DNA of 51,274 nucleotides. Origin: Promethearchaeota archaeon. GTDB lineage: Archaea > Asgardarchaeota > Lokiarchaeia > Sigyniarchaeales > SOKP01. The translations under genes and the position numbers were made by a program. The DNA is taken from contig JAEOTH010000178.1 of the NCBI GenBank assembly GCA_016839915.1, positions 1 to 51,274 of the forward strand, in the 5' to 3' direction. Positions 1-51,274 of the stretch are shown here, piece by piece. Within the stretch, counting starts at the first letter, position 1; each line of letters starts with the position of its first letter. The notes under the pieces are model-generated. The model worked only from the letters and a program-made list of their open reading frames with translations. It searched no databases and had not been told where the DNA came from.

Positions 1-350
1 AGATCCACATCTTTTTTCCATTCTATTGCTGTATGTTCTTGTCTTTCATCCATCCAAGTTAAAGCAGGATGGAGTACTTCACCTTTTTTATCAATAATTG
101 TTACTGCTGCTCGAAGAAATGTTGCAGATATTCCAATTATATCTCCAAGATTAATTGTTCTTACCACTTTATTACATGTTTTTTTAACAGCATTCCACCA
201 AATTTTTGGATCTTGCTCAGAAATTCCTATCGGTTGTTTTTCAATAGGATATTCCTCATAAGCCTTAGTAACTTCTTTACCATTGATATCAAATACAATT
301 GTTCTTGCTCCTGTTGTTCCAACATCAAATACACAAATCAAATCGCTCAT
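1..350 (-). CDS. FGGY-family carbohydrate kinase, N-terminal part (cut by window edge)
   Basis: Reading the minus strand from an ATG at 348-350 gives 116 residues before the window edge, with no stop. The start VFDVGTTGARTIVFD is the phosphate-1 loop of the FGGY sugar kinase fold (ATP-dependent phosphorylation of a sugar or polyol). SEQDPKIWWNAV near residues 44-55 and LTWMDERQ near residue 100 are family features, the latter in the substrate-binding region. The substrate cannot be read: the DPxxWW spacing looks more xylulokinase-like than glycerol-kinase-like, but the C-terminal half is missing. It lies 47 bases downstream of the Fe-S gene on the same strand, so it is probably the third gene of an operon with the Fe-S and FAD proteins. 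That suggests phosphorylation and oxidation of one carbon compound. Confidence 0.85.
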   Translation of the reverse strand, partial: MSDLICVFDVGTTGARTIVFDINGKEVTKAYEEYPIEKQPIGISEQDPKIWWNAVKKTCNKVVRTINLGDIIGISATFLRAAVTIIDKKGEVLHPALTWMDERQEHTAIEWKKDVD

Positions 351-397
351 ATAATCACATAAAAAATGTTTAAAAAATATTAATTTTAATTTTTAAT

Positions 398-1672
398 TTA
401 GAGTATTTTTATTAATAATTCAGATATATCTAGTATTTTATATTTTTCTTTTTCAGTTTCTTCAATACCATATGCTAGTCCTAGTTCACACAGAGGGCAA
501 GCAGTGATAAATATATTCATTCCTGTTTCTTTTAACTCATCAACTCTGTTCCGTGCTTCTTTAATAGCTAATTCTTTATCTGCCCAATGAGCAGTCCCAC
601 TCCAACCACAACAATGTACATATTCCTTGTTATAAACAGGTTCAATGATTTCCAAATCTGGAACCATGGTAAGAATTCCTCTAATCGATTCTGTATCATT
701 TAAATTTCTTGCAATAAGACATGGATCATGTATAGTTACCTTTCTGAAATCTTCCGGAATACTATTCTTAATACTTAGTTTACCATCGTCAAGTAAATTT
801 CTGAAATATTGAACAATATGAACAATTTCTTTTTCAATTTTAATTCCAATTTTTTCATACCTACTTTTTAACGTTACAATACACCCTGGACAATCTGACA
901 CAATGATATTTGCACCTGTAGATTCTATAAGTTCCTTATTTTTCAAAGCAAATTTATTTGCTGTCCCTAAATCTCTTATGTTAAATCCTGGTCCACCACA
1001 ACATACTTTTTTCTCAAGATTGGTTGAGAATTTGATACCTGCTCTTTTTAAAATTTGAATATTCGCTTTTACTACCTCAGGAAATTTCATGGATTCACAT
1101 CCAATATAATAGAAAACCTCATCTTTCCCATCTGTTTCTATATTTTCAATTCCTTTTTCCTTATAAGTTTCATATATATTGTATTCCTCTATAGTATTGG
1201 TCTTGTTCAGTTTATCAATCTGCTGTTTACAGTAATCTGGCATCAAACCTTTATCATTTAGATCATCTCTTACCGTTTCTAATAAAGACACTACCGAGAA
1301 GTCAAATGGGCACCATACCTTACAATTTTCCTCATTTGTGCATTTATACATTAAATCTATGAAAGCCTTGTTTTCTTTTTTCATTGGATCTATCTTACCA
1401 GTTGTTAAATAATATCCGATCCTAGCTTTGTAAGCAGGACTCATTGTCTCAGTTAGGGATGCTTGCAATGTCCCACAATCAAACCTGCACATATTAGGAC
1501 AAAGCATGCATTTAATTAAGTTATCCACATCGGCTTTATATTCTCCTTTAGGAAAAAAATTCGCTTTTTTTTGCCTAAAGTTTTTCATTATCATTGATCT
1601 AGTCGCTCTATCAGCTTTTTGAATAAGCGGTAAAATCCAACTATATTTTTTTAATGTTTCTTCGACTCCCAT
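398..1672 (-). CDS. CCG-domain (heterodisulfide reductase/GlcF-like) Fe-S oxidoreductase subunit
   Basis: The 424-residue protein has an N-terminal ferredoxin-like region with two cysteine groups (CMLCPNMCRFDC near residue 56 and CTNEENCKVWCPFD near residue 111), then two cysteine-rich CCG domains (VCCGGPGF near residue 224 and HCCGWSGT near residue 353). Proteins of this build, such as GlcF, HdrB/HdrD and GlpC, pass electrons from a flavoprotein to a quinone, thiol or other acceptor. Its ATG directly follows the TAA of the FAD gene at 1673, with no gap, so the two are translationally coupled and probably form one complex. The first cysteine group is spaced CxxCxxxCxxxC, unlike the usual CxxCxxCxxxCP. 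The electron acceptor cannot be read from sequence; no transmembrane segment is evident. Confidence 0.85.
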   Translation of the reverse strand: MGVEETLKKYSWILPLIQKADRATRSMIMKNFRQKKANFFPKGEYKADVDNLIKCMLCPNMCRFDCGTLQASLTETMSPAYKARIGYYLTTGKIDPMKKENKAFIDLMYKCTNEENCKVWCPFDFSVVSLLETVRDDLNDKGLMPDYCKQQIDKLNKTNTIEEYNIYETYKEKGIENIETDGKDEVFYYIGCESMKFPEVVKANIQILKRAGIKFSTNLEKKVCCGGPGFNIRDLGTANKFALKNKELIESTGANIIVSDCPGCIVTLKSRYEKIGIKIEKEIVHIVQYFRNLLDDGKLSIKNSIPEDFRKVTIHDPCLIARNLNDTESIRGILTMVPDLEIIEPVYNKEYVHCCGWSGTAHWADKELAIKEARNRVDELKETGMNIFITACPLCELGLAYGIEETEKEKYKILDISELLIKIL

Positions 1673-3151
1673 TTACGTTTCTCCTCCTTTCCAGGTATCA
1701 ACATAAAGCTTCCCTGGATTTAAAATATTATTTGGATCGAGTAATTTTTTAATCTCCCTTAGAGTGTTCACAGAATTACCCCATTCACTTTCCATCCAAT
1801 GAGCTCTATTAATACCTATTCCATGATGGTGGGCAATTGAGCCACCAGCATCTAATACAGCCTTAATTATGGTATCCCAGCATTTTTGATAGTACTCCAA
1901 ATCTGTTTGTTCTTTTGAAGGGACTCCACCAAACGTAAAATAAATACCTACACCATTTGGATAAAAGTGCGAAACATGTGCAGTAATCATTATAACTCCT
2001 TGTAACTTTTTCATGGAATCAAGAACAGAATGATATATAGCTGATGCATTTTCCCAAAGAGAGGCTACTTCAATAGTATCAAATACTATTTTATAAGGAG
2101 GCATCGCTGAAGTTTCTGTTATTCTAAATCTAGTTTCAAACCAATGTTCTACTGGATGCACTCCACAGTCTATGCCTGAATTTTTCTCAGATTTTTCTCT
2201 AGTGATCGATTCTTCTAATTCAACTAGCTTTGAATTACCTTCGCAAACAAAAACAACCATTACCTTATCTTTCGCATTCTCAATATCTGGAAAATGTCTC
2301 GAAGTTTCAAAAGAATCATATATTCTAATCACTGCTGGATATATCTGCTCTCTTAATATTTGTCTAACAGCCTTAAATGAGTCATCGATTGAAGAAAACG
2401 CATATGAAATTAAAATTCTTTTATCAGGATAAGGCCAAATCTTTAAAGTGGCTTCAGTAACTATTCCAAGAGTACCTTCTCCACCTATAAATAATTTTTC
2501 AAGTTGAGGTCCTGTTGAAGCTCTCGGGATTGGTTTAAAATTTAGAATTTCTCCTTGAGGTGAAATAACCTCCATTCCTAATATAATATCTTCAATCTTT
2601 CCATATTTCGTACTGAATTGACCTGCAGCACGATGTGCAATCCATCCACCTAAAGAGGAAATATATAGTGATTGAGGTATATGCCCAGTAGTGTATCCTT
2701 TAGCATTCAAATAACGTTCTAGATTCATTCCATTAATACCTGTTTGAGCTGTTACTGTTAGATTTTTATCATTAATTTCAATTATTTTATTAAATTTCTT
2801 CATATCAATAATTATTCCACCTCTAATTGGTATTGCGCCTCCAACGACTCCAGATCCCTCTCCATAAGGTATTACTGGAATTTTTTCTTGATTTGCAAAC
2901 TTTAAAATATTGCATATTTGTTCCACTGTGTCTGGCCATATTATAAAATCTGGTAAACCTGCAATTTTTCCTTGAATTGCCCAATTTAACGTTATTAAGG
3001 ATGCATCCTTTGTATATGCTAAAATATCAACTTCTTTTGTTGATATATTGTTATCTCCAATGATTTCCCTTATTTTTCTTTCTATTTTCTGTTTATCATT
3101 TATTTCACATCGATCTTGGGTATAAATTAATTCAAAGTCTTTTAAATCCAT
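1673..3151 (-). CDS. FAD-linked oxidoreductase, alkylglycerone-phosphate synthase (AGPS)-like
   Basis: A member of the vanillyl-alcohol oxidase/FAD_binding_4 superfamily. The FAD-binding half contains PYGEGSGVVGGAIP near residues 97-110 and LFIGGEGTLGIVTEATLKIW near residue 225. The C-terminal half has the HHHGIG motif near residue 442 and ends with LDPNNILNPGKLY. The triple-His motif and RIYDSFET favour the AGPS-like branch over GlcD/lactate dehydrogenases, which have GEHG. AGPS itself makes ether lipid precursors, but an adjacent CCG Fe-S protein is typical of real dehydrogenases, so electrons probably leave through that partner. An ATG at 3151 is preferred to the TTG at 3160, three codons upstream. 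It is the first gene of the three-gene minus-strand operon. The substrate is unknown. Confidence 0.8.
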   Translation of the reverse strand: MDLKDFELIYTQDRCEINDKQKIERKIREIIGDNNISTKEVDILAYTKDASLITLNWAIQGKIAGLPDFIIWPDTVEQICNILKFANQEKIPVIPYGEGSGVVGGAIPIRGGIIIDMKKFNKIIEINDKNLTVTAQTGINGMNLERYLNAKGYTTGHIPQSLYISSLGGWIAHRAAGQFSTKYGKIEDIILGMEVISPQGEILNFKPIPRASTGPQLEKLFIGGEGTLGIVTEATLKIWPYPDKRILISYAFSSIDDSFKAVRQILREQIYPAVIRIYDSFETSRHFPDIENAKDKVMVVFVCEGNSKLVELEESITREKSEKNSGIDCGVHPVEHWFETRFRITETSAMPPYKIVFDTIEVASLWENASAIYHSVLDSMKKLQGVIMITAHVSHFYPNGVGIYFTFGGVPSKEQTDLEYYQKCWDTIIKAVLDAGGSIAHHHGIGINRAHWMESEWGNSVNTLREIKKLLDPNNILNPGKLYVDTWKGGET

Positions 3152-3284
3152 AAATATCAACTGTTTTTTTTATTATCTTTGTAAATGATTAAGAGTATTA
3201 TAAAATTTTTAGTCTAAGTGATAGGAAATAATAAAATCTTTCAATATTAAAAATTGAATTGAATCAAGAATAAATCAACCTATG

Positions 3285-4763
3285 TTAATAGATGGTTTCA
3301 CCGGTAACTCGATTAACTTTTAAATGTCTGAATTTTGCTTTTTCCCTTATTATTTCTTTAGTGCTTGAGATCCTTTCATTAATTTCTTGTGGAAATAAAT
3401 ATTTTGCAAGGTGAATAATCATTTCCTTAGTTTCTATGCAATTTAATAATTTTAAACTTTCAATTGAGTAAAATAACTCACTGATTAAATCATAATTTGT
3501 ATCTACTGAAAAATCAAGAAGTTCTAAGTTTCTATAAATTCGAGACACAACACTTTCCACAAGATTAAACTCTTTCAAATGATCAAGTGAATTATTCATA
3601 TAATTACAAAAGAGAACATAATATGTAGCTTCTGATGATACAAATCCGTCTCTGAATTGTTTAATTCCTTCTGGTGTTACTCTTAATTCAATCTCTTCTC
3701 TGATTTCCCTTTTTTCAGTTTCGAACTTGATCACACCAAGGTGATGATATAATTTTAATATTACAACTAATTGAGATGTTTCAAGGTTTTTTAAATAGTT
3801 GGGTTCAAAAAATTTTGGATCAGATTTAATTAAAGTATTTACTTTTTCATAATTCAGCCACAATTTCATCATTTCAGTTGTTTTAATAAAATAGTAAACT
3901 CCATCTGTAGCTTCAATGAGGAGTGATTCATATCGATCTAAAGCTTCTTCATATAAATTTATTAGAAATTCTTTAATTTTTTTTCCATCAAGATTGATAT
4001 TCAGGTGTTTAGCAAGATATATACCACAAAAATAAATATCCGGATTCTTTAATGAGACTAAGGGAACATCAATTAACCATTCATCTACATTTTCTTCTAA
4101 ATATGATTTAATGTGAGAAAAATCAAACATCTTCTGAAGATGGAAGAAATCAATAATTCGATAAATTAGATATAATATTTGGAGTTTATATTGGGGTTCC
4201 TGTAAATCTTCGAAACTCTCAATATTTTGTTTATTCTCTTTGAATTTATCAATAATTTTTTCTTGAATCTGAATATATTTTTTTAAATTCTCCCTCTTTT
4301 CAGAGGAATTCTCAATTAAAGTTTTTAAATTTCTAAGTTCCATAACAAATTCTATTGTGAGGAAACCCTCAGATTTTAATTTTAACATTAAAGGGGCTAA
4401 TTCAACATCTACAAGATAGTCTACAATTACTTCCAAAAAAATTTCATATACTATTGATGCTACTTTTTTTTCATAAAGTTCCAGAACTGATTTTATTGCT
4501 TCTTTATCTTCATTATTTAATTCTAAAAATGGATCCAAAAATCCATTTTCAATATATTTCCCTTCAAAACCTATCTCTTTAAATATCTTAGTAAGAAATT
4601 TTGTAAGTTCTTCAAGTTTTTGGTTAATATTATCATTATTTACGACAGGATCAATAAAATGATTATTGATCTTATCACGGAAATACTGATCAATATTATT
4701 ATAGAATAAATCAATCTCTCTAAAGTATAAATCCAAAATGTTAAATATTCCTTGAAAAATCAT
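3285..4763 (-). CDS. Hypothetical helical protein with possible winged-helix segment
   Basis: I do not recognise this 492-residue protein. It starts at an ATG (4761-4763) and ends at 3285. It is rich in Lys, Glu, Ile and Phe and appears almost wholly alpha-helical, with no signal peptide or transmembrane segment. Around residues 340-385 the stretch with VILKLYHHLGVIKFET and ELRVTPEGIKQF resembles the end of a winged-helix domain: a recognition-like helix, a beta hairpin and a typical 'TPEG' turn. This hints at protein-protein or DNA contact but is not proof. It stands alone, separated by 124 bases from the FAD gene and by 270 from the divergent phosphohexomutase gene, so context gives no function. 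Confidence 0.6.
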   Translation of the reverse strand: MIFQGIFNILDLYFREIDLFYNNIDQYFRDKINNHFIDPVVNNDNINQKLEELTKFLTKIFKEIGFEGKYIENGFLDPFLELNNEDKEAIKSVLELYEKKVASIVYEIFLEVIVDYLVDVELAPLMLKLKSEGFLTIEFVMELRNLKTLIENSSEKRENLKKYIQIQEKIIDKFKENKQNIESFEDLQEPQYKLQILYLIYRIIDFFHLQKMFDFSHIKSYLEENVDEWLIDVPLVSLKNPDIYFCGIYLAKHLNINLDGKKIKEFLINLYEEALDRYESLLIEATDGVYYFIKTTEMMKLWLNYEKVNTLIKSDPKFFEPNYLKNLETSQLVVILKLYHHLGVIKFETEKREIREEIELRVTPEGIKQFRDGFVSSEATYYVLFCNYMNNSLDHLKEFNLVESVVSRIYRNLELLDFSVDTNYDLISELFYSIESLKLLNCIETKEMIIHLAKYLFPQEINERISSTKEIIREKAKFRHLKVNRVTGETIY

Positions 4764-5033
4764 ATGATTAAATGACTAAAGATATTTTGTGCTTATTAAT
4801 TTATATTTTTAAAAAAATTAATACTTTTCTCTTTTCAATCAAAATTTGATATTAAAAAGGAAAAGTAAACCAAGGATACTTAGACAATGCCAAATTCTTA
4901 TATTATTTTTCCGATACTATGGTGAAAAATATCATAAATTAAGTATAAAAAGTAAAAATCCTTTTTAATCATATATTAAGAAACTTTAGTATTTGATAAA
5001 AAACATAATTCCCCCCAAGAAAACTGGTGATGT

Positions 5034-6452
5034 ATGATGACTATTTTCGGCACCTCTGGAATAAGACGTGTATTTCTAAATTATTCAGAATCTGATCTCA
5101 TGTTCACACCTCAGATGGCTTTGGATGTAGGATTGTCTTTAGGAACATATTTAAAATCAGGAGCTACAGTTGTAATTGGTAAGGATATTAGAATGTCAGC
5201 TTTACCAATAGAATATGCATTGATTTCTGGAATCATTAGTTGTGGATGTAACGTTAAAACTTTAGGAATCGTCACCACTCCTACACTAGCAGCTTCCCTT
5301 CGATTTTTAAGTGCTGATGCTGGATGTATGATCACCGCCTCGCATAATACACCTGAATATATAGGTCTAAAGCTCTGGAATCCTTCAGGTGTAGGATTTT
5401 CTCCAGATCAAGAATTTGAGATATCCCGTATCTATGATGAAAAAGATTTTCTTAAAATTGCATATGACCAGATAGGGAAAGTGACGGAAATCAATGATAT
5501 TAATGATATTCATATTTCAAATATAACAGATCAAATAAAATTTGATGGATGCAAATTACACGCTATTGTAGACCCTGGGAATGGTTCAGGTTGTGATATT
5601 GTGCCAGAACTTCTTTCTACTTACGATGTAAACATCATGACTATAAATGCAAACATGTCAGGTTTTTTTCCAGGACGACATTCAGAACCAAGTAAAGAAA
5701 ACTTAATCCAAATATCTAAGTTCTTAAAAATATCCCAACAAGAAGATATAGGGATTGCTCTGGATGGAGATGCCGATAGAGTTATATTTTTAGATGAAAG
5801 TGGGGAAATTGTTGATTCTATTCGATTATTAGCTTTACTGGCAAAGCAAATCATTCAAGAAAATACAATGTCTAAAGAAGAAATGAAAATAGCAACTCCC
5901 GTCAATTCATCAAGCTTAATTGAAGATGTGTTAAATCCTCTTGGTTGTGAAGTAATAAGGACAGAAGTTGGTGATATCAAAGTATCAATGGCTTTACAAG
6001 AGTTTGGTGGCTTCTTAGGAGGTGAAACTTCAGGTACTTATATTTGGCCTGATTTTCATTTTGGTCCAGATTCAATAATGACAATTGCTTTTGTCCTACA
6101 AATGATTACCAAAACTGGTAAAAGTCTAAAGGAATTACTGAAAGATATCCCCGAATACCCATATTACGCTAAAAAATTTAAATTAATAAATGATATTCCA
6201 TTTACAGAGGAAATTCATCAAAAAATCATAGATGTAATGAAAGAATCATTTCAAACTTTAGGAAAGAAAAATCTGAACATTAATCGAATGGATGGATGTA
6301 GATTCGATTACAATGATGGTTGGCTTTTATTAAGACGGTCAGGAACCAGTCCATATTTAAGGATTTCAGGTGAATCCACAATTGACATAAACCATTCAAT
6401 AGAAATGAATAATATTGCATTGAAAAATATGCAAAAATTAAATTTAATCTAA
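5034..6452 (+). CDS. glmM: Phosphoglucosamine mutase-like phosphohexomutase
   Basis: A full-length alpha-D-phosphohexomutase of 472 residues. All four signature loops are intact: TASHNTPEYIGLK with the phosphoserine at Ser103, the Mg2+ loop DGDADR near residue 245, the sugar-specificity loop GGETSGTY near residue 330, and the phosphate-binding RRSGTSPYLRI near residue 440. The enzyme shifts phosphate between C6 and C1 of a hexose. Because glmS starts 15 bases downstream on the same strand, glucosamine-6-P to glucosamine-1-P is the likely reaction, leading to UDP-GlcNAc for glycans. Archaeal members can also act on mannose or glucose phosphates. Two ATGs lie at 5034 and 5037; a GGTGAT motif a few bases upstream fits either. 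A diverged paralogue is at 43147-44535. Confidence 0.9.
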   Translation: MMTIFGTSGIRRVFLNYSESDLMFTPQMALDVGLSLGTYLKSGATVVIGKDIRMSALPIEYALISGIISCGCNVKTLGIVTTPTLAASLRFLSADAGCMITASHNTPEYIGLKLWNPSGVGFSPDQEFEISRIYDEKDFLKIAYDQIGKVTEINDINDIHISNITDQIKFDGCKLHAIVDPGNGSGCDIVPELLSTYDVNIMTINANMSGFFPGRHSEPSKENLIQISKFLKISQQEDIGIALDGDADRVIFLDESGEIVDSIRLLALLAKQIIQENTMSKEEMKIATPVNSSSLIEDVLNPLGCEVIRTEVGDIKVSMALQEFGGFLGGETSGTYIWPDFHFGPDSIMTIAFVLQMITKTGKSLKELLKDIPEYPYYAKKFKLINDIPFTEEIHQKIIDVMKESFQTLGKKNLNINRMDGCRFDYNDGWLLLRRSGTSPYLRISGESTIDINHSIEMNNIALKNMQKLNLI

Positions 6453-6467
6453 TTTTTATGAAAAACT

Positions 6468-8321
6468 ATGTGTGGTATATTCGGGTTAACTACAAACCAA
6501 AATAAACCTATAGGTAAAATAGCTCTAGAAGGGATAAAACGGTTAGAGTATCGAGGATATGATTCATGCGGAATAGTATGTCAATATGAATCTCAATTAC
6601 TAGTTAAAAAAGATGCTGGTAAAATTGAAGAAATTAATAAGAGATTAAAGTTAGATGAATTTCCAAGTGACTCTAAGGTAGTGTTAGCTCATACACGATG
6701 GGCAACTCATGGCCCTCCCACGAAAATAAATAGTCACCCTCACCTAGATTGTAATAATAAAATCGCTGTTGTTCATAATGGAATTCTTGAGAATTTTATT
6801 GAACTTAAAGAGGAATTACAATCTAAAGGCCATGTTTTTAAATCAGAAACTGACACTGAAATCATACCTCACTTAATTGAAGAAAATATGAAAACTAATG
6901 GTGATTTAAAAGAAGCAGTTGTGAATGCTATTAAGAAGTGCAAGGGGGCATATGGATTAGCTATTTGTCATGCCGATTACCCCGATACTATCATTGCTGT
7001 TCGAAGAGAATCACCACTCATAGTTGGTATAGAAGAAGGAGAAACCACTTATTGTGCTTCAGATATCCCTGCTTTTCTCCCATATACACGCAATTGTTAT
7101 ATATTGGAAGATGATGAGATAGCAATTTTAAAAGCAGGAACAGTAGAATTTTATGACATTTATAATAGTGACTTTCCTAAAGAGAAACAAATTCAACATA
7201 TTGAATGGAGCATTGATGCTGCTGAAAAAGGGGGTTATGAGCATTTTATGTTGAAAGAAATTTATGAAGAACCGTCAGCTTTAAGAAGAACAATGAAAAT
7301 CTCTAGTGATTCTTTAAAAAAATTTGCAGAAATCCTATTATCCGCAGAAAACATCTATATTACTGCAGCTGGAACATCATTTTATGCTGCATTGGCGGGA
7401 AAGTTTATAATTACTAAGTTTTTAGGAAAATATATTGAAGCTATAGAATGTTCTGAATTTAAAACACAGCTAATAAATTCATTAGAGAAGAATGCTATTA
7501 TTATTGCCATATCTCAATCAGGAGAAACTATCGATCTTATTGAAGCTGTACGATGGGCAAAAAAATATCAACCAAGTGCAAGAATTATTTCAATTACAAA
7601 TATAGTGGGATCTTCAATCACTAGACATTCTGACAATATAATAATAACACAAGCAGGTCCAGAAATTGGCGTAGCTGCAACAAAAACATATGTTACTCAA
7701 GTATTGACGCTCGCTTTAATTGCATTGGAAATTGCTAAGCTAAGAAAAATTGAAAAAGAAGAGGAAATCCAGAAATATTATGATGCTCTCCGAGCAACGC
7801 CAGAAATTATTGAGAATTTTCTTGAAAAAAATATTGAATTGATTAAATTTATTGTAAGAAACTTGGAGAAAAACTTAAACTTTTTCTTTCTCGCACGTGG
7901 TATTTCAATCGCGACTGCGAAAGAAGGAGGCTTGAAGTTAAAAGAAGTTGCATGTCGGTTTATTGAAGGATATTCGGCTGCGCATGCAAAGCATGGACCA
8001 ATATCATTAGTAAGGGAAGGGTATCCAATAATATTCATTGCACCTCCTGATGAGACGTATGAACGATTAATAGGAAATTTGATGGAATTCAAATCTAGAG
8101 GTGGTAAAATTATCTCTTTAGTCGTAGAAGATGATATTAAAATCACTAATTTAAGTGATATTACAATTCGGATTCCACAACCGGGAGATATGTATCATAG
8201 TATTTTTAGTCCAATAACTTTTATACCTGCTTTGCAACTATTATCTTATTATGCTGCTTTAGAACATAATTTTGACCCTGATAAACCATTGAATCTAGCA
8301 AAAACTGTAACTGTTCATTAA
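6468..8321 (+). CDS. glmS: Glutamine--fructose-6-phosphate aminotransferase (isomerizing)
   Basis: The 617-residue protein matches full-length GlmS. It begins MCGIFGLTT, giving the N-terminal nucleophile Cys2 of the class II glutamine amidotransferase domain after Met removal. The amidase domain continues with the Arg/Thr pocket (HTRWATHGPP) and HNGILENF. From about residue 285 come two SIS sugar-isomerase domains with AAGTSFYAAL, ISQSGETIDL and the C-terminal CRFIEGYSAAHAKHGPISLV loop. The protein ends LAKTVTVH, as in the family. It makes glucosamine-6-phosphate from fructose-6-P and glutamine, the first committed step of UDP-GlcNAc synthesis. The start is only 15 bases after the mutase stop, so the two probably share a transcript. 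Nothing is truncated or unusual. Confidence 0.97.
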   Translation: MCGIFGLTTNQNKPIGKIALEGIKRLEYRGYDSCGIVCQYESQLLVKKDAGKIEEINKRLKLDEFPSDSKVVLAHTRWATHGPPTKINSHPHLDCNNKIAVVHNGILENFIELKEELQSKGHVFKSETDTEIIPHLIEENMKTNGDLKEAVVNAIKKCKGAYGLAICHADYPDTIIAVRRESPLIVGIEEGETTYCASDIPAFLPYTRNCYILEDDEIAILKAGTVEFYDIYNSDFPKEKQIQHIEWSIDAAEKGGYEHFMLKEIYEEPSALRRTMKISSDSLKKFAEILLSAENIYITAAGTSFYAALAGKFIITKFLGKYIEAIECSEFKTQLINSLEKNAIIIAISQSGETIDLIEAVRWAKKYQPSARIISITNIVGSSITRHSDNIIITQAGPEIGVAATKTYVTQVLTLALIALEIAKLRKIEKEEEIQKYYDALRATPEIIENFLEKNIELIKFIVRNLEKNLNFFFLARGISIATAKEGGLKLKEVACRFIEGYSAAHAKHGPISLVREGYPIIFIAPPDETYERLIGNLMEFKSRGGKIISLVVEDDIKITNLSDITIRIPQPGDMYHSIFSPITFIPALQLLSYYAALEHNFDPDKPLNLAKTVTVH

Positions 8322-8328
8322 ATTGTCA

Positions 8329-9819
8329 TTAATTTGCTTTCTTTATATCAAAAATATGACCCTGCCAAGCATTTAGTTCAATATACAAACCATATTTAAA
8401 CAAATCCTCTCCACTATAAGTATATGATTCCTGTTGGAGTAAATCAGTAAATTTCCAATTCACTCCTTCAAAATGGAATGGTTTTATTCTTATATGAGCT
8501 TTTGAAGGTGAATCACTATAATTAACCACAACTAGTCTGTAGTTTTCATCATACCACCAAATATAAGAAATTATATTTGAAAATGAAGAATTATCAGAAC
8601 TGATCGATTCTGTTTCACAGAGAGCCCAACTACCGTTCTCAAATTCTCGCCCTGGTATTGATTTCAATAAAACTTTATAAAAATCAAAAAGATTCATATT
8701 ATCAGCCTCGATAGGTCTTCTTCCTAACTGAACTGGTAATTTAATCTTATGGCCTCGCATTTGCCCCTCATAAATCAATCTTGCCCCTGGTAAAGTCAAT
8801 GCGATAGTCGCAGCAGCTTTTGATTTATCCTTACCAAAGTTTTCTATAGCTCTTAATTCATCATGATTTTCAATAAATCTTAAAAGCTTAATTTGATATG
8901 CCCATTCTGCAGTAAGATGATCTTTAATAGAGGTTGCTTTCTCGTGTATTAATCTTTCATACAATCTCTTGTCATAACAAAAATCAAATCCTTGTTGTTG
9001 AAGCTCCCATTCCATATTCCAATATACTTCTGCTAAAAATAAAAAATTTGGATATCTTTTTTTGACAGCTGGTATGATTTCTTCCCAGAATTCTTTTATG
9101 GGTTTTGAACCTGCTTTTTCTCTCCAGGTTTTTGCAAAAACCTTGTTTGTCATCAGCATAGCCATGTCACATCTTACTCCATCACAAATTTCAGCAATAC
9201 TCAAAATTGTATTAATAGTCTTTTGACGGGCTTCTTCTGAAAAAGCATTAATCTGAATAGTATCAGTCCAAGCTGGAAAATTTGGATCACGACCATAAGC
9301 AAATATTTTTTTCCCAATACTGAAAAATTCATATGGATGGGTCATTAAATCGTCTAAAGTACCTTCAATAAATAAATCTGGTTCGAATGTCCATAAAGAG
9401 TCGATTGCCATATGATTTGGAACATAATCTAGTATTAAAGATACTTTTTTTTCAGCTAATCTCTTTCTAAATTCCTTTAAACCATCAATACCACCAAGAT
9501 TTTTATCTATATGATAGTAGTAAATGGAATATGGTGATCCTACAACATCTTCATCCCTAAAATCAGGTAAAGCTTTACGATATTCTTTTTGTAAATTGGG
9601 ATGTTCAAAAGCTATTTTTTTACTAGCAGGGCTTCTTTCCCAAACTCCCATTAACCATACTGCATCGAAATACTTTATTTCTTGATTAAAAAATTCATTT
9701 GGAATCGTTTTTAGAGTAGTCTGACTATTAAAAGTCTCAGATAAGAAGTGAAGCCAAGGCCATGTGTTAATTTCAAGAATTCTTGGATTTTTAATCCATT
9801 GTGTATCTTCTAATTGCAT
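8329..9819 (-). CDS. GH13 alpha-amylase-family glycoside hydrolase
   Basis: The 496-residue protein is a GH13 (beta/alpha)8 barrel. DYVPNHMA is conserved region I, VRCDMAM holds the nucleophile Asp (region II), LFLAEVYW the acid/base Glu (region III), and FIENHDE the transition-state Asp (region IV). A C-terminal beta domain with NYSDSPSKAHIRI follows. There is no signal peptide, so it probably acts in the cytosol on glycogen-like alpha-glucans or maltodextrins. The N-terminus starts almost directly with the barrel (RILEINTWPWL). It is convergent with glmS, whose stop is 7 bases away. A GH57 enzyme and a sugar nucleotidyltransferase elsewhere in the window fit an alpha-glucan cycle. The exact specificity (amylase, glucanotransferase, trehalose-type) cannot be read. 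Confidence 0.9.
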   Translation of the reverse strand: MQLEDTQWIKNPRILEINTWPWLHFLSETFNSQTTLKTIPNEFFNQEIKYFDAVWLMGVWERSPASKKIAFEHPNLQKEYRKALPDFRDEDVVGSPYSIYYYHIDKNLGGIDGLKEFRKRLAEKKVSLILDYVPNHMAIDSLWTFEPDLFIEGTLDDLMTHPYEFFSIGKKIFAYGRDPNFPAWTDTIQINAFSEEARQKTINTILSIAEICDGVRCDMAMLMTNKVFAKTWREKAGSKPIKEFWEEIIPAVKKRYPNFLFLAEVYWNMEWELQQQGFDFCYDKRLYERLIHEKATSIKDHLTAEWAYQIKLLRFIENHDELRAIENFGKDKSKAAATIALTLPGARLIYEGQMRGHKIKLPVQLGRRPIEADNMNLFDFYKVLLKSIPGREFENGSWALCETESISSDNSSFSNIISYIWWYDENYRLVVVNYSDSPSKAHIRIKPFHFEGVNWKFTDLLQQESYTYSGEDLFKYGLYIELNAWQGHIFDIKKAN

Positions 9820-9893
9820 TTTAAAATTTGACCTAAAAATGTGTGATTATTTTAATATGATAATAATAATAGATTGGTTCGTTTTCAAAATGA

Positions 9894-9905
9894 ATATATA
9901 TAAAT
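9894..9905 (+). promoter_or_regulatory. Putative TATA box of the 9958 gene
   Basis: A TATATATAAATT stretch lies about 55 bases upstream of the ATG at 9958, in the divergent spacer with the GH13 gene. It resembles an archaeal TATA element, but the whole spacer is so AT-rich that the match is weak evidence. Confidence 0.25.
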
Positions 9906-9957
9906 TTCTTTATAATCATAATAATAATAGAAAAAATAATATATATTTTGGTAAAAA

Positions 9958-10527
9958 ATGAGTGAAGAGAAAGAAGCGTTACGGAAACTTATAATGCTGA
10001 TATCAGACCTTCGAGCAAAGGATGAGGAGAGATACGAAGCGCACGTGAATTTTATGAATGAAACCATTAAAATGATTAGCGCCATTGAATCTCAAATGAA
10101 TAAACATTGGAGTACTGTATTAGAATCTCTGAGTGAACTAAATGAAAGTATAAGTGCTAACTTAGATTCATTACTTACCGGTATTAATCCAAAGGGGTTG
10201 AGAGAAACATCTAAATCCCTTAAGGAAATAATGGATACTATGAATAAAAGCGTACAATCAATGAATTTAGAAAAAGTTCTTAGTGAATTAAAAGTATTAA
10301 AAACTGGAGGTATTACATATGTGCAGCCTCAACAAGTAGTTGTAGGCCAACAACCAGAACATATCTCTGCTGATACCAGTTTAAAACCATCAGGATTAAA
10401 AGCACCTTCAGGAAGAGCCACTTCTGCGGCTAGTGGTGAAAAAGAATGGGTTGATCCACATGAGAAAGCAAAAAAAGAGAAAGAAGATCAACATTTATTA
10501 AAACCGTCTGACTTTTTCGGCTCCTAA
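9958..10527 (+). CDS. Hypothetical coiled-coil protein
   Basis: I do not recognise this 189-residue protein. Residues 1-110 are continuous amphipathic helix with heptad-like Leu/Ile/Met spacing (for example LESLSELNESISANLDSLL), suggesting a coiled coil. A flexible, low-complexity linker follows (about residues 115-165, Gln/Val/Pro/Ser/Ala-rich). The charged tail ends with LLKPSDFFGS, which looks like a short linear binding motif after a disordered tether. No membrane segment is present. It is a single gene on the plus strand between the GH13 gene and a convergent dehydratase gene. It could be an adaptor or scaffold, but function is unknown. Confidence 0.7.
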   Translation: MSEEKEALRKLIMLISDLRAKDEERYEAHVNFMNETIKMISAIESQMNKHWSTVLESLSELNESISANLDSLLTGINPKGLRETSKSLKEIMDTMNKSVQSMNLEKVLSELKVLKTGGITYVQPQQVVVGQQPEHISADTSLKPSGLKAPSGRATSAASGEKEWVDPHEKAKKEKEDQHLLKPSDFFGS

Positions 10528-10533
10528 ATATTT

Positions 10534-11886
10534 TTAAAAAAGACCCATAAAAGGGTTTAATTTTGCTTTAATCTGTTCTATATTCTCACCAAGCTTCTTA
10601 AATTTAATATTAATTGTTGGTATTCTAAGATTAGTTCTAATTTTATTTTTTACTAAATCATAACAATTAGGATCTTTATGACACTCAACAAGTTGGTTTA
10701 TTATAAGACCATTAACTCTAGTTTTTTTAATATAATTTTGAAAAGAATTAATTAATGCTTCACAATTGTTCAAACATAATAATCCGTTATTTTTTGAATT
10801 CAAAAGGAAACGAGCATATTCTTCAACAGGATTGGAATCTTTTGAAACGGGGATTTCTTCTAATAATCCTAATAAATCCCAATCTGAATAAATTACTCTG
10901 CCTCCTAATTTATAAATAATCTCTTGGGTTGCAGGTTCCCAACCATTGAATATAGGAGATAATAATATTCTTGGCATATTAGAAACATCCATCCCAACAC
11001 CTTTTTCTATACGTTCTCTCATTTCTTTCACTAAATGACTAATATTCTCTAGAAATCTTTGAGCATTTGAGTTATAATCTTGAAAAGATATTGTCAACAA
11101 TGCTAAGATTTCTGCAAATGTAGCAGGATTACAGGGATAGAAATCTGAAGTGCTGATCTCATCAATAATTGATTTATAATATCTTTTTACTTGATTTCCT
11201 ATTCGAAATTGTTTATTAAGGCTATTATCTGTGATTATATTTCCTGTAATATTCTCTATTTCTACAATAGCTTTTTGAATATTGTCAACCATAATCTCTA
11301 AGCTTTTATCTTTATCTTCTTTATCATTTGAAGGAATTTCGACCCAAATTTGATTTGGAATTATTCCTTTTAGGGATTTAAGATATTGATTATACTTCTT
11401 ACATCGTATAGTAAAATTTAAACTACAATCGCAATTGTTTGCATCAGAAACTTCCATTCCATAAATAGATTTGATACCAAAACAAAAATCTGATGAAACA
11501 TTTTTAGAAATTGCTAAATCGTATAATTTATTATACCTTTCATTAATTGAATTTATAACATCATTTAATACATTATCTACGATTTTTAAAAAATCAATTT
11601 GCCGTACAATTCCCAATAATTTAGTTGTTAGATTCCAACCAAATAAACCCGATGCTGAATTTAAAGCAAGTAAATATAAATTAAGTTTAAATTTTTCCAT
11701 TCGAATAGGAAAAACAGGAATCGAATCAGCAGCAAACACTAAGTCAGGAAATCCAGAAGCAACGGAAATAAGTGTTTTTCTCTCATTGGATTTCTTCTTT
11801 TGTAGATATTCTCTACCCGTTAAGAAATTATAGGCAATTTTTAAAACAGAAGTAAAGTTTACGACATCATCAGCATATATACTCAT
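10534..11886 (-). CDS. 2-hydroxyacyl-CoA dehydratase / benzoyl-CoA reductase-type subunit (first large paralogue)
   Basis: The 450-residue protein belongs to the HgdA/HgdB/BcrB/BcrC (HGD-D) family. Evidence is the full length, the middle motif PCNPATFAEIL and the second-domain signature RILLSPIFNGWEPATQEIIY, followed by the GGRVIYSDWD stretch. Candidate cluster ligands are Cys in SSDFCFGIKSIYG and in LVECHKDPNC. Such proteins use an activated electron at a [4Fe-4S] centre to remove water from 2-hydroxyacyl-CoA or to reduce aromatic acyl-CoA. It is closely related to the 14630-15988 protein (same motifs and length), so one is a duplicate that has drifted. It lies apart from the activator gene, with four other genes between. 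The substrate is unknown. Confidence 0.85.
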   Translation of the reverse strand: MSIYADDVVNFTSVLKIAYNFLTGREYLQKKKSNERKTLISVASGFPDLVFAADSIPVFPIRMEKFKLNLYLLALNSASGLFGWNLTTKLLGIVRQIDFLKIVDNVLNDVINSINERYNKLYDLAISKNVSSDFCFGIKSIYGMEVSDANNCDCSLNFTIRCKKYNQYLKSLKGIIPNQIWVEIPSNDKEDKDKSLEIMVDNIQKAIVEIENITGNIITDNSLNKQFRIGNQVKRYYKSIIDEISTSDFYPCNPATFAEILALLTISFQDYNSNAQRFLENISHLVKEMRERIEKGVGMDVSNMPRILLSPIFNGWEPATQEIIYKLGGRVIYSDWDLLGLLEEIPVSKDSNPVEEYARFLLNSKNNGLLCLNNCEALINSFQNYIKKTRVNGLIINQLVECHKDPNCYDLVKNKIRTNLRIPTINIKFKKLGENIEQIKAKLNPFMGLF

Positions 11887-12227
11887 TTTTTTATTATCTC
11901 CAAAACGGATAAAATAGTCATTATTCCTCTTTTATAAATTTTAAGAGTGTTATAAGCATTCATAATTCATCATCATAAATTATTATGTCTTTTTCGTGTT
12001 TTCAATTTCTTATAATGATCTTAAAATTTATTTAAGAATTAAAGCCGAATCTATTTAAATAAAGTCAAGAATTAAATATTCTTATTTATATAATCCAATA
12101 AAAATTCCTTTAAAATGGTAGCTCATAAATTAATAGTAATATCTCCTACTTGATTTAGCATAAGGGATTCAACTTAACTAATTGAAAAAACCTCAATTAT
12201 AATTAAAATATAAAATTGAAATCTAAA
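11887..12227. other. Divergent intergenic region, no gene seen
   Basis: About 340 very AT-rich bases separate the divergent dehydratase and DUF2061 genes. No open frame of useful length, tRNA, strong hairpin or repeat could be recognised. It presumably holds two divergent promoters, but AT content makes individual TATA boxes impossible to assign. Confidence 0.5.
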
Positions 12228-12698
12228 ATGAAGGAACATAAAATAGAATGGAAGGAAAGTTTAATTAAGAGTGTAATATATAGAGCAATAACATTGGTGA
12301 TCGGGACGCTCACAGCTTATATTATTACAGGTAGTATTGCTATTGCTACAGGAACTGCACTTTTAACTGAAGCTGTGCAAAGCGTAAACTATTTCGCATA
12401 TGAATTAGCATGGAGCAATATTTCTAGGAGAAAACTTGAAAAAAAAATATTGGAGCAAATTAAAAAAAGAGAAATTGAACTAAAACTAGATTTTTCTTCC
12501 ATTAAAGAATTAGCATATCAATTATCTCAAATAGATACATTTGTTCCTAAATTATATATATCTACCAAAAAAATTTTCACCAATATGTTGGAAAATGAAG
12601 AATTAGAAGAGATTCATGCAGACATCAAAAAATATAAAGAGAATTTTGAAAGAGTTCATTCAGGAAGAAAAATGTTCTTCCCAAAAAAAGAGGAATAG
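12228..12698 (+). CDS. DUF2061 membrane protein with cytosolic helical tail
   Basis: The first 65 residues match the DUF2061 domain: SLIKSVIYRAITLVIGTLTA, then a second hydrophobic helix with AIATGTALLTEAVQSVNYF, and the closing YELAWSNI. This is a two-helix membrane hairpin of unknown role, often found fused to enzymes. The remaining 90 residues are highly charged and helical, ending PKKEE, and probably cytosolic. DUF2061 proteins are usually short, so the tail is an addition. An ATG at 12228 is preferred to the TTG at 12216, four codons upstream. The gene stands alone, convergent with the glutamine-amidotransferase-like gene. Confidence 0.75.
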   Translation: MKEHKIEWKESLIKSVIYRAITLVIGTLTAYIITGSIAIATGTALLTEAVQSVNYFAYELAWSNISRRKLEKKILEQIKKREIELKLDFSSIKELAYQLSQIDTFVPKLYISTKKIFTNMLENEELEEIHADIKKYKENFERVHSGRKMFFPKKEE

Positions 12699-12776
12699 GT
12701 TATATAGGGAAAATAAAAAAATCTTTTAATTAGTCTTTTTAGATGATATTATCATTTATATTTGAAATGTATTCTA

Positions 12777-13520
12777 TTATTCATGATTAATGATTTTCTT
12801 TCTGTAAGAACACATCCAAATAAAGTTTTCAATAATATTTTCTCCCATCATCCTAGTTTTTTCAGCAATCCTCTCGTCAAATGAACTTGGATGGAAATAA
12901 TAGGGATTATGAGTTTCTGGATGAAATTGAAGTGCAAAAATAGGTTTTTCCTTATGTTTTATATATTGAACTATTTTATAACCCTTAGTTCTGGAGGTAC
13001 TTATAATGTTGAAATTTTTTTGAATTTTACAATCATTAGGAGATACAAAATCAAGGTGATGAACGTTAACTGGAATGTTTTTTTGAGTTATTAATTCATC
13101 TGTTTCATTAAGTAAAATAAAGATAATCCGATCTCCTAATCCATAGAGCCCCATTCTGCTTATTTGTGCTTCGAACGCATAAGCTACTAAATGAAATCCA
13201 AAACAAAGAGCAAGAATAGGAGTTTGATTTGTTTTTTGAATTAATTCTAATTGAGGTTTAAATTTTATTTTTAATCTCTCGTCGTAGTAAAAACTAGACA
13301 CATTTAATTCAGATCCAGAGAGTATAATCCCTATATAATCATCTATCATTTCTGCCTTAAATTGATTAAAATAGATAGTTTTTAACTCTACTTCTGCTAT
13401 ACAATTTTTTATAATACTTTCTATTTGTGTTATTCTATCTGTCGGAAGATCCCGAGTATAATTATCTATTAGAAGTATTTGATTTTTTTTTTCATTTTCC
13501 AAGGAATTTTCTTCATTCAT
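12777..13520 (-). CDS. Class I glutamine amidotransferase-like protein (GMP synthase amidase-type)
   Basis: The 247-residue protein has the class I GATase fold. The nucleophile elbow PILALCFGFHLVAYAF (Cys near residue 106) and the catalytic pair in FALQFHPETH (His and Glu near residues 199-201) are present, so the triad looks complete. The elbow reads ALCFGFH instead of the usual GxCxGxQ, meaning the Gly before Cys is lost. No synthase domain is attached, and the region around the domain is not that of GuaA. These stand-alone proteins cleave glutamine or gamma-glutamyl compounds. Its start lies 17 bases downstream of the stop of a gamma-glutamylcyclotransferase gene on the same strand, which supports a joint role in gamma-glutamyl chemistry. 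Confidence 0.75.
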   Translation of the reverse strand: MNEENSLENEKKNQILLIDNYTRDLPTDRITQIESIIKNCIAEVELKTIYFNQFKAEMIDDYIGIILSGSELNVSSFYYDERLKIKFKPQLELIQKTNQTPILALCFGFHLVAYAFEAQISRMGLYGLGDRIIFILLNETDELITQKNIPVNVHHLDFVSPNDCKIQKNFNIISTSRTKGYKIVQYIKHKEKPIFALQFHPETHNPYYFHPSSFDERIAEKTRMMGENIIENFIWMCSYRKKIINHE

Positions 13521-13537
13521 GAATATCTTCCAATAAA

Positions 13538-13912
13538 CTATGTGTAATTATTAATTAAAATCTCAGATGGATAATATGTATAAGCTTCTGTTTCTCTTCC
13601 ATCTTCTAATTTTACCTTTACTAAGATTCTATGATATAATTCTCCTTCTCCTTCAATCATATCGATTTGATTAATGAGAATTTGTCCAACTCCAAAATAT
13701 ACTTCTCCTTTAACGATAGAATTATCCTCCTGAATAATAAATGGAAATCCCAAAGAAGATGGTTCCAACTTTTTATAATTTAATAGAGTAGCTTTTTTAT
13801 ATTTTAATCCTCTAAAGATATAATTTCGACTTTGACCATGTTGTAATGTACCATAGACGAAAAGTCGATCACATTTAATGTTTTTATAATTATTTTGGTC
13901 CATGTTATTCAT
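13538..13912 (-). CDS. Gamma-glutamylcyclotransferase-like (GGCT/AIG2) protein
   Basis: The 124-residue protein fits the GGCT-like fold. RLFVYGTLQHGQSRN near residue 17 is the family's substrate-binding YGTL loop. VYFGVGQILINQIDMIEGEG holds the acidic residue expected as general acid/base, and the strand EAYTYYPSE follows. The family cyclises gamma-glutamyl amines or peptides to 5-oxoproline and is often just called AIG2-like. It is probably cotranscribed with the amidotransferase-like gene downstream. The start is an ATG at 13912; an in-frame ATG three codons later is equally possible. Confidence 0.82.
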   Translation of the reverse strand: MNNMDQNNYKNIKCDRLFVYGTLQHGQSRNYIFRGLKYKKATLLNYKKLEPSSLGFPFIIQEDNSIVKGEVYFGVGQILINQIDMIEGEGELYHRILVKVKLEDGRETEAYTYYPSEILINNYT

Positions 13913-13980
13913 ATTTTTATTATTATTACTTAGAAGAAAAAGTTACCAAACAATCTATCAACTAATGATTCTGATTCGGA

Positions 13981-14582
13981 TTATCCTCTTACTATACGAT
14001 CATTTTCCACTAATGGTATTCTAAGATTCTGTACAACAAGATTATTAACAACTCGTATCCCATTGAAATTAGTAACCATACCATCGATATCATCATAGGC
14101 AAAATCATAGCTTGCTTCTAAAGTCCCTTGAACTTGTGTACCGGCAGTAAATTTATACCAATTTCCTCTCCGATCAGTCACAATTCTTGGGTCTACTAAT
14201 TCTATGAGAACATATGTTTTTCCTTGTTGTCTTAATTTTTCAATTTTTCTTGTTTGATATTCAATATTGAGCTCTTTTTGAGACTGATCATTTTGAAGTT
14301 TTTTATCTGGTAAGTTTTTGATTTTAATATCTAAATAATCTTGATATATTTTTGTTTCTTCAATCCATCTTGATATACTGGTTTCTAAGGGCTCAAACTC
14401 TCCCGTTGGTCTCTTGAAGACAGCTTTAGGTCCATTTGCAATAGCTTTTTCCACGTTATTCGTATGAAATGGATCCTGTATAATTTCTCCTGTAAAACTT
14501 GATATCCTTTATAAAACTCGTCTTTTTTTTCTTCTCTTTTTTCATGAAATAACATGAAATCTAACCAACTTCTTGTAATCAC
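13981..14582 (-). CDS. Conserved-looking hypothetical protein with apparent -1 frameshift
   Basis: From a GTG at 14454 there is a clean 157-residue frame to 13981. Its reading frame stays open upstream to about 14510 with protein-like content (TGEIIQDPFHTNN) but no ATG/GTG/TTG. A second frame from a GTG at 14582 covers the missing N-terminus. The two join naturally if one base is missing at the AAA run near 14508-14510, giving about 200 residues: a basic helical N-terminus, a middle containing KRPTGEFEPLETSISRW, and a beta-rich C-terminus with YVLIELVDPRIVTD and WYKFTAGTQVQGTLE. I do not recognise the family. The alternative is a shorter protein from GTG 14454 or from a non-standard start. 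It lies between the GGCT gene and a dehydratase gene, on the same strand. Confidence 0.5.
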
Positions 14583-14629
14583 TCAATAAAAATCATTATT
14601 ATAAAATTATTAAACCTTCCTTTTTAAGA

Positions 14630-15988
14630 CTAATTAAACATTTCCATAAAGGCCCCTAAACGAGTCTTAACTTGTTCTACATTCTCACCGATTTTATTGA
14701 AATTTAGAGCAATACTTGGAATTTCTAGTTCTCGGCGAACTTTTTCTTTTAACATGGTGAAGCAATTAGATATTGAATGGCAGCCAAAAAGCTGAATAAA
14801 GACAAGACCATCAGCATTTAATTTTTTAGCTATCCTCATATAAGAATCCGTTAATGCATTATTATCACACCCTATTCCATTTACAGTTGCGTTCATTAAA
14901 TAATGAGCATATGCTTCAACTGGATCAGATATCTTAGAGATAGGTATATCTTCTAATAATAATAACATATCCCAATCAGCGTACAATGCCCGACCTCCCA
15001 TTTCATATATTATCTCATGACTTTTCGGTTCCCACCCTCCAAACATAGGAGTAATTAAAATTCGGGGCATGTTACTAACATCCTTTCCAATTTTATTTCT
15101 GATTCTCTCTTTCATTTCCTTCACTAACGATGCCATATTATCTCGATATCGAATTGCATTAGAATTATAATCCTGAAAACTATTGTTTAGTATCACTAAT
15201 ATTTCACTAAATGTAGCAGGATTACAAGGATAAAATTCAGAATTACTTATTTCATATAGAATAGTTTTGTAATATTTTCTTATATCGTTAGCTACTTGAA
15301 AATGATTTCGTAGAATATTTCTGCCATAACTATTCCCACTTACCTTCTCTAATTCTCTGACAGCATCATAAAGATTCTCAGTTAGTAATTCTAATGCATT
15401 CCCGATGTTTCTTGGAGGGATGTCAATCCAAATCTGTTTAGCTGGATTTTGAATTGTTTTTAATGATTCCAGGTATTTATTCCAGGCACTGCATCGAATT
15501 GTATAATTTAATGTAGCATCTATATTCTTTCCTTTACTTACATGCATTCCATAGAGTGATTTTATTCCATAACAAAAATCACTTGGAACTCCATTTTCTA
15601 TTCCAAGCTCGTACATCTCATTATACTTATGATTCACTGTGTCTATTACATTTTCAATAATTTCATCTATAATTTTATTTATATCTCCAACACCAAGGTT
15701 TTTTATAAATCCTAGAAAATTTGATACATTTTTCCAGCCAAAAATATTTGAGGCAGAACCTAAATAGGTTAAATATTTATGCATTTCAAATTTATGCATT
15801 CTAATTGGAAATACAGGAACTAAATCAGGAAATCCATAAACTAAATCAGAAAAAGGTAATGCAACTGAAATTAATTTCTTTTTTTCTCGAAATTTCTTTT
15901 TCTTTAAATAATCTCGCCCTGTTAAAAGGTTGTATGAGATTCTAAGAACAGAACTAAACCGTACAATCTCATCAGCGATATGACTCAT
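14630..15988 (-). CDS. 2-hydroxyacyl-CoA dehydratase / benzoyl-CoA reductase-type large subunit (second paralogue)
   Basis: The 452-residue protein has the same architecture as the 10534-11886 protein: SDFCYGIKSLYGMHV in the N-terminal domain, YPCNPATFSEIL in the middle, RILITPMFGGWEPKSHEIIY in the C-terminal domain, and the cysteine pair in LFGCHSISNC. It begins three bases after the stop of the 378-residue subunit gene, so the two are coupled and likely form the heterodimeric dehydratase core, each subunit normally carrying a [4Fe-4S] cluster. The upstream activator ATPase gene supplies the electron in an ATP-dependent step. Amino-acid fermentation through 2-hydroxyacyl-CoA and aromatic-ring reduction are both possible; the sequence does not decide. 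Confidence 0.88.
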   Translation of the reverse strand: MSHIADEIVRFSSVLRISYNLLTGRDYLKKKKFREKKKLISVALPFSDLVYGFPDLVPVFPIRMHKFEMHKYLTYLGSASNIFGWKNVSNFLGFIKNLGVGDINKIIDEIIENVIDTVNHKYNEMYELGIENGVPSDFCYGIKSLYGMHVSKGKNIDATLNYTIRCSAWNKYLESLKTIQNPAKQIWIDIPPRNIGNALELLTENLYDAVRELEKVSGNSYGRNILRNHFQVANDIRKYYKTILYEISNSEFYPCNPATFSEILVILNNSFQDYNSNAIRYRDNMASLVKEMKERIRNKIGKDVSNMPRILITPMFGGWEPKSHEIIYEMGGRALYADWDMLLLLEDIPISKISDPVEAYAHYLMNATVNGIGCDNNALTDSYMRIAKKLNADGLVFIQLFGCHSISNCFTMLKEKVRRELEIPSIALNFNKIGENVEQVKTRLGAFMEMFN

Positions 15989-15991
15989 TTT

Positions 15992-17128
15992 TTATATCAT
16001 CTCCAAAAAGGCTTCTATTCTAGTATTAAGTTGACCACGTATTGCTCTTGAATAATCTCTCTCCAAGTTTAAAACTTGTATCCCTTTTTCTTGTAATTTA
16101 TTTTTCAAATGTGTTGACATAATAGAAATGTGATCACAGAATTTTATTATATGGTTTATAATCCCTAATTTTCTACCTGTCTTTTTTTTATGGTCTAGAT
16201 AAATTTTCTCAATTTGGGAAATCTTGTTTTCTAAAAAATTTGGTACAGAATGATCTCCAAAAATATTATTTTTAAATCGCTGAACTAATAAATCACACGG
16301 ATTCTCCATAGAATCTAAGATAGTATCTTCATAAATTTGAGAATAATAATTATTTCCAATCCAAGTGTCTAAATAGATAATGTTTCCTCCTCCTTCTTCG
16401 ATTAAATCAATCAGATGATCACCTATAAAGATAGAACCGCCTGTTAATAAAATATCTTTTAGACCTTTAGAAGTTAGAATTTGACTACCATTATATTTTT
16501 GAATAAATGATTCTAATTTAGGAAGAAATGAAGGGCCATATAGCATAGCACTTTGAAGAATTTTTAGTTTTTCTGATCCTTTGATGTTTAAAAGACTAAG
16601 CTCTAATAATTTTTTTTTAAAAGAATTATATTTCTTAATACTCTTCTTAATAATCTCATCTTCTATTTTATAACCAATAATATTTTCTAATTGTTTTTTC
16701 AAATCAATTAATTCCAGTTTGAAATATTTCATACTATTCTCATTCTTGGTATATGAAATATAAAAATTTAAGCGAGAAATATTAAAATATTTGGAGATTA
16801 TTTCAGAGGCACAAATATCAGAAACGCAATGATTGGAAACAATGAAAAAATCGACTAACTCTAAAAAATTATATTGATCAGGTTTTTGCGAGAACAAGCC
16901 AATACAAGATTGAGCAAATGCGCAAGTAGAAGGAGGTAAATAATCGTGGCTAGAATCCATTAAGTCATCATTTCCGGCAAACATTAGTCTTAACGGAACA
17001 AAACCCGCGGCGTCTATTAATTCTTCAGGAATATTGTCATGAGAAATGAATGCTACAATTTTTTTTCCTTCTTCTTTCTTTTCTCTTAAAAATGTTCCGT
17101 ACTCAGATAGCAGCTCTAAATTATCCAT
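15992..17128 (-). CDS. 2-hydroxyacyl-CoA dehydratase / BcrC-type small subunit
   Basis: The 378-residue protein is of the HgdB/BcrC/FldC type. It starts with a helix and FISHDNIPEELIDAAGFVPL, the usual N-terminal signature. Cysteines in PSTCAFAQSCIGLF near residues 87-93 and SNHCVSDIC near residues 117-122 match the positions of the cluster-ligand motifs in the family. The second domain begins near residue 228 with ILLTGGSIFIGDHLIDLIEE. It is the first of two closely spaced genes (three bases before the large subunit) and lies 107 bases downstream of the activator gene, so all three may share a transcript. It should form the substrate-reducing heterodimer with the 14630-15988 protein. Confidence 0.85.
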   Translation of the reverse strand: MDNLELLSEYGTFLREKKEEGKKIVAFISHDNIPEELIDAAGFVPLRLMFAGNDDLMDSSHDYLPPSTCAFAQSCIGLFSQKPDQYNFLELVDFFIVSNHCVSDICASEIISKYFNISRLNFYISYTKNENSMKYFKLELIDLKKQLENIIGYKIEDEIIKKSIKKYNSFKKKLLELSLLNIKGSEKLKILQSAMLYGPSFLPKLESFIQKYNGSQILTSKGLKDILLTGGSIFIGDHLIDLIEEGGGNIIYLDTWIGNNYYSQIYEDTILDSMENPCDLLVQRFKNNIFGDHSVPNFLENKISQIEKIYLDHKKKTGRKLGIINHIIKFCDHISIMSTHLKNKLQEKGIQVLNLERDYSRAIRGQLNTRIEAFLEMI

Positions 17129-17235
17129 TATAATTTTTTATATCTATGAATTATTAATCAAAAAAGAGTTAATTATACATAAAATTTATTATAATTAACT
17201 AAAACATAAATTATCAAAACAATTTTAAAAAGAAT

Positions 17236-18059
17236 TTACTTATTGTTCTGATCTTGAGCAATTAGAGCTGCTCCAATAGCACCTGTAAGTTGAGCACTAC
17301 TTATTCCATTAAATACTGGTATAACAACCTCGAATCCTAATTCCTGTTCTAAAAATTTCTTAACTCCTATATTTTTAGCTACACCGCCACAAAAAACCAA
17401 AAGAGGTGCAACTCCAATGCGCTTAGCCATACCTGCAACCCTTTTAGCAATTGATTTATGAATTCCCGCAGCGATATCTTCTTTTTTTGTACCCTTTGCA
17501 AAAAGGGATATAACTTCAGATTCGGCGAAAACAGTACACGTTGAACTAATTGACGCAGCATTATTAGATCTAAGTGCTAATTCTCCAATATCCTGGATTA
17601 GAACTTCAAGAGCCCCCGCCATTACTTCTATAAATCGACCTGTACCAGCAGCGCACTTTGACTATACTTAAGAATCTCTTAAGTAAACTTATCATTCATT
17701 TGGAAATCAATAACGCTACCGGTCTTTTCAGAAATTACAATTGCCTTGCTATCTTGTCCACCAATATCTATAACTGAATGTGCTTCTGGAAAAAAATATT
17801 GGACTCCACGTGCATGTGCTGTGATTTCTGTAATGCGGTCATCAGCAAACGATACGGTGTTTCTCCCATAACCTGTACTCATAACATAAATGTCATTCTT
17901 TTTCAGGTTATGTTCTTCTAAAAGCTCATTAAACAAATTATTACCTACTCGTTTAAAATCAAAAGTAGATCGCCCAACCCGATAACCCATAATATTCTTA
18001 TCGTCAAGTAACACCACTTTTGTTTCCAACGATCCAATGTCTACTCCACATGTCTTCAA
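17236..18059 (-). CDS. 2-hydroxyacyl-CoA dehydratase activator (HgdC/FldI-like ATPase), interrupted by a 32-nt putative intron
   Basis: As written the gene is split into two frames, 18059-17679 and 17622-17236. Joining 18059-17689 to 17656-17236 gives one 263-residue protein, the normal size for this BadF/BadG/HgdC family. It starts MKTCGVDIGSLETKVVLLDD (ASKHA phosphate-1 motif) and has VIDIGGQDSKAIVI (phosphate-2). The restored junction reads MNDKCAAGTGRFIEVMA. Cys125 and Cys164 (SSTCTVFAESEV) are 39 residues apart, as are the two cluster ligands of Acidaminococcus HgdC. The homodimer binds one [4Fe-4S] cluster and delivers a low-potential electron to the dehydratase, driven by ATP. Without removal of the insert the frame stops three codons after Lys124's position and the cluster cysteine is never made. 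It lies upstream of the dehydratase subunit genes on the same strand. Confidence 0.9.
17657..17688 (-). other. Putative archaeal bulge-helix-bulge mini-intron (32 nt)
   Basis: The insert sits between the second and third base of a Lys codon (AA|G), just before the [4Fe-4S] Cys codon. Minus-strand RNA folds as follows. The central 4-bp helix is UGAU (17694-17691) with GUCA (17662-17659), including one U-G pair. The 3-nt bulges are AA|G (17690-17688) and AA|G (17658-17656), each cut between bases 2 and 3. The intron stem pairs 17687-17678 with 17672-17663, nine of ten pairs with one U-U mismatch, and closes on a 5-nt loop. The outer exon helix is weak. The insert carries an in-frame UAA (17681-17679). 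Its length and phase restore the protein exactly. Confidence 0.85.
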
Positions 18060-18138
18060 TTTTCATATCACCTAATAGTATATTATATCTTGCTAAAGTG
18101 TAAAATGAAAATCAAAAATTAAAATTTATGATTATAAT

Positions 18139-18843
18139 TTATCTTAACAAAAATATAGAGATTAATAAAGTTATAAAGAAAGCAAATGTCATCTGAATTA
18201 TATTTTTAATAATAGATTCTTTTGAAACTACACCTAAAAAAACTCCTAGTAAAATAATACATATGAATATTATTAAAAAGGATATAAGAAAGATGTAAAG
18301 ATTAGCAAATGGAACCAAAAAAAAGGGAATTAGAGGTACTAGACCTCCTAAAAAAGGAGACCCACCATTAATAATAGAGACAATATAAGTTGTAAAACTT
18401 TCAGCTTTTTCTTGAAGAGTTTTAATCTTTTTTTTCTTTTTTCTTATTTTTCTTGCTTTTGAATCTATATTATGATCTATTTTAATTAACATAGCTCTTT
18501 CAATCTCTTTTACATCCAAGGGCTCTTCTTCTGGCGCCTCTTCACCTTCGCTTATTACCATTGCTTTCTTTAATTCATCTTTTATTTTTTTTTGTTCAGC
18601 TCTCTCTGATAAATACGATCCAGTTAAGCCTGAAATTAACATAGATATTGAACTCCCTAAACCTGTTAAAATAACAAGATGACTGTCAATCGAAGGAGTA
18701 TCCTCCTTAAGTATTATCACAAAAAAACCTAAAAAGATTCCTAAAACTGTTAGCATTCCATCGTAAAAGTTATTTACAAAATAGCGTCTAGCAATTGCCC
18801 ATAAATTCGTAATTTTCGCGTAAGTTTTAATTTTTTCTAACAT
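18139..18843 (-). CDS. VIT1/CCC1-like integral membrane protein (first copy)
   Basis: The 234-residue protein begins with a cytosolic helix and ARRYFVNNFYDGMLTVLGIF, the characteristic first-helix signature of the VIT1/CCC1 family. A second hydrophobic helix follows near residues 55-75. A very basic, Lys-rich cytosolic stretch (residues 80-145) then leads into three C-terminal transmembrane helices with GGSPFLGGLVPLIPFF. Characterised members move Fe2+ or Mn2+ across membranes, but the archaeal branch is untested, so the substrate is only inferred. Next to it on the same strand is a paralogue with the same layout. It is 79 bases downstream of the dehydratase activator gene's start and read in the same direction. 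Confidence 0.78.
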   Translation of the reverse strand: MLEKIKTYAKITNLWAIARRYFVNNFYDGMLTVLGIFLGFFVIILKEDTPSIDSHLVILTGLGSSISMLISGLTGSYLSERAEQKKIKDELKKAMVISEGEEAPEEEPLDVKEIERAMLIKIDHNIDSKARKIRKKKKKIKTLQEKAESFTTYIVSIINGGSPFLGGLVPLIPFFLVPFANLYIFLISFLIIFICIILLGVFLGVVSKESIIKNIIQMTFAFFITLLISIFLLR

Positions 18844-18942
18844 ATTTTTAGTAAGTAACTCTTTTATTGAAAATGAGAGACATCAATCTAAGAATTTTTA
18901 TCTTTCACTTCCTTGAGTTTTGTAAGTAATTATTATAGACTT

Positions 18943-19578
18943 TTAGATACCAAGTAGAATAGAAACAAGTAATGTAACAACTCCCGCAGCAACTAAGTGT
19001 ATTACATACTTAACACGACCACCACCGGAAATCTGTCCTAAAAAGATACCAAGGTATATTAATAAAAATGTAAGTATAATATAAGAGAAAATAAAATGCA
19101 TAAATGTCAGTGTAAATCCGAAGAAAAAAGGAATCAATGGAAGTGAACTTCCAAGTACAGGTGCCCCCCCATCTACTAAAGAAGCTATAATAGTAGCAAA
19201 GTTTTCAGCTTTCTCAAGTACTGATTTATCTTCTTTGTTTTTATTGCCATTTTTTTCATTATCTTCGTCTTCAAAAATAGCCATTTCTTTCTTCATATCA
19301 ATCATTTTTTTCTTGCGTTCAGCTTCTTCGGAGAGAAAAGCTCCCCATAAGCCGGAAATTCCAATCGCCAGAGCTGTCGCAAAACCAGTGATAAGGACGT
19401 CTTTTGGGTCAAAACCAGAAGAACCTGCAAGGAAAATAATAAATACTCCACTTACGATTCCAGCACATGTTAATGCTCCATCAAAACAATTATTAAAAAA
19501 TTTACGTCGAGCAATTTCACCCAAATTAGACAATTTAGAATAATCTTTACATCGTTGAAGTACTTTCTTAATGTTCAT
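18943..19578 (-). CDS. VIT1/CCC1-like integral membrane protein (second copy)
   Basis: The 211-residue paralogue of the next gene has the matching N-terminal signature ARRKFFNNCFDGALTCAGIV, helix two containing FATALAIGISGLWGAFLSEE, a shorter charged cytosolic loop, and a C-terminal membrane part with DGGAPVLGSSLPLIPFFFG. Both copies keep the DG in helix 1 and the G/P-rich 'GG.P.LG...P' motif that lines the transport path in the family. The copies are 99 bases apart on the same strand, so they look like an old tandem duplication and could form a heterodimer, as VIT-type proteins work as dimers. Metal specificity is not evident from the sequence. Confidence 0.78.
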   Translation of the reverse strand: MNIKKVLQRCKDYSKLSNLGEIARRKFFNNCFDGALTCAGIVSGVFIIFLAGSSGFDPKDVLITGFATALAIGISGLWGAFLSEEAERKKKMIDMKKEMAIFEDEDNEKNGNKNKEDKSVLEKAENFATIIASLVDGGAPVLGSSLPLIPFFFGFTLTFMHFIFSYIILTFLLIYLGIFLGQISGGGRVKYVIHLVAAGVVTLLVSILLGI

Positions 19579-19779
19579 TTAACTAATTTTTCACCTATTA
19601 CTATGTTCATAAACCTATATTGTAAAATAATAATAAAAATTATTTTATTTATTCAATTCTTTCAGAATTTACTTATAAATTAAATTAGGAATATATTAAA
19701 ATTTCTCTAAATACTATATTTTTTATTGATCTATTTTTAATAATTATAAGAACTAATTAAATATTTAAATTGAATATTC

Positions 19780-20415
19780 ATGAATAAGATTAAAGAAGAA
19801 ATCGTATCAATGCTTATAGAACACTCTAGAATTATTTATTCCGTTCTTAGTGATATGGGTGTTTTTTATAATAGGTGGTCTGAAGATTATGAAAAGCATA
19901 AATCTTCTCTGGAAAAGAAAAAGAATAAGATGCAATTGAATGAAGAAGATGCAGATGCTATTAAAATTCAGCTAATTCAAAATTTTTCTGAATCTGGTGC
20001 AGGATTAGGCAATTTTGTTGCTTTAATTCTAAAAATGGATAATGTAATCAATTATCCTCTCGAGTTTGTAGATATGATGCCTAAAATTGATATTGATAAA
20101 AAAGTTTTTCCAGAGATATATAAGAGATATGAGAAATTAATCAATAAAACTATTGAGATGGCTGATGTATTAAAATCAACTATAAAAAGCTTAAGAGATA
20201 AACCAGATGTTGTATTTAAGAACACTACCAGGATTCATGAGATTGAAAATGAAATTGATTCTATTTATAGGCAATTTCTTGAATATTTGTATTCTAATGA
20301 AGAGTTAGATATGAGGATACTCTTACGATTAAGAGATAGCATTGTATTACTTGAGCAACTTTGTGATAGAATTCACGACATTGCTGATGAAATCAGAGTC
20401 TTACTATATCAATAA
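19780..20415 (+). CDS. DUF47 (PhoU-like) helical protein
   Basis: The 211-residue all-helical protein resembles the DUF47/PhoU-related family. Support is the length, the long amphipathic helices, and the C-terminal helix pair with RIHEIENEIDSIYRQFLEYL followed by LLRLRDSIVLLEQLCDRIHD, in which the ExxxD and DxxH-type spacing is typical. DUF47 genes usually sit beside phosphate (Pit) transporters; none is here. Instead the gene precedes the ATP synthase operon by about 120 bases on the same strand, so it may share its promoter region. The role is unknown. No membrane segment is present. Confidence 0.7.
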   Translation: MNKIKEEIVSMLIEHSRIIYSVLSDMGVFYNRWSEDYEKHKSSLEKKKNKMQLNEEDADAIKIQLIQNFSESGAGLGNFVALILKMDNVINYPLEFVDMMPKIDIDKKVFPEIYKRYEKLINKTIEMADVLKSTIKSLRDKPDVVFKNTTRIHEIENEIDSIYRQFLEYLYSNEELDMRILLRLRDSIVLLEQLCDRIHDIADEIRVLLYQ

Positions 20416-20537
20416 CTAACTTTTTTCATATTATTTCTTAAATTCTCATTATCTTATATAAGAAAATTTATACGCTAATTTTTATTATTCTTCCTTAATA
20501 GATTAATTTTTTAAAATTAAAATTAGATGATTTGCAT

Positions 20538-20900
20538 ATGAATGGTAAACGAAAATTTTATTTTTATCTTGCTATAGTCCAAGTTATATTAGTTTTAGTA
20601 TTTCTTTTAACTATGAATGGTTTAGTTCAAGTTGTCAGAGCACAAGATATAACATTTGATTATTATAATTCACCTACGACTCCAATATTAGCAATTTCAG
20701 CAGCATTAGCGATCTCGATCTCAGGATTAGCCGCCGCTCATGTTATAAAAACGGTAGGTACAGCCGCTATTTCAGCCATATCAGAGAGGGAAGGTTCTTT
20801 CGGTAAAGTGGTGGTAATTGTAGCCTTGGGTGAGGCAATCGCGATTTATGGTTTGATTATAGCAATATTATTAGTATTTAATATACCAGCACCTCCATAA
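20538..20900 (+). CDS. atpK: A-type ATP synthase proteolipid subunit K (c ring)
   Basis: The protein has an N-terminal hydrophobic segment (about residues 7-32) ending in VVRAQD, which looks like a signal peptide with a cleavage site. Then comes one c-type helical hairpin: first helix AISAALAISISGLAAAHVIK, polar loop ISEREGSFGK, and second helix VVIVALGEAIAIYGLIIAIL. The Glu in ALGEAIAIYG is the ion-binding carboxylate of the rotor ring. Neighbouring residues do not clearly show a Na+ site, so the coupling ion cannot be stated. An ATG at 20538 is preferred to a TTG at 20532. It opens the ATPase cluster, 28 bases before subunit C. Confidence 0.92.
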   Translation: MNGKRKFYFYLAIVQVILVLVFLLTMNGLVQVVRAQDITFDYYNSPTTPILAISAALAISISGLAAAHVIKTVGTAAISAISEREGSFGKVVVIVALGEAIAIYGLIIAILLVFNIPAPP

Positions 20901-20928
20901 GGATTACAATTTTATAAATATTTTATTT

Positions 20929-21993
20929 TTGGTGAATTTTACGAGTGCTATCGAGGTACCTTCCTACGCGTTTACTTTAATCAAGATAAGTTCTTTAAAG
21001 CAACTTATAATGGATGATACTACTCTCCTTAATTTAAAAGAAATTACGGATATTAAGCAATTTATTGAATCTATAAGTATTTTTTATCCCGGACTTACCG
21101 TTAAATCCTATACAATTGAAGAAATTGAAAAAGCACTTTTTCACACATATATTAAGCTAATTGGAAGAATTATTTATATTTCTCCAACATCTATGAGACT
21201 CTTTTTAAGAAATTATTTAATGAAATATGAAATTATGAATATAAAACACGTTCTGCTAGGAACAATTTTGAGTATTAGTACTGATGAAAAATCGTCAATC
21301 GTGAATATGTTAGTCGAAAAATACCTAAATAATACAGAATTTATGAAGGAGCTGATAGAAATTCCGTCATTAGAAGAAATCCAAGTTTATATGAAACCTA
21401 CTATTTACAATAAAATAATTAGAGAAGGTATTCTTTATTTTAAAAAAACAAATGAAATATTCGTGCTAGAAAGTTTTTTGGATCAATTATATTATAATAA
21501 TTTAAAAAACGAGATAAAATTCTTAACCCAAAAAGAAAAAATAGTGATCTCTCCATTTGTAAAATATATTTCAGAGATTTACAATTTGAGAATTATATAT
21601 AGAGGAATTAAAAACAGTATTGATAAAAATCTTTTATTGCAGCTTTTAGTTGATAATTATCTATTTATGAATGAAAAGAAATTAGAAAATTTGATGAATT
21701 TAAAAGATGAAAATGAATTTTTTGATGTTCTTATAAAATATTTCAATGCAATAAAAGAATTAAAATCAGGTTTAATAAATACATCCCTTGACCAAGAACA
21801 CTTTATATGGTCTATAGAAAAATTATATTTAAATTATTATTTTAAATTATTAGAAATTAGGACTGACGATATTGAATTTCAAGCGATATATAAAATTTTG
21901 GAAGTATTAGTAAAAAAAGATAAGGAAATTCGCTTATATATTCTGCCAAAATTAGCTAATATTATATATAAAAAATACAAGTTACTAAAATGA
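20929..21993 (+). CDS. atpC: A-type ATP synthase subunit C
   Basis: The 354-residue protein fits subunit C (V-ATPase d/AC39), which links the central rotor to the membrane ring. Length, the start VPSYAFTLIKISSLKQLIMD, the repeated helical hairpins and the conserved small motif FLRNYLMKYEIMNIKHVLLG all agree with that family. The start is either TTG (20929) or GTG (20932). Its place directly after K and before the small stator and F genes supports the call. The order here (K-C-H-F-E-A-B-D-I) is a rearranged version of the usual archaeal H-I-K-E-C-F-A-B-D. Confidence 0.88.
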   Translation: MVNFTSAIEVPSYAFTLIKISSLKQLIMDDTTLLNLKEITDIKQFIESISIFYPGLTVKSYTIEEIEKALFHTYIKLIGRIIYISPTSMRLFLRNYLMKYEIMNIKHVLLGTILSISTDEKSSIVNMLVEKYLNNTEFMKELIEIPSLEEIQVYMKPTIYNKIIREGILYFKKTNEIFVLESFLDQLYYNNLKNEIKFLTQKEKIVISPFVKYISEIYNLRIIYRGIKNSIDKNLLLQLLVDNYLFMNEKKLENLMNLKDENEFFDVLIKYFNAIKELKSGLINTSLDQEHFIWSIEKLYLNYYFKLLEIRTDDIEFQAIYKILEVLVKKDKEIRLYILPKLANIIYKKYKLLK

Positions 21994-22042
21994 AATAATG
22001 ATTAATGTTAAGATGGAATAGTTTAATTAAAGTTGAGTAAGC

Positions 22043-22354
22043 ATGGATATATTTAAATGGATAAAAGATATCGAACAAGTTTATGATGATTTAATAAATA
22101 ACGCAAAAGATGTTAATTTAAATGATATTGAACAATTCAGGGAAGAGCAAAGAAAAGAATTTGAAAATTTTCTCACTAAAAAAAATGAATTAGTAAATAA
22201 TGCTTTAATAAAACTCTCCAAAGATGTAGATTCTGAAATAAAAATATTTACAAATGATATGGATAAAGCAATTAAGAAAATTGAAAAAGGATTTCAAAAA
22301 AATATTCAGAATCTGCAAAAATTAATAATAACTGAAGCGGGGTTAGATTTTTAG
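22043..22354 (+). CDS. A-type ATP synthase peripheral stalk subunit (H/G-like)
   Basis: The 103-residue protein is one long amphipathic helix with many Lys, Glu and Asn, giving a coiled coil (for example EKGFQKNIQNLQKLII). Archaeal AhaH/NtpF proteins of this size pair with subunit E as the stator stalk. Position between C and F in the operon supports that role; sequence similarity alone would not. The stop TAG overlaps the GTG start of the next gene at 22354, so translation is coupled. Confidence 0.7.
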   Translation: MDIFKWIKDIEQVYDDLINNAKDVNLNDIEQFREEQRKEFENFLTKKNELVNNALIKLSKDVDSEIKIFTNDMDKAIKKIEKGFQKNIQNLQKLIITEAGLDF

Positions 22355-22689
22355 TGTTAGATCAAAAAATTCATATTCTTGGAGAAGAAGACCTAGTAAT
22401 TTTACTAGGATTTTTGGGTTTAGAAGGTACAATTATTAATTCCGAGGAACAATTCACAACAGAATTTAATAATTTAATAAAGGATCCTTCAATTGGCATG
22501 ATTGTAATCTTAATGTCTTTAAATGATGAAATGATAGATTTTCTAATAAATTTTAAACTTAACAATAAACAACCGTTTATATTTATCCTTCCAGATGTTT
22601 TTCAACCCCATATAAACGAGGAAGGAAAAATTTTAAATAAAATATTAGAAGCAATTAGGGAAATTGTGTTATCTGAAGAGCTGATTTAG
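22354..22689 (+). CDS. atpF: A-type ATP synthase subunit F
   Basis: The 111-residue protein has the small Rossmann-like fold of subunit F: a first strand with KIHILGEEDLVILLGFLGLE, a middle strand with IGMIVILMSLND, and PFIFILPD before the C-terminal helix. Subunit F sits on the central stalk and modulates the rotor. It starts with GTG at 22354, overlapping the previous stop, and ends in TAG at 22687-22689. The next gene, E, appears to begin within a few bases. Confidence 0.85.
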   Translation: MLDQKIHILGEEDLVILLGFLGLEGTIINSEEQFTTEFNNLIKDPSIGMIVILMSLNDEMIDFLINFKLNNKQPFIFILPDVFQPHINEEGKILNKILEAIREIVLSEELI

Positions 22690-22690
22690 A

Positions 22691-23419
22691 ATTTCAGAAG
22701 AAAAAGAATTTAAAAAAAAAATTGGAAATTTAGGGCTTTACTTAATTGAGAAGGCTCAAAAAGAAATAGATGAATTTAATAGACAAACTTTATTCCAAAA
22801 AGCAGAAATTAAAAAAAGGAATTTAGAAAGAAGTCAAGAAAGAGCCCAAAAACTAAAAGAACAGTTCATAGAAAATTATAATCAATTCCTTAATCAGTCT
22901 TTATCTTCAACACTCCTAGGAGGAAAAGAAAAATTTTTGGATTTAAAAAATTCCCTCATAAAAACACTAAAAATTAATTTATTTAATCATATTAAAAAAG
23001 AAATTGATGATCATTATTTGAATTACCTCAATTTTTTATTTAATATTATTAAAAATGTTAAAAGCACTGTTGATAAACCACAAGCAATTGAAATTATCTT
23101 TAATTTAAAAGATTATGATTACTTTATCCAAAATCCTGAAAAAATTCAAGACCTATTTAAAAACCCTGTAGAAATTAATAAAGATGACAATGATTTTATT
23201 GGAGGAATTAAAATCTCATTGGGTAGTGGTTTGATTTCTTATGATTATACTATTGATAATTTAATAGATAAGAAATCGTCTTTCATCCAGAGAGAGATCT
23301 CAAAAATTGTAAATGATTCAGAAATTAAAGAAACTGAAAGTCAATTCAATATGTTTATTCAAAATCAAAAATCAAAAATCAACAAACACCTAAAGCAATA
23401 TGATCAGATCCAAATATAA
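22691..23419 (+). CDS. atpE: A-type ATP synthase subunit E, with no standard start codon
   Basis: The first standard start in this frame is a TTG at 22937, but coding content continues without a break up to 22685 (EEKEFKKKIGN, then a long Glu/Lys/Gln-rich helix). The upstream helix is exactly what subunit E needs for the peripheral stalk, and a start at 22937 would lose it. The frame closes at a TGA (22682-22684). Between that and 22937 there is no ATG, GTG or TTG. The best candidate start is ATT at 22691, two bases after the stop of F, giving about 242 residues. The C-terminal globular part has KISLGSGLISYDYTIDNLID. It overlaps the A subunit start by 20 bases. Confidence 0.8.
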   Translation: MSEEKEFKKKIGNLGLYLIEKAQKEIDEFNRQTLFQKAEIKKRNLERSQERAQKLKEQFIENYNQFLNQSLSSTLLGGKEKFLDLKNSLIKTLKINLFNHIKKEIDDHYLNYLNFLFNIIKNVKSTVDKPQAIEIIFNLKDYDYFIQNPEKIQDLFKNPVEINKDDNDFIGGIKISLGSGLISYDYTIDNLIDKKSSFIQREISKIVNDSEIKETESQFNMFIQNQKSKINKHLKQYDQIQI

Positions 23420-25244
23420 GAACAATCCAAAACAGGGATATATTTCAGCTATAATGGGATCACTAATCAAGATCAAAGGATTAGAACGTCAAATCAGGCT
23501 CCATGAGTTAGTTAAAGTATCTAAATATAATCTTTTAGGAGAAGTCATTCAAATTTATTCTGATTATATCGTAGCTCAATGCTTTGAAACCACAACAAAC
23601 TTAAGAATAAATGATGAGATCGTTAGTTTAAATGAACCACTTTCCATGGAATTAGCACCAGGATTACTAGGGAGAATATTTGATGGAATCCAGAGACCAC
23701 TGCAAAATATATTTGATATTTTTAAAGATGGGCAATTACAACGAGGTTTGGAAATAGACGCAATATCAAGAAAAAAGAAATGGCATTTTAAACCACAAAT
23801 AAATATTAATGAGAAAGTTTCTGGTGGGCAGATATTAGGAATAGTACAAGAGACACCTTTAATAGAAAATAAAATAATGATACCTCCTTTAATTACGGGA
23901 AAACTATCTTATATTGCCCAAGAAGGAGATTATACAATAACAGATGAGATTTATAGATTAAAAATAGGGAATGAGGAAAAAAGTTTTTCAATGCTTCAAA
24001 AATGGCCTGTAAATAAAGCGAGGCCATTTAAAGAAAGAAGGATTCCCTCCGAACCTCTGATCACAGGTATTCGAGTAATAGATTTATTATTTCCAATAAT
24101 AAAAGGTGGTACTATTGGTGTTCCAGGAGGTTTTGGAACTGGTAAGACAGTTATTCAACACTCCTTAGCTAAATGGTGTAATGCGGATGTTATTGTTTTT
24201 GTAGGATGTGGGGAACGAGGAAATGAAATTGCTGATGTTTTAACCCAATTTTCCGAGTTAATTGATCCCCAAACTAAACGACCTTTATTAGAACGTATAA
24301 TACTTATTGCTAACACCTCAAATATGCCCGTATCTGCACGTGAAGCTAGCATTTTTTCAGGAGTGACTATAGGAGAATATTATCGTGATATGGGGTACGA
24401 TGTAGCGGTCTTAGCTGATAGTACATCAAGATGGGCTGAATCTCTTAGAGAAATTTCTGGGCTGTTAGAAGAAATGCCCGCAGAGGAAGGTTATCCAGCA
24501 TATTTACCTTCTAAACTTTCAAGTTTCTATGAACGAGCTGGTGTTGTTGAATTATTAGGAAATAGTGTTAGTGGAGAAGAAAGGGTTGGATCCATGACAA
24601 TTATCGGTTCTATCTCTCCTCCTGCTGGAGATTTTAGTGAACCTGTTACAGCCACGACTAAAAATTTTGTCCAAGGTATCTGGGCTTTAGATCCCGCTCT
24701 CGCATATTCAAAACATTATCCCGCAATTAACTGGTTAAATTCATACTCTAATTATCCAGACTATATTTCTGAATGGTGGTTTGAAAGGGATTTTGAATGG
24801 GTTGAGATTGATGCTGATTGGTTTGAATGCCGGAAAGAAATAAACGAGATCTTATCTAAAGATAATGAATTAAAGTATATCACTCAACTAATTGGAGAAG
24901 AAAACTTACCAGAAGACCAACAACTAATAATTTTCACTGCCAAATTAATTAAAAATGGCTTTTTAATTCAAAATGCTTTCGATGATATTGATAGTTATAC
25001 AAATATTAAAAAATTATTAGGCTCAATAAAATTGATTCTTTTAGTGTATAAGGAAAGTAAAGAACTTATTAAAGAAGGATTTTATACCGAAGAAATAAAG
25101 GAACTTAAGGTAATGGACGAAATTTTAAGAATTAATCATACTGTTCCTAATAAAGATTTTGATAAGTTGGAGGATATAAAAAATAAACTATTACATCAAA
25201 TAGAGGAATTAAAATTAACTCGTAGAGTATATGGTAAAAAATGA
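23400..25244 (+). CDS. atpA: A-type ATP synthase catalytic subunit A (first copy)
   Basis: The 614-residue protein is a full-length catalytic A subunit. The N-terminal barrel has [10 protein letters not shown] and [20 protein letters not shown], then the bulge domain, then Walker [14 protein letters not shown] near residue 245. [12 protein letters not shown] follows, with the catalytic Glu at 272 and Arg at 273 in the normal GERGNE form. [17 protein letters not shown] and the [13 protein letters not shown] lid loop are also present. All catalytic features are intact. It precedes subunit B by a four-base overlap (ATGA). A second, diverged A subunit is at 30062-31873; this one is probably the working catalytic copy. 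Confidence 0.96.
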
Positions 25245-26629
25245 GTGTAATTTATAAGAAGATTCAACAGATTATTGGACCACTTCTATTTTTAAAAAAT
25301 GAACATAGTGCTCAATACGGTGAAATTGTAAAGATTAAATCTGGCGATAATATTAGGACGGGTCAAATAGTTAAACTGACTGAAGATATGATAATAGTTG
25401 AAGTTTTCGAAGATACGTCCGGATTATCCTCAGAAAATGCAGAAATCAAATTTACAGGAGATACATTTAAAGTTAATATCTCAAAAGACATGTTTGGGCA
25501 AACTTTCAATTCATTAGGAAGTCCTATTGATATTAGATCAAAGAATATATTGGATTCTGATATATTAACAGATGTCCAAAGAGATATTAACGGAGTCCCT
25601 ATTAATCCATTTGCTAGAGAATATCCTGTAGATATAATCCAAACAGGTATATCTGTGATAGATGGGTTATTTACTCTTATTAGAGGACAAAAACTTCCGA
25701 TTTTTAGTGGACAGGGACTGCCGCATAATAAATTGGCGGCTCAGATAGCAACTCAGTCAAAAGTTGTTTCAGAAGAACCTTTTGTTATCATATTTTGTGG
25801 AATAGGCATTATTCAAGATGAAGCAATGTATTTTTTAAAACGATTTCAAGAGAGTGGAACGATTCAAAATATAATATCTTTTATAAATTTTGCAGACGAT
25901 CCGGTTATTGAAAGATTAATTATCCCTAGAGTTGCTTTAACTACAGCTGAATATTATGCATTTGAAAAAGAGATGCATGTCTTAGTAATTTTAATTGATA
26001 TGACAAATTATGCTGAAGCCCTTAGAGAACTTAGTTCCGCTAAAGAAGAAATCCCTAGCAGAAAGGGATATCCGGGTTATATTTATTCTGATTTTGCTTC
26101 GATTTATGAACGTACGGGAAAAATTAAAGGAAAAAAGGGTTCAATTACGCAAATACCTATTCTAACAATGCCAAATGATGATATTTCTCACCCTATTCCT
26201 GACACAACTGGCTATATCACCGAAGGTCAATTAGTTCTTAGCCGTAGCTTACATAAGAAAGCTATTTATCCCCCATTTGAAGTGTTAGCCTCAATATCAA
26301 GATTAATGAAAGATGCTATTGGTGATGATAAAACTAGGGAAGATCATGCTGATGTAAGCTCCCAATTATTAGCAGCATATTCCAGTTATCTTGAAGTTAA
26401 AGATTTAATTTCAATAGTAGGAGAAGATGGTTTAAATATCGATCAAAGGAATTTACTTCAGTTTGGAAAGGATTTTGAACAAAAATTTATCAATCAAAAA
26501 TTAAATGAAACTCGAGATTTTAACCAGACCCTAACCATTGCTTGGGAGACTCTTTCCCATCTAAATAAAAGTCAGTTAATTAGAATTCATCCGAATTTTA
26601 TCAATAAATACTATAAATCATGGGTGTAA
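25241..26629 (+). CDS. atpB: A-type ATP synthase subunit B
   Basis: The 462-residue protein is the non-catalytic B subunit. It starts near the barrel ([16 protein letters not shown]), has VSGQ-type degenerate P-loop [15 protein letters not shown] near residue 157, and [20 protein letters not shown] plus [20 protein letters not shown], all family hallmarks. It alternates with A in the head hexamer. The start overlaps the stop of A (ATGA). It stops with TAA at 26627-26629. Subunit D follows in the same frame with no standard start codon, which is unusual. Confidence 0.95.
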
Positions 26630-26632
26630 CTT

Positions 26633-27271
26633 ATAAGTTTTAGAGAGATAAAGCCAACAAAAACAAATTTACTAAATTTAAAGAGAAGATTAGATTTTGC
26701 TGTTAAAGGGCAAAATTTTTTGGAATTTAGACGTGAGCAACTAATAATTCAAATAAGGAAATTATGGAAGGACTATAAAATCCAAAGAAGAGAATTACTC
26801 AAAATATATAAAGAAACTTTGGGTATTTTAATACAAACCTATGAAGAAATGGGTAAAAATGAAGTGAATTTAATTAGTAAATTGAGTAAAATCCAATATA
26901 AACCAAGAATTAGCGTTCAGACAAATAAGAAGATGGGAATAGTAATCACTCAAATAGATTATGAATTATTTCAGGAAGAAAAACTTCCTGCATACACATT
27001 TGAAAACACAAGTCATTATCTTGATGATTTGCTAGTAAACTTAAAAATTTTCTTCAGTAAGTTTATAAAATTTTCGGAATTTGAAGATTTACTATTAAAA
27101 GTAGCATTATCCTTTAAAAAAATAAATAGAAGGATAAATGGTTTGAAAAATGTTATAACCCCTAGATTAGAATCACAGATTAAACAAATAAAAGATATTT
27201 TAGAGGAAATTGAAAGAGAAAATTATGTTAGATTGAAAAAGACTAAAGACCTTATAATTAAACAGGAATAA
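26633..27271 (+). CDS. atpD: A-type ATP synthase subunit D, with unclear start (non-AUG or frameshift)
   Basis: Subunit D forms the central rotor coiled coil. The conserved N-terminal signature REIKPTKTNLLNLKRRLDFA is coded from 26642, well upstream of the first standard start (TTG 26720), so the real protein must begin earlier. The frame opens right after the B stop. Two readings are possible. An ATA at 26633 may serve as start, giving 212 residues, normal for D. Or an ATG at 26620 (MGVTYKF) may shift +1 at TTT-TAG-A (26638-26644), skipping one T of a four-T run. The C-terminal helix has RRINGLKNVITPRLESQIKQ, the usual D motif. A sequencing indel in the T run cannot be excluded. Confidence 0.82.
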   Translation: MSFREIKPTKTNLLNLKRRLDFAVKGQNFLEFRREQLIIQIRKLWKDYKIQRRELLKIYKETLGILIQTYEEMGKNEVNLISKLSKIQYKPRISVQTNKKMGIVITQIDYELFQEEKLPAYTFENTSHYLDDLLVNLKIFFSKFIKFSEFEDLLLKVALSFKKINRRINGLKNVITPRLESQIKQIKDILEEIERENYVRLKKTKDLIIKQE

Positions 27272-27291
27272 TACAATTAAGTGAGAATTTT

Positions 27292-29580
27292 ATGGGAAAA
27301 AAAGATGAATTTTGTTTAATGAAAGTAGATATTAATCAGAATTATCAAGATCAACTTTTAATAGAACTCTCTAATTTTAATATGGTACAAATTAAACCAA
27401 AAGAAAAATCTGAAAAAAAAAAAGAAATTGAAGATAAAAAACCTATTGTTGAAAAGATTAATATATTGAGAAAAAGCCTAAATACATTATTTAAGAGATT
27501 AAAAATTGATGAAATGGATATTAAAAATTTGCGAATTAAAAAATCGGAGAGAATTGAGTTTAATGCTAATAATCTCAATGACTTAATTAGTCATATTCTA
27601 GAAGAAATTGAATTCTTCACAAATCGAGTCACAGAATTAAATAATTATATAACTAAGGCAAATATTGAATTAGAAAATATTCAAATTATAAAAAAATGTT
27701 ATAAATATCTTGAAAAACTTAATATAACCAAGTATAATTCTCATACTTTGAATCACTTTAAATTTCGAGTCTTTACAACGTTTTCAAAAAATCTAGATAA
27801 TCTAATTAATCTTTTCGCCTTTTCTGAATTCCCTAATTTTTATGATAACTTTCAAATCTCAGATGATCGAATTGGTTTCTATATTTTCTATCCAAAAGAT
27901 AAAGAACATGAATTCAAAGGAAGAATACGACTTATTCATTCTGAAGAAGTCCCAATTTTAAAAAAATATTTAACAGATACCGGTATTAATTACGATCGAA
28001 TTGAAACAGAAATTAATTTTATTATAAATTTATTAACACGGTATAATAAAGAACAAAATAGAATCGCTCATGATAATTTATTAAAATTCGCGGGAATTAA
28101 CGAAATCGTTCAAAATATTGAAGAATATAGTTGGGCGGCTAATCAATTTAAAAATACTTCTACAAATAGAGTAGTTCTTAAGTTTTTTGTTCCTTTTTCC
28201 AAGAAAAAAATAATCCAAGAAAATTTATTTAACCTATTTAAAGACAATATCACAATCGAATCAATAGATGTATCAAAAAAGCGTCCCATTTATGAATCTT
28301 ACCCAAATGGAGCAATTAAAAAAAAGAAGGCTAAATTAAGCCTAAAAAATGAAGATTCAATCTCAAAAAATGAAAAAGATGAAAATTCCGAAGATTTAAG
28401 AGATGTTACTCCACGAATTATGAAAAACTTTTTTTTAGTAAAACCATTCGAAGCAATCACTAAAATGTATGGTACACCTAATTATTCCGAAATAGATCCG
28501 ACACCAATTATTGCTTTTACCTTTCCAATATTATTTGGTATAATGTTCGGAGATATTGGGCATGGTCTGACTCTAATAATTTCTGGGCTCATAGGAGCAT
28601 TAGTATTTAAAAAGCGCAAAAAGTCTCTTTCTAGCTTCTCTTGGATAATTTTTTTCTGTGGTTGGGCTGCTTTTTTTGTTGGTTTTTTATATGGTGAATT
28701 TTTTGGACATCATGAAATTGAAATATTTGGTAATGTTCTTTGGAATTTTGATGAAAATCCAATAGTAATTCCATTTTTAAATATCCACTTGAACAATCCA
28801 TTGGGAAACATATTATCCGTATTTTACTTTGCTATTGCCATTGGAATATTTCACATAATTTTGGGATGGTTTATTCAGTTTTTAAATTATTGGAAGCAAC
28901 ATAGAAAATATCTGGCCTTTACTGATTCATTAACGAAAATTTTCTTTTTATTAGGGGGGGCAATTCTAATATTTACATATGGATTCGAAATTAATGGATG
29001 GCTGACTCCTCCATATCCAATATTATTAGTATTAATCCCCGGGCTTTTATTGATACTCTCAAAACCCTTAGGAAAGATATTAAAGATTTCATATTTGCAA
29101 GAAGAATCTTTAGCTGGGTTATTAGGTGAAGGATCGATTGAAACATTTGATACATTACTATCAGTTATGAGTAATGTCTTATCTTATATTAGATTATTAG
29201 CTCTTGCATTAGCCCATATTGCTTTATTATTTGCTATAAACCAAATGGGAAACTTGATTCAAGGTGTTGGCATTGGATTTGATATATTAAATTTAATTGG
29301 TGCTATATTTGGTAATATAATAGTCATTCTAATAGAAGGATTGCTTGTATTCATCAACACTTTACGTTTACACTACTATGAATTTTTCTTTAAATTCTTT
29401 CAAGGGAGTGGTACTGAATATTTTCCATTCTATCTTGATACAGATTATTCAATTATGAGATTCAGTAGAGAATTTGATAAAGATATAATTTCTGAAGAGA
29501 TTGATAAAGAAATCGAGGTCAAATCATTAAGAGAGGAGATAGATAAAGCTAAGAATTATATCATAAAAGAATTCAAATAA
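27292..29580 (+). CDS. atpI: A-type ATP synthase subunit I (membrane stator, a subunit)
   Basis: The 762-residue protein has a cytosolic N-terminal arm of about 400 residues with long helices, then some seven or eight transmembrane helices. The membrane domain begins with PTPIIAFTFPILFGIMFGDI and the GDIGHGL motif, both typical. SYIRLLALALAHIALLFAIN carries the conserved Arg that faces the ring carboxylate of subunit K and completes the ion path. The ATG at 27292 is 20 bases after D. In most archaea I lies upstream of K; here it is the last core gene, which is a rearranged order. Confidence 0.93.
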   Translation: MGKKDEFCLMKVDINQNYQDQLLIELSNFNMVQIKPKEKSEKKKEIEDKKPIVEKINILRKSLNTLFKRLKIDEMDIKNLRIKKSERIEFNANNLNDLISHILEEIEFFTNRVTELNNYITKANIELENIQIIKKCYKYLEKLNITKYNSHTLNHFKFRVFTTFSKNLDNLINLFAFSEFPNFYDNFQISDDRIGFYIFYPKDKEHEFKGRIRLIHSEEVPILKKYLTDTGINYDRIETEINFIINLLTRYNKEQNRIAHDNLLKFAGINEIVQNIEEYSWAANQFKNTSTNRVVLKFFVPFSKKKIIQENLFNLFKDNITIESIDVSKKRPIYESYPNGAIKKKKAKLSLKNEDSISKNEKDENSEDLRDVTPRIMKNFFLVKPFEAITKMYGTPNYSEIDPTPIIAFTFPILFGIMFGDIGHGLTLIISGLIGALVFKKRKKSLSSFSWIIFFCGWAAFFVGFLYGEFFGHHEIEIFGNVLWNFDENPIVIPFLNIHLNNPLGNILSVFYFAIAIGIFHIILGWFIQFLNYWKQHRKYLAFTDSLTKIFFLLGGAILIFTYGFEINGWLTPPYPILLVLIPGLLLILSKPLGKILKISYLQEESLAGLLGEGSIETFDTLLSVMSNVLSYIRLLALALAHIALLFAINQMGNLIQGVGIGFDILNLIGAIFGNIIVILIEGLLVFINTLRLHYYEFFFKFFQGSGTEYFPFYLDTDYSIMRFSREFDKDIISEEIDKEIEVKSLREEIDKAKNYIIKEFK

Positions 29581-29620
29581 TATTATTATTCATAAATAAG
29601 AAAGCTAAGCCCTGGAGTTT

Positions 29621-30040
29621 ATGGAGTCAAAAAAAAATAAAAATTCACGTAAAAATATTGTTATAAAACTTATTGGGATAATCCTTTACTCAGTTGTTTT
29701 TATTTACGTATTTTATTTTCTGGTTACACTTGGTTTCAACCCAGTGATTATCTCAATTTTGCTATTATTTATAATTCTAACTACTCTTGGACTTTTTTTT
29801 AGAACAAAAAAAAAGAGACTTTATTCCAGAATGTTTCCTGAAAATAAAAATGGACAAATAAGAAAAGAGCAAATAATAAAACAAAAAGAAGTACAAAACC
29901 AAGAAATAAAGATACCTAAACCTTTTAACTTGGAACTGGAATATCGGAAACCACTAATTGATAAGTGCAAGTATTGTGGAAATATAGTCCCGAATTTTGT
30001 TAAAAAATGTCCTTTTTGCAATAAAAAAATAGATCAATGA
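29621..30040 (+). CDS. Small membrane protein with C-terminal zinc ribbon
   Basis: The 139-residue protein has two adjacent hydrophobic helices near residues 13-57, a Lys-rich cytosolic linker, and a C-terminal zinc ribbon CKYCGNIVPNFVKKCPFCNKK with two CxxC pairs. I do not recognise it as an ATP synthase subunit. It is placed between subunit I and the second A subunit (22 bases before it) on the same strand, so it is likely part of the transcript. A role in assembly or anchoring of the variant A subunit is speculation. Confidence 0.7.
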   Translation: MESKKNKNSRKNIVIKLIGIILYSVVFIYVFYFLVTLGFNPVIISILLLFIILTTLGLFFRTKKKRLYSRMFPENKNGQIRKEQIIKQKEVQNQEIKIPKPFNLELEYRKPLIDKCKYCGNIVPNFVKKCPFCNKKIDQ

Positions 30041-30061
30041 AAAAAAAAGTTCGACAAATAA

Positions 30062-31873
30062 ATGATGAAAGAAAGCGAAATACAGGGAGGAAACATTTCT
30101 GGAATTATTGGGTCTCTTATTAAAGTAAAGGGTCTGGAAAATCATGTACGGCTTCATGATCTAATTAAGATACCAAAGTATAATATTTTAGGAGAAGTAA
30201 TTCAGATTTTTTCAACTCATGTAATTGCTCAATGTTTTGAACCATTAACAAATATAAATTTGGATGAAAAGGTAGTTAGTTTGAATGAACCTCTCTCCAT
30301 GGAATTAGGTCCAGGAATTCTTGGAAATGTTTTCGATGGGATACAAAGACCTTTAGGAATACTATTCAAAGATTTTTCTACAGGGAGGTTAGAGAGAGGA
30401 ATTAAATATCCAAGCTTATCGAGGACTAAAAAATGGCATTTTATACCATTAAAGAAAATTAATGATGAGATTAATGAAGGAGATATTATAGGTACTGTCC
30501 AAGAAACGACCTTCCTTGAACATAAAATTATGGTACCCCCTTTCATCGCCGGAAAATTATCATTTATTGCGCAAGAAGGAGCTTATACCATTATTGATGA
30601 GATTTTTAAGGTTAAAAATAAAAGTAAAGAACAAGCTTTTTCAATGCTCCAAAAGTGGCCAATTACAAATAATCGTCCTTATAGAAGAAAAGAAAATCCC
30701 TATGAGCCCTTAATTACAGGTATAAGAGTTATCGATTTATTGTTTCCTATAGTAAAAGGAGGAACCACCGCAATCCCAGGAGGTTTTGGAACAGGAAAAA
30801 CAGTTATCCAACAAATGATAGCTAAGTGGTGTGATGCTGATTTAATTGTGTTTATCGGATGTGGTGAACCTGGTAATGAAATTGCAAATATTATGAAGCA
30901 ATTCTCGGAAAATCTGGATCAGAGTAGTGGCAAACCCTTAATAGAAAGAGTAATACTCATTGTAAATACATCCAATATGCCCGTATCTGCTCGAGAGGCG
31001 AGTCTCTTTTCTGGGATTACAATTGCGGAATATTTTCGAGATATGGGATATCACGTTGCTGTTCTAGCAGATAGTATATCAAGATGGGCTGAATCACTAC
31101 GAGAGATTTCTGGATTATTAGAAGAGATGCCAGCAGAAGAAGGATATCCTGCTTATTTACCTTCTAAATTATCTAGTTTTTATGAAAGAGCAGGACTAGT
31201 TAGAACGTTAGGAAGAGATCCTTTGGGTAATGATTTATTAGGTTCAATCTCAATTGTTGGAACTATTTCTCCTCCTGCGGGTGATTTTAGCGAGCCGGTG
31301 ACCGCAACAACAAAACGTTTAGTCCAAGCTTTTTGGGCTCTTGATCCCAAATTTGCTTATCTAAAACATTATCCTGCTATTAACTGGCTTAATTCGTATT
31401 CAAATTATCCTCAATTTATTACTAAATGGTGGTACGAGAGAGATATTGATTGGCCAGAAATAGATATTGACTGGTCGATATGCAGAGAGCTAGTAAATGA
31501 GATTCTATCACAAGAACAAGATTTGAAGCATTTACTTCAATTAATAGGTGAAAAGAATTTTCCTGCAGATCAACAATTAACACTTTTTATAGCAAAAATG
31601 ATTAAAGATGGTTTTTTAATCCAAAATGCTTTCAATGACATTGATGCTTATACAAATACTAAGAAATTATTAGCACTAATCAAAATCATACTATTAATCT
31701 ATAAAGAGGGTAAAAAACTTATAGAAAAAGGAATTATGATTGAAGAAATTTTAGGTTCAGACCTTATAGACTCAATTTTGCGAATAAGTCAGACTATACC
31801 GAATGAAGAATTTCAACGGATCGAGGAAATTAAAGATAGAATCATAAAGAAATTAAGATTAATTGCCACCTAA
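30062..31873 (+). CDS. Second, diverged A-type ATP synthase subunit A
   Basis: The 603-residue protein aligns end to end with the 23400-25244 A subunit: shared GSLIKVKGLE start, [20 protein letters not shown], Walker [14 protein letters not shown], and a long identical block around [20 protein letters not shown]. Two catalytic-site changes stand out. GERGNE becomes GEPGNE, replacing the Arg after the catalytic Glu (Glu269 is kept, Pro270 is new), and ADSTSRW becomes ADSISRW. The remainder, including the length, is intact, so it is not a decayed pseudogene. It is probably a regulatory or low-activity variant that can replace A in some hexamer positions, or a subunit of a separate head. Confidence 0.92.
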   Translation: MMKESEIQGGNISGIIGSLIKVKGLENHVRLHDLIKIPKYNILGEVIQIFSTHVIAQCFEPLTNINLDEKVVSLNEPLSMELGPGILGNVFDGIQRPLGILFKDFSTGRLERGIKYPSLSRTKKWHFIPLKKINDEINEGDIIGTVQETTFLEHKIMVPPFIAGKLSFIAQEGAYTIIDEIFKVKNKSKEQAFSMLQKWPITNNRPYRRKENPYEPLITGIRVIDLLFPIVKGGTTAIPGGFGTGKTVIQQMIAKWCDADLIVFIGCGEPGNEIANIMKQFSENLDQSSGKPLIERVILIVNTSNMPVSAREASLFSGITIAEYFRDMGYHVAVLADSISRWAESLREISGLLEEMPAEEGYPAYLPSKLSSFYERAGLVRTLGRDPLGNDLLGSISIVGTISPPAGDFSEPVTATTKRLVQAFWALDPKFAYLKHYPAINWLNSYSNYPQFITKWWYERDIDWPEIDIDWSICRELVNEILSQEQDLKHLLQLIGEKNFPADQQLTLFIAKMIKDGFLIQNAFNDIDAYTNTKKLLALIKIILLIYKEGKKLIEKGIMIEEILGSDLIDSILRISQTIPNEEFQRIEEIKDRIIKKLRLIAT

Positions 31874-32000
31874 ATAACTAAAATGCTTTTTAATGAAAAA
31901 AAGCTAAAAGTAAATCCTTTTCATATTGTTCGAAAAGTGTACCTTAAAACTTTAAAAGCTTTCTAAAGAAATGTTTTTATTGATAAGTATAATAAAAAAG

Positions 32001-32009
32001 TATATACCA
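32001..32009 (+). promoter_or_regulatory. Putative TATA box of the peptide/radical SAM cluster
   Basis: TATATACCA lies about 30 bases upstream of the TTG at 32038, after a 130-base spacer following the second A subunit. The position is reasonable for an archaeal promoter; the match is only suggestive in AT-rich DNA. Confidence 0.3.
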
Positions 32010-32020
32010 TAATTTTGTAT

Positions 32021-32027
32021 GAGGTGA
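32021..32027 (+). promoter_or_regulatory. Ribosome binding site deciding the TTG start at 32038
   Basis: GAGGTGA is a strong Shine-Dalgarno match, 10 bases before the TTG at 32038, and no ATG start in the right frame lies nearby. It supports TTG as the start of the first small membrane peptide. Confidence 0.6.
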
Positions 32028-32037
32028 AATTTACATC

Positions 32038-32283
32038 TTGTTTAATGAATTAACTCAATTTTATAAAATTGGTAAAGAGTTAGGATTAAAAAGAAGTGAA
32101 ATTAATCGGATTTTTTTATCTTCAGGTAAACATTCTTTATTATATAAGTTTACGAGGGTAGTTTTATTTGCTATGTTAGCTGTTGCTATAGTTCTTGCTG
32201 TAGTTGTTGTATCCAAAAATATTTACCCAAGCGGAACGTTATATTCATCTGTAAAACTTAAAGATTTTACGAATAAAAAATGA
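32038..32283 (+). CDS. Small membrane peptide 1 with conserved C-terminal motif (possible RiPP-like precursor)
   Basis: The 81-residue peptide has three parts. A cytosolic N-terminal part contains FYKIGKELGLKRSEINRIF (leader-like, residues 8-26). A single transmembrane helix spans about residues 40-60. A short tail of about 20 residues, predicted outside, has the motif YPSGTLYSSVKLKDF. The peptide encoded at 34869-35138 shares both the N-terminal YKIGKELGL/SEIN element and the tail (YPTGSKYSTVRIKDF), though the transmembrane sequences differ. The stop TGA overlaps the ATG of the methyltransferase gene, so the two are coupled. The function is unknown. Its closeness to a methyltransferase and a radical SAM/SPASM enzyme suggests a modified peptide. 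Confidence 0.7.
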   Translation: MFNELTQFYKIGKELGLKRSEINRIFLSSGKHSLLYKFTRVVLFAMLAVAIVLAVVVVSKNIYPSGTLYSSVKLKDFTNKK

Positions 32284-33614
32284 AATTAAACGTTGGTTCT
32301 GGAAGAAGATATGAGCCCGGTTATTGCAATATCGACTTATTTGAAGATATATTAGCAGATAAACAAATGTCTGCAACAAATCTTTCGTTTCCAGACAATT
32401 CCTGTGAAGAAGTTAAAGCAATACAGGTAATTGAACATATAGATTTTTTCCAATCCCTCTATGCTTTAAGTGAATTTTTCAGAGTCTTACAATCAAATGG
32501 AGTTCTAATTATTGAAACACCGGATATTGAAAAGGCGTTTCAATCCTATTTAAAGGGTGATTATGAACAACAAAAAGAAATTTTAGGATGGATATTTGGT
32601 ATTCCCCATGAAGGACTTCAACATAAGTTATGTTACCCTTTAAAGCTATTAACTGAAATGTTGAAAAAAGTAGGATTTAGTGATATAAAGGAAGAAAAAT
32701 TCTATAATACTGAATCAATACCTATATTGAGAATTAAATGTAATAAACCTTCAGAAGAGAATTCCTTTCAAGTGATAACCCATATACGGAAAAATCTTTT
32801 ATTAGAAAACCTTATAGATTTTAAAGACTCTTTTCTAACTAAAGAACAAGAGGATTTATTGACTTTAATTTTATTAAAGTTAAAAGAATTTGAAGTTAAA
32901 AAAGATAAAAATATAACGTATGAGATTATTAAAACTATTCTTATAAAATCCCCTCTATTTGCTAGAGTTTTTCTAAAAGGGATTGAGGATCAGAATTATC
33001 TCACAAACTTTGAAATGAACTATATTAACGAGATAATCCAATACATGATAAAATATAATTTTTCAAATATATTATACAATTCACTTAAAAAATTGCCTAT
33101 AATTCCTGGAACTCAACAAATTGCTATCTCATCAATCGAAACATTTGGCAAAAGCATAATAGATAAATTAATTTTTTTTAGAGATGAAAAACAGAAACAA
33201 TTAGCACATCTGAAGGAACTAGCAACAACTAATAAGCAAGAAAAGTCATTGTTTTTCTCTCAAGCAATGATTAAAAGAAAATCTGAAGAATTTTTTTATC
33301 AGGGTATAAAAGCGTTTTATGACCAAAATTATGAAATTACTAAAAGAAAATTGTTAGAGTCTATTCAACTATTTAGAGATGATTTTATTTATTACTGGAA
33401 TTTGGCTAAATTACTCGTTAAATTGAATTTAAAATCAAACGCACTTAAAATTTATAGGAGAACATTAAGATTATTAAGAATTAGTAGAGTCAAGAATAAA
33501 AAAGTGATTAAAAAGGATATTGATTTAGAAATGATTTGGTTAAAGAAAGCCAAAGAACCATCACCGAACTTTAATCCTATTATAAATCTCGATAAGTATT
33601 ATTCAATAAATTAG
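32280..33614 (+). CDS. SAM-dependent methyltransferase with C-terminal helical (TPR-like) domain
   Basis: Residues 1-150 form a class I methyltransferase domain of the Methyltransf_11 type: motif I LNVGSGRRYEPGYCNID at the very start, FPDNSCEEVKAIQVIEHID, then a helix and VLIIETPDIEKAF. The domain starts with the SAM-binding strand, so it lacks an N-terminal cap. The remaining 290 residues are helical; residues 350-410 (FYQGIKAFYDQNYEITKRKL and YYWNLAKLLVKLNLKSNALK) resemble TPR repeats that might bind a peptide. Start ATG 32280 overlaps the stop of membrane peptide 1 (ATGA). It is separated from the radical SAM gene by 117 bases, which include AT-rich promoter-like sequence. The substrate is unknown. 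Confidence 0.8.
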   Translation: MKLNVGSGRRYEPGYCNIDLFEDILADKQMSATNLSFPDNSCEEVKAIQVIEHIDFFQSLYALSEFFRVLQSNGVLIIETPDIEKAFQSYLKGDYEQQKEILGWIFGIPHEGLQHKLCYPLKLLTEMLKKVGFSDIKEEKFYNTESIPILRIKCNKPSEENSFQVITHIRKNLLLENLIDFKDSFLTKEQEDLLTLILLKLKEFEVKKDKNITYEIIKTILIKSPLFARVFLKGIEDQNYLTNFEMNYINEIIQYMIKYNFSNILYNSLKKLPIIPGTQQIAISSIETFGKSIIDKLIFFRDEKQKQLAHLKELATTNKQEKSLFFSQAMIKRKSEEFFYQGIKAFYDQNYEITKRKLLESIQLFRDDFIYYWNLAKLLVKLNLKSNALKIYRRTLRLLRISRVKNKKVIKKDIDLEMIWLKKAKEPSPNFNPIINLDKYYSIN

Positions 33615-33731
33615 AGGACAATAGGATGACCTTCTATAACTATCATATTTTGAACTATTCGATTTTAATCAAAAAAGTTTATAAACGAATTTGATAATAC
33701 TTTATCTCAAAAAAAGAATCCAATTAATATA

Positions 33732-34856
33732 ATGCCACGTTTAATATCACTTTTAACGCGGAGAATAAAAAACTCTTGTGCAGTCTGGGAAATTACATTA
33801 AAATGCAATAGTAAATGCATTCATTGTGGCTCCAGAGCAGGTAGTGCGCGTTCAGATGAATTAACTACTGAGGAATCATTAAAATTAGTTGAAGAGTTGC
33901 ATTCATGTGGTTATAAAGGTGTTGCATTAATGGGGGGAGAACCTCTAGTTAGAGAAGACTGGTATGAAATTGCGAAAGAAGTTAAGAAATATAAAATGGA
34001 CTTATCAATTGTTACTAACGGATTAAATGTTGCGGAACATATTCAAAAATTGAAAAAACTAAGCGTAGATTGCGTATCTTTAAGCTTGGATGGTGGTCTT
34101 CCAGAAACGCATGATTATCTTAGAGGTATTAAAGGAGCATACGATAAAACTATAAATGCAATGAAGATATTAAGAAAAGAAAAACTTTCAGTTTCAATAA
34201 TAACCGCTATCAATAAAAAAAACTTAAAGGAAGTTGATATAATTAAAAATTTGATTTTAGATCAAAATATTTCTTGGCAAATTCAATTAGCTGTCCCTAT
34301 TGGACGATTTCCTAAAGAATTAACTATTTCAAGAGAAGAATATTATGCTTTAGCAATGTTTATTGCAATTAATGTTAAAAATTACTCCTATCGAAGACTC
34401 CCTGTAATAGGAGCACATTGTTTTGGTTATTTTTCAAGACTCATACCTAATTTAGGATTAGCACCTTGGGTCGGTTGTCAAGCTGGATATTCTGTGTTAG
34501 GTATTCAAAGCAATGGAAATATAAAAGGATGTTTAACCCTTTCAGACAAGTTTATTGAAGGTAATATAAGAACACAAAGTCTAAAGAAAATTATTTCAAA
34601 TCCTCATGCTTTTAATTTTAACCGAAATTTTGATAAAGAAAACTTATCTGGATATTGTAAGAGCTGTGAAATGGTGAATGATTGTAAAGGAGGTTGTGTA
34701 GGAACTCGAGATGCTTTAGACTCAGACGATGCACCCTATTGTTTAAGAGCAATAGAAAACCTTCATTTTAATCTCCAAAATTTTAGAGTAACAGGAAAAA
34801 TGGATTCTCTTTTATCAAAATACAAAAATATCTATTCTCGAATATTAAAAATATAA
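33732..34856 (+). CDS. Radical SAM/SPASM-domain enzyme
   Basis: The 374-residue protein has the radical SAM motif CNSKCIHC (Cys25, Cys29, Cys32), which binds the SAM-cleaving [4Fe-4S] cluster. Further motifs are MGGEPLVREDW and SLDGGLPETHD. The C-terminal SPASM/twitch part has GCQAGYSVLGIQSNGNIKGC and a Cys-rich end with YCKSCEMVNDCKGGC plus a final YCLRA. SPASM enzymes are mostly peptide or protein modifiers (thioether, C-C or epimerase chemistry), but heme-pathway relatives exist. It sits between two genes encoding related small membrane peptides, with a methyltransferase also adjacent, which favours peptide modification. No RRE-like recognition domain is evident in or near it. Confidence 0.88.
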   Translation: MPRLISLLTRRIKNSCAVWEITLKCNSKCIHCGSRAGSARSDELTTEESLKLVEELHSCGYKGVALMGGEPLVREDWYEIAKEVKKYKMDLSIVTNGLNVAEHIQKLKKLSVDCVSLSLDGGLPETHDYLRGIKGAYDKTINAMKILRKEKLSVSIITAINKKNLKEVDIIKNLILDQNISWQIQLAVPIGRFPKELTISREEYYALAMFIAINVKNYSYRRLPVIGAHCFGYFSRLIPNLGLAPWVGCQAGYSVLGIQSNGNIKGCLTLSDKFIEGNIRTQSLKKIISNPHAFNFNRNFDKENLSGYCKSCEMVNDCKGGCVGTRDALDSDDAPYCLRAIENLHFNLQNFRVTGKMDSLLSKYKNIYSRILKI

Positions 34857-34868
34857 ATTCTTAAAAAA

Positions 34869-35138
34869 ATGATAGATAATATTATTAAGATATATCGAGT
34901 AGGAAAAGAGTTAAGTCTAACCAAAAGTGAGATAAATTCTCTACTTTTTTTTAAAAATCGCAGACATGGGAGACTTTCAATAGAACTTCTTATAATTTTA
35001 ATAATTATAACCATTACTTCCATATCATTACTAATTGTGTATTCATATATACATCTTGAAAGAGATACATACCCAACTGGTTCAAAGTATTCAACAGTGA
35101 GAATAAAAGATTTTAAACTAAAAAGGGATAAAAAATGA
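34869..35138 (+). CDS. Small membrane peptide 2 with conserved C-terminal motif
   Basis: The 89-residue paralogue of the 32038-32283 peptide has N-terminal IYRVGKELSLTKSEINSLLF, one transmembrane helix rich in Ile/Thr/Ser (residues 36-58), and a tail with YPTGSKYSTVRIKDFK. Alignment of the tails gives the consensus YP[ST]G[TS]xYS[ST]V[KR][LI]KDF. This similarity, after a transmembrane segment that has diverged fully, suggests selection on the tail. It begins 12 bases after the radical SAM stop and overlaps the next small frame (ATGA at 35135-35138). No function is known. Confidence 0.7.
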   Translation: MIDNIIKIYRVGKELSLTKSEINSLLFFKNRRHGRLSIELLIILIIITITSISLLIVYSYIHLERDTYPTGSKYSTVRIKDFKLKRDKK

Positions 35139-35295
35139 TTAAAAATATCATAGAGTTTTATAAAATTGGAAAAGAGCTGGGTTTGGCTTATATGAAATGA
35201 ATAAACTTCATTCGTGGTACTTCATTCCTGCAATTGCTATTACAATAATGTTTATTGTGTATTTATTTCATACTAATTTATTACAATTAGTGTAA
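35135..35295 (+). pseudogene. Third, frameshifted membrane peptide without the C-terminal motif
   Basis: An ATG at 35135 gives 21 residues starting MIKNIIEFYKIGKELGLA and then a TGA at 35198-35200. A second frame from an overlapping ATG (35197) gives 32 residues with a transmembrane helix. A -1 shift after 35188 joins them so that GLALYEMNKL lines up with GLKRSEINRI of peptide 1. The joined product would be a third family member, but it stops at LLQLV just after the membrane helix and lacks the YP[ST]G tail. One lost T near 35188 explains the frame change: decay, an assembly indel, or two separately coupled mini-ORFs. Both pieces are too small to be certain. Confidence 0.5.
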
Positions 35296-35306
35296 AAAGA
35301 TAATTC

Positions 35307-35909
35307 TTAGGGTTTGAACCACTCAAAAAAATAATAACTACACGTAAGAGGATTAGCAATTACAAATTTCTTTCTCACAGATGTCGCTAAACGACCAGCT
35401 CTGACCATATCAATGGCAGTAATTTCAGAATCATGCGGTAACACATGGACCATAAATAAAGAATGCTCTAAACCGGGACCAAGACGATAAACGACAAAAT
35501 CTGCCCCAAATTTTAATCCAGGTCTAGGAATATATCCTCGTTCCCTTAAATCTTTGTATATAATATATTTTTCTTCAAACTTATGATGAGTTTTTTTCGC
35601 TATCTCATGAAAGTTCTTTGGCTTTAGGAAATTATCTGCTTTTACATCGAAAATAGTTATTTCATCCTTTTCTAATAGAAAATACGCTTCAATTAATGAT
35701 AATTCGCTTGGCTTGGAGAAGTATTCTAATCTAGGTTTATGTATCCCCAATGGGGAGCCAAAAAAGCCTTTCTTAACATATAAATAAGAAGCATACAAAG
35801 GGTTGAAAACTATGACTCTATTATTAATAAACTTTGTAGGAATTTTCTCTGGAATATCTTTTTCACTCAGATCATCAAGCGAAATTTGAAGATTCTTTTC
35901 TTTACTCAT
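35307..35909 (-). CDS. endA: tRNA-splicing endonuclease EndA
   Basis: The 200-residue protein has the archaeal EndA C-terminal nuclease domain: YKDLRERGYIPRPGLKFGAD, then FVVYRLGPGLEHSLF and TSVRKKFVIA. The catalytic triad residues Tyr142, His150 and Lys181 (numbered from the TTG at 35912) are all present, with the 31-residue His-to-Lys spacing of Methanocaldococcus EndA. An N-terminal domain with VIVFNPLYASYLYVKKGFFG precedes it. The length fits the homotetrameric (alpha4) type; no second EndA-like gene is seen in this window. The enzyme cuts bulge-helix-bulge RNA in tRNA and rRNA precursors. It could process the putative introns at 17657-17688 and 44794-44823. ATG 35909 is preferred to TTG 35912. 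It is convergent with the peptide cluster. Confidence 0.93.
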   Translation of the reverse strand: MSKEKNLQISLDDLSEKDIPEKIPTKFINNRVIVFNPLYASYLYVKKGFFGSPLGIHKPRLEYFSKPSELSLIEAYFLLEKDEITIFDVKADNFLKPKNFHEIAKKTHHKFEEKYIIYKDLRERGYIPRPGLKFGADFVVYRLGPGLEHSLFMVHVLPHDSEITAIDMVRAGRLATSVRKKFVIANPLTCSYYFFEWFKP

Positions 35910-36081
35910 CAATTTAGATTTATTTAAAGTAATTTAATAAATCTATCAATTATTCAAAATCTTAGTTAAACAAAATATAATTAGATAGAAAATCTTGAAA
36001 AGTAAAAGAATAGTATGAAATTATAAATATTTCAATATTAATTATCTTAACAGTAGGATATTAAACATCAGTGATTCAAAA

Positions 36082-36969
36082 TTGGAAATTAGAAAAATTG
36101 GACAAGCGAGAAGATTTTATCCTCAAGATAAAGATAGCCTTTACAGTCTTATAGATTCTTGTTTTCTGGATGAGAATTTTGGACCTGGTGAAAAACCTAA
36201 AAGTTTAGACCAAGAATCGAGATCTATCGTAGGGGGAGTATCCCCACATGCGGGAATTTCAATTTCAGGTCCCTGTGCTGCAATTACATATTCTAACCTT
36301 TTTAAAGAGAAAATACCTGATACCATAATAATTTTGGGAACTGATCATATTGGATATAGAAAAATAGCACTTTTAAAAGAAGGAAAATGGAAAACACCTT
36401 TAGGGAGTATTAAAATTGATGATGAAATATCTAATGAAATAATAAATAATAGTAAGACGATAATTGCTGATGAGGCTGCTTTTACGGGACCCTTTCTTGA
36501 AGAACATAATATTGATGTGCAAATTCCTTTTATCCAATATTGCGGCGCAGAACATGATGTAAAGATTTTACCAATAAAAATTTCTACTAGAAGTTATGAC
36601 TTGTTAGACAAAATAACGAGTGATATAACCGCAGTATTAAAATCAACAGATAAAGATATTGTTATCGTTGCTTCTTCCGATATGAATCATGAAACTATAT
36701 ATAATTCAGGAGAAGGTTTAGAAAATTTCCGAGAAAAAGATAAATCCGTTATCGATGCTTTTGAAGAATTCAATCCTGAAAAAACATATAAAGCTGCAAC
36801 AAAACCAAATATACATGTGTGTGGCCCACAAACAATTACTTCATTAATGTTAATTAGTAAGAAAATGAATTCTAATAAGAGTAAAATTTTAAAATATTAT
36901 ACTAGTTATGATATAACTAAAAATATTGGTTGGTGTGTTGGATATATTTCAGGAATTTTTATTAAATAA
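36082..36969 (+). CDS. MEMO1-family protein (AmmeMemoRadiSam system protein B-like)
   Basis: The 295-residue protein shows the MEMO fold, related to class III extradiol dioxygenases. GQARRFYPQDKDSL opens the domain, GGVSPHAGISISGPCAAITY holds the first metal-type His, IILGTDHIG the second, LEEHNIDVQIPFIQY the third, and VASSDMNHE the fourth; YNSGEGLENF follows. In many genomes MEMO pairs with an AMMECR1 and a radical SAM gene; neither is next to it here, though a different radical SAM gene is 1.2 kb upstream. The biochemical role is unsettled. The start is a TTG at 36082 in an A-rich context. A coiled-coil gene follows 45 bases downstream. Confidence 0.87.
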   Translation: MEIRKIGQARRFYPQDKDSLYSLIDSCFLDENFGPGEKPKSLDQESRSIVGGVSPHAGISISGPCAAITYSNLFKEKIPDTIIILGTDHIGYRKIALLKEGKWKTPLGSIKIDDEISNEIINNSKTIIADEAAFTGPFLEEHNIDVQIPFIQYCGAEHDVKILPIKISTRSYDLLDKITSDITAVLKSTDKDIVIVASSDMNHETIYNSGEGLENFREKDKSVIDAFEEFNPEKTYKAATKPNIHVCGPQTITSLMLISKKMNSNKSKILKYYTSYDITKNIGWCVGYISGIFIK

Positions 36970-37014
36970 TAAAAAAAATTATATCAAATTATTATAAAAG
37001 AGGATATTATAAAA

Positions 37015-38106
37015 ATGCCAGAAGAAAATGAAAAAGTTGAAGATTTTATTAGCTTATGGAGAAAAAAAATGGAAACTGAAATCAATAAACCTAGTGCTAT
37101 CGGAGAAACTCTAGATAGAATCAAACAAGTAGAAAAAGATAATGAAGAACTAAGAAACAAAATCAAAGAAAATATAGAATTAATAAGTAAAACAGAAAAA
37201 ATTATTAGCAGTACTATAGAAGAAAATGAACGATTAAAAGAACAGTTAAAACAGGGGGGAATGAGCAGTGGAATAAATATGAGTGAGCTTCAGCAAAAAA
37301 ACTCTGATCTTAACGCCAAAATAATGAACCTAGAACAAAATTTCGCAGAAAAAGAAGCAGAATTAAGAGCAAAAAACATTGTAATAACTGAATTAAATAA
37401 TAAATTGGAAACAACTTCAACGTCAACTAAAATGGATTCAGGAGTCACTACAACTATAATTGAAGAATTAAAATCAAATTTGGTTAAAAATAAGAACCAT
37501 ATAGATGGTCTAGAAAAAAAGGTTAACGATTTAACTGAAGAAAATGAAGCTTTGAACCAACAATTAGTAGAAAAGATGAAAAAATTACCTATTGATTATG
37601 TAGTTCCTGTGGAACCACCAAAATCTTCGGTAATAAAACCTCAATCAACAAAACCTACAGCACAAACACTTGAAATATTATGCCAAGACCTTCAACAAGA
37701 TCTTAATAAGTATAAAAGAATAGTAGAAAAATTAAATAAAGATAAAGGTGATCTAGAACAAACGCTAGAAAGTGGGGGATATCAGTTAGAACCCGATGAA
37801 ATAAAAGAGCTTAAGAAAGAAAACGAGGAATTAAAGAATGATCTTTCACAAGTACAGGAGTCTTTAAAATTGAAACAAGGTGAAGCAGCTTTATCACCTC
37901 AATTTGAAGAAAAAATAAAAATTCTTAAAAGCCAATTAGAAGAAAAAGATAATTTGATTACAGAATTAAAAACTGTCCAAGAAATTCAACCAATAACCCA
38001 AAAAGGTCCAATGTCGGATTTAGTAGATGATTTGCAAAAAAAAATAAATAAGTTAAAGATAACAATAGAAGAAAAAAATAAAATTATCGAAGAATTATCA
38101 TCATAA
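37015..38106 (+). CDS. Long coiled-coil protein of unknown function
   Basis: The 363-residue protein is nearly all coiled coil (residues 30-190 and 215-363) with heptad runs such as LEQNFAEKEAELRAKNIVIT and KNEELKNDLSQ-like segments, interrupted by a short Pro/Ser-rich hinge at residues 190-215 (VVPVEPPKSSVIKPQ). No membrane segment, nuclease or ATPase motif was seen. Its stop codon directly abuts the ATG of the PfkB kinase gene, so the pair is coupled. The composition (Glu, Lys, Asn, Leu) resembles SMC-like or tethering coiled coils, but there is no head domain. Function is unknown. Confidence 0.75.
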   Translation: MPEENEKVEDFISLWRKKMETEINKPSAIGETLDRIKQVEKDNEELRNKIKENIELISKTEKIISSTIEENERLKEQLKQGGMSSGINMSELQQKNSDLNAKIMNLEQNFAEKEAELRAKNIVITELNNKLETTSTSTKMDSGVTTTIIEELKSNLVKNKNHIDGLEKKVNDLTEENEALNQQLVEKMKKLPIDYVVPVEPPKSSVIKPQSTKPTAQTLEILCQDLQQDLNKYKRIVEKLNKDKGDLEQTLESGGYQLEPDEIKELKKENEELKNDLSQVQESLKLKQGEAALSPQFEEKIKILKSQLEEKDNLITELKTVQEIQPITQKGPMSDLVDDLQKKINKLKITIEEKNKIIEELSS

Positions 38107-39081
38107 ATGAATAATAATCATCCCTCTATAATATTTACGGGTCACTTTGCTATCGATAATATTATCAGGTTTAAGCTAAAAAATAAAGAAACTCTGGGTG
38201 GAAGTGTCTCCTATTGTTCTTTATCATTAAGTACTTATACTCAAGATGTAGATATTGCTATTATTTCTCATATAGGCACACTAAACTTTAATAATTCTTT
38301 ATTAAATGAGATACAAACAAGAAATATTAATTTAGAAGGGATTAAATATACTCAAGTAAAAAATACAAATTTTGTGTTAGATTATTTTGATCATGCTAGA
38401 ACATTAACTTTAAAATCAAGAAGTCCCAATCTTGATTTTAATGATATACCTTCGAGGTATCTCAAAAACCCGCCTGATATTTTTGTATTAGTTCCATTAT
38501 GTAATGAAATTTCATATGAATACATATCTCAAATTTTAAAACAATGCCCTGAAACATATATTGGAATAGATCTACAAGGTTTTATTAGAAAAATAGATGA
38601 AAAAGGCAAAGTTACATATATATATGAGAAGGAAATCATCACTAATATTAGAAAAATTATCGATTTAATTGGAGACAGAATTATTCTTAAAGGTTCAGAG
38701 GAAGAAATGAATCTACTTGCAGGAGAATGTGATGATTTTGAAAAAATTATGATTGATTGCACTAAATATGAAAATAGGGGGATTTATATTATGACTATGG
38801 GAGAAAAAGGCTCAATGCTTACCAAAAAAGGAGAACGAATCCTTAAAATTCCGGCTTTTAAACCTAAAAAAATTGTAGATGAAACTGGTGCTGGTGATGT
38901 CTATTTTTCTATTTTCTTATACGAATTTATTCATTCAGATAAGTCATGGAATTCAATCGAGAAAGCGGCTTATTTAGCATCAGCAGCAGCTTCATTTCTT
39001 GTTGAAAAAAGAGGTCCTGATGGCTTTGAAACTAAAAAGGCAGTTTTAAAAAGAAAAAATAATCAGATATATATTAAATAA
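38107..39081 (+). CDS. PfkB/ribokinase-family carbohydrate kinase
   Basis: The 324-residue protein has PfkB features: the N-terminal FTGHFAIDNIIRFK, the GGSVSYCSLSLSTY glycine pair, and the C-terminal DETGAGDVYFSIFLYEF motif with the GAGD anion hole and catalytic Asp. Position two of the motif is Glu where Thr or Ser is more common, though DxTGAGD variants are known. These kinases phosphorylate sugars, nucleosides or inositol at a hydroxyl. Archaeal relatives include nucleoside and myo-inositol kinases; the substrate here cannot be assigned. The gene starts right after the coiled-coil gene and is followed after 26 bases by a YdjM-like membrane protein gene. Confidence 0.88.
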   Translation: MNNNHPSIIFTGHFAIDNIIRFKLKNKETLGGSVSYCSLSLSTYTQDVDIAIISHIGTLNFNNSLLNEIQTRNINLEGIKYTQVKNTNFVLDYFDHARTLTLKSRSPNLDFNDIPSRYLKNPPDIFVLVPLCNEISYEYISQILKQCPETYIGIDLQGFIRKIDEKGKVTYIYEKEIITNIRKIIDLIGDRIILKGSEEEMNLLAGECDDFEKIMIDCTKYENRGIYIMTMGEKGSMLTKKGERILKIPAFKPKKIVDETGAGDVYFSIFLYEFIHSDKSWNSIEKAAYLASAAASFLVEKRGPDGFETKKAVLKRKNNQIYIK

Positions 39082-39107
39082 TCATAAATTTAAAAAAAAT
39101 TAGTTTT

Positions 39108-39710
39108 ATGCATATTAATAGTCATTTTGCTGTTGGAGTTATTTTTGCTTCTGTTTTAAACTATTTTTTTAATTTGTCACTCTTCGAATTTGTACTAATT
39201 GTTTTTTTTTCCTTTATTTGTGATTTTGATGTTTTTTTTGCTAAGTATGCGAAGGATCATAATCACAGATTGCTAATTACTCATTCAATATTCCCAAGTA
39301 TAATCTTAATAATAATTGGATACATTTTGACCTGGCCAGCATTCATTCTCAGTGGGATCAGTTATTCTATCCATATATTTATTGATACTCTTGATTGGGG
39401 TACAAATCTATTATATTTTCAAAAAAAGCAAATTGGCTTTAAACTGTTAATTTCAAAAGAAGAATTTGAAGATTTACCGCAGTATTTAGCTAGATATAAA
39501 GTACCTGCCTCCTATTTTGATGAGAAATATTATAGTAATAAGATATGTTTAGGAATAGAAATAATCCTCTTTGTTTTAATGATGACTTTCATGTTAGGAT
39601 TTGCCTTAGAGTATATCTTTGTGATCCCATTTTATTTTATTGGTCTGTATTTTCATTTACAGCGTCATTTTAAACTTAAAAAAATTGAAAAAAATAACAA
39701 CTACCTTTAA
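39108..39710 (+). CDS. YdjM/DUF457-like membrane-bound metal-dependent hydrolase
   Basis: The 200-residue protein matches the YdjM-type membrane hydrolase family. It begins MHINSHFAVGVIF (first His pair), has FFSFICDFDVFF with acidic metal-binding residues after the second helix, and NHRLLITHSIFPS, the hallmark HRxxTHS. HIFIDTLDWG near residue 93 is the last metal motif. Four or five hydrophobic helices alternate with these motifs. Bacterial relatives are induced by DNA damage, but the reaction is unknown. Its position downstream of the PfkB gene on the same strand suggests cotranscription. Confidence 0.75.
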   Translation: MHINSHFAVGVIFASVLNYFFNLSLFEFVLIVFFSFICDFDVFFAKYAKDHNHRLLITHSIFPSIILIIIGYILTWPAFILSGISYSIHIFIDTLDWGTNLLYFQKKQIGFKLLISKEEFEDLPQYLARYKVPASYFDEKYYSNKICLGIEIILFVLMMTFMLGFALEYIFVIPFYFIGLYFHLQRHFKLKKIEKNNNYL

Positions 39711-39776
39711 TTCATTAGTAAAAAATTTATGAAAAGTATTAAATTAACTACCCTTATATAAAAAAGTGCGATAAAA

Positions 39777-40292
39777 ATGGATGAAAGTGAAAAAAAAATA
39801 TTTGAATGTGATTTAAATGATACTAATTTGTTCAATTGTATTCTGGAAGAAGTGGGTGAAGAAGATGTTAAAACAATATCCACATCTACTCCACTAGTAC
39901 AAGATAAGACATTTCTTAATTGTTTAAACGCTAGTTTAGTAAATTGTTTGAGAAATAATAAAGAAATATTAGATTTTCCCCGTGTTCAATTACAAATAAT
40001 AAAAAATGAAAGTGGCGATTGGTTAATTAACCAAATCAATATTATCGTTGATAAACAATTTAATGATGACTTATTATATGAAAGAATCAATCAATGCCTA
40101 AAATTTGTTAACCGAGCATGCAGAATCGATGATTCTATACAATTTTCTGTTATTCAATCAGAATTTAAGGAAGACCTGAAATATTATAAAGTAAAGTTAA
40201 CTGAAATTGATCAGTTATTTAAACAAATTAGAGATGATAAATCTAAAAAAGAAAAATTGTTTTCAATATTTAGGAATGTTGCTTATCAATAA
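39777..40292 (+). CDS. Diverged OsmC-like protein (first of three)
   Basis: The 171-residue protein resembles the two following OsmC-like proteins in order of elements. It has an N-terminal beta part with FECDLNDTNLFNCI, the helix LNCLNASLVNCLRNN (matching LGCLSASFIFCLKK), and a central strand IIKNESGDWLINQINIIVD. A second Cys lies in VNRACRIDDSIQF (matching EQYCIVTQSV). The GPNPSRMLALG motif of the others is absent, and there is a 30-residue helical tail. OsmC proteins reduce organic peroxides with two cysteines, one in each helix; both are present. It starts the tandem group with the 40311 and 40823 genes. Confidence 0.6.
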   Translation: MDESEKKIFECDLNDTNLFNCILEEVGEEDVKTISTSTPLVQDKTFLNCLNASLVNCLRNNKEILDFPRVQLQIIKNESGDWLINQINIIVDKQFNDDLLYERINQCLKFVNRACRIDDSIQFSVIQSEFKEDLKYYKVKLTEIDQLFKQIRDDKSKKEKLFSIFRNVAYQ

Positions 40293-40310
40293 ACAGAAAA
40301 AATTATATTG

Positions 40311-40787
40311 GTGAAAATTATTTCAAATGAAATGAAAACCAAAGTTGGAATAAAACTAGATGAGTTCGAATCACAAATGATCTTTAAGTGCGATTTAGGT
40401 AATATGAAAGTTAAAGATTGTTATATTGATGAGGAACATCATGAAGAAGTCGATATGTTAGGACCAAATCCTTCAAGAATGCTTGCTTTAGGCGTATTAG
40501 GATGTTTAAGCGCTAGTTTCATTTTTTGTTTAAAAAAAAAAAACCTCAATGTTGATGATTTTAAAGGTGAAGCAGAGGTTACTATTGCCAGAAATGAAAA
40601 AGGTTTTTTAAGAATTAAAAAAATTGATGTTGACATTGAACCAAGTATCGAAGATCCTGATACTCTTAAACGAGCAAGGCAATGCTTGAAAGGAACGAAA
40701 GATGGATTTAGTTTTTTTGAACAATACTGTATAGTAACCCAATCTGTAAGATCTGGAATACAAGTAAATGTTAATATTGACATATAG
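40311..40787 (+). CDS. OsmC-family protein (second of three)
   Basis: The protein has about 158 residues. FKCDLGNMKVKDCYIDEEHH is the beta-hairpin start, then GPNPSRMLALGVLGCLSASF (family motif, Cys1), a central sheet with FLRIKKIDVDIEP, and FFEQYCIVTQSVRSGIQVNV carrying the second Cys. These two Cys match the peroxidatic and resolving pair of OsmC/Ohr. GTG at 40311 is preferred to TTG at 40308. It is closely related to the 40823 gene (same motifs). The usual partner is a lipoyl or thiol reductant; none is nearby. Confidence 0.85.
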   Translation: MKIISNEMKTKVGIKLDEFESQMIFKCDLGNMKVKDCYIDEEHHEEVDMLGPNPSRMLALGVLGCLSASFIFCLKKKNLNVDDFKGEAEVTIARNEKGFLRIKKIDVDIEPSIEDPDTLKRARQCLKGTKDGFSFFEQYCIVTQSVRSGIQVNVNIDI

Positions 40788-40822
40788 TTCAAATTTCTTT
40801 TTATAAATCGTGGTGATTTAGT

Positions 40823-41260
40823 ATGCCAAATGAATCAATTTCTGAAGTAGGGATAAATTCAGAGGAAGAAATGATATTTAGATGTAATCTCGGACAAATA
40901 AGAATGAATGATCTATTTATAGACGAACAACACAGAAAACCTACTGATAAGATAGGACCCAATCCATCAAAGTTACTAGCATTATCTGTTCTGGGGTGTT
41001 TAGCTGCTAGTTTCACATTTTGTCTGCAAAAAAGAAATTTTTCATTATCTAATATCGAAGGAAAAGCAGTTATAACTAGTATTAGAAATGATAAAGGATT
41101 TTGGAGGCTTAAGAAAATAGATATAAAATTAATTCCAAAGATTGATAATCCTAAAATTCGTAAAGGAGCAGATCAATGTCGGAAATTTTTCGAACAATTC
41201 TGTATTATCTCAGAATCTGTAAGAGAAGGAATTGAAATAAATGTTAATCTAGACTACTAA
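40823..41260 (+). CDS. OsmC-family protein (third of three)
   Basis: The 145-residue protein parallels the previous gene, with FRCNLGQIRMNDLFIDEQHR, GPNPSKLLALSVLGCLAASF, FWRLKKIDIKLIPKID and FFEQFCIISESVREGIEINV. Both active-site cysteines are kept. It is shorter by about 15 residues, mainly in the loop before the second Cys helix. The start ATG follows a GGTGA motif by five bases. The three tandem copies were probably produced by duplication and the first has drifted most. Separate specificities or a mixed oligomer are possible; the sequence does not tell. Confidence 0.85.
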   Translation: MPNESISEVGINSEEEMIFRCNLGQIRMNDLFIDEQHRKPTDKIGPNPSKLLALSVLGCLAASFTFCLQKRNFSLSNIEGKAVITSIRNDKGFWRLKKIDIKLIPKIDNPKIRKGADQCRKFFEQFCIISESVREGIEINVNLDY

Positions 41261-41273
41261 TTCTCTCTTGAAA

Positions 41274-42272
41274 TTAATCTGTAATACCATCTTCGGTAAT
41301 AGAAAATACAGTATCACTTTCAGGAATATGAGGTGCGTCCACAACTTTAGCGACTCTTTGTTCTCCTTTTCCTTTTCTCAGAAAAATTCTAATCGTGGCA
41401 CCATGTGCGACCACATGTCCACCTGTATGAATTAAAGGATTCCCATAAAATACATCTGGTCTGGCAGATACTTGATTTGTAAAAACAACAGCTAATTCAT
41501 CATAAGTTTCAGTTAATCTTAATAAATCGTGAATGTGTGTATTTATGGTTTGTTGGCGATTTGCTAAAGTCCCTCTTCCGACATATTCACTCCTAAAGTG
41601 TCCTATAAGCGAATCTACTATAATTAACTTTATATTTTTTTCATTTATAATTTTTGGGGCTTGCTTAATTAATAAGATTTGATGATCGCTATTATAAGCC
41701 CTTCCAACAGTTATATTTTGTAAAACTAAATTATGATCTAAATCTTTCGCTATTGCCATTTGAATTAATCTTTCGGGTCTAAAAGTCCCTTCCGTATCAA
41801 TATATAATGCTCCACCTTCTAATCCTCCACTTTCATACAATAATTGTACATTAACACATAATTGATGTGCTAATTGCGTTTTTCCTGTTCTATATTCCCC
41901 AAAAAGTTCTGTTACCGAACCAGGTTCAAAACCCCCTAGCAATAAATCATCTAAATTCTTGCTACCTGTAGTTAATTTATTTATTGTCTTTCTCTTTTCC
42001 CAAATCTTGTCTGCTGATTTGAATCCCATTTTTTCAATGTCTTGAGCAGCCTTAATTATCTTCTCCGCAGTTTTTTCACCTATGCCTGCTTCATCCATTA
42101 ATTTATTCAATGGATACAATGCAAGAATTCTAATGGATAATATTCCAGCATCTTTCAACTTCTTTACTGTTGCATCTCCCACTCCTGGTAAATCATTTAA
42201 ACTATAAGTTGATTCTGAATTTTGATCTTCATTACTAATAGAGTCTTCAGCTATTTCTTTTTTTTTTGCCAT
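41274..42272 (-). CDS. radA: DNA repair and recombination protein RadA
   Basis: The 332-residue protein is the archaeal RecA/Rad51 homologue. The N-terminal helix-hairpin-helix domain has LNDLPGVGDATVKKLKDAGI and GIGEKTAEKIIKAAQ. The ATPase core has Walker A GEYRTGKTQ near residue 125, Walker B LIIVDSLIGHF, the L1-region residues REYVGRGTLANRQQ-like (here SEYVGRGTLANRQQ), and VVFTNQVSARPD before L2. All elements are normal, so it should be a functional strand-exchange protein. It is the best single indicator that the window is archaeal. It is convergent with the OsmC genes. Confidence 0.97.
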   Translation of the reverse strand: MAKKKEIAEDSISNEDQNSESTYSLNDLPGVGDATVKKLKDAGILSIRILALYPLNKLMDEAGIGEKTAEKIIKAAQDIEKMGFKSADKIWEKRKTINKLTTGSKNLDDLLLGGFEPGSVTELFGEYRTGKTQLAHQLCVNVQLLYESGGLEGGALYIDTEGTFRPERLIQMAIAKDLDHNLVLQNITVGRAYNSDHQILLIKQAPKIINEKNIKLIIVDSLIGHFRSEYVGRGTLANRQQTINTHIHDLLRLTETYDELAVVFTNQVSARPDVFYGNPLIHTGGHVVAHGATIRIFLRKGKGEQRVAKVVDAPHIPESDTVFSITEDGITD

Positions 42273-42390
42273 TATATGATATTAAGTGTAATCTTTTATT
42301 TGAATTCCAGTTAAATTTGATATTTAATCATGAAATATATATAAAAATTATAATAAAAATTAATAGAAGAATAAAAATATTTGAGCTTAT

Positions 42391-43047
42391 TTATGTTGTT
42401 TCTTTACCACTTCTAGTTATTAGTAACATAATGATGAATAAAATCACTGAGAATAAAAAAGTCAACACCGCTATTGCTTCAGGAATCCAAATATAACTTA
42501 AATACAGAAAAGGGATAATAAATATAGCGACAAAGATAATAACAATAGGTAGTGGAACCTCCTCATCTTTGACATCTAAAATTAGAGGAACAATTATTAA
42601 AGATATCAAGATTGTAGCAAGAACTTTGAAGCCTAAAGCAATTGATGCTTCTGCTAAATGTATATTCGGTAGCCAGAAAAACCAAAATTTTTGTATAGGG
42701 AGTACTTGTAAAGCAGGATTACTCTCTGGGATAATTGCACTAATAATTAATTGTATCAATACTCCAAGAGCGAAGTACAATAGTATTTCATTTATTTCTT
42801 TATCCTTTTTGCGTTGTACACTAATTGTATCGCGTAAAATTGTAGCAATCCATAATAAGAAAAGGATGATATAAGCAAAAACAGGATCCCCTCCCATACC
42901 CCAATAATAATTGACTGGTACAACAGCAACGATATAGGCTAAATAGCCGTATTTCTCATTCCTTCCAAATAGATCAAATACTAGAAAAATCCCAAAAATA
43001 ATACATAAAGTTACTAAAATTATAATAGCACTAATGTCAAATGCCAT
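42391..43047 (-). CDS. Integral membrane protein of unknown function
   Basis: The 218-residue protein has about six hydrophobic helices: an N-terminal one (AFDISAIIILVTLCIIFGIF), then VAVVPVNYYWG, a helix containing AYIILFLLWIATIL, the charged loop SVQRKKDKEINE, three more helices, and a short tail. Between helices four and five lies a loop with FWFFWLPNIHLAEA. I do not recognise the family; no transporter or enzyme motif could be found. It is 118 bases upstream of radA and transcribed in the same direction. Confidence 0.65.
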   Translation of the reverse strand: MAFDISAIIILVTLCIIFGIFLVFDLFGRNEKYGYLAYIVAVVPVNYYWGMGGDPVFAYIILFLLWIATILRDTISVQRKKDKEINEILLYFALGVLIQLIISAIIPESNPALQVLPIQKFWFFWLPNIHLAEASIALGFKVLATILISLIIVPLILDVKDEEVPLPIVIIFVAIFIIPFLYLSYIWIPEAIAVLTFLFSVILFIIMLLITRSGKETT

Positions 43048-43146
43048 GATTATATCAACTTTTTTTGGTTCGTTATTTTTTTGTTATTATATAATTAATT
43101 CTATTTATTTTAAACTTTAATTACATATTAGACAATAAACTTACTT

Positions 43147-44535
43147 TTAGAGGTTAGATATTATTTTTTCTAATTCAAGAATCATTTCTTGTGCTTTCTC
43201 CTTCTCTTCTGATTCAGCAGAAAGAAGTATCGCATTTCTATATAATGCCACTTTAACAATAGTATAAGTGTCATCATTTATTATCTTCAATTCGTTAATG
43301 ATATCATGATACTTATATCCATTCTTGTCAGCCATTTCTCTTAATCGATTGTGAATATTTAGAATTAGTTCTGGAGATACAGATATTGTTTTATTGATTT
43401 TGATACCCTTTGGGAATCCTCTGGTTAAAGAGCTAAGTAAATCGTTTTGAGTTGTCATTATTTCTAAAATTTTTAGTAAAATGAAATTCCCATCACTAAA
43501 GGGAGAATATTCACTAAAGTAATACTTTAATGTATCAGCAGCAGCAAAACATGCTCGCTCTTCTCTAATTTGCCTTGAAATCTCCCCGGGATAATTCTCC
43601 ACTTGTTTTGTCGGAAATCCACCATCTTCAATAAATTTTTTTACAACGGGAGAAAGAGTTGGTGTTGTAATTATAGTATTGCCTTTAGATTTTTGAATTC
43701 TTTTATCAAAAGTTATAAAAAGCATTAATAAGTCTTCATAACTTATTTCCAAACCGTTTTCATCCATCACTAGTATTCTTGAACCGTCGACATCAAAACA
43801 GACGCCGAGATGGCTATTTGACGCCTTAACTATATCTGCTGTGTTTCGTATGGTATTAATATTAGGCAAAGGACTCGTGGATCTTTCGCGATAATGAGTG
43901 TTTAAAGCAATAACTTCAACTCCAATATCATTAATTAAAAGTGGAGTTATTTTTCCTGTTGGGCCATACGAGCAATCTACCACAATCTTTAAATTCTGTG
44001 TTTTTATCTTTTTTTTGGTTACAAATTGTTGAAGAGACTTAATATAAATATCTGCAGTTTGAGGGATTGATGTTATTTGCCCTATCTCATTGGGGTCAAC
44101 CCTTCTCACTTGAGGGGGGTAATCATTATAAGATTCAATTATTCTATGGAGTTCTGATTGTGGTAATTCAATTCCGCCTGCATCTAAGAAACGAATTCCT
44201 ACATCTTCACTATATAAATGGCCTCCTGAGAAGTAGAATCCTCCACTAGCTCCAAATCTTCTTATTGTAAATTGTAACAGTGGAAAGGTACAATCTGAAA
44301 GGTTTAAAAGATTTATTCCAGTAGACATCACACCTGAGGTGTAAGCTCTTTTTAACATCCGACTATCATTATGATAATCCCTACCCATAACAATTGATTC
44401 TCCTTGTTTGAAAAGACTCCCATGAATAGATCCGATTGAAGATGAAATCTCAGGTGTAAATACATAGTTTGCCTTACCTATGATTCTACCGTCTTTTTTT
44501 AACTCATTTAGGTTTTTTATTGGATCATCAACCAT
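43147..44535 (-). CDS. Phosphohexomutase-like protein with degenerate active site (probable pseudoenzyme)
   Basis: The 462-residue protein follows the phosphohexomutase fold end to end (compare glmM at 5034), but every catalytic loop is altered. The phosphoserine loop TASHN is replaced by YFSGGHLYS. The Mg2+ loop DGDADR is DVDGSR, missing the third Asp. The sugar loop GGETSG is AAADTLKY. The C-terminal phosphate-binding RxSGTxP is missing (KVALYRNAILLSAESEE). The frame itself is intact, as are scaffold parts such as KIVVDCSYGPTGKI. It thus is not a decaying gene but probably a binding or regulatory paralogue. A weaker alternative is altered catalysis with the Ser in FSGGH. Confidence 0.8.
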   Translation of the reverse strand: MVDDPIKNLNELKKDGRIIGKANYVFTPEISSSIGSIHGSLFKQGESIVMGRDYHNDSRMLKRAYTSGVMSTGINLLNLSDCTFPLLQFTIRRFGASGGFYFSGGHLYSEDVGIRFLDAGGIELPQSELHRIIESYNDYPPQVRRVDPNEIGQITSIPQTADIYIKSLQQFVTKKKIKTQNLKIVVDCSYGPTGKITPLLINDIGVEVIALNTHYRERSTSPLPNINTIRNTADIVKASNSHLGVCFDVDGSRILVMDENGLEISYEDLLMLFITFDKRIQKSKGNTIITTPTLSPVVKKFIEDGGFPTKQVENYPGEISRQIREERACFAAADTLKYYFSEYSPFSDGNFILLKILEIMTTQNDLLSSLTRGFPKGIKINKTISVSPELILNIHNRLREMADKNGYKYHDIINELKIINDDTYTIVKVALYRNAILLSAESEEKEKAQEMILELEKIISNL

Positions 44536-44723
44536 TAAGAACTACTTCTTTAAATTTACATAAGATTCAATTGGAAATATTATATGATACTAAGCAAAAT
44601 TAGAATATATAACTTTAACGTTTTTAGTATATTGCTTTCATCGCTTTAGTATTTAAGAAATGAAAAATTATATACTAGTATTTAATTTCGATTAATAAAA
44701 TTATAGAAGAGTTAATAGATATT

Positions 44724-46469
44724 ATGACTGAAATATTAGGATCCTTTGCATTAGTCTTACATTCTCACCTACCATGGGTACTTGGTCACGGAAAATAATG
44801 TGAACTTATCATATTATACGGAATCTGGCCGCATGGAATGGACTGGGTGAATGAGGCTGCAGCTGAAACGTATATTCCACTTTTAATAGAATTAAACAAG
44901 CTTATTGATGATGGATATCACCCAAAGCTGACTATAGGTCTAACTCCGGTATTATGTGAAATGCTTCGTAATCCTAGATTTATAGATGGATTTCAAGGTT
45001 ATCTTGAGGAAAAATATAATGCTGCTTTATATGATTTTGAGGATTTCACAGAAAATAAATATAATGATGGAAGAATTAAGTTAACTAAGTGGTGGCAGGA
45101 GTTCTATGAACGAGTACGAGATTATTTTGTAAAGGATTTCAATAAGGATATTGTGGGAGCATATAAAAAGCTGCAAGATATAGGACTTGTTGATATCATC
45201 ACTTGTGGGGCAACTCATGGATACACCCCGTTGCTTTCTAAAGATTCATCTATAGATGCTCAATTTAAAACAGGTGTCGATAATTATAAAAAGCATTTTG
45301 GGAGGGCTCCTACTGGTGCTTGGTTACCTGAATGTGCATATCGTCCAGGATACAGATGGAAAAATCCAATAACAGGAGAAGAATATGATCGAAGAGGTAT
45401 AGAATATTTTCTTGCGAAAAATGGTTTGAAATATTTTTTTATTGATACAGCTCTACTTTTAGGAGGAAAATCTCAAGGTGTATATGCAGCTCGATTTCCT
45501 TTGCTTGCTGAGCTATGGAAGCAATTTGAATCACAATATGAAGAAATCCCAACTTCTTTTGAAAAATCTCAATACGAACCTTATTTAGTGTCTACTGATC
45601 CCAGCACTCCTGGACCTGTTGGGTTTTTTACAAGAGATGAAAAAACTGGTATCGTAGTCTGGAGCGGAGAGCATGGATACCCTGGTTGTGCTGAATATCT
45701 CGATTTTCATAAAAAACATTATCCTGGTGGTTTAAGGTATTGGAAAGTTACAGAAGCGAAACTAGACTTAGGTAAGAAAATGTTGTATTGGCCAGATGAT
45801 ATACCCGGTAAATTAGATGAAAATGCAGGACATTATCTAAATCTTATTAAAGATATTCTACGAGATTATAAAAATAAAAATGGGAGAAAAGGAATTGTAG
45901 TAGCGCCTTATGATGCAGAATTATTTGGACATTGGTGGTTTGAGGGAAATTGGTGGTTGGCTAGAGTTCTTCGGTGGGTAGAGGATGATCCAGAAGTAGA
46001 ATTGACAAATACCAGAATATATTTAGAAAATAATCCTCCTAATAAGGTTGTTCAGATTATTGAGGGGTCATGGGGCCAAGCTAGTTCTCATTGGGTATGG
46101 CTTAATGAGTGGACGACATGGACTTGGGAAATAATATATGAATGCGAGGCTAAAAGCGAAGATATCATTACAAAATACAAAGATTCTCATGATCCTAATT
46201 TAATTAAAATTCTTAAACAGATGGCAAGAGAACTTCTATTATTGGAGAGTTCCGATTGGCAATTTTTAATAACAACTTGGAGTGCGAGAGATTATGCAGA
46301 GAATAGGGTTGCCTTACATTATGAGAATTTTAATAGATTATACAACATGGCGATTAAATATGCAAGTGGAGAAAATGTTGATGAAGGTGAGTGGCATTTT
46401 CTTAATTCTATAGAAGAAATCGACGATATATTCGAATCCTTGGACCTTGAACCGTTTGCGAAAAAATAA
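44724..46469 (+). CDS. GH57-family glycoside hydrolase (branching-enzyme-like), interrupted by a 30-nt insert
   Basis: The uninterrupted frame from ATG 44838 lacks the first GH57 motif. That motif (ALVLHSHLPWV, residues 8-19) is coded from ATG 44724 and stops at a TAA (44796-44798) after HGK. Removing 30 bases joins HG(I/K) to WPHGMDWVNEAAAETYIPLL, matching the start of GH57 1,4-alpha-glucan branching enzymes. Later motifs are TGAWLPECAYRPG (motif 2-like), GIVVWSGEHGYPG with the Glu of the nucleophile region, and PYDAELFGHWWFEG (motif 4, catalytic Asp). The total is about 571 residues. It probably transfers or cleaves alpha-1,4-glucan in the cytosol. If the insert is not removed, translation from 44838 gives a protein missing the motif-1 His residues. 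A copy of its 3' end lies at 47103-47141. Confidence 0.85.
44794..44823 (+). other. Putative mini-intron (30 nt, BHB-like)
   Basis: The 30-base insert carries an in-frame TAA and is flanked by a direct repeat ACGGAA (44788-44793 and 44818-44823). Its RNA forms a 9-bp hairpin (44795-44803 with 44809-44817, one G-U) with a 5-nt loop. With cuts at 44793/44794 and 44823/44824, 3-nt bulges AA|A and AA|U flank four central positions, but only the middle two are Watson-Crick (C-G, G-C); the outer ones are A-G and G-A. So the helix is relaxed. Cutting 44796-44825 instead would keep a Lys (HGKWP), which GH57 relatives often have. The exact ends are unsure. Confidence 0.6.
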
Positions 46470-46603
46470 GTACTTAGGCTCTTGGAAGGAGTTTAAAAAT
46501 AAGAAACAAAATTTACAAAATGAAGTTAAATCAAATCGATTTAATTTTTTATAACCTTTTTAATTAGTCTTTAAATAAATCATTTTAGATATTCGAACAA
46601 TCT

Positions 46604-47015
46604 CTATAGCATATTAGATGGGAATCTCTCCTTAAACATCTTTCGAAAGTTCTGAACATTCTCTTCAACTCTCTGGTGGCATTCTTCACGATTATGACTT
46701 ACCCCAACCTCGATAACCTAGGTGATATAATAGATCCTCCTCTCTATTCCCACACATAGCACAATTTATAGGACTCTGGGAAAAGTTAATAATTAATCTT
46801 TCTTCCTCTTTTTGAAGTTCCTTAAATCTCTCACCTTTTACGTCATAACTGAGGGAATCATCACGTCTGCTCTCACCTACCTTTCGATGCATTTCATCTT
46901 TCTTTAATTCAAATAACTTAAAAAGTAATGTCCTTAATCTATATCTTATTCTCCTTAATCTAGGATTCTTAAGGATTTTAACTTTATGTTCAACTTTCGA
47001 GTTTTGTGGGATCAT
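46604..47015 (-). CDS. Small zinc-finger-like hypothetical protein with apparent frameshift
   Basis: From an ATG at 47015 a 107-residue frame runs to 46692. It is very basic at first (residues 10-35, RLRRIRYRLRTLLFKL-type), then contains CAMCGNREEDLLYHLGYRGW. Just after, skipping one G of the run at 46702-46705 opens a frame for 32 more residues with SHNREECHQRVEENVQNF, up to a TAG at 46604-46606. That extension adds a Cys and His that could complete a zinc site with the CxxC. So either one base is inserted here or the protein ends early. I do not recognise the family. It is flanked by the two copies of the GH57 3' end. Confidence 0.5.
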
Positions 47016-47102
47016 TCTATTTTTGCTTCTTATGTATTATTCTTTCTATATTAATTATCGGTTAAAATTATTTAAAATTTAAGAGAAAAAAAATTTTGTA
47101 TT

Positions 47103-47141
47103 TTTGAAGCATTAGACCTTAAACCTTTCGCAAAAGAATAA
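47103..47141 (+). pseudogene. Remnant of a second GH57 gene 3' end
   Basis: The 39 bases translate to FEALDLKPFAKE followed by a stop, nearly identical to the end of the GH57 protein (FESLDLEPFAKK, ending 46469), although many third positions differ. No other GH57 coding was recognised in front of it. So this looks like the last piece of an old duplicated gene, mostly deleted or replaced by the 46604-47015 ORF, rather than a recent repeat. Confidence 0.6.
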
Positions 47142-47237
47142 TTTTTTTTTAAAATCCAATCAGAAACTCGTCATAACAATAAACCTAAAACAAAAAGAAG
47201 AAAAACAAATTATTAATTCTCCTTAGAAAAACAAATT

Positions 47238-47681
47238 TCACCATGGAAACAAAAACCATGGAAACCACATCCAAAACCAGAAGAAGAAGGCAAATATTAA
47301 GTCAATTATTCCTAATACTATTCCAACAGCACCCAATGCTCCACTTTCATCTCTACTTATTCCAAGACCGCCTAATATTATGGCTGGAATACCTAAAAAA
47401 GGGCCAATAAAAGCAAAGCCAAGAACGAGACCAAGAATTCCACAAATTATGGAAGCAATACCGAAATTATTTCCAGTCGTTCCATATTTTTTTTGGTATG
47501 GTTGTACTTGTTGTGTTTGATATGGATTCCTAAGTTGTTGCTGCGTTTGTTGATAGGGATTTGGTTGTGATCGAACAGGTGTTTGAGGTACATTTGATTC
47601 TTTCAATTTACTACCGCAATTAGGACATGCATTCCATGAATCTTCTATTTCATTACCACAATATGTACAATATGGACTCAT
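47238..47681 (-). CDS. Zinc-ribbon membrane protein (DUF4190-like)
   Basis: The 147-residue protein starts with a zinc ribbon YCTYCGNEIEDSWNACPNCG (two CxxC pairs). A Gln/Pro/Tyr-rich flexible linker follows (residues 30-68). Then two or three hydrophobic helices come: ASIICGILGLVLGFAFIGPF and the Gly-rich GLGISRDESGALGAVGIVLG, as in DUF4190, and a final aromatic helix FFFWFWMWFPWFLFPW. The function of such proteins is unknown. It is one of three proteins in the window with a CxxC zinc ribbon plus membrane helices. It is transcribed in the same direction as the sugar nucleotidyltransferase upstream. Confidence 0.75.
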   Translation of the reverse strand: MSPYCTYCGNEIEDSWNACPNCGSKLKESNVPQTPVRSQPNPYQQTQQQLRNPYQTQQVQPYQKKYGTTGNNFGIASIICGILGLVLGFAFIGPFLGIPAIILGGLGISRDESGALGAVGIVLGIIDLIFAFFFWFWMWFPWFLFPW

Positions 47682-47785
47682 TATCTTTCATTTTTTTATT
47701 CTGTTAATAAATTAATCTTTTTACTAATTATATACTTTTCTGTGTTCGGGCACTTTCTATTCGAGAGGATGTAAATTTGACTTAT

Positions 47786-48934
47786 TTAAACTTCTTTCCC
47801 TAATTCTAGGGTTCTATCTCTGATTTGAGAATTACTGCTGACTTTACAATTTGGAGCAATAATAGCTCTCTCTAAAACTACATTATCTCCAATATCGCAG
47901 TTATTACATATTATACTTTCTTTGATAATACATCCAGCACCAATTTTTATTTCATCCCATATTACACTCTTCTCTATTATTGTATCTTCTCCTATTATAA
48001 CATTACTACCTATAGATGTTAGTTCTTTAATCTTAGCTCGATTCTCTAATTGGACAAATTCTCCAAAGCAAGTCGGTCTTTCGATTAAAATATTCGATCC
48101 AGAGTTTATTATTCCCATTACATAGACTCCATCATATTCAACACCATTAGGTAAAATTGGCCAAGCATATTTACGTAATAAATCCCAATTAGCCCATAAA
48201 TATGTAGTTGAATTTCCCGCATCCATCCAATAATAATTTTCAACAAACCCATACAAATCATAGTTGTTTTCAAGTAAATAGGGAAATACTTCCCCCCCAA
48301 AGTCTGATAAACCAGTTTCATGGAGGATGCTCTCAATTTCTTTTCGAAAGCAATATATACCTGTATTTGCAACATTAGTGTGCAAGAAGAGATCTTCTCT
48401 TTGAGACATACTACTTAAATATAGCTCCATAGGTGCTGGTTTCTCTAAAAACAGAAATATTTTTCGATTCTGATCCAACAATACAACCCCATATTGAGAA
48501 ATATGACTTTCAATGGTTTTCATTGATATTGTGGCCAATCCTTCCTTTTCAGAATGGAAATCCATAAAACGCCTTATAGGGAGATTTGTTACAATGTCTG
48601 CCATTGAGACTACTATGTTTTTAGAATCTATGCGATCTGTCAGAATCCTATATGCATCGGCGGTACCCTTACTGTCTTGTATTTCACATTCTAACTCTAC
48701 ATCCCCTAGTTTATCCTGAGTCCATGTCTTTTTAATATATTCCTTCATCTCCTTACCCATATAAGCTAATGCGAGAATTATATGCTTAATATCAGCGTAT
48801 ATTAAATGAGATATCGCATAATCAACCATAGGTACATTTGTAACTTTAACTAAAGGTTTTGGAATTAAAGAAGTCAAAGGCATTAATCTTTTACCTTTAC
48901 CACCTGCTAGGATTATAGCAGACCATTCTCTCAA
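47786..48934 (-). CDS. Sugar-1-phosphate nucleotidyltransferase with left-handed beta-helix domain
   Basis: The 382-residue protein has an N-terminal nucleotidyltransferase domain: IILAGGKGKRLMPLTSLIPK (signature GGxGxRLxPLTxxxPK), the acidic VSMADIVTNLP metal site and FLEKPAP. The C-terminal part (about 270-380) has hexapeptide repeats with IGSNVIIGEDTIIE, IWDEIKIGAGCII and NCDIGDNVVLERAII, a left-handed beta helix. It makes an NDP-sugar from a sugar-1-phosphate. Mannose-1-P guanylyltransferase or glucose-1-P thymidylyl/uridylyltransferase are possible; the sequence does not decide. The start is TTG at 48934, supported by a GAGGT eight bases upstream (48942-48946). A GalT-like gene lies upstream on the same strand. 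Confidence 0.9.
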   Translation of the reverse strand: MREWSAIILAGGKGKRLMPLTSLIPKPLVKVTNVPMVDYAISHLIYADIKHIILALAYMGKEMKEYIKKTWTQDKLGDVELECEIQDSKGTADAYRILTDRIDSKNIVVSMADIVTNLPIRRFMDFHSEKEGLATISMKTIESHISQYGVVLLDQNRKIFLFLEKPAPMELYLSSMSQREDLFLHTNVANTGIYCFRKEIESILHETGLSDFGGEVFPYLLENNYDLYGFVENYYWMDAGNSTTYLWANWDLLRKYAWPILPNGVEYDGVYVMGIINSGSNILIERPTCFGEFVQLENRAKIKELTSIGSNVIIGEDTIIEKSVIWDEIKIGAGCIIKESIICNNCDIGDNVVLERAIIAPNCKVSSNSQIRDRTLELGKEV

Positions 48935-48941
48935 TATTTCT

Positions 48942-48946
48942 ACCTC
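48942..48946 (-). promoter_or_regulatory. Ribosome binding site for the TTG start at 48934
   Basis: On the minus strand GAGGT lies seven bases before the TTG at 48934, with no ATG in frame near it. The spacing supports TTG as the start. Confidence 0.55.
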
Positions 48947-49036
48947 TTGGAAATTTTCAAATATGTAAAGTATTTAATAGATTTAAATCTAATTCAATTT
49001 GTATTAAAAAGGTTTCGTCTTTTGGAAGTAAAACAC

Positions 49037-50266
49037 TCAATCTAGATACTTTTTTAACGAATTTCTAATTTCTTCAGCTGCGATGTGAGGTAATTTTCTT
49101 GCAACCCGCATATCGTCAGCCATTTCTGCTCCACCTATTATCTCATGAGGAATAATATCTGCAAACATATGAAAATCAGCATCATAACCATACGGACAAC
49201 TGTTAAATAAAATATTGCGATTTTTATCTATTTTTATGTCATCTAGTGCTTGAAAAATCATTTTTAATGATTTTGCCAAATCTTCAATTTGATTCACTTT
49301 TAATTGGGAAAATCTTCTAATATGTTCACTTGGATGAAACCTGATATGATAATTTCTTACAGGACTTCCAGTGGTATAAAAAGTCCAAAATTCAGTTTCC
49401 AGAATGATCCGGTCTGTTCCCCCATGTGTAGTCTGACATAAATGACATTTATTATTCATTTCTTTGAATGCTTCAAGATGTCCTTCCAATCTACTTCCAT
49501 GTCCATCCATATTTAAATCTATATAGACTTGACTATGAATTCTTGGTTGAGAACCACCAACTCTAGTCCCAATATTAAAAAATGGCATCACGGGAATATC
49601 ATAATAATCATTATTAATAGATTCTTCAATACAATAAAGAATTGCTGCTTTCATTGAAAGAAATAAACCTGATAATACTTCTTCTGGAATCAATTTGAAA
49701 CATAAGGATGGATAGAAATCTCTAGAAATACTTACTAAGTTTATTCCTCTTGATAATTTTAAATGAGAAGGAAGGTTTTGTTTAATATATTTTTCAATTT
49801 CTGGATCTACAATACGGGCCATTGAAGGATATCTATTGATTAATGTCAATGCTTTAGATGAGAGTGGAACTTTTTTTATTCGATGTGGTGATTCTGAGAA
49901 AGGATTGTCCCGTTTTTTCTCATCTTCAGCAATAATTATAGTAAAACCATTACCTAATGGCATCCCCCAATCATCATGAACTACTTTTCCTTCGGCAACA
50001 GATGAAAATACGTCCTTATACTTACCAAAAATTTTTTTTGAGCAATCATAAAATTGTTTTTCATCTTCACTTGATTTAAATCCTTTGGGGCGTTCCCCTC
50101 TGATAGGGCTTATATAAGCATAATGACCATAATATCTTACTTTCTTTCTTAAGCCAAAGTCCTTTGAACGTATGATTACTGTTGATAAAGGATCCCACCT
50201 CTTAATTGGAACATCGTAGGTCGTTTTATTTTTAAAATTCTCTTTATTAATAACCCCCCACTCCAT
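49037..50266 (-). CDS. Galactose-1-phosphate uridylyltransferase-like HIT-superfamily protein
   Basis: The 409-residue protein is GalT-like. The middle has CHLCQTTHGGTDRIILE (CxxC zinc site), EFWTFYTTGSPVRNYHIRFH (the strand before the usual catalytic HxH) and a final domain with YDADFHMFADIIPHEIIGGA, comparable to the HFHxE zinc site of GalT. The canonical HPH active-site motif reads HIRFHP instead, so the nucleotidyl-accepting His is not obvious and the substrate may differ from galactose-1-P. ADP-glucose phosphorylase and diadenosine phosphorylase are other possible functions in this family. Its neighbour is a sugar nucleotidyltransferase on the same strand, which fits nucleotide-sugar metabolism. 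Confidence 0.75.
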   Translation of the reverse strand: MEWGVINKENFKNKTTYDVPIKRWDPLSTVIIRSKDFGLRKKVRYYGHYAYISPIRGERPKGFKSSEDEKQFYDCSKKIFGKYKDVFSSVAEGKVVHDDWGMPLGNGFTIIIAEDEKKRDNPFSESPHRIKKVPLSSKALTLINRYPSMARIVDPEIEKYIKQNLPSHLKLSRGINLVSISRDFYPSLCFKLIPEEVLSGLFLSMKAAILYCIEESINNDYYDIPVMPFFNIGTRVGGSQPRIHSQVYIDLNMDGHGSRLEGHLEAFKEMNNKCHLCQTTHGGTDRIILETEFWTFYTTGSPVRNYHIRFHPSEHIRRFSQLKVNQIEDLAKSLKMIFQALDDIKIDKNRNILFNSCPYGYDADFHMFADIIPHEIIGGAEMADDMRVARKLPHIAAEEIRNSLKKYLD

Positions 50267-50566
50267 AAACAGAGGATTATATTGGTCTTGGCTTCTTAGT
50301 TTATCAGAAATAAAAATTACCTCTAATCTTTTTTATCTTAGGTTTATAATTATTATTTCATTTGTATTTATGTTTTACTTAAGTCGAACCTTTTATCACC
50401 ACCAAGTATGACTCCACTTCTTAGATCTATCAAGGACTTGATAACTCTTATCCATAAAATTTGTTCTAACTAATTTAATTATATAAATTTGTTCCGATAA
50501 GTTACATCCTAACTTCTCCAGAATCCAGGTATCAATGTTGGATTATATTCCTATCAACAGATTTTG
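50267..50566. other. Intergenic region, no gene seen
   Basis: These 300 bases between the GalT-like start and the protease stop contain no clear open frame, RNA gene, repeat or strong hairpin. They presumably include the GalT-like promoter and the protease terminator. Confidence 0.5.
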
Positions 50567-51274
50567 TTATTCTACTTCATCTTGGAGAGTGAACCCACAA
50601 TCAGTACAGAATCTCTGAGATTCACGAAAAATTTTACATCCACACATGGGGCAGAATTTTATAAACGTGTCCTGGACTTGTAGAGGAGATTCTGGAGTGG
50701 ATTCTTGCGGAATCATATAATCAAATTCCTTTACTTTTCGAGCAGACTTTCTCTTTGCATATATTATTATAGTTATTACTCCCGCTAACCCGACCGCTCC
50801 GATTATTACTGGAACTACCACCAGAGCAATATTAGGAGCTTGCCCACCATGATTATTAGTGCCTGGTAGTGGGTCTTCGCTTAACCATGTATTTATCCTA
50901 TCATACTTATCCTGATCTAATCGTGTACCGAAATTGGCATAAGTCCCATTTTCATATTCATAGGCCACAATTGAGATAATATATCGATTCTCTCCATCGT
51001 ATATCCATACAGGACTCCCACTTTGACCACCTGCAGTATCCATCCAAAACCAATGAAGGTACTCATTAGTATCCTCTCCAAGGTCGGAATCAAAGTACAT
51101 ATACCCACCATAATCCAAATCACCTGGATACCCCGCAGTATTTAGTATGTCTGTATACATAGGATCTGAGGCATCTGCTGTACTTCTCCCCATCCATCCT
51201 GTCTGACTTCCGATAGTGCTGTCAAGGGTAAGCACTGCCCAGTCATGTTCTTCCATCTGATCATCAACCCAGCC
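50567..51274 (-). CDS. Membrane-anchored trypsin-like (S1B/V8-type) serine protease with zinc-ribbon tail, C-terminal part
   Basis: The frame runs off the window's right edge, so the N-terminus and catalytic His are missing. The visible part has EEHDWAVLTL (catalytic Asp, the DxA(V/L) motif) and AGGQSGSPVW (catalytic Ser in GxSGSP), typical of chymotrypsin-fold V8-like endopeptidases. NYGG-type loops and IISIVAYEYENGTYANFGTR follow. Then come a Gly/Pro/Asn linker, a transmembrane helix (IALVVVPVIIGAVGLAGVIT), a basic stop-transfer, and a C-terminal zinc ribbon CPMCGCKIF...CTDCGF. The protease would lie outside and the ribbon inside the cell. The first in-frame ATG (51256) is not the true start, because the open frame continues upstream with GWVDDQ. 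Confidence 0.85.
   Translation of the reverse strand, partial: GWVDDQMEEHDWAVLTLDSTIGSQTGWMGRSTADASDPMYTDILNTAGYPGDLDYGGYMYFDSDLGEDTNEYLHWFWMDTAGGQSGSPVWIYDGENRYIISIVAYEYENGTYANFGTRLDQDKYDRINTWLSEDPLPGTNNHGGQAPNIALVVVPVIIGAVGLAGVITIIIYAKRKSARKVKEFDYMIPQESTPESPLQVQDTFIKFCPMCGCKIFRESQRFCTDCGFTLQDEVE

Follow-up and report, generated by a model that had tools for sequence, protein, structure and literature searches.

A BHB intron in the crenarchaeal cbf5 pre-mRNA was reportedly described by Watanabe in 2002. The crenarchaeal cbf5 introns are 16-44 bp long, are mostly of unconventional BHB form and were lost in some lineages, according to the available part of Yokobori 2009 (PMC2738675). They sit within the codon for the catalytic Asp residue, and the cut was assigned there between bulge nucleotides 2 and 3. 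The same part of that paper refers to predicted introns in other genes and to putative ones of 12 bp in an archaeal virus. As of 2020, the cbf5 intron was described as the sole further BHB intron reported from archaeal mRNA, by a paper that itself adds one located in the 5' UTR of Haloferax HVO_1309 (available part of PMC7714728). Introns in Asgard tRNA genes are known from the Atabeyarchaeia and Freyarchaeia, often at odd positions (available part of PMC11291895). Among open-licence PubMed Central papers, we found no coding-sequence intron of the BHB kind in Asgard archaea and none in this activator gene; a report may exist elsewhere.

The window analyzed here is a stretch of 51,274 nt from a Lokiarchaeal metagenome-assembled genome (G000). 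The assembly contained 3.65 Mb in 221 contigs and was 93.9% complete with 6.9% contamination. The window encodes an activator of 2-hydroxyacyl-CoA dehydratase, and the features of the locus are given in Table 1. The NDKCAAGTG motif of the activator is split precisely between the Lys and Cys codons by 32 nt (minus strand, 17688 down to 17657). Exon 1 ends in AA, the first two bases of the Lys codon. Exon 2 begins with G/TGC, the third base of Lys followed by the conserved Cys. Translation straight through the insert gives NDKFT and then a stop. The exons match consecutive portions of the Pfam BcrAD_BadFG profile (2-135 and 137-271). Joined, they contain 792 nt, or 263 codons plus a stop, as calculated from the coordinates. 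The sequence, coordinates and frame thus confirmed the 32-nt insert with an in-frame UAA and the 263-residue product of the original prediction. The predicted spacing of 39 residues between two cysteines was also found, by hand count, in an uninterrupted ortholog. The Cys of NDKCAAGTG and the Cys 39 residues on presumably bind a shared [4Fe-4S] cluster. Five solved chains matched the intronless ortholog used as the query. The best was MbdQ (3-methylbenzoyl-CoA reductase), and 1hux, the activator of 2-hydroxyglutaryl-CoA dehydratase, was also among them. Two overlapping frames lie downstream of the dehydratase genes (13981-14582, minus strand), and the 157-aa one has no Pfam match.

Table 1. 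Features of the activator locus and the EndA gene in the window. A slash marks the putative cut.
Feature	Position	Strand	Basis or remark
Exon 1, activator (BadF/BadG/HgdC family), TTG start	17689..18059	-	Pfam BcrAD_BadFG, E 9.4e-23, profile 2-135 of 271
Putative 32-nt intron GTTTACTTAAGAGATTCTTAAGTATAGTCAAA	17657..17688	-	Same-junction inserts in six other species
Exon 2	17236..17656	-	Pfam BcrAD_BadFG, E 9.4e-31, profile 137-271 of 271
UGAU, exon side of 4-bp central helix	17691..17694	-	Pairs with 17659-17662; pairing in 7/7 species
5' bulge AA/G (putative 5' splice site)	17688..17690	-	Sequence; cut between bulge nucleotides 2 and 3 as for cbf5 (available part of PMC2738675)
Inner hairpin h'	17663..17687	-	17678-17687 with 17663-17672, one U.U mismatch, 5-nt loop
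In-frame UAA within intron	17679..17681	-	Translation
GUCA, intron side of central helix	17659..17662	-	Identical in 7/7 introns, the rest mostly different
3' bulge AA/G (putative 3' splice site)	17656..17658	-	Sequence; single-stranded in RNAfold; little or no outer helix
Dehydratase subunit (HGD-D family), downstream of activator	15992..17128	-	Pfam HGD-D, E 7.4e-51
Second dehydratase subunit (HGD-D family)	14630..15988	-	Pfam HGD-D, E 1.4e-36
EndA catalytic (alpha) subunit, likely cutter	35307..35912	-	Pfam tRNA_int_endo; Tyr, His, Lys and KPR loop present

Inserts were present at exactly the same junction in seven Lokiarchaeal species from two genera. Four carriers belong to the genus of the window (G000, G016, G006 and G003) and three to another genus (G152, G144 and G148). 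The inserts are 30-35 nt long, with 32 nt in G000, G016, G006 and G152, 30 nt in G003 and G144, and 35 nt in G148. All seven contain an in-frame stop, and their sequences are mostly unlike one another. The gene tree was built from 57 deduplicated sequences of at least 58% identity minus four partial ones, which left 53 rows (7 with and 46 without the insert). The original prediction had proposed a comparison with the uninterrupted gene, and the exact junction GAY-AAR-TGY-GC was found in 46/46 noncarriers among these rows. An assembly or sequencing artefact could be suspected in a metagenome-assembled genome with 6.9% contamination. Its probability is negligible, as same-site inserts were retrieved from the assemblies of six other species, so that seven species carry different inserts at one site. 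The insert is really there, as the original prediction required.

Several searches support this distribution. DNA searches for orthologs matched 42 of 58 genomes in a set of relatives and 16 of 19 in a search of the genus. In an alignment of 32 orthologs, G000, G016, G006 and G003 contained the insert and the other 28 had an exact gap. With a covariance model from these four inserts, 63 of the 227 genomes searched in the phylum gave a match. Full-length, high-scoring matches were also obtained in G152, G144 and G148, and inspection of the sequences confirmed them. Most of the other matches were 39-nt spans, i.e., the insert-free junction. Genomes without a match were not scored as lacking the gene or the insert, because some known orthologs (e.g., in G013 and G015) fell below the threshold. 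The protein search gave some family match in 62 of 65 family genomes; among the matches listed, split or stop-bearing orthologs with an insert came only from the seven carriers.

Most other candidates were rejected. Eight weak covariance hits of 58-69 nt (L086, L090, L098 and L268-L272) were uninterrupted paralogs reading ..STSKCAAGTG.., and a ninth (G099, L273) has no motif of this type in any frame. The NDKCAAGTG site is free of any insert in the matches with internal stops from G023, G149, G155 and G004. In G013, the stop falls at residue 3, ahead of the conserved start. The intron model also had weak hits in the window that resemble chance matches; the strongest, at 10085-10117, covers 33 nt and lacks the hairpin. 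No other intron-like insert emerged when the window was compared with stretches of G002 and G016. Frames with matches in the window numbered 70/81 for G002 and 50/140 for G016; other rows consisted of antisense frames from the same gene or of 1-nt and 4-nt slips. The 4-nt slip lies at 21992-22000 of the window, relative to an 89-aa frame of G002. The cbf5 gene (TruB_N) of the Lokiarchaeal family contains no stop in any match listed from the 64 genomes with a match.

To judge from sequence comparison, the insert is very probably a protein-coding intron with a relaxed (HBh') BHB motif, which would be cut out by EndA, with RtcB probably joining the exons. The fold of the original prediction was retained in part. 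The proposed 4-bp central helix stands, with GUCA and UGAU (UGAC in G152) forming standard pairs at the exact position in 7/7 species. The 5-nt loop was also recovered, and the supposed 10-position stem consists of nine pairs and one U.U mismatch. Both bulges read AA/G as proposed; the 5' bulge can be drawn with 3 or 5 nt, because RNAfold leaves the outermost U-A of the stem open. As for the BHB form itself, the central helix is paired in all seven species, and a proper outer helix is absent. The canonical outer helix (hBHBh') is missing from the predicted folds of the locus, so we assign the motif to the relaxed HBh' type and not to the canonical one. This does not exclude it from the BHB class, since the cbf5 introns are mostly unconventional too (available part of PMC2738675). 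The inner hairpin of the window insert alone was significant (P = 0.00085; 20,000 mononucleotide shuffles). The 61-nt fold of the G000 locus was no better than dinucleotide shuffles (z = -0.07), and the 45-nt fold of G000 (z = -1.47) and the folds of G016 (z = -1.20) and G152 (z = -1.81) were at most slightly better. Because the fold of the locus alone is not significant, we relied on the comparison with relatives.

The 3' end of the insert is GUCA plus two bases in all seven carriers. GUCA pairs with exon UGAU, or with UGAC in G152, where the change from UGAU is one-sided and the pairing is kept. The central helix is paired at its exact position in 7/7 carriers. When it was slid by 1-4 nt either way, pairing was found in 0/7 at seven positions and in 1/7 at one. 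The chance of GUCA-type pairing, estimated by shuffling each insert, is about 0.05 (0.007 for G152). The joint chance is 7.7e-6 over G000, G006, G003 and one of four introns that resemble one another (see below), these being taken as unlike. At the sequence level, the comparison with relatives is decisive against chance as the source of this pairing. P values for the inner hairpin (shuffles) were 0.011 in G016, 0.0002 in G006 and 0.025 in G003, and the four tested inserts combined gave 1.2e-7. The inner-stem register is shifted by one base in some species. The original prediction had called for covariance in relatives. The inner stems differ in sequence between species yet still pair, and the exon contact is kept in 7/7, so the relatives do not carry one same insert without compensatory change. 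The central helix is part of the free best RNAfold structure in 4/7 carriers (G000, G016, G152 and G144) and is missing from it in G006, G003 and G148. When it was imposed, G006 folded at a cost of 0.6 kcal/mol and G003 at 1.8 kcal/mol, and G148 still failed.

Removal of the insert by an EndA-type cut gives NDKC in G000, G016, G006 and G003. Lys-Cys is also restored in G152, G144 and G148, by alignment. The G003 insert ends in AAC ... AUA, and Lys-Cys results solely from the cut AA/C..AU/A, in which each site is cut behind the second base of its bulge. This bears on programmed ribosome bypassing, in which the ribosome would hop over the hairpin from the Lys take-off codon to an identical landing codon. 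Bypassing with matching take-off and landing codons occurs in T4 gene 60 and in mitochondrial byp elements. The inserts are indeed short hairpins, and 6/7 species have identical AAR triplets at the two ends (AAG and AAG, or AAA and AAA). In G003, however, the end codons AAC and AUA are mismatched, so a bypass would not give Lys. Bypassing also does not predict that GUCA is kept opposite exon UGAU or UGAC in 7/7, and the genome contains the genes for BHB removal. We consider it very unlikely.

The window EndA alpha subunit has 3p1z_B as its best PDB match (E 6.6e-37), with K44-P45-R46 (hand count) aligned to KPR. We take 3p1z to be the Aeropyrum enzyme. A second EndA subunit of G000, without the catalytic His, is encoded on contig C81, and the genome also has an RtcB gene (E 4.2e-169). 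G000 thus appears to encode, together with RtcB, an EndA of the hetero-oligomeric type that cleaves relaxed motifs. EndA matches were retrieved from the 65 family genomes, with at least one in 64 and at least two in 53. Both kinds are present in six of the seven carriers (G000, G016, G003, G152, G144 and G148). In G006, with an assembly that is 92% complete, the alpha subunit alone was found. A KP(R/K) loop is present in 21/21 Lokiarchaeal alpha subunits read (the window copy and 20 loci, L228-L247). A Crenarchaea-specific KPR loop and a hetero-oligomeric EndA have been tied to relaxed-motif cleavage (available parts of PMC12397907 and PMC6379350); the text of neither, so far as available, mentions "Asgard." The alpha gene lies about 17 kb from the intron gene, and the two share a contig in, e.g., G002, G016, G006 and G003. 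This linkage is probably plain synteny.

Introns are frequent in the tRNA genes of G000. Of 23 tRNA hits, 11 span 100-112 nt. ARAGORN placed introns in 11 distinct tRNA genes, of which two (L057 and L067) are doubtful. It also gave a tRNA-SeC gene at L070 (G000:C82). When the window intron was compared with the 23 tRNA stretches of G000, no similarity was significant (lowest P, 0.07).

Splicing would proceed as follows. In the pre-mRNA, exon UGAU would pair with GUCA near the 3' end of the intron, which would leave an AA/N site on each side. The intron would fold on itself between the two AA/N sites. The two-subunit EndA would cut each site after the second nucleotide, and RtcB would probably ligate the exons. 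AAR-UGY (Lys-Cys) would be regained, giving a 263-residue activator with the conserved cysteine. We infer that the activator transcript is made, cleaved and ligated in this way.

By the Nei-Gojobori method, dN/dS of exon 2 was 0.061 between G000 and G002, its nearest intronless relative. For G016 it was 0.046 against G000 and 0.056 against G014. It was 0.071 for G006-G015, 0.025 for G003-G008, 0.050 for G148-G154 and 0.033 for G152-G155. For G144-G159 it was 0.034, with synonymous sites near saturation. The eight carrier comparisons thus range from 0.025 to 0.071, and three intronless control pairs gave 0.056-0.059. Both exons are under strong purifying selection. The activator is most likely needed in its full form, since exon 2, behind the stop, is constrained like the intronless controls. 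A dead gene disabled by the insertion would agree with the in-frame stop in every carrier. It is extremely unlikely, because purifying selection on exon 2 is strong in 7/7 carriers (with the caveat of saturation for G144), seven same-site inserts have kept the exon-intron pairing and the adjoining dehydratase genes are open. Alternatively, the two open frames could be made as separate polypeptides that assemble. A second chain begun at 17622, the first start codon listed for exon 2, would lack the Cys of the CAAGTG motif, which is encoded ahead of that codon. The conservation of the pairing would also go unexplained, and we regard two chains as highly improbable.

The history of these putative introns is complex. 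The seven carriers amount to seven changes on the gene tree, and shuffled labels gave a mean of 6.8. A single gain would imply 19 losses, with a Helarchaeal row as the outgroup. The nearest neighbor is insert-free for five carriers (G000/G002, G003/G008, G006/G015, G148/G154 and G152/G155). The nearest tree row of G144 also lacks the insert, and that of G016 is G000. At gene distances of 0.91-1.04, the inserts of G152, G144 and G148 are similar to that of G016 (P of 0 to 0.0027; 3,000 structure-preserving shuffles). The G000 insert, at a gene distance of 0.24, is not similar to it (P of 0.08-0.10). Similarity between the G000 and G152 inserts had a P value of 0.03. These values come from 21 pairs compared; they suggest, but do not settle, that similarity among the inserts is out of line with that of the gene. 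Just upstream of the insert, 30 exon bases (17689-17718 of the window, set against L008 and L077) are 100% identical between G016 and G000 (86% over the gene) and 97% identical between G016 and G144 (72% over the gene). The same bases of G016 are 93% identical to those of intronless G002, 77% to those of G148 and 73% to those of G152. This identity is perhaps a co-conversion tract, or chance.

RNAalifold gave no common pair for the alignment of the four alike introns (G016, G152, G144 and G148), so the model built from them is of sequence only. With 150 candidates per genome, it recovered their own copies at E 6.4e-4 or better, and the next was at 0.034. It found no second copy of this intron type in the seven carrier genomes. 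The inserts do not belong with mobile introns of the homing endonuclease type; at 30-35 nt they have no room for such a gene and encode none. The pattern may reflect numerous losses, recurrent gain at this one site or exchange among species. It is possible, and we suggest it tentatively, that the Lys-Cys junction is a hot spot where EndA-spliced mini-introns come and go, and pass from one Lokiarchaeal species to another, independently of the gene itself. This could happen by reversal of the EndA/RtcB reaction or through recombination with a relative's RNA or DNA. If so, these would be a mobile class of BHB introns of 30 nt that lack a homing enzyme and occur in the closest archaeal relatives of eukaryotes. 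Since seven species have an insert at this site and near relatives have none, the site allows direct tests of how archaeal mRNA introns are gained and lost.

Compared with known systems, the activator insert shares with relaxed HBh' introns of archaeal tRNAs a central helix, one bulge and an open 3' site, an inner hairpin and a similar length, but it is not in a tRNA context. With the Haloferax HVO_1309 intron it would share an mRNA substrate of EndA; the HVO_1309 intron lies in a leader and not in a reading frame (available part of PMC7714728). The trait in common with the reported Asgard tRNA introns is an intron-rich Asgard archaeon, and the available part of PMC11291895 mentions tRNA genes only. 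The closest known case is the crenarchaeal cbf5 intron. Both are short, mostly of unconventional BHB form, and split the codon of a catalytic residue, and both go with a hetero-oligomeric EndA and lineage-specific loss (available part of PMC2738675). The tiny length and the location at the most conserved codon, which the original prediction considered unusual, are therefore not so, given the 16-44 bp of the cbf5 introns and their own position at a catalytic codon in that source. The two differ in that the insert studied here is in an activator gene and another phylum, its occupancy is far more scattered on the gene tree and several of the inserts are mutually unlike. The activator would be a second coding sequence with a BHB intron, found in Asgard archaea and in an anaerobic metabolic enzyme instead of RNA machinery. 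It would indicate that ordinary mRNAs, too, can carry introns served by the enzymes of tRNA splicing. Genes interrupted in this way will be split or overlooked by gene callers. What is new relative to cbf5 is the host gene, the phylum and an occupancy that is scattered, with insert sequences that seem not to follow the gene.
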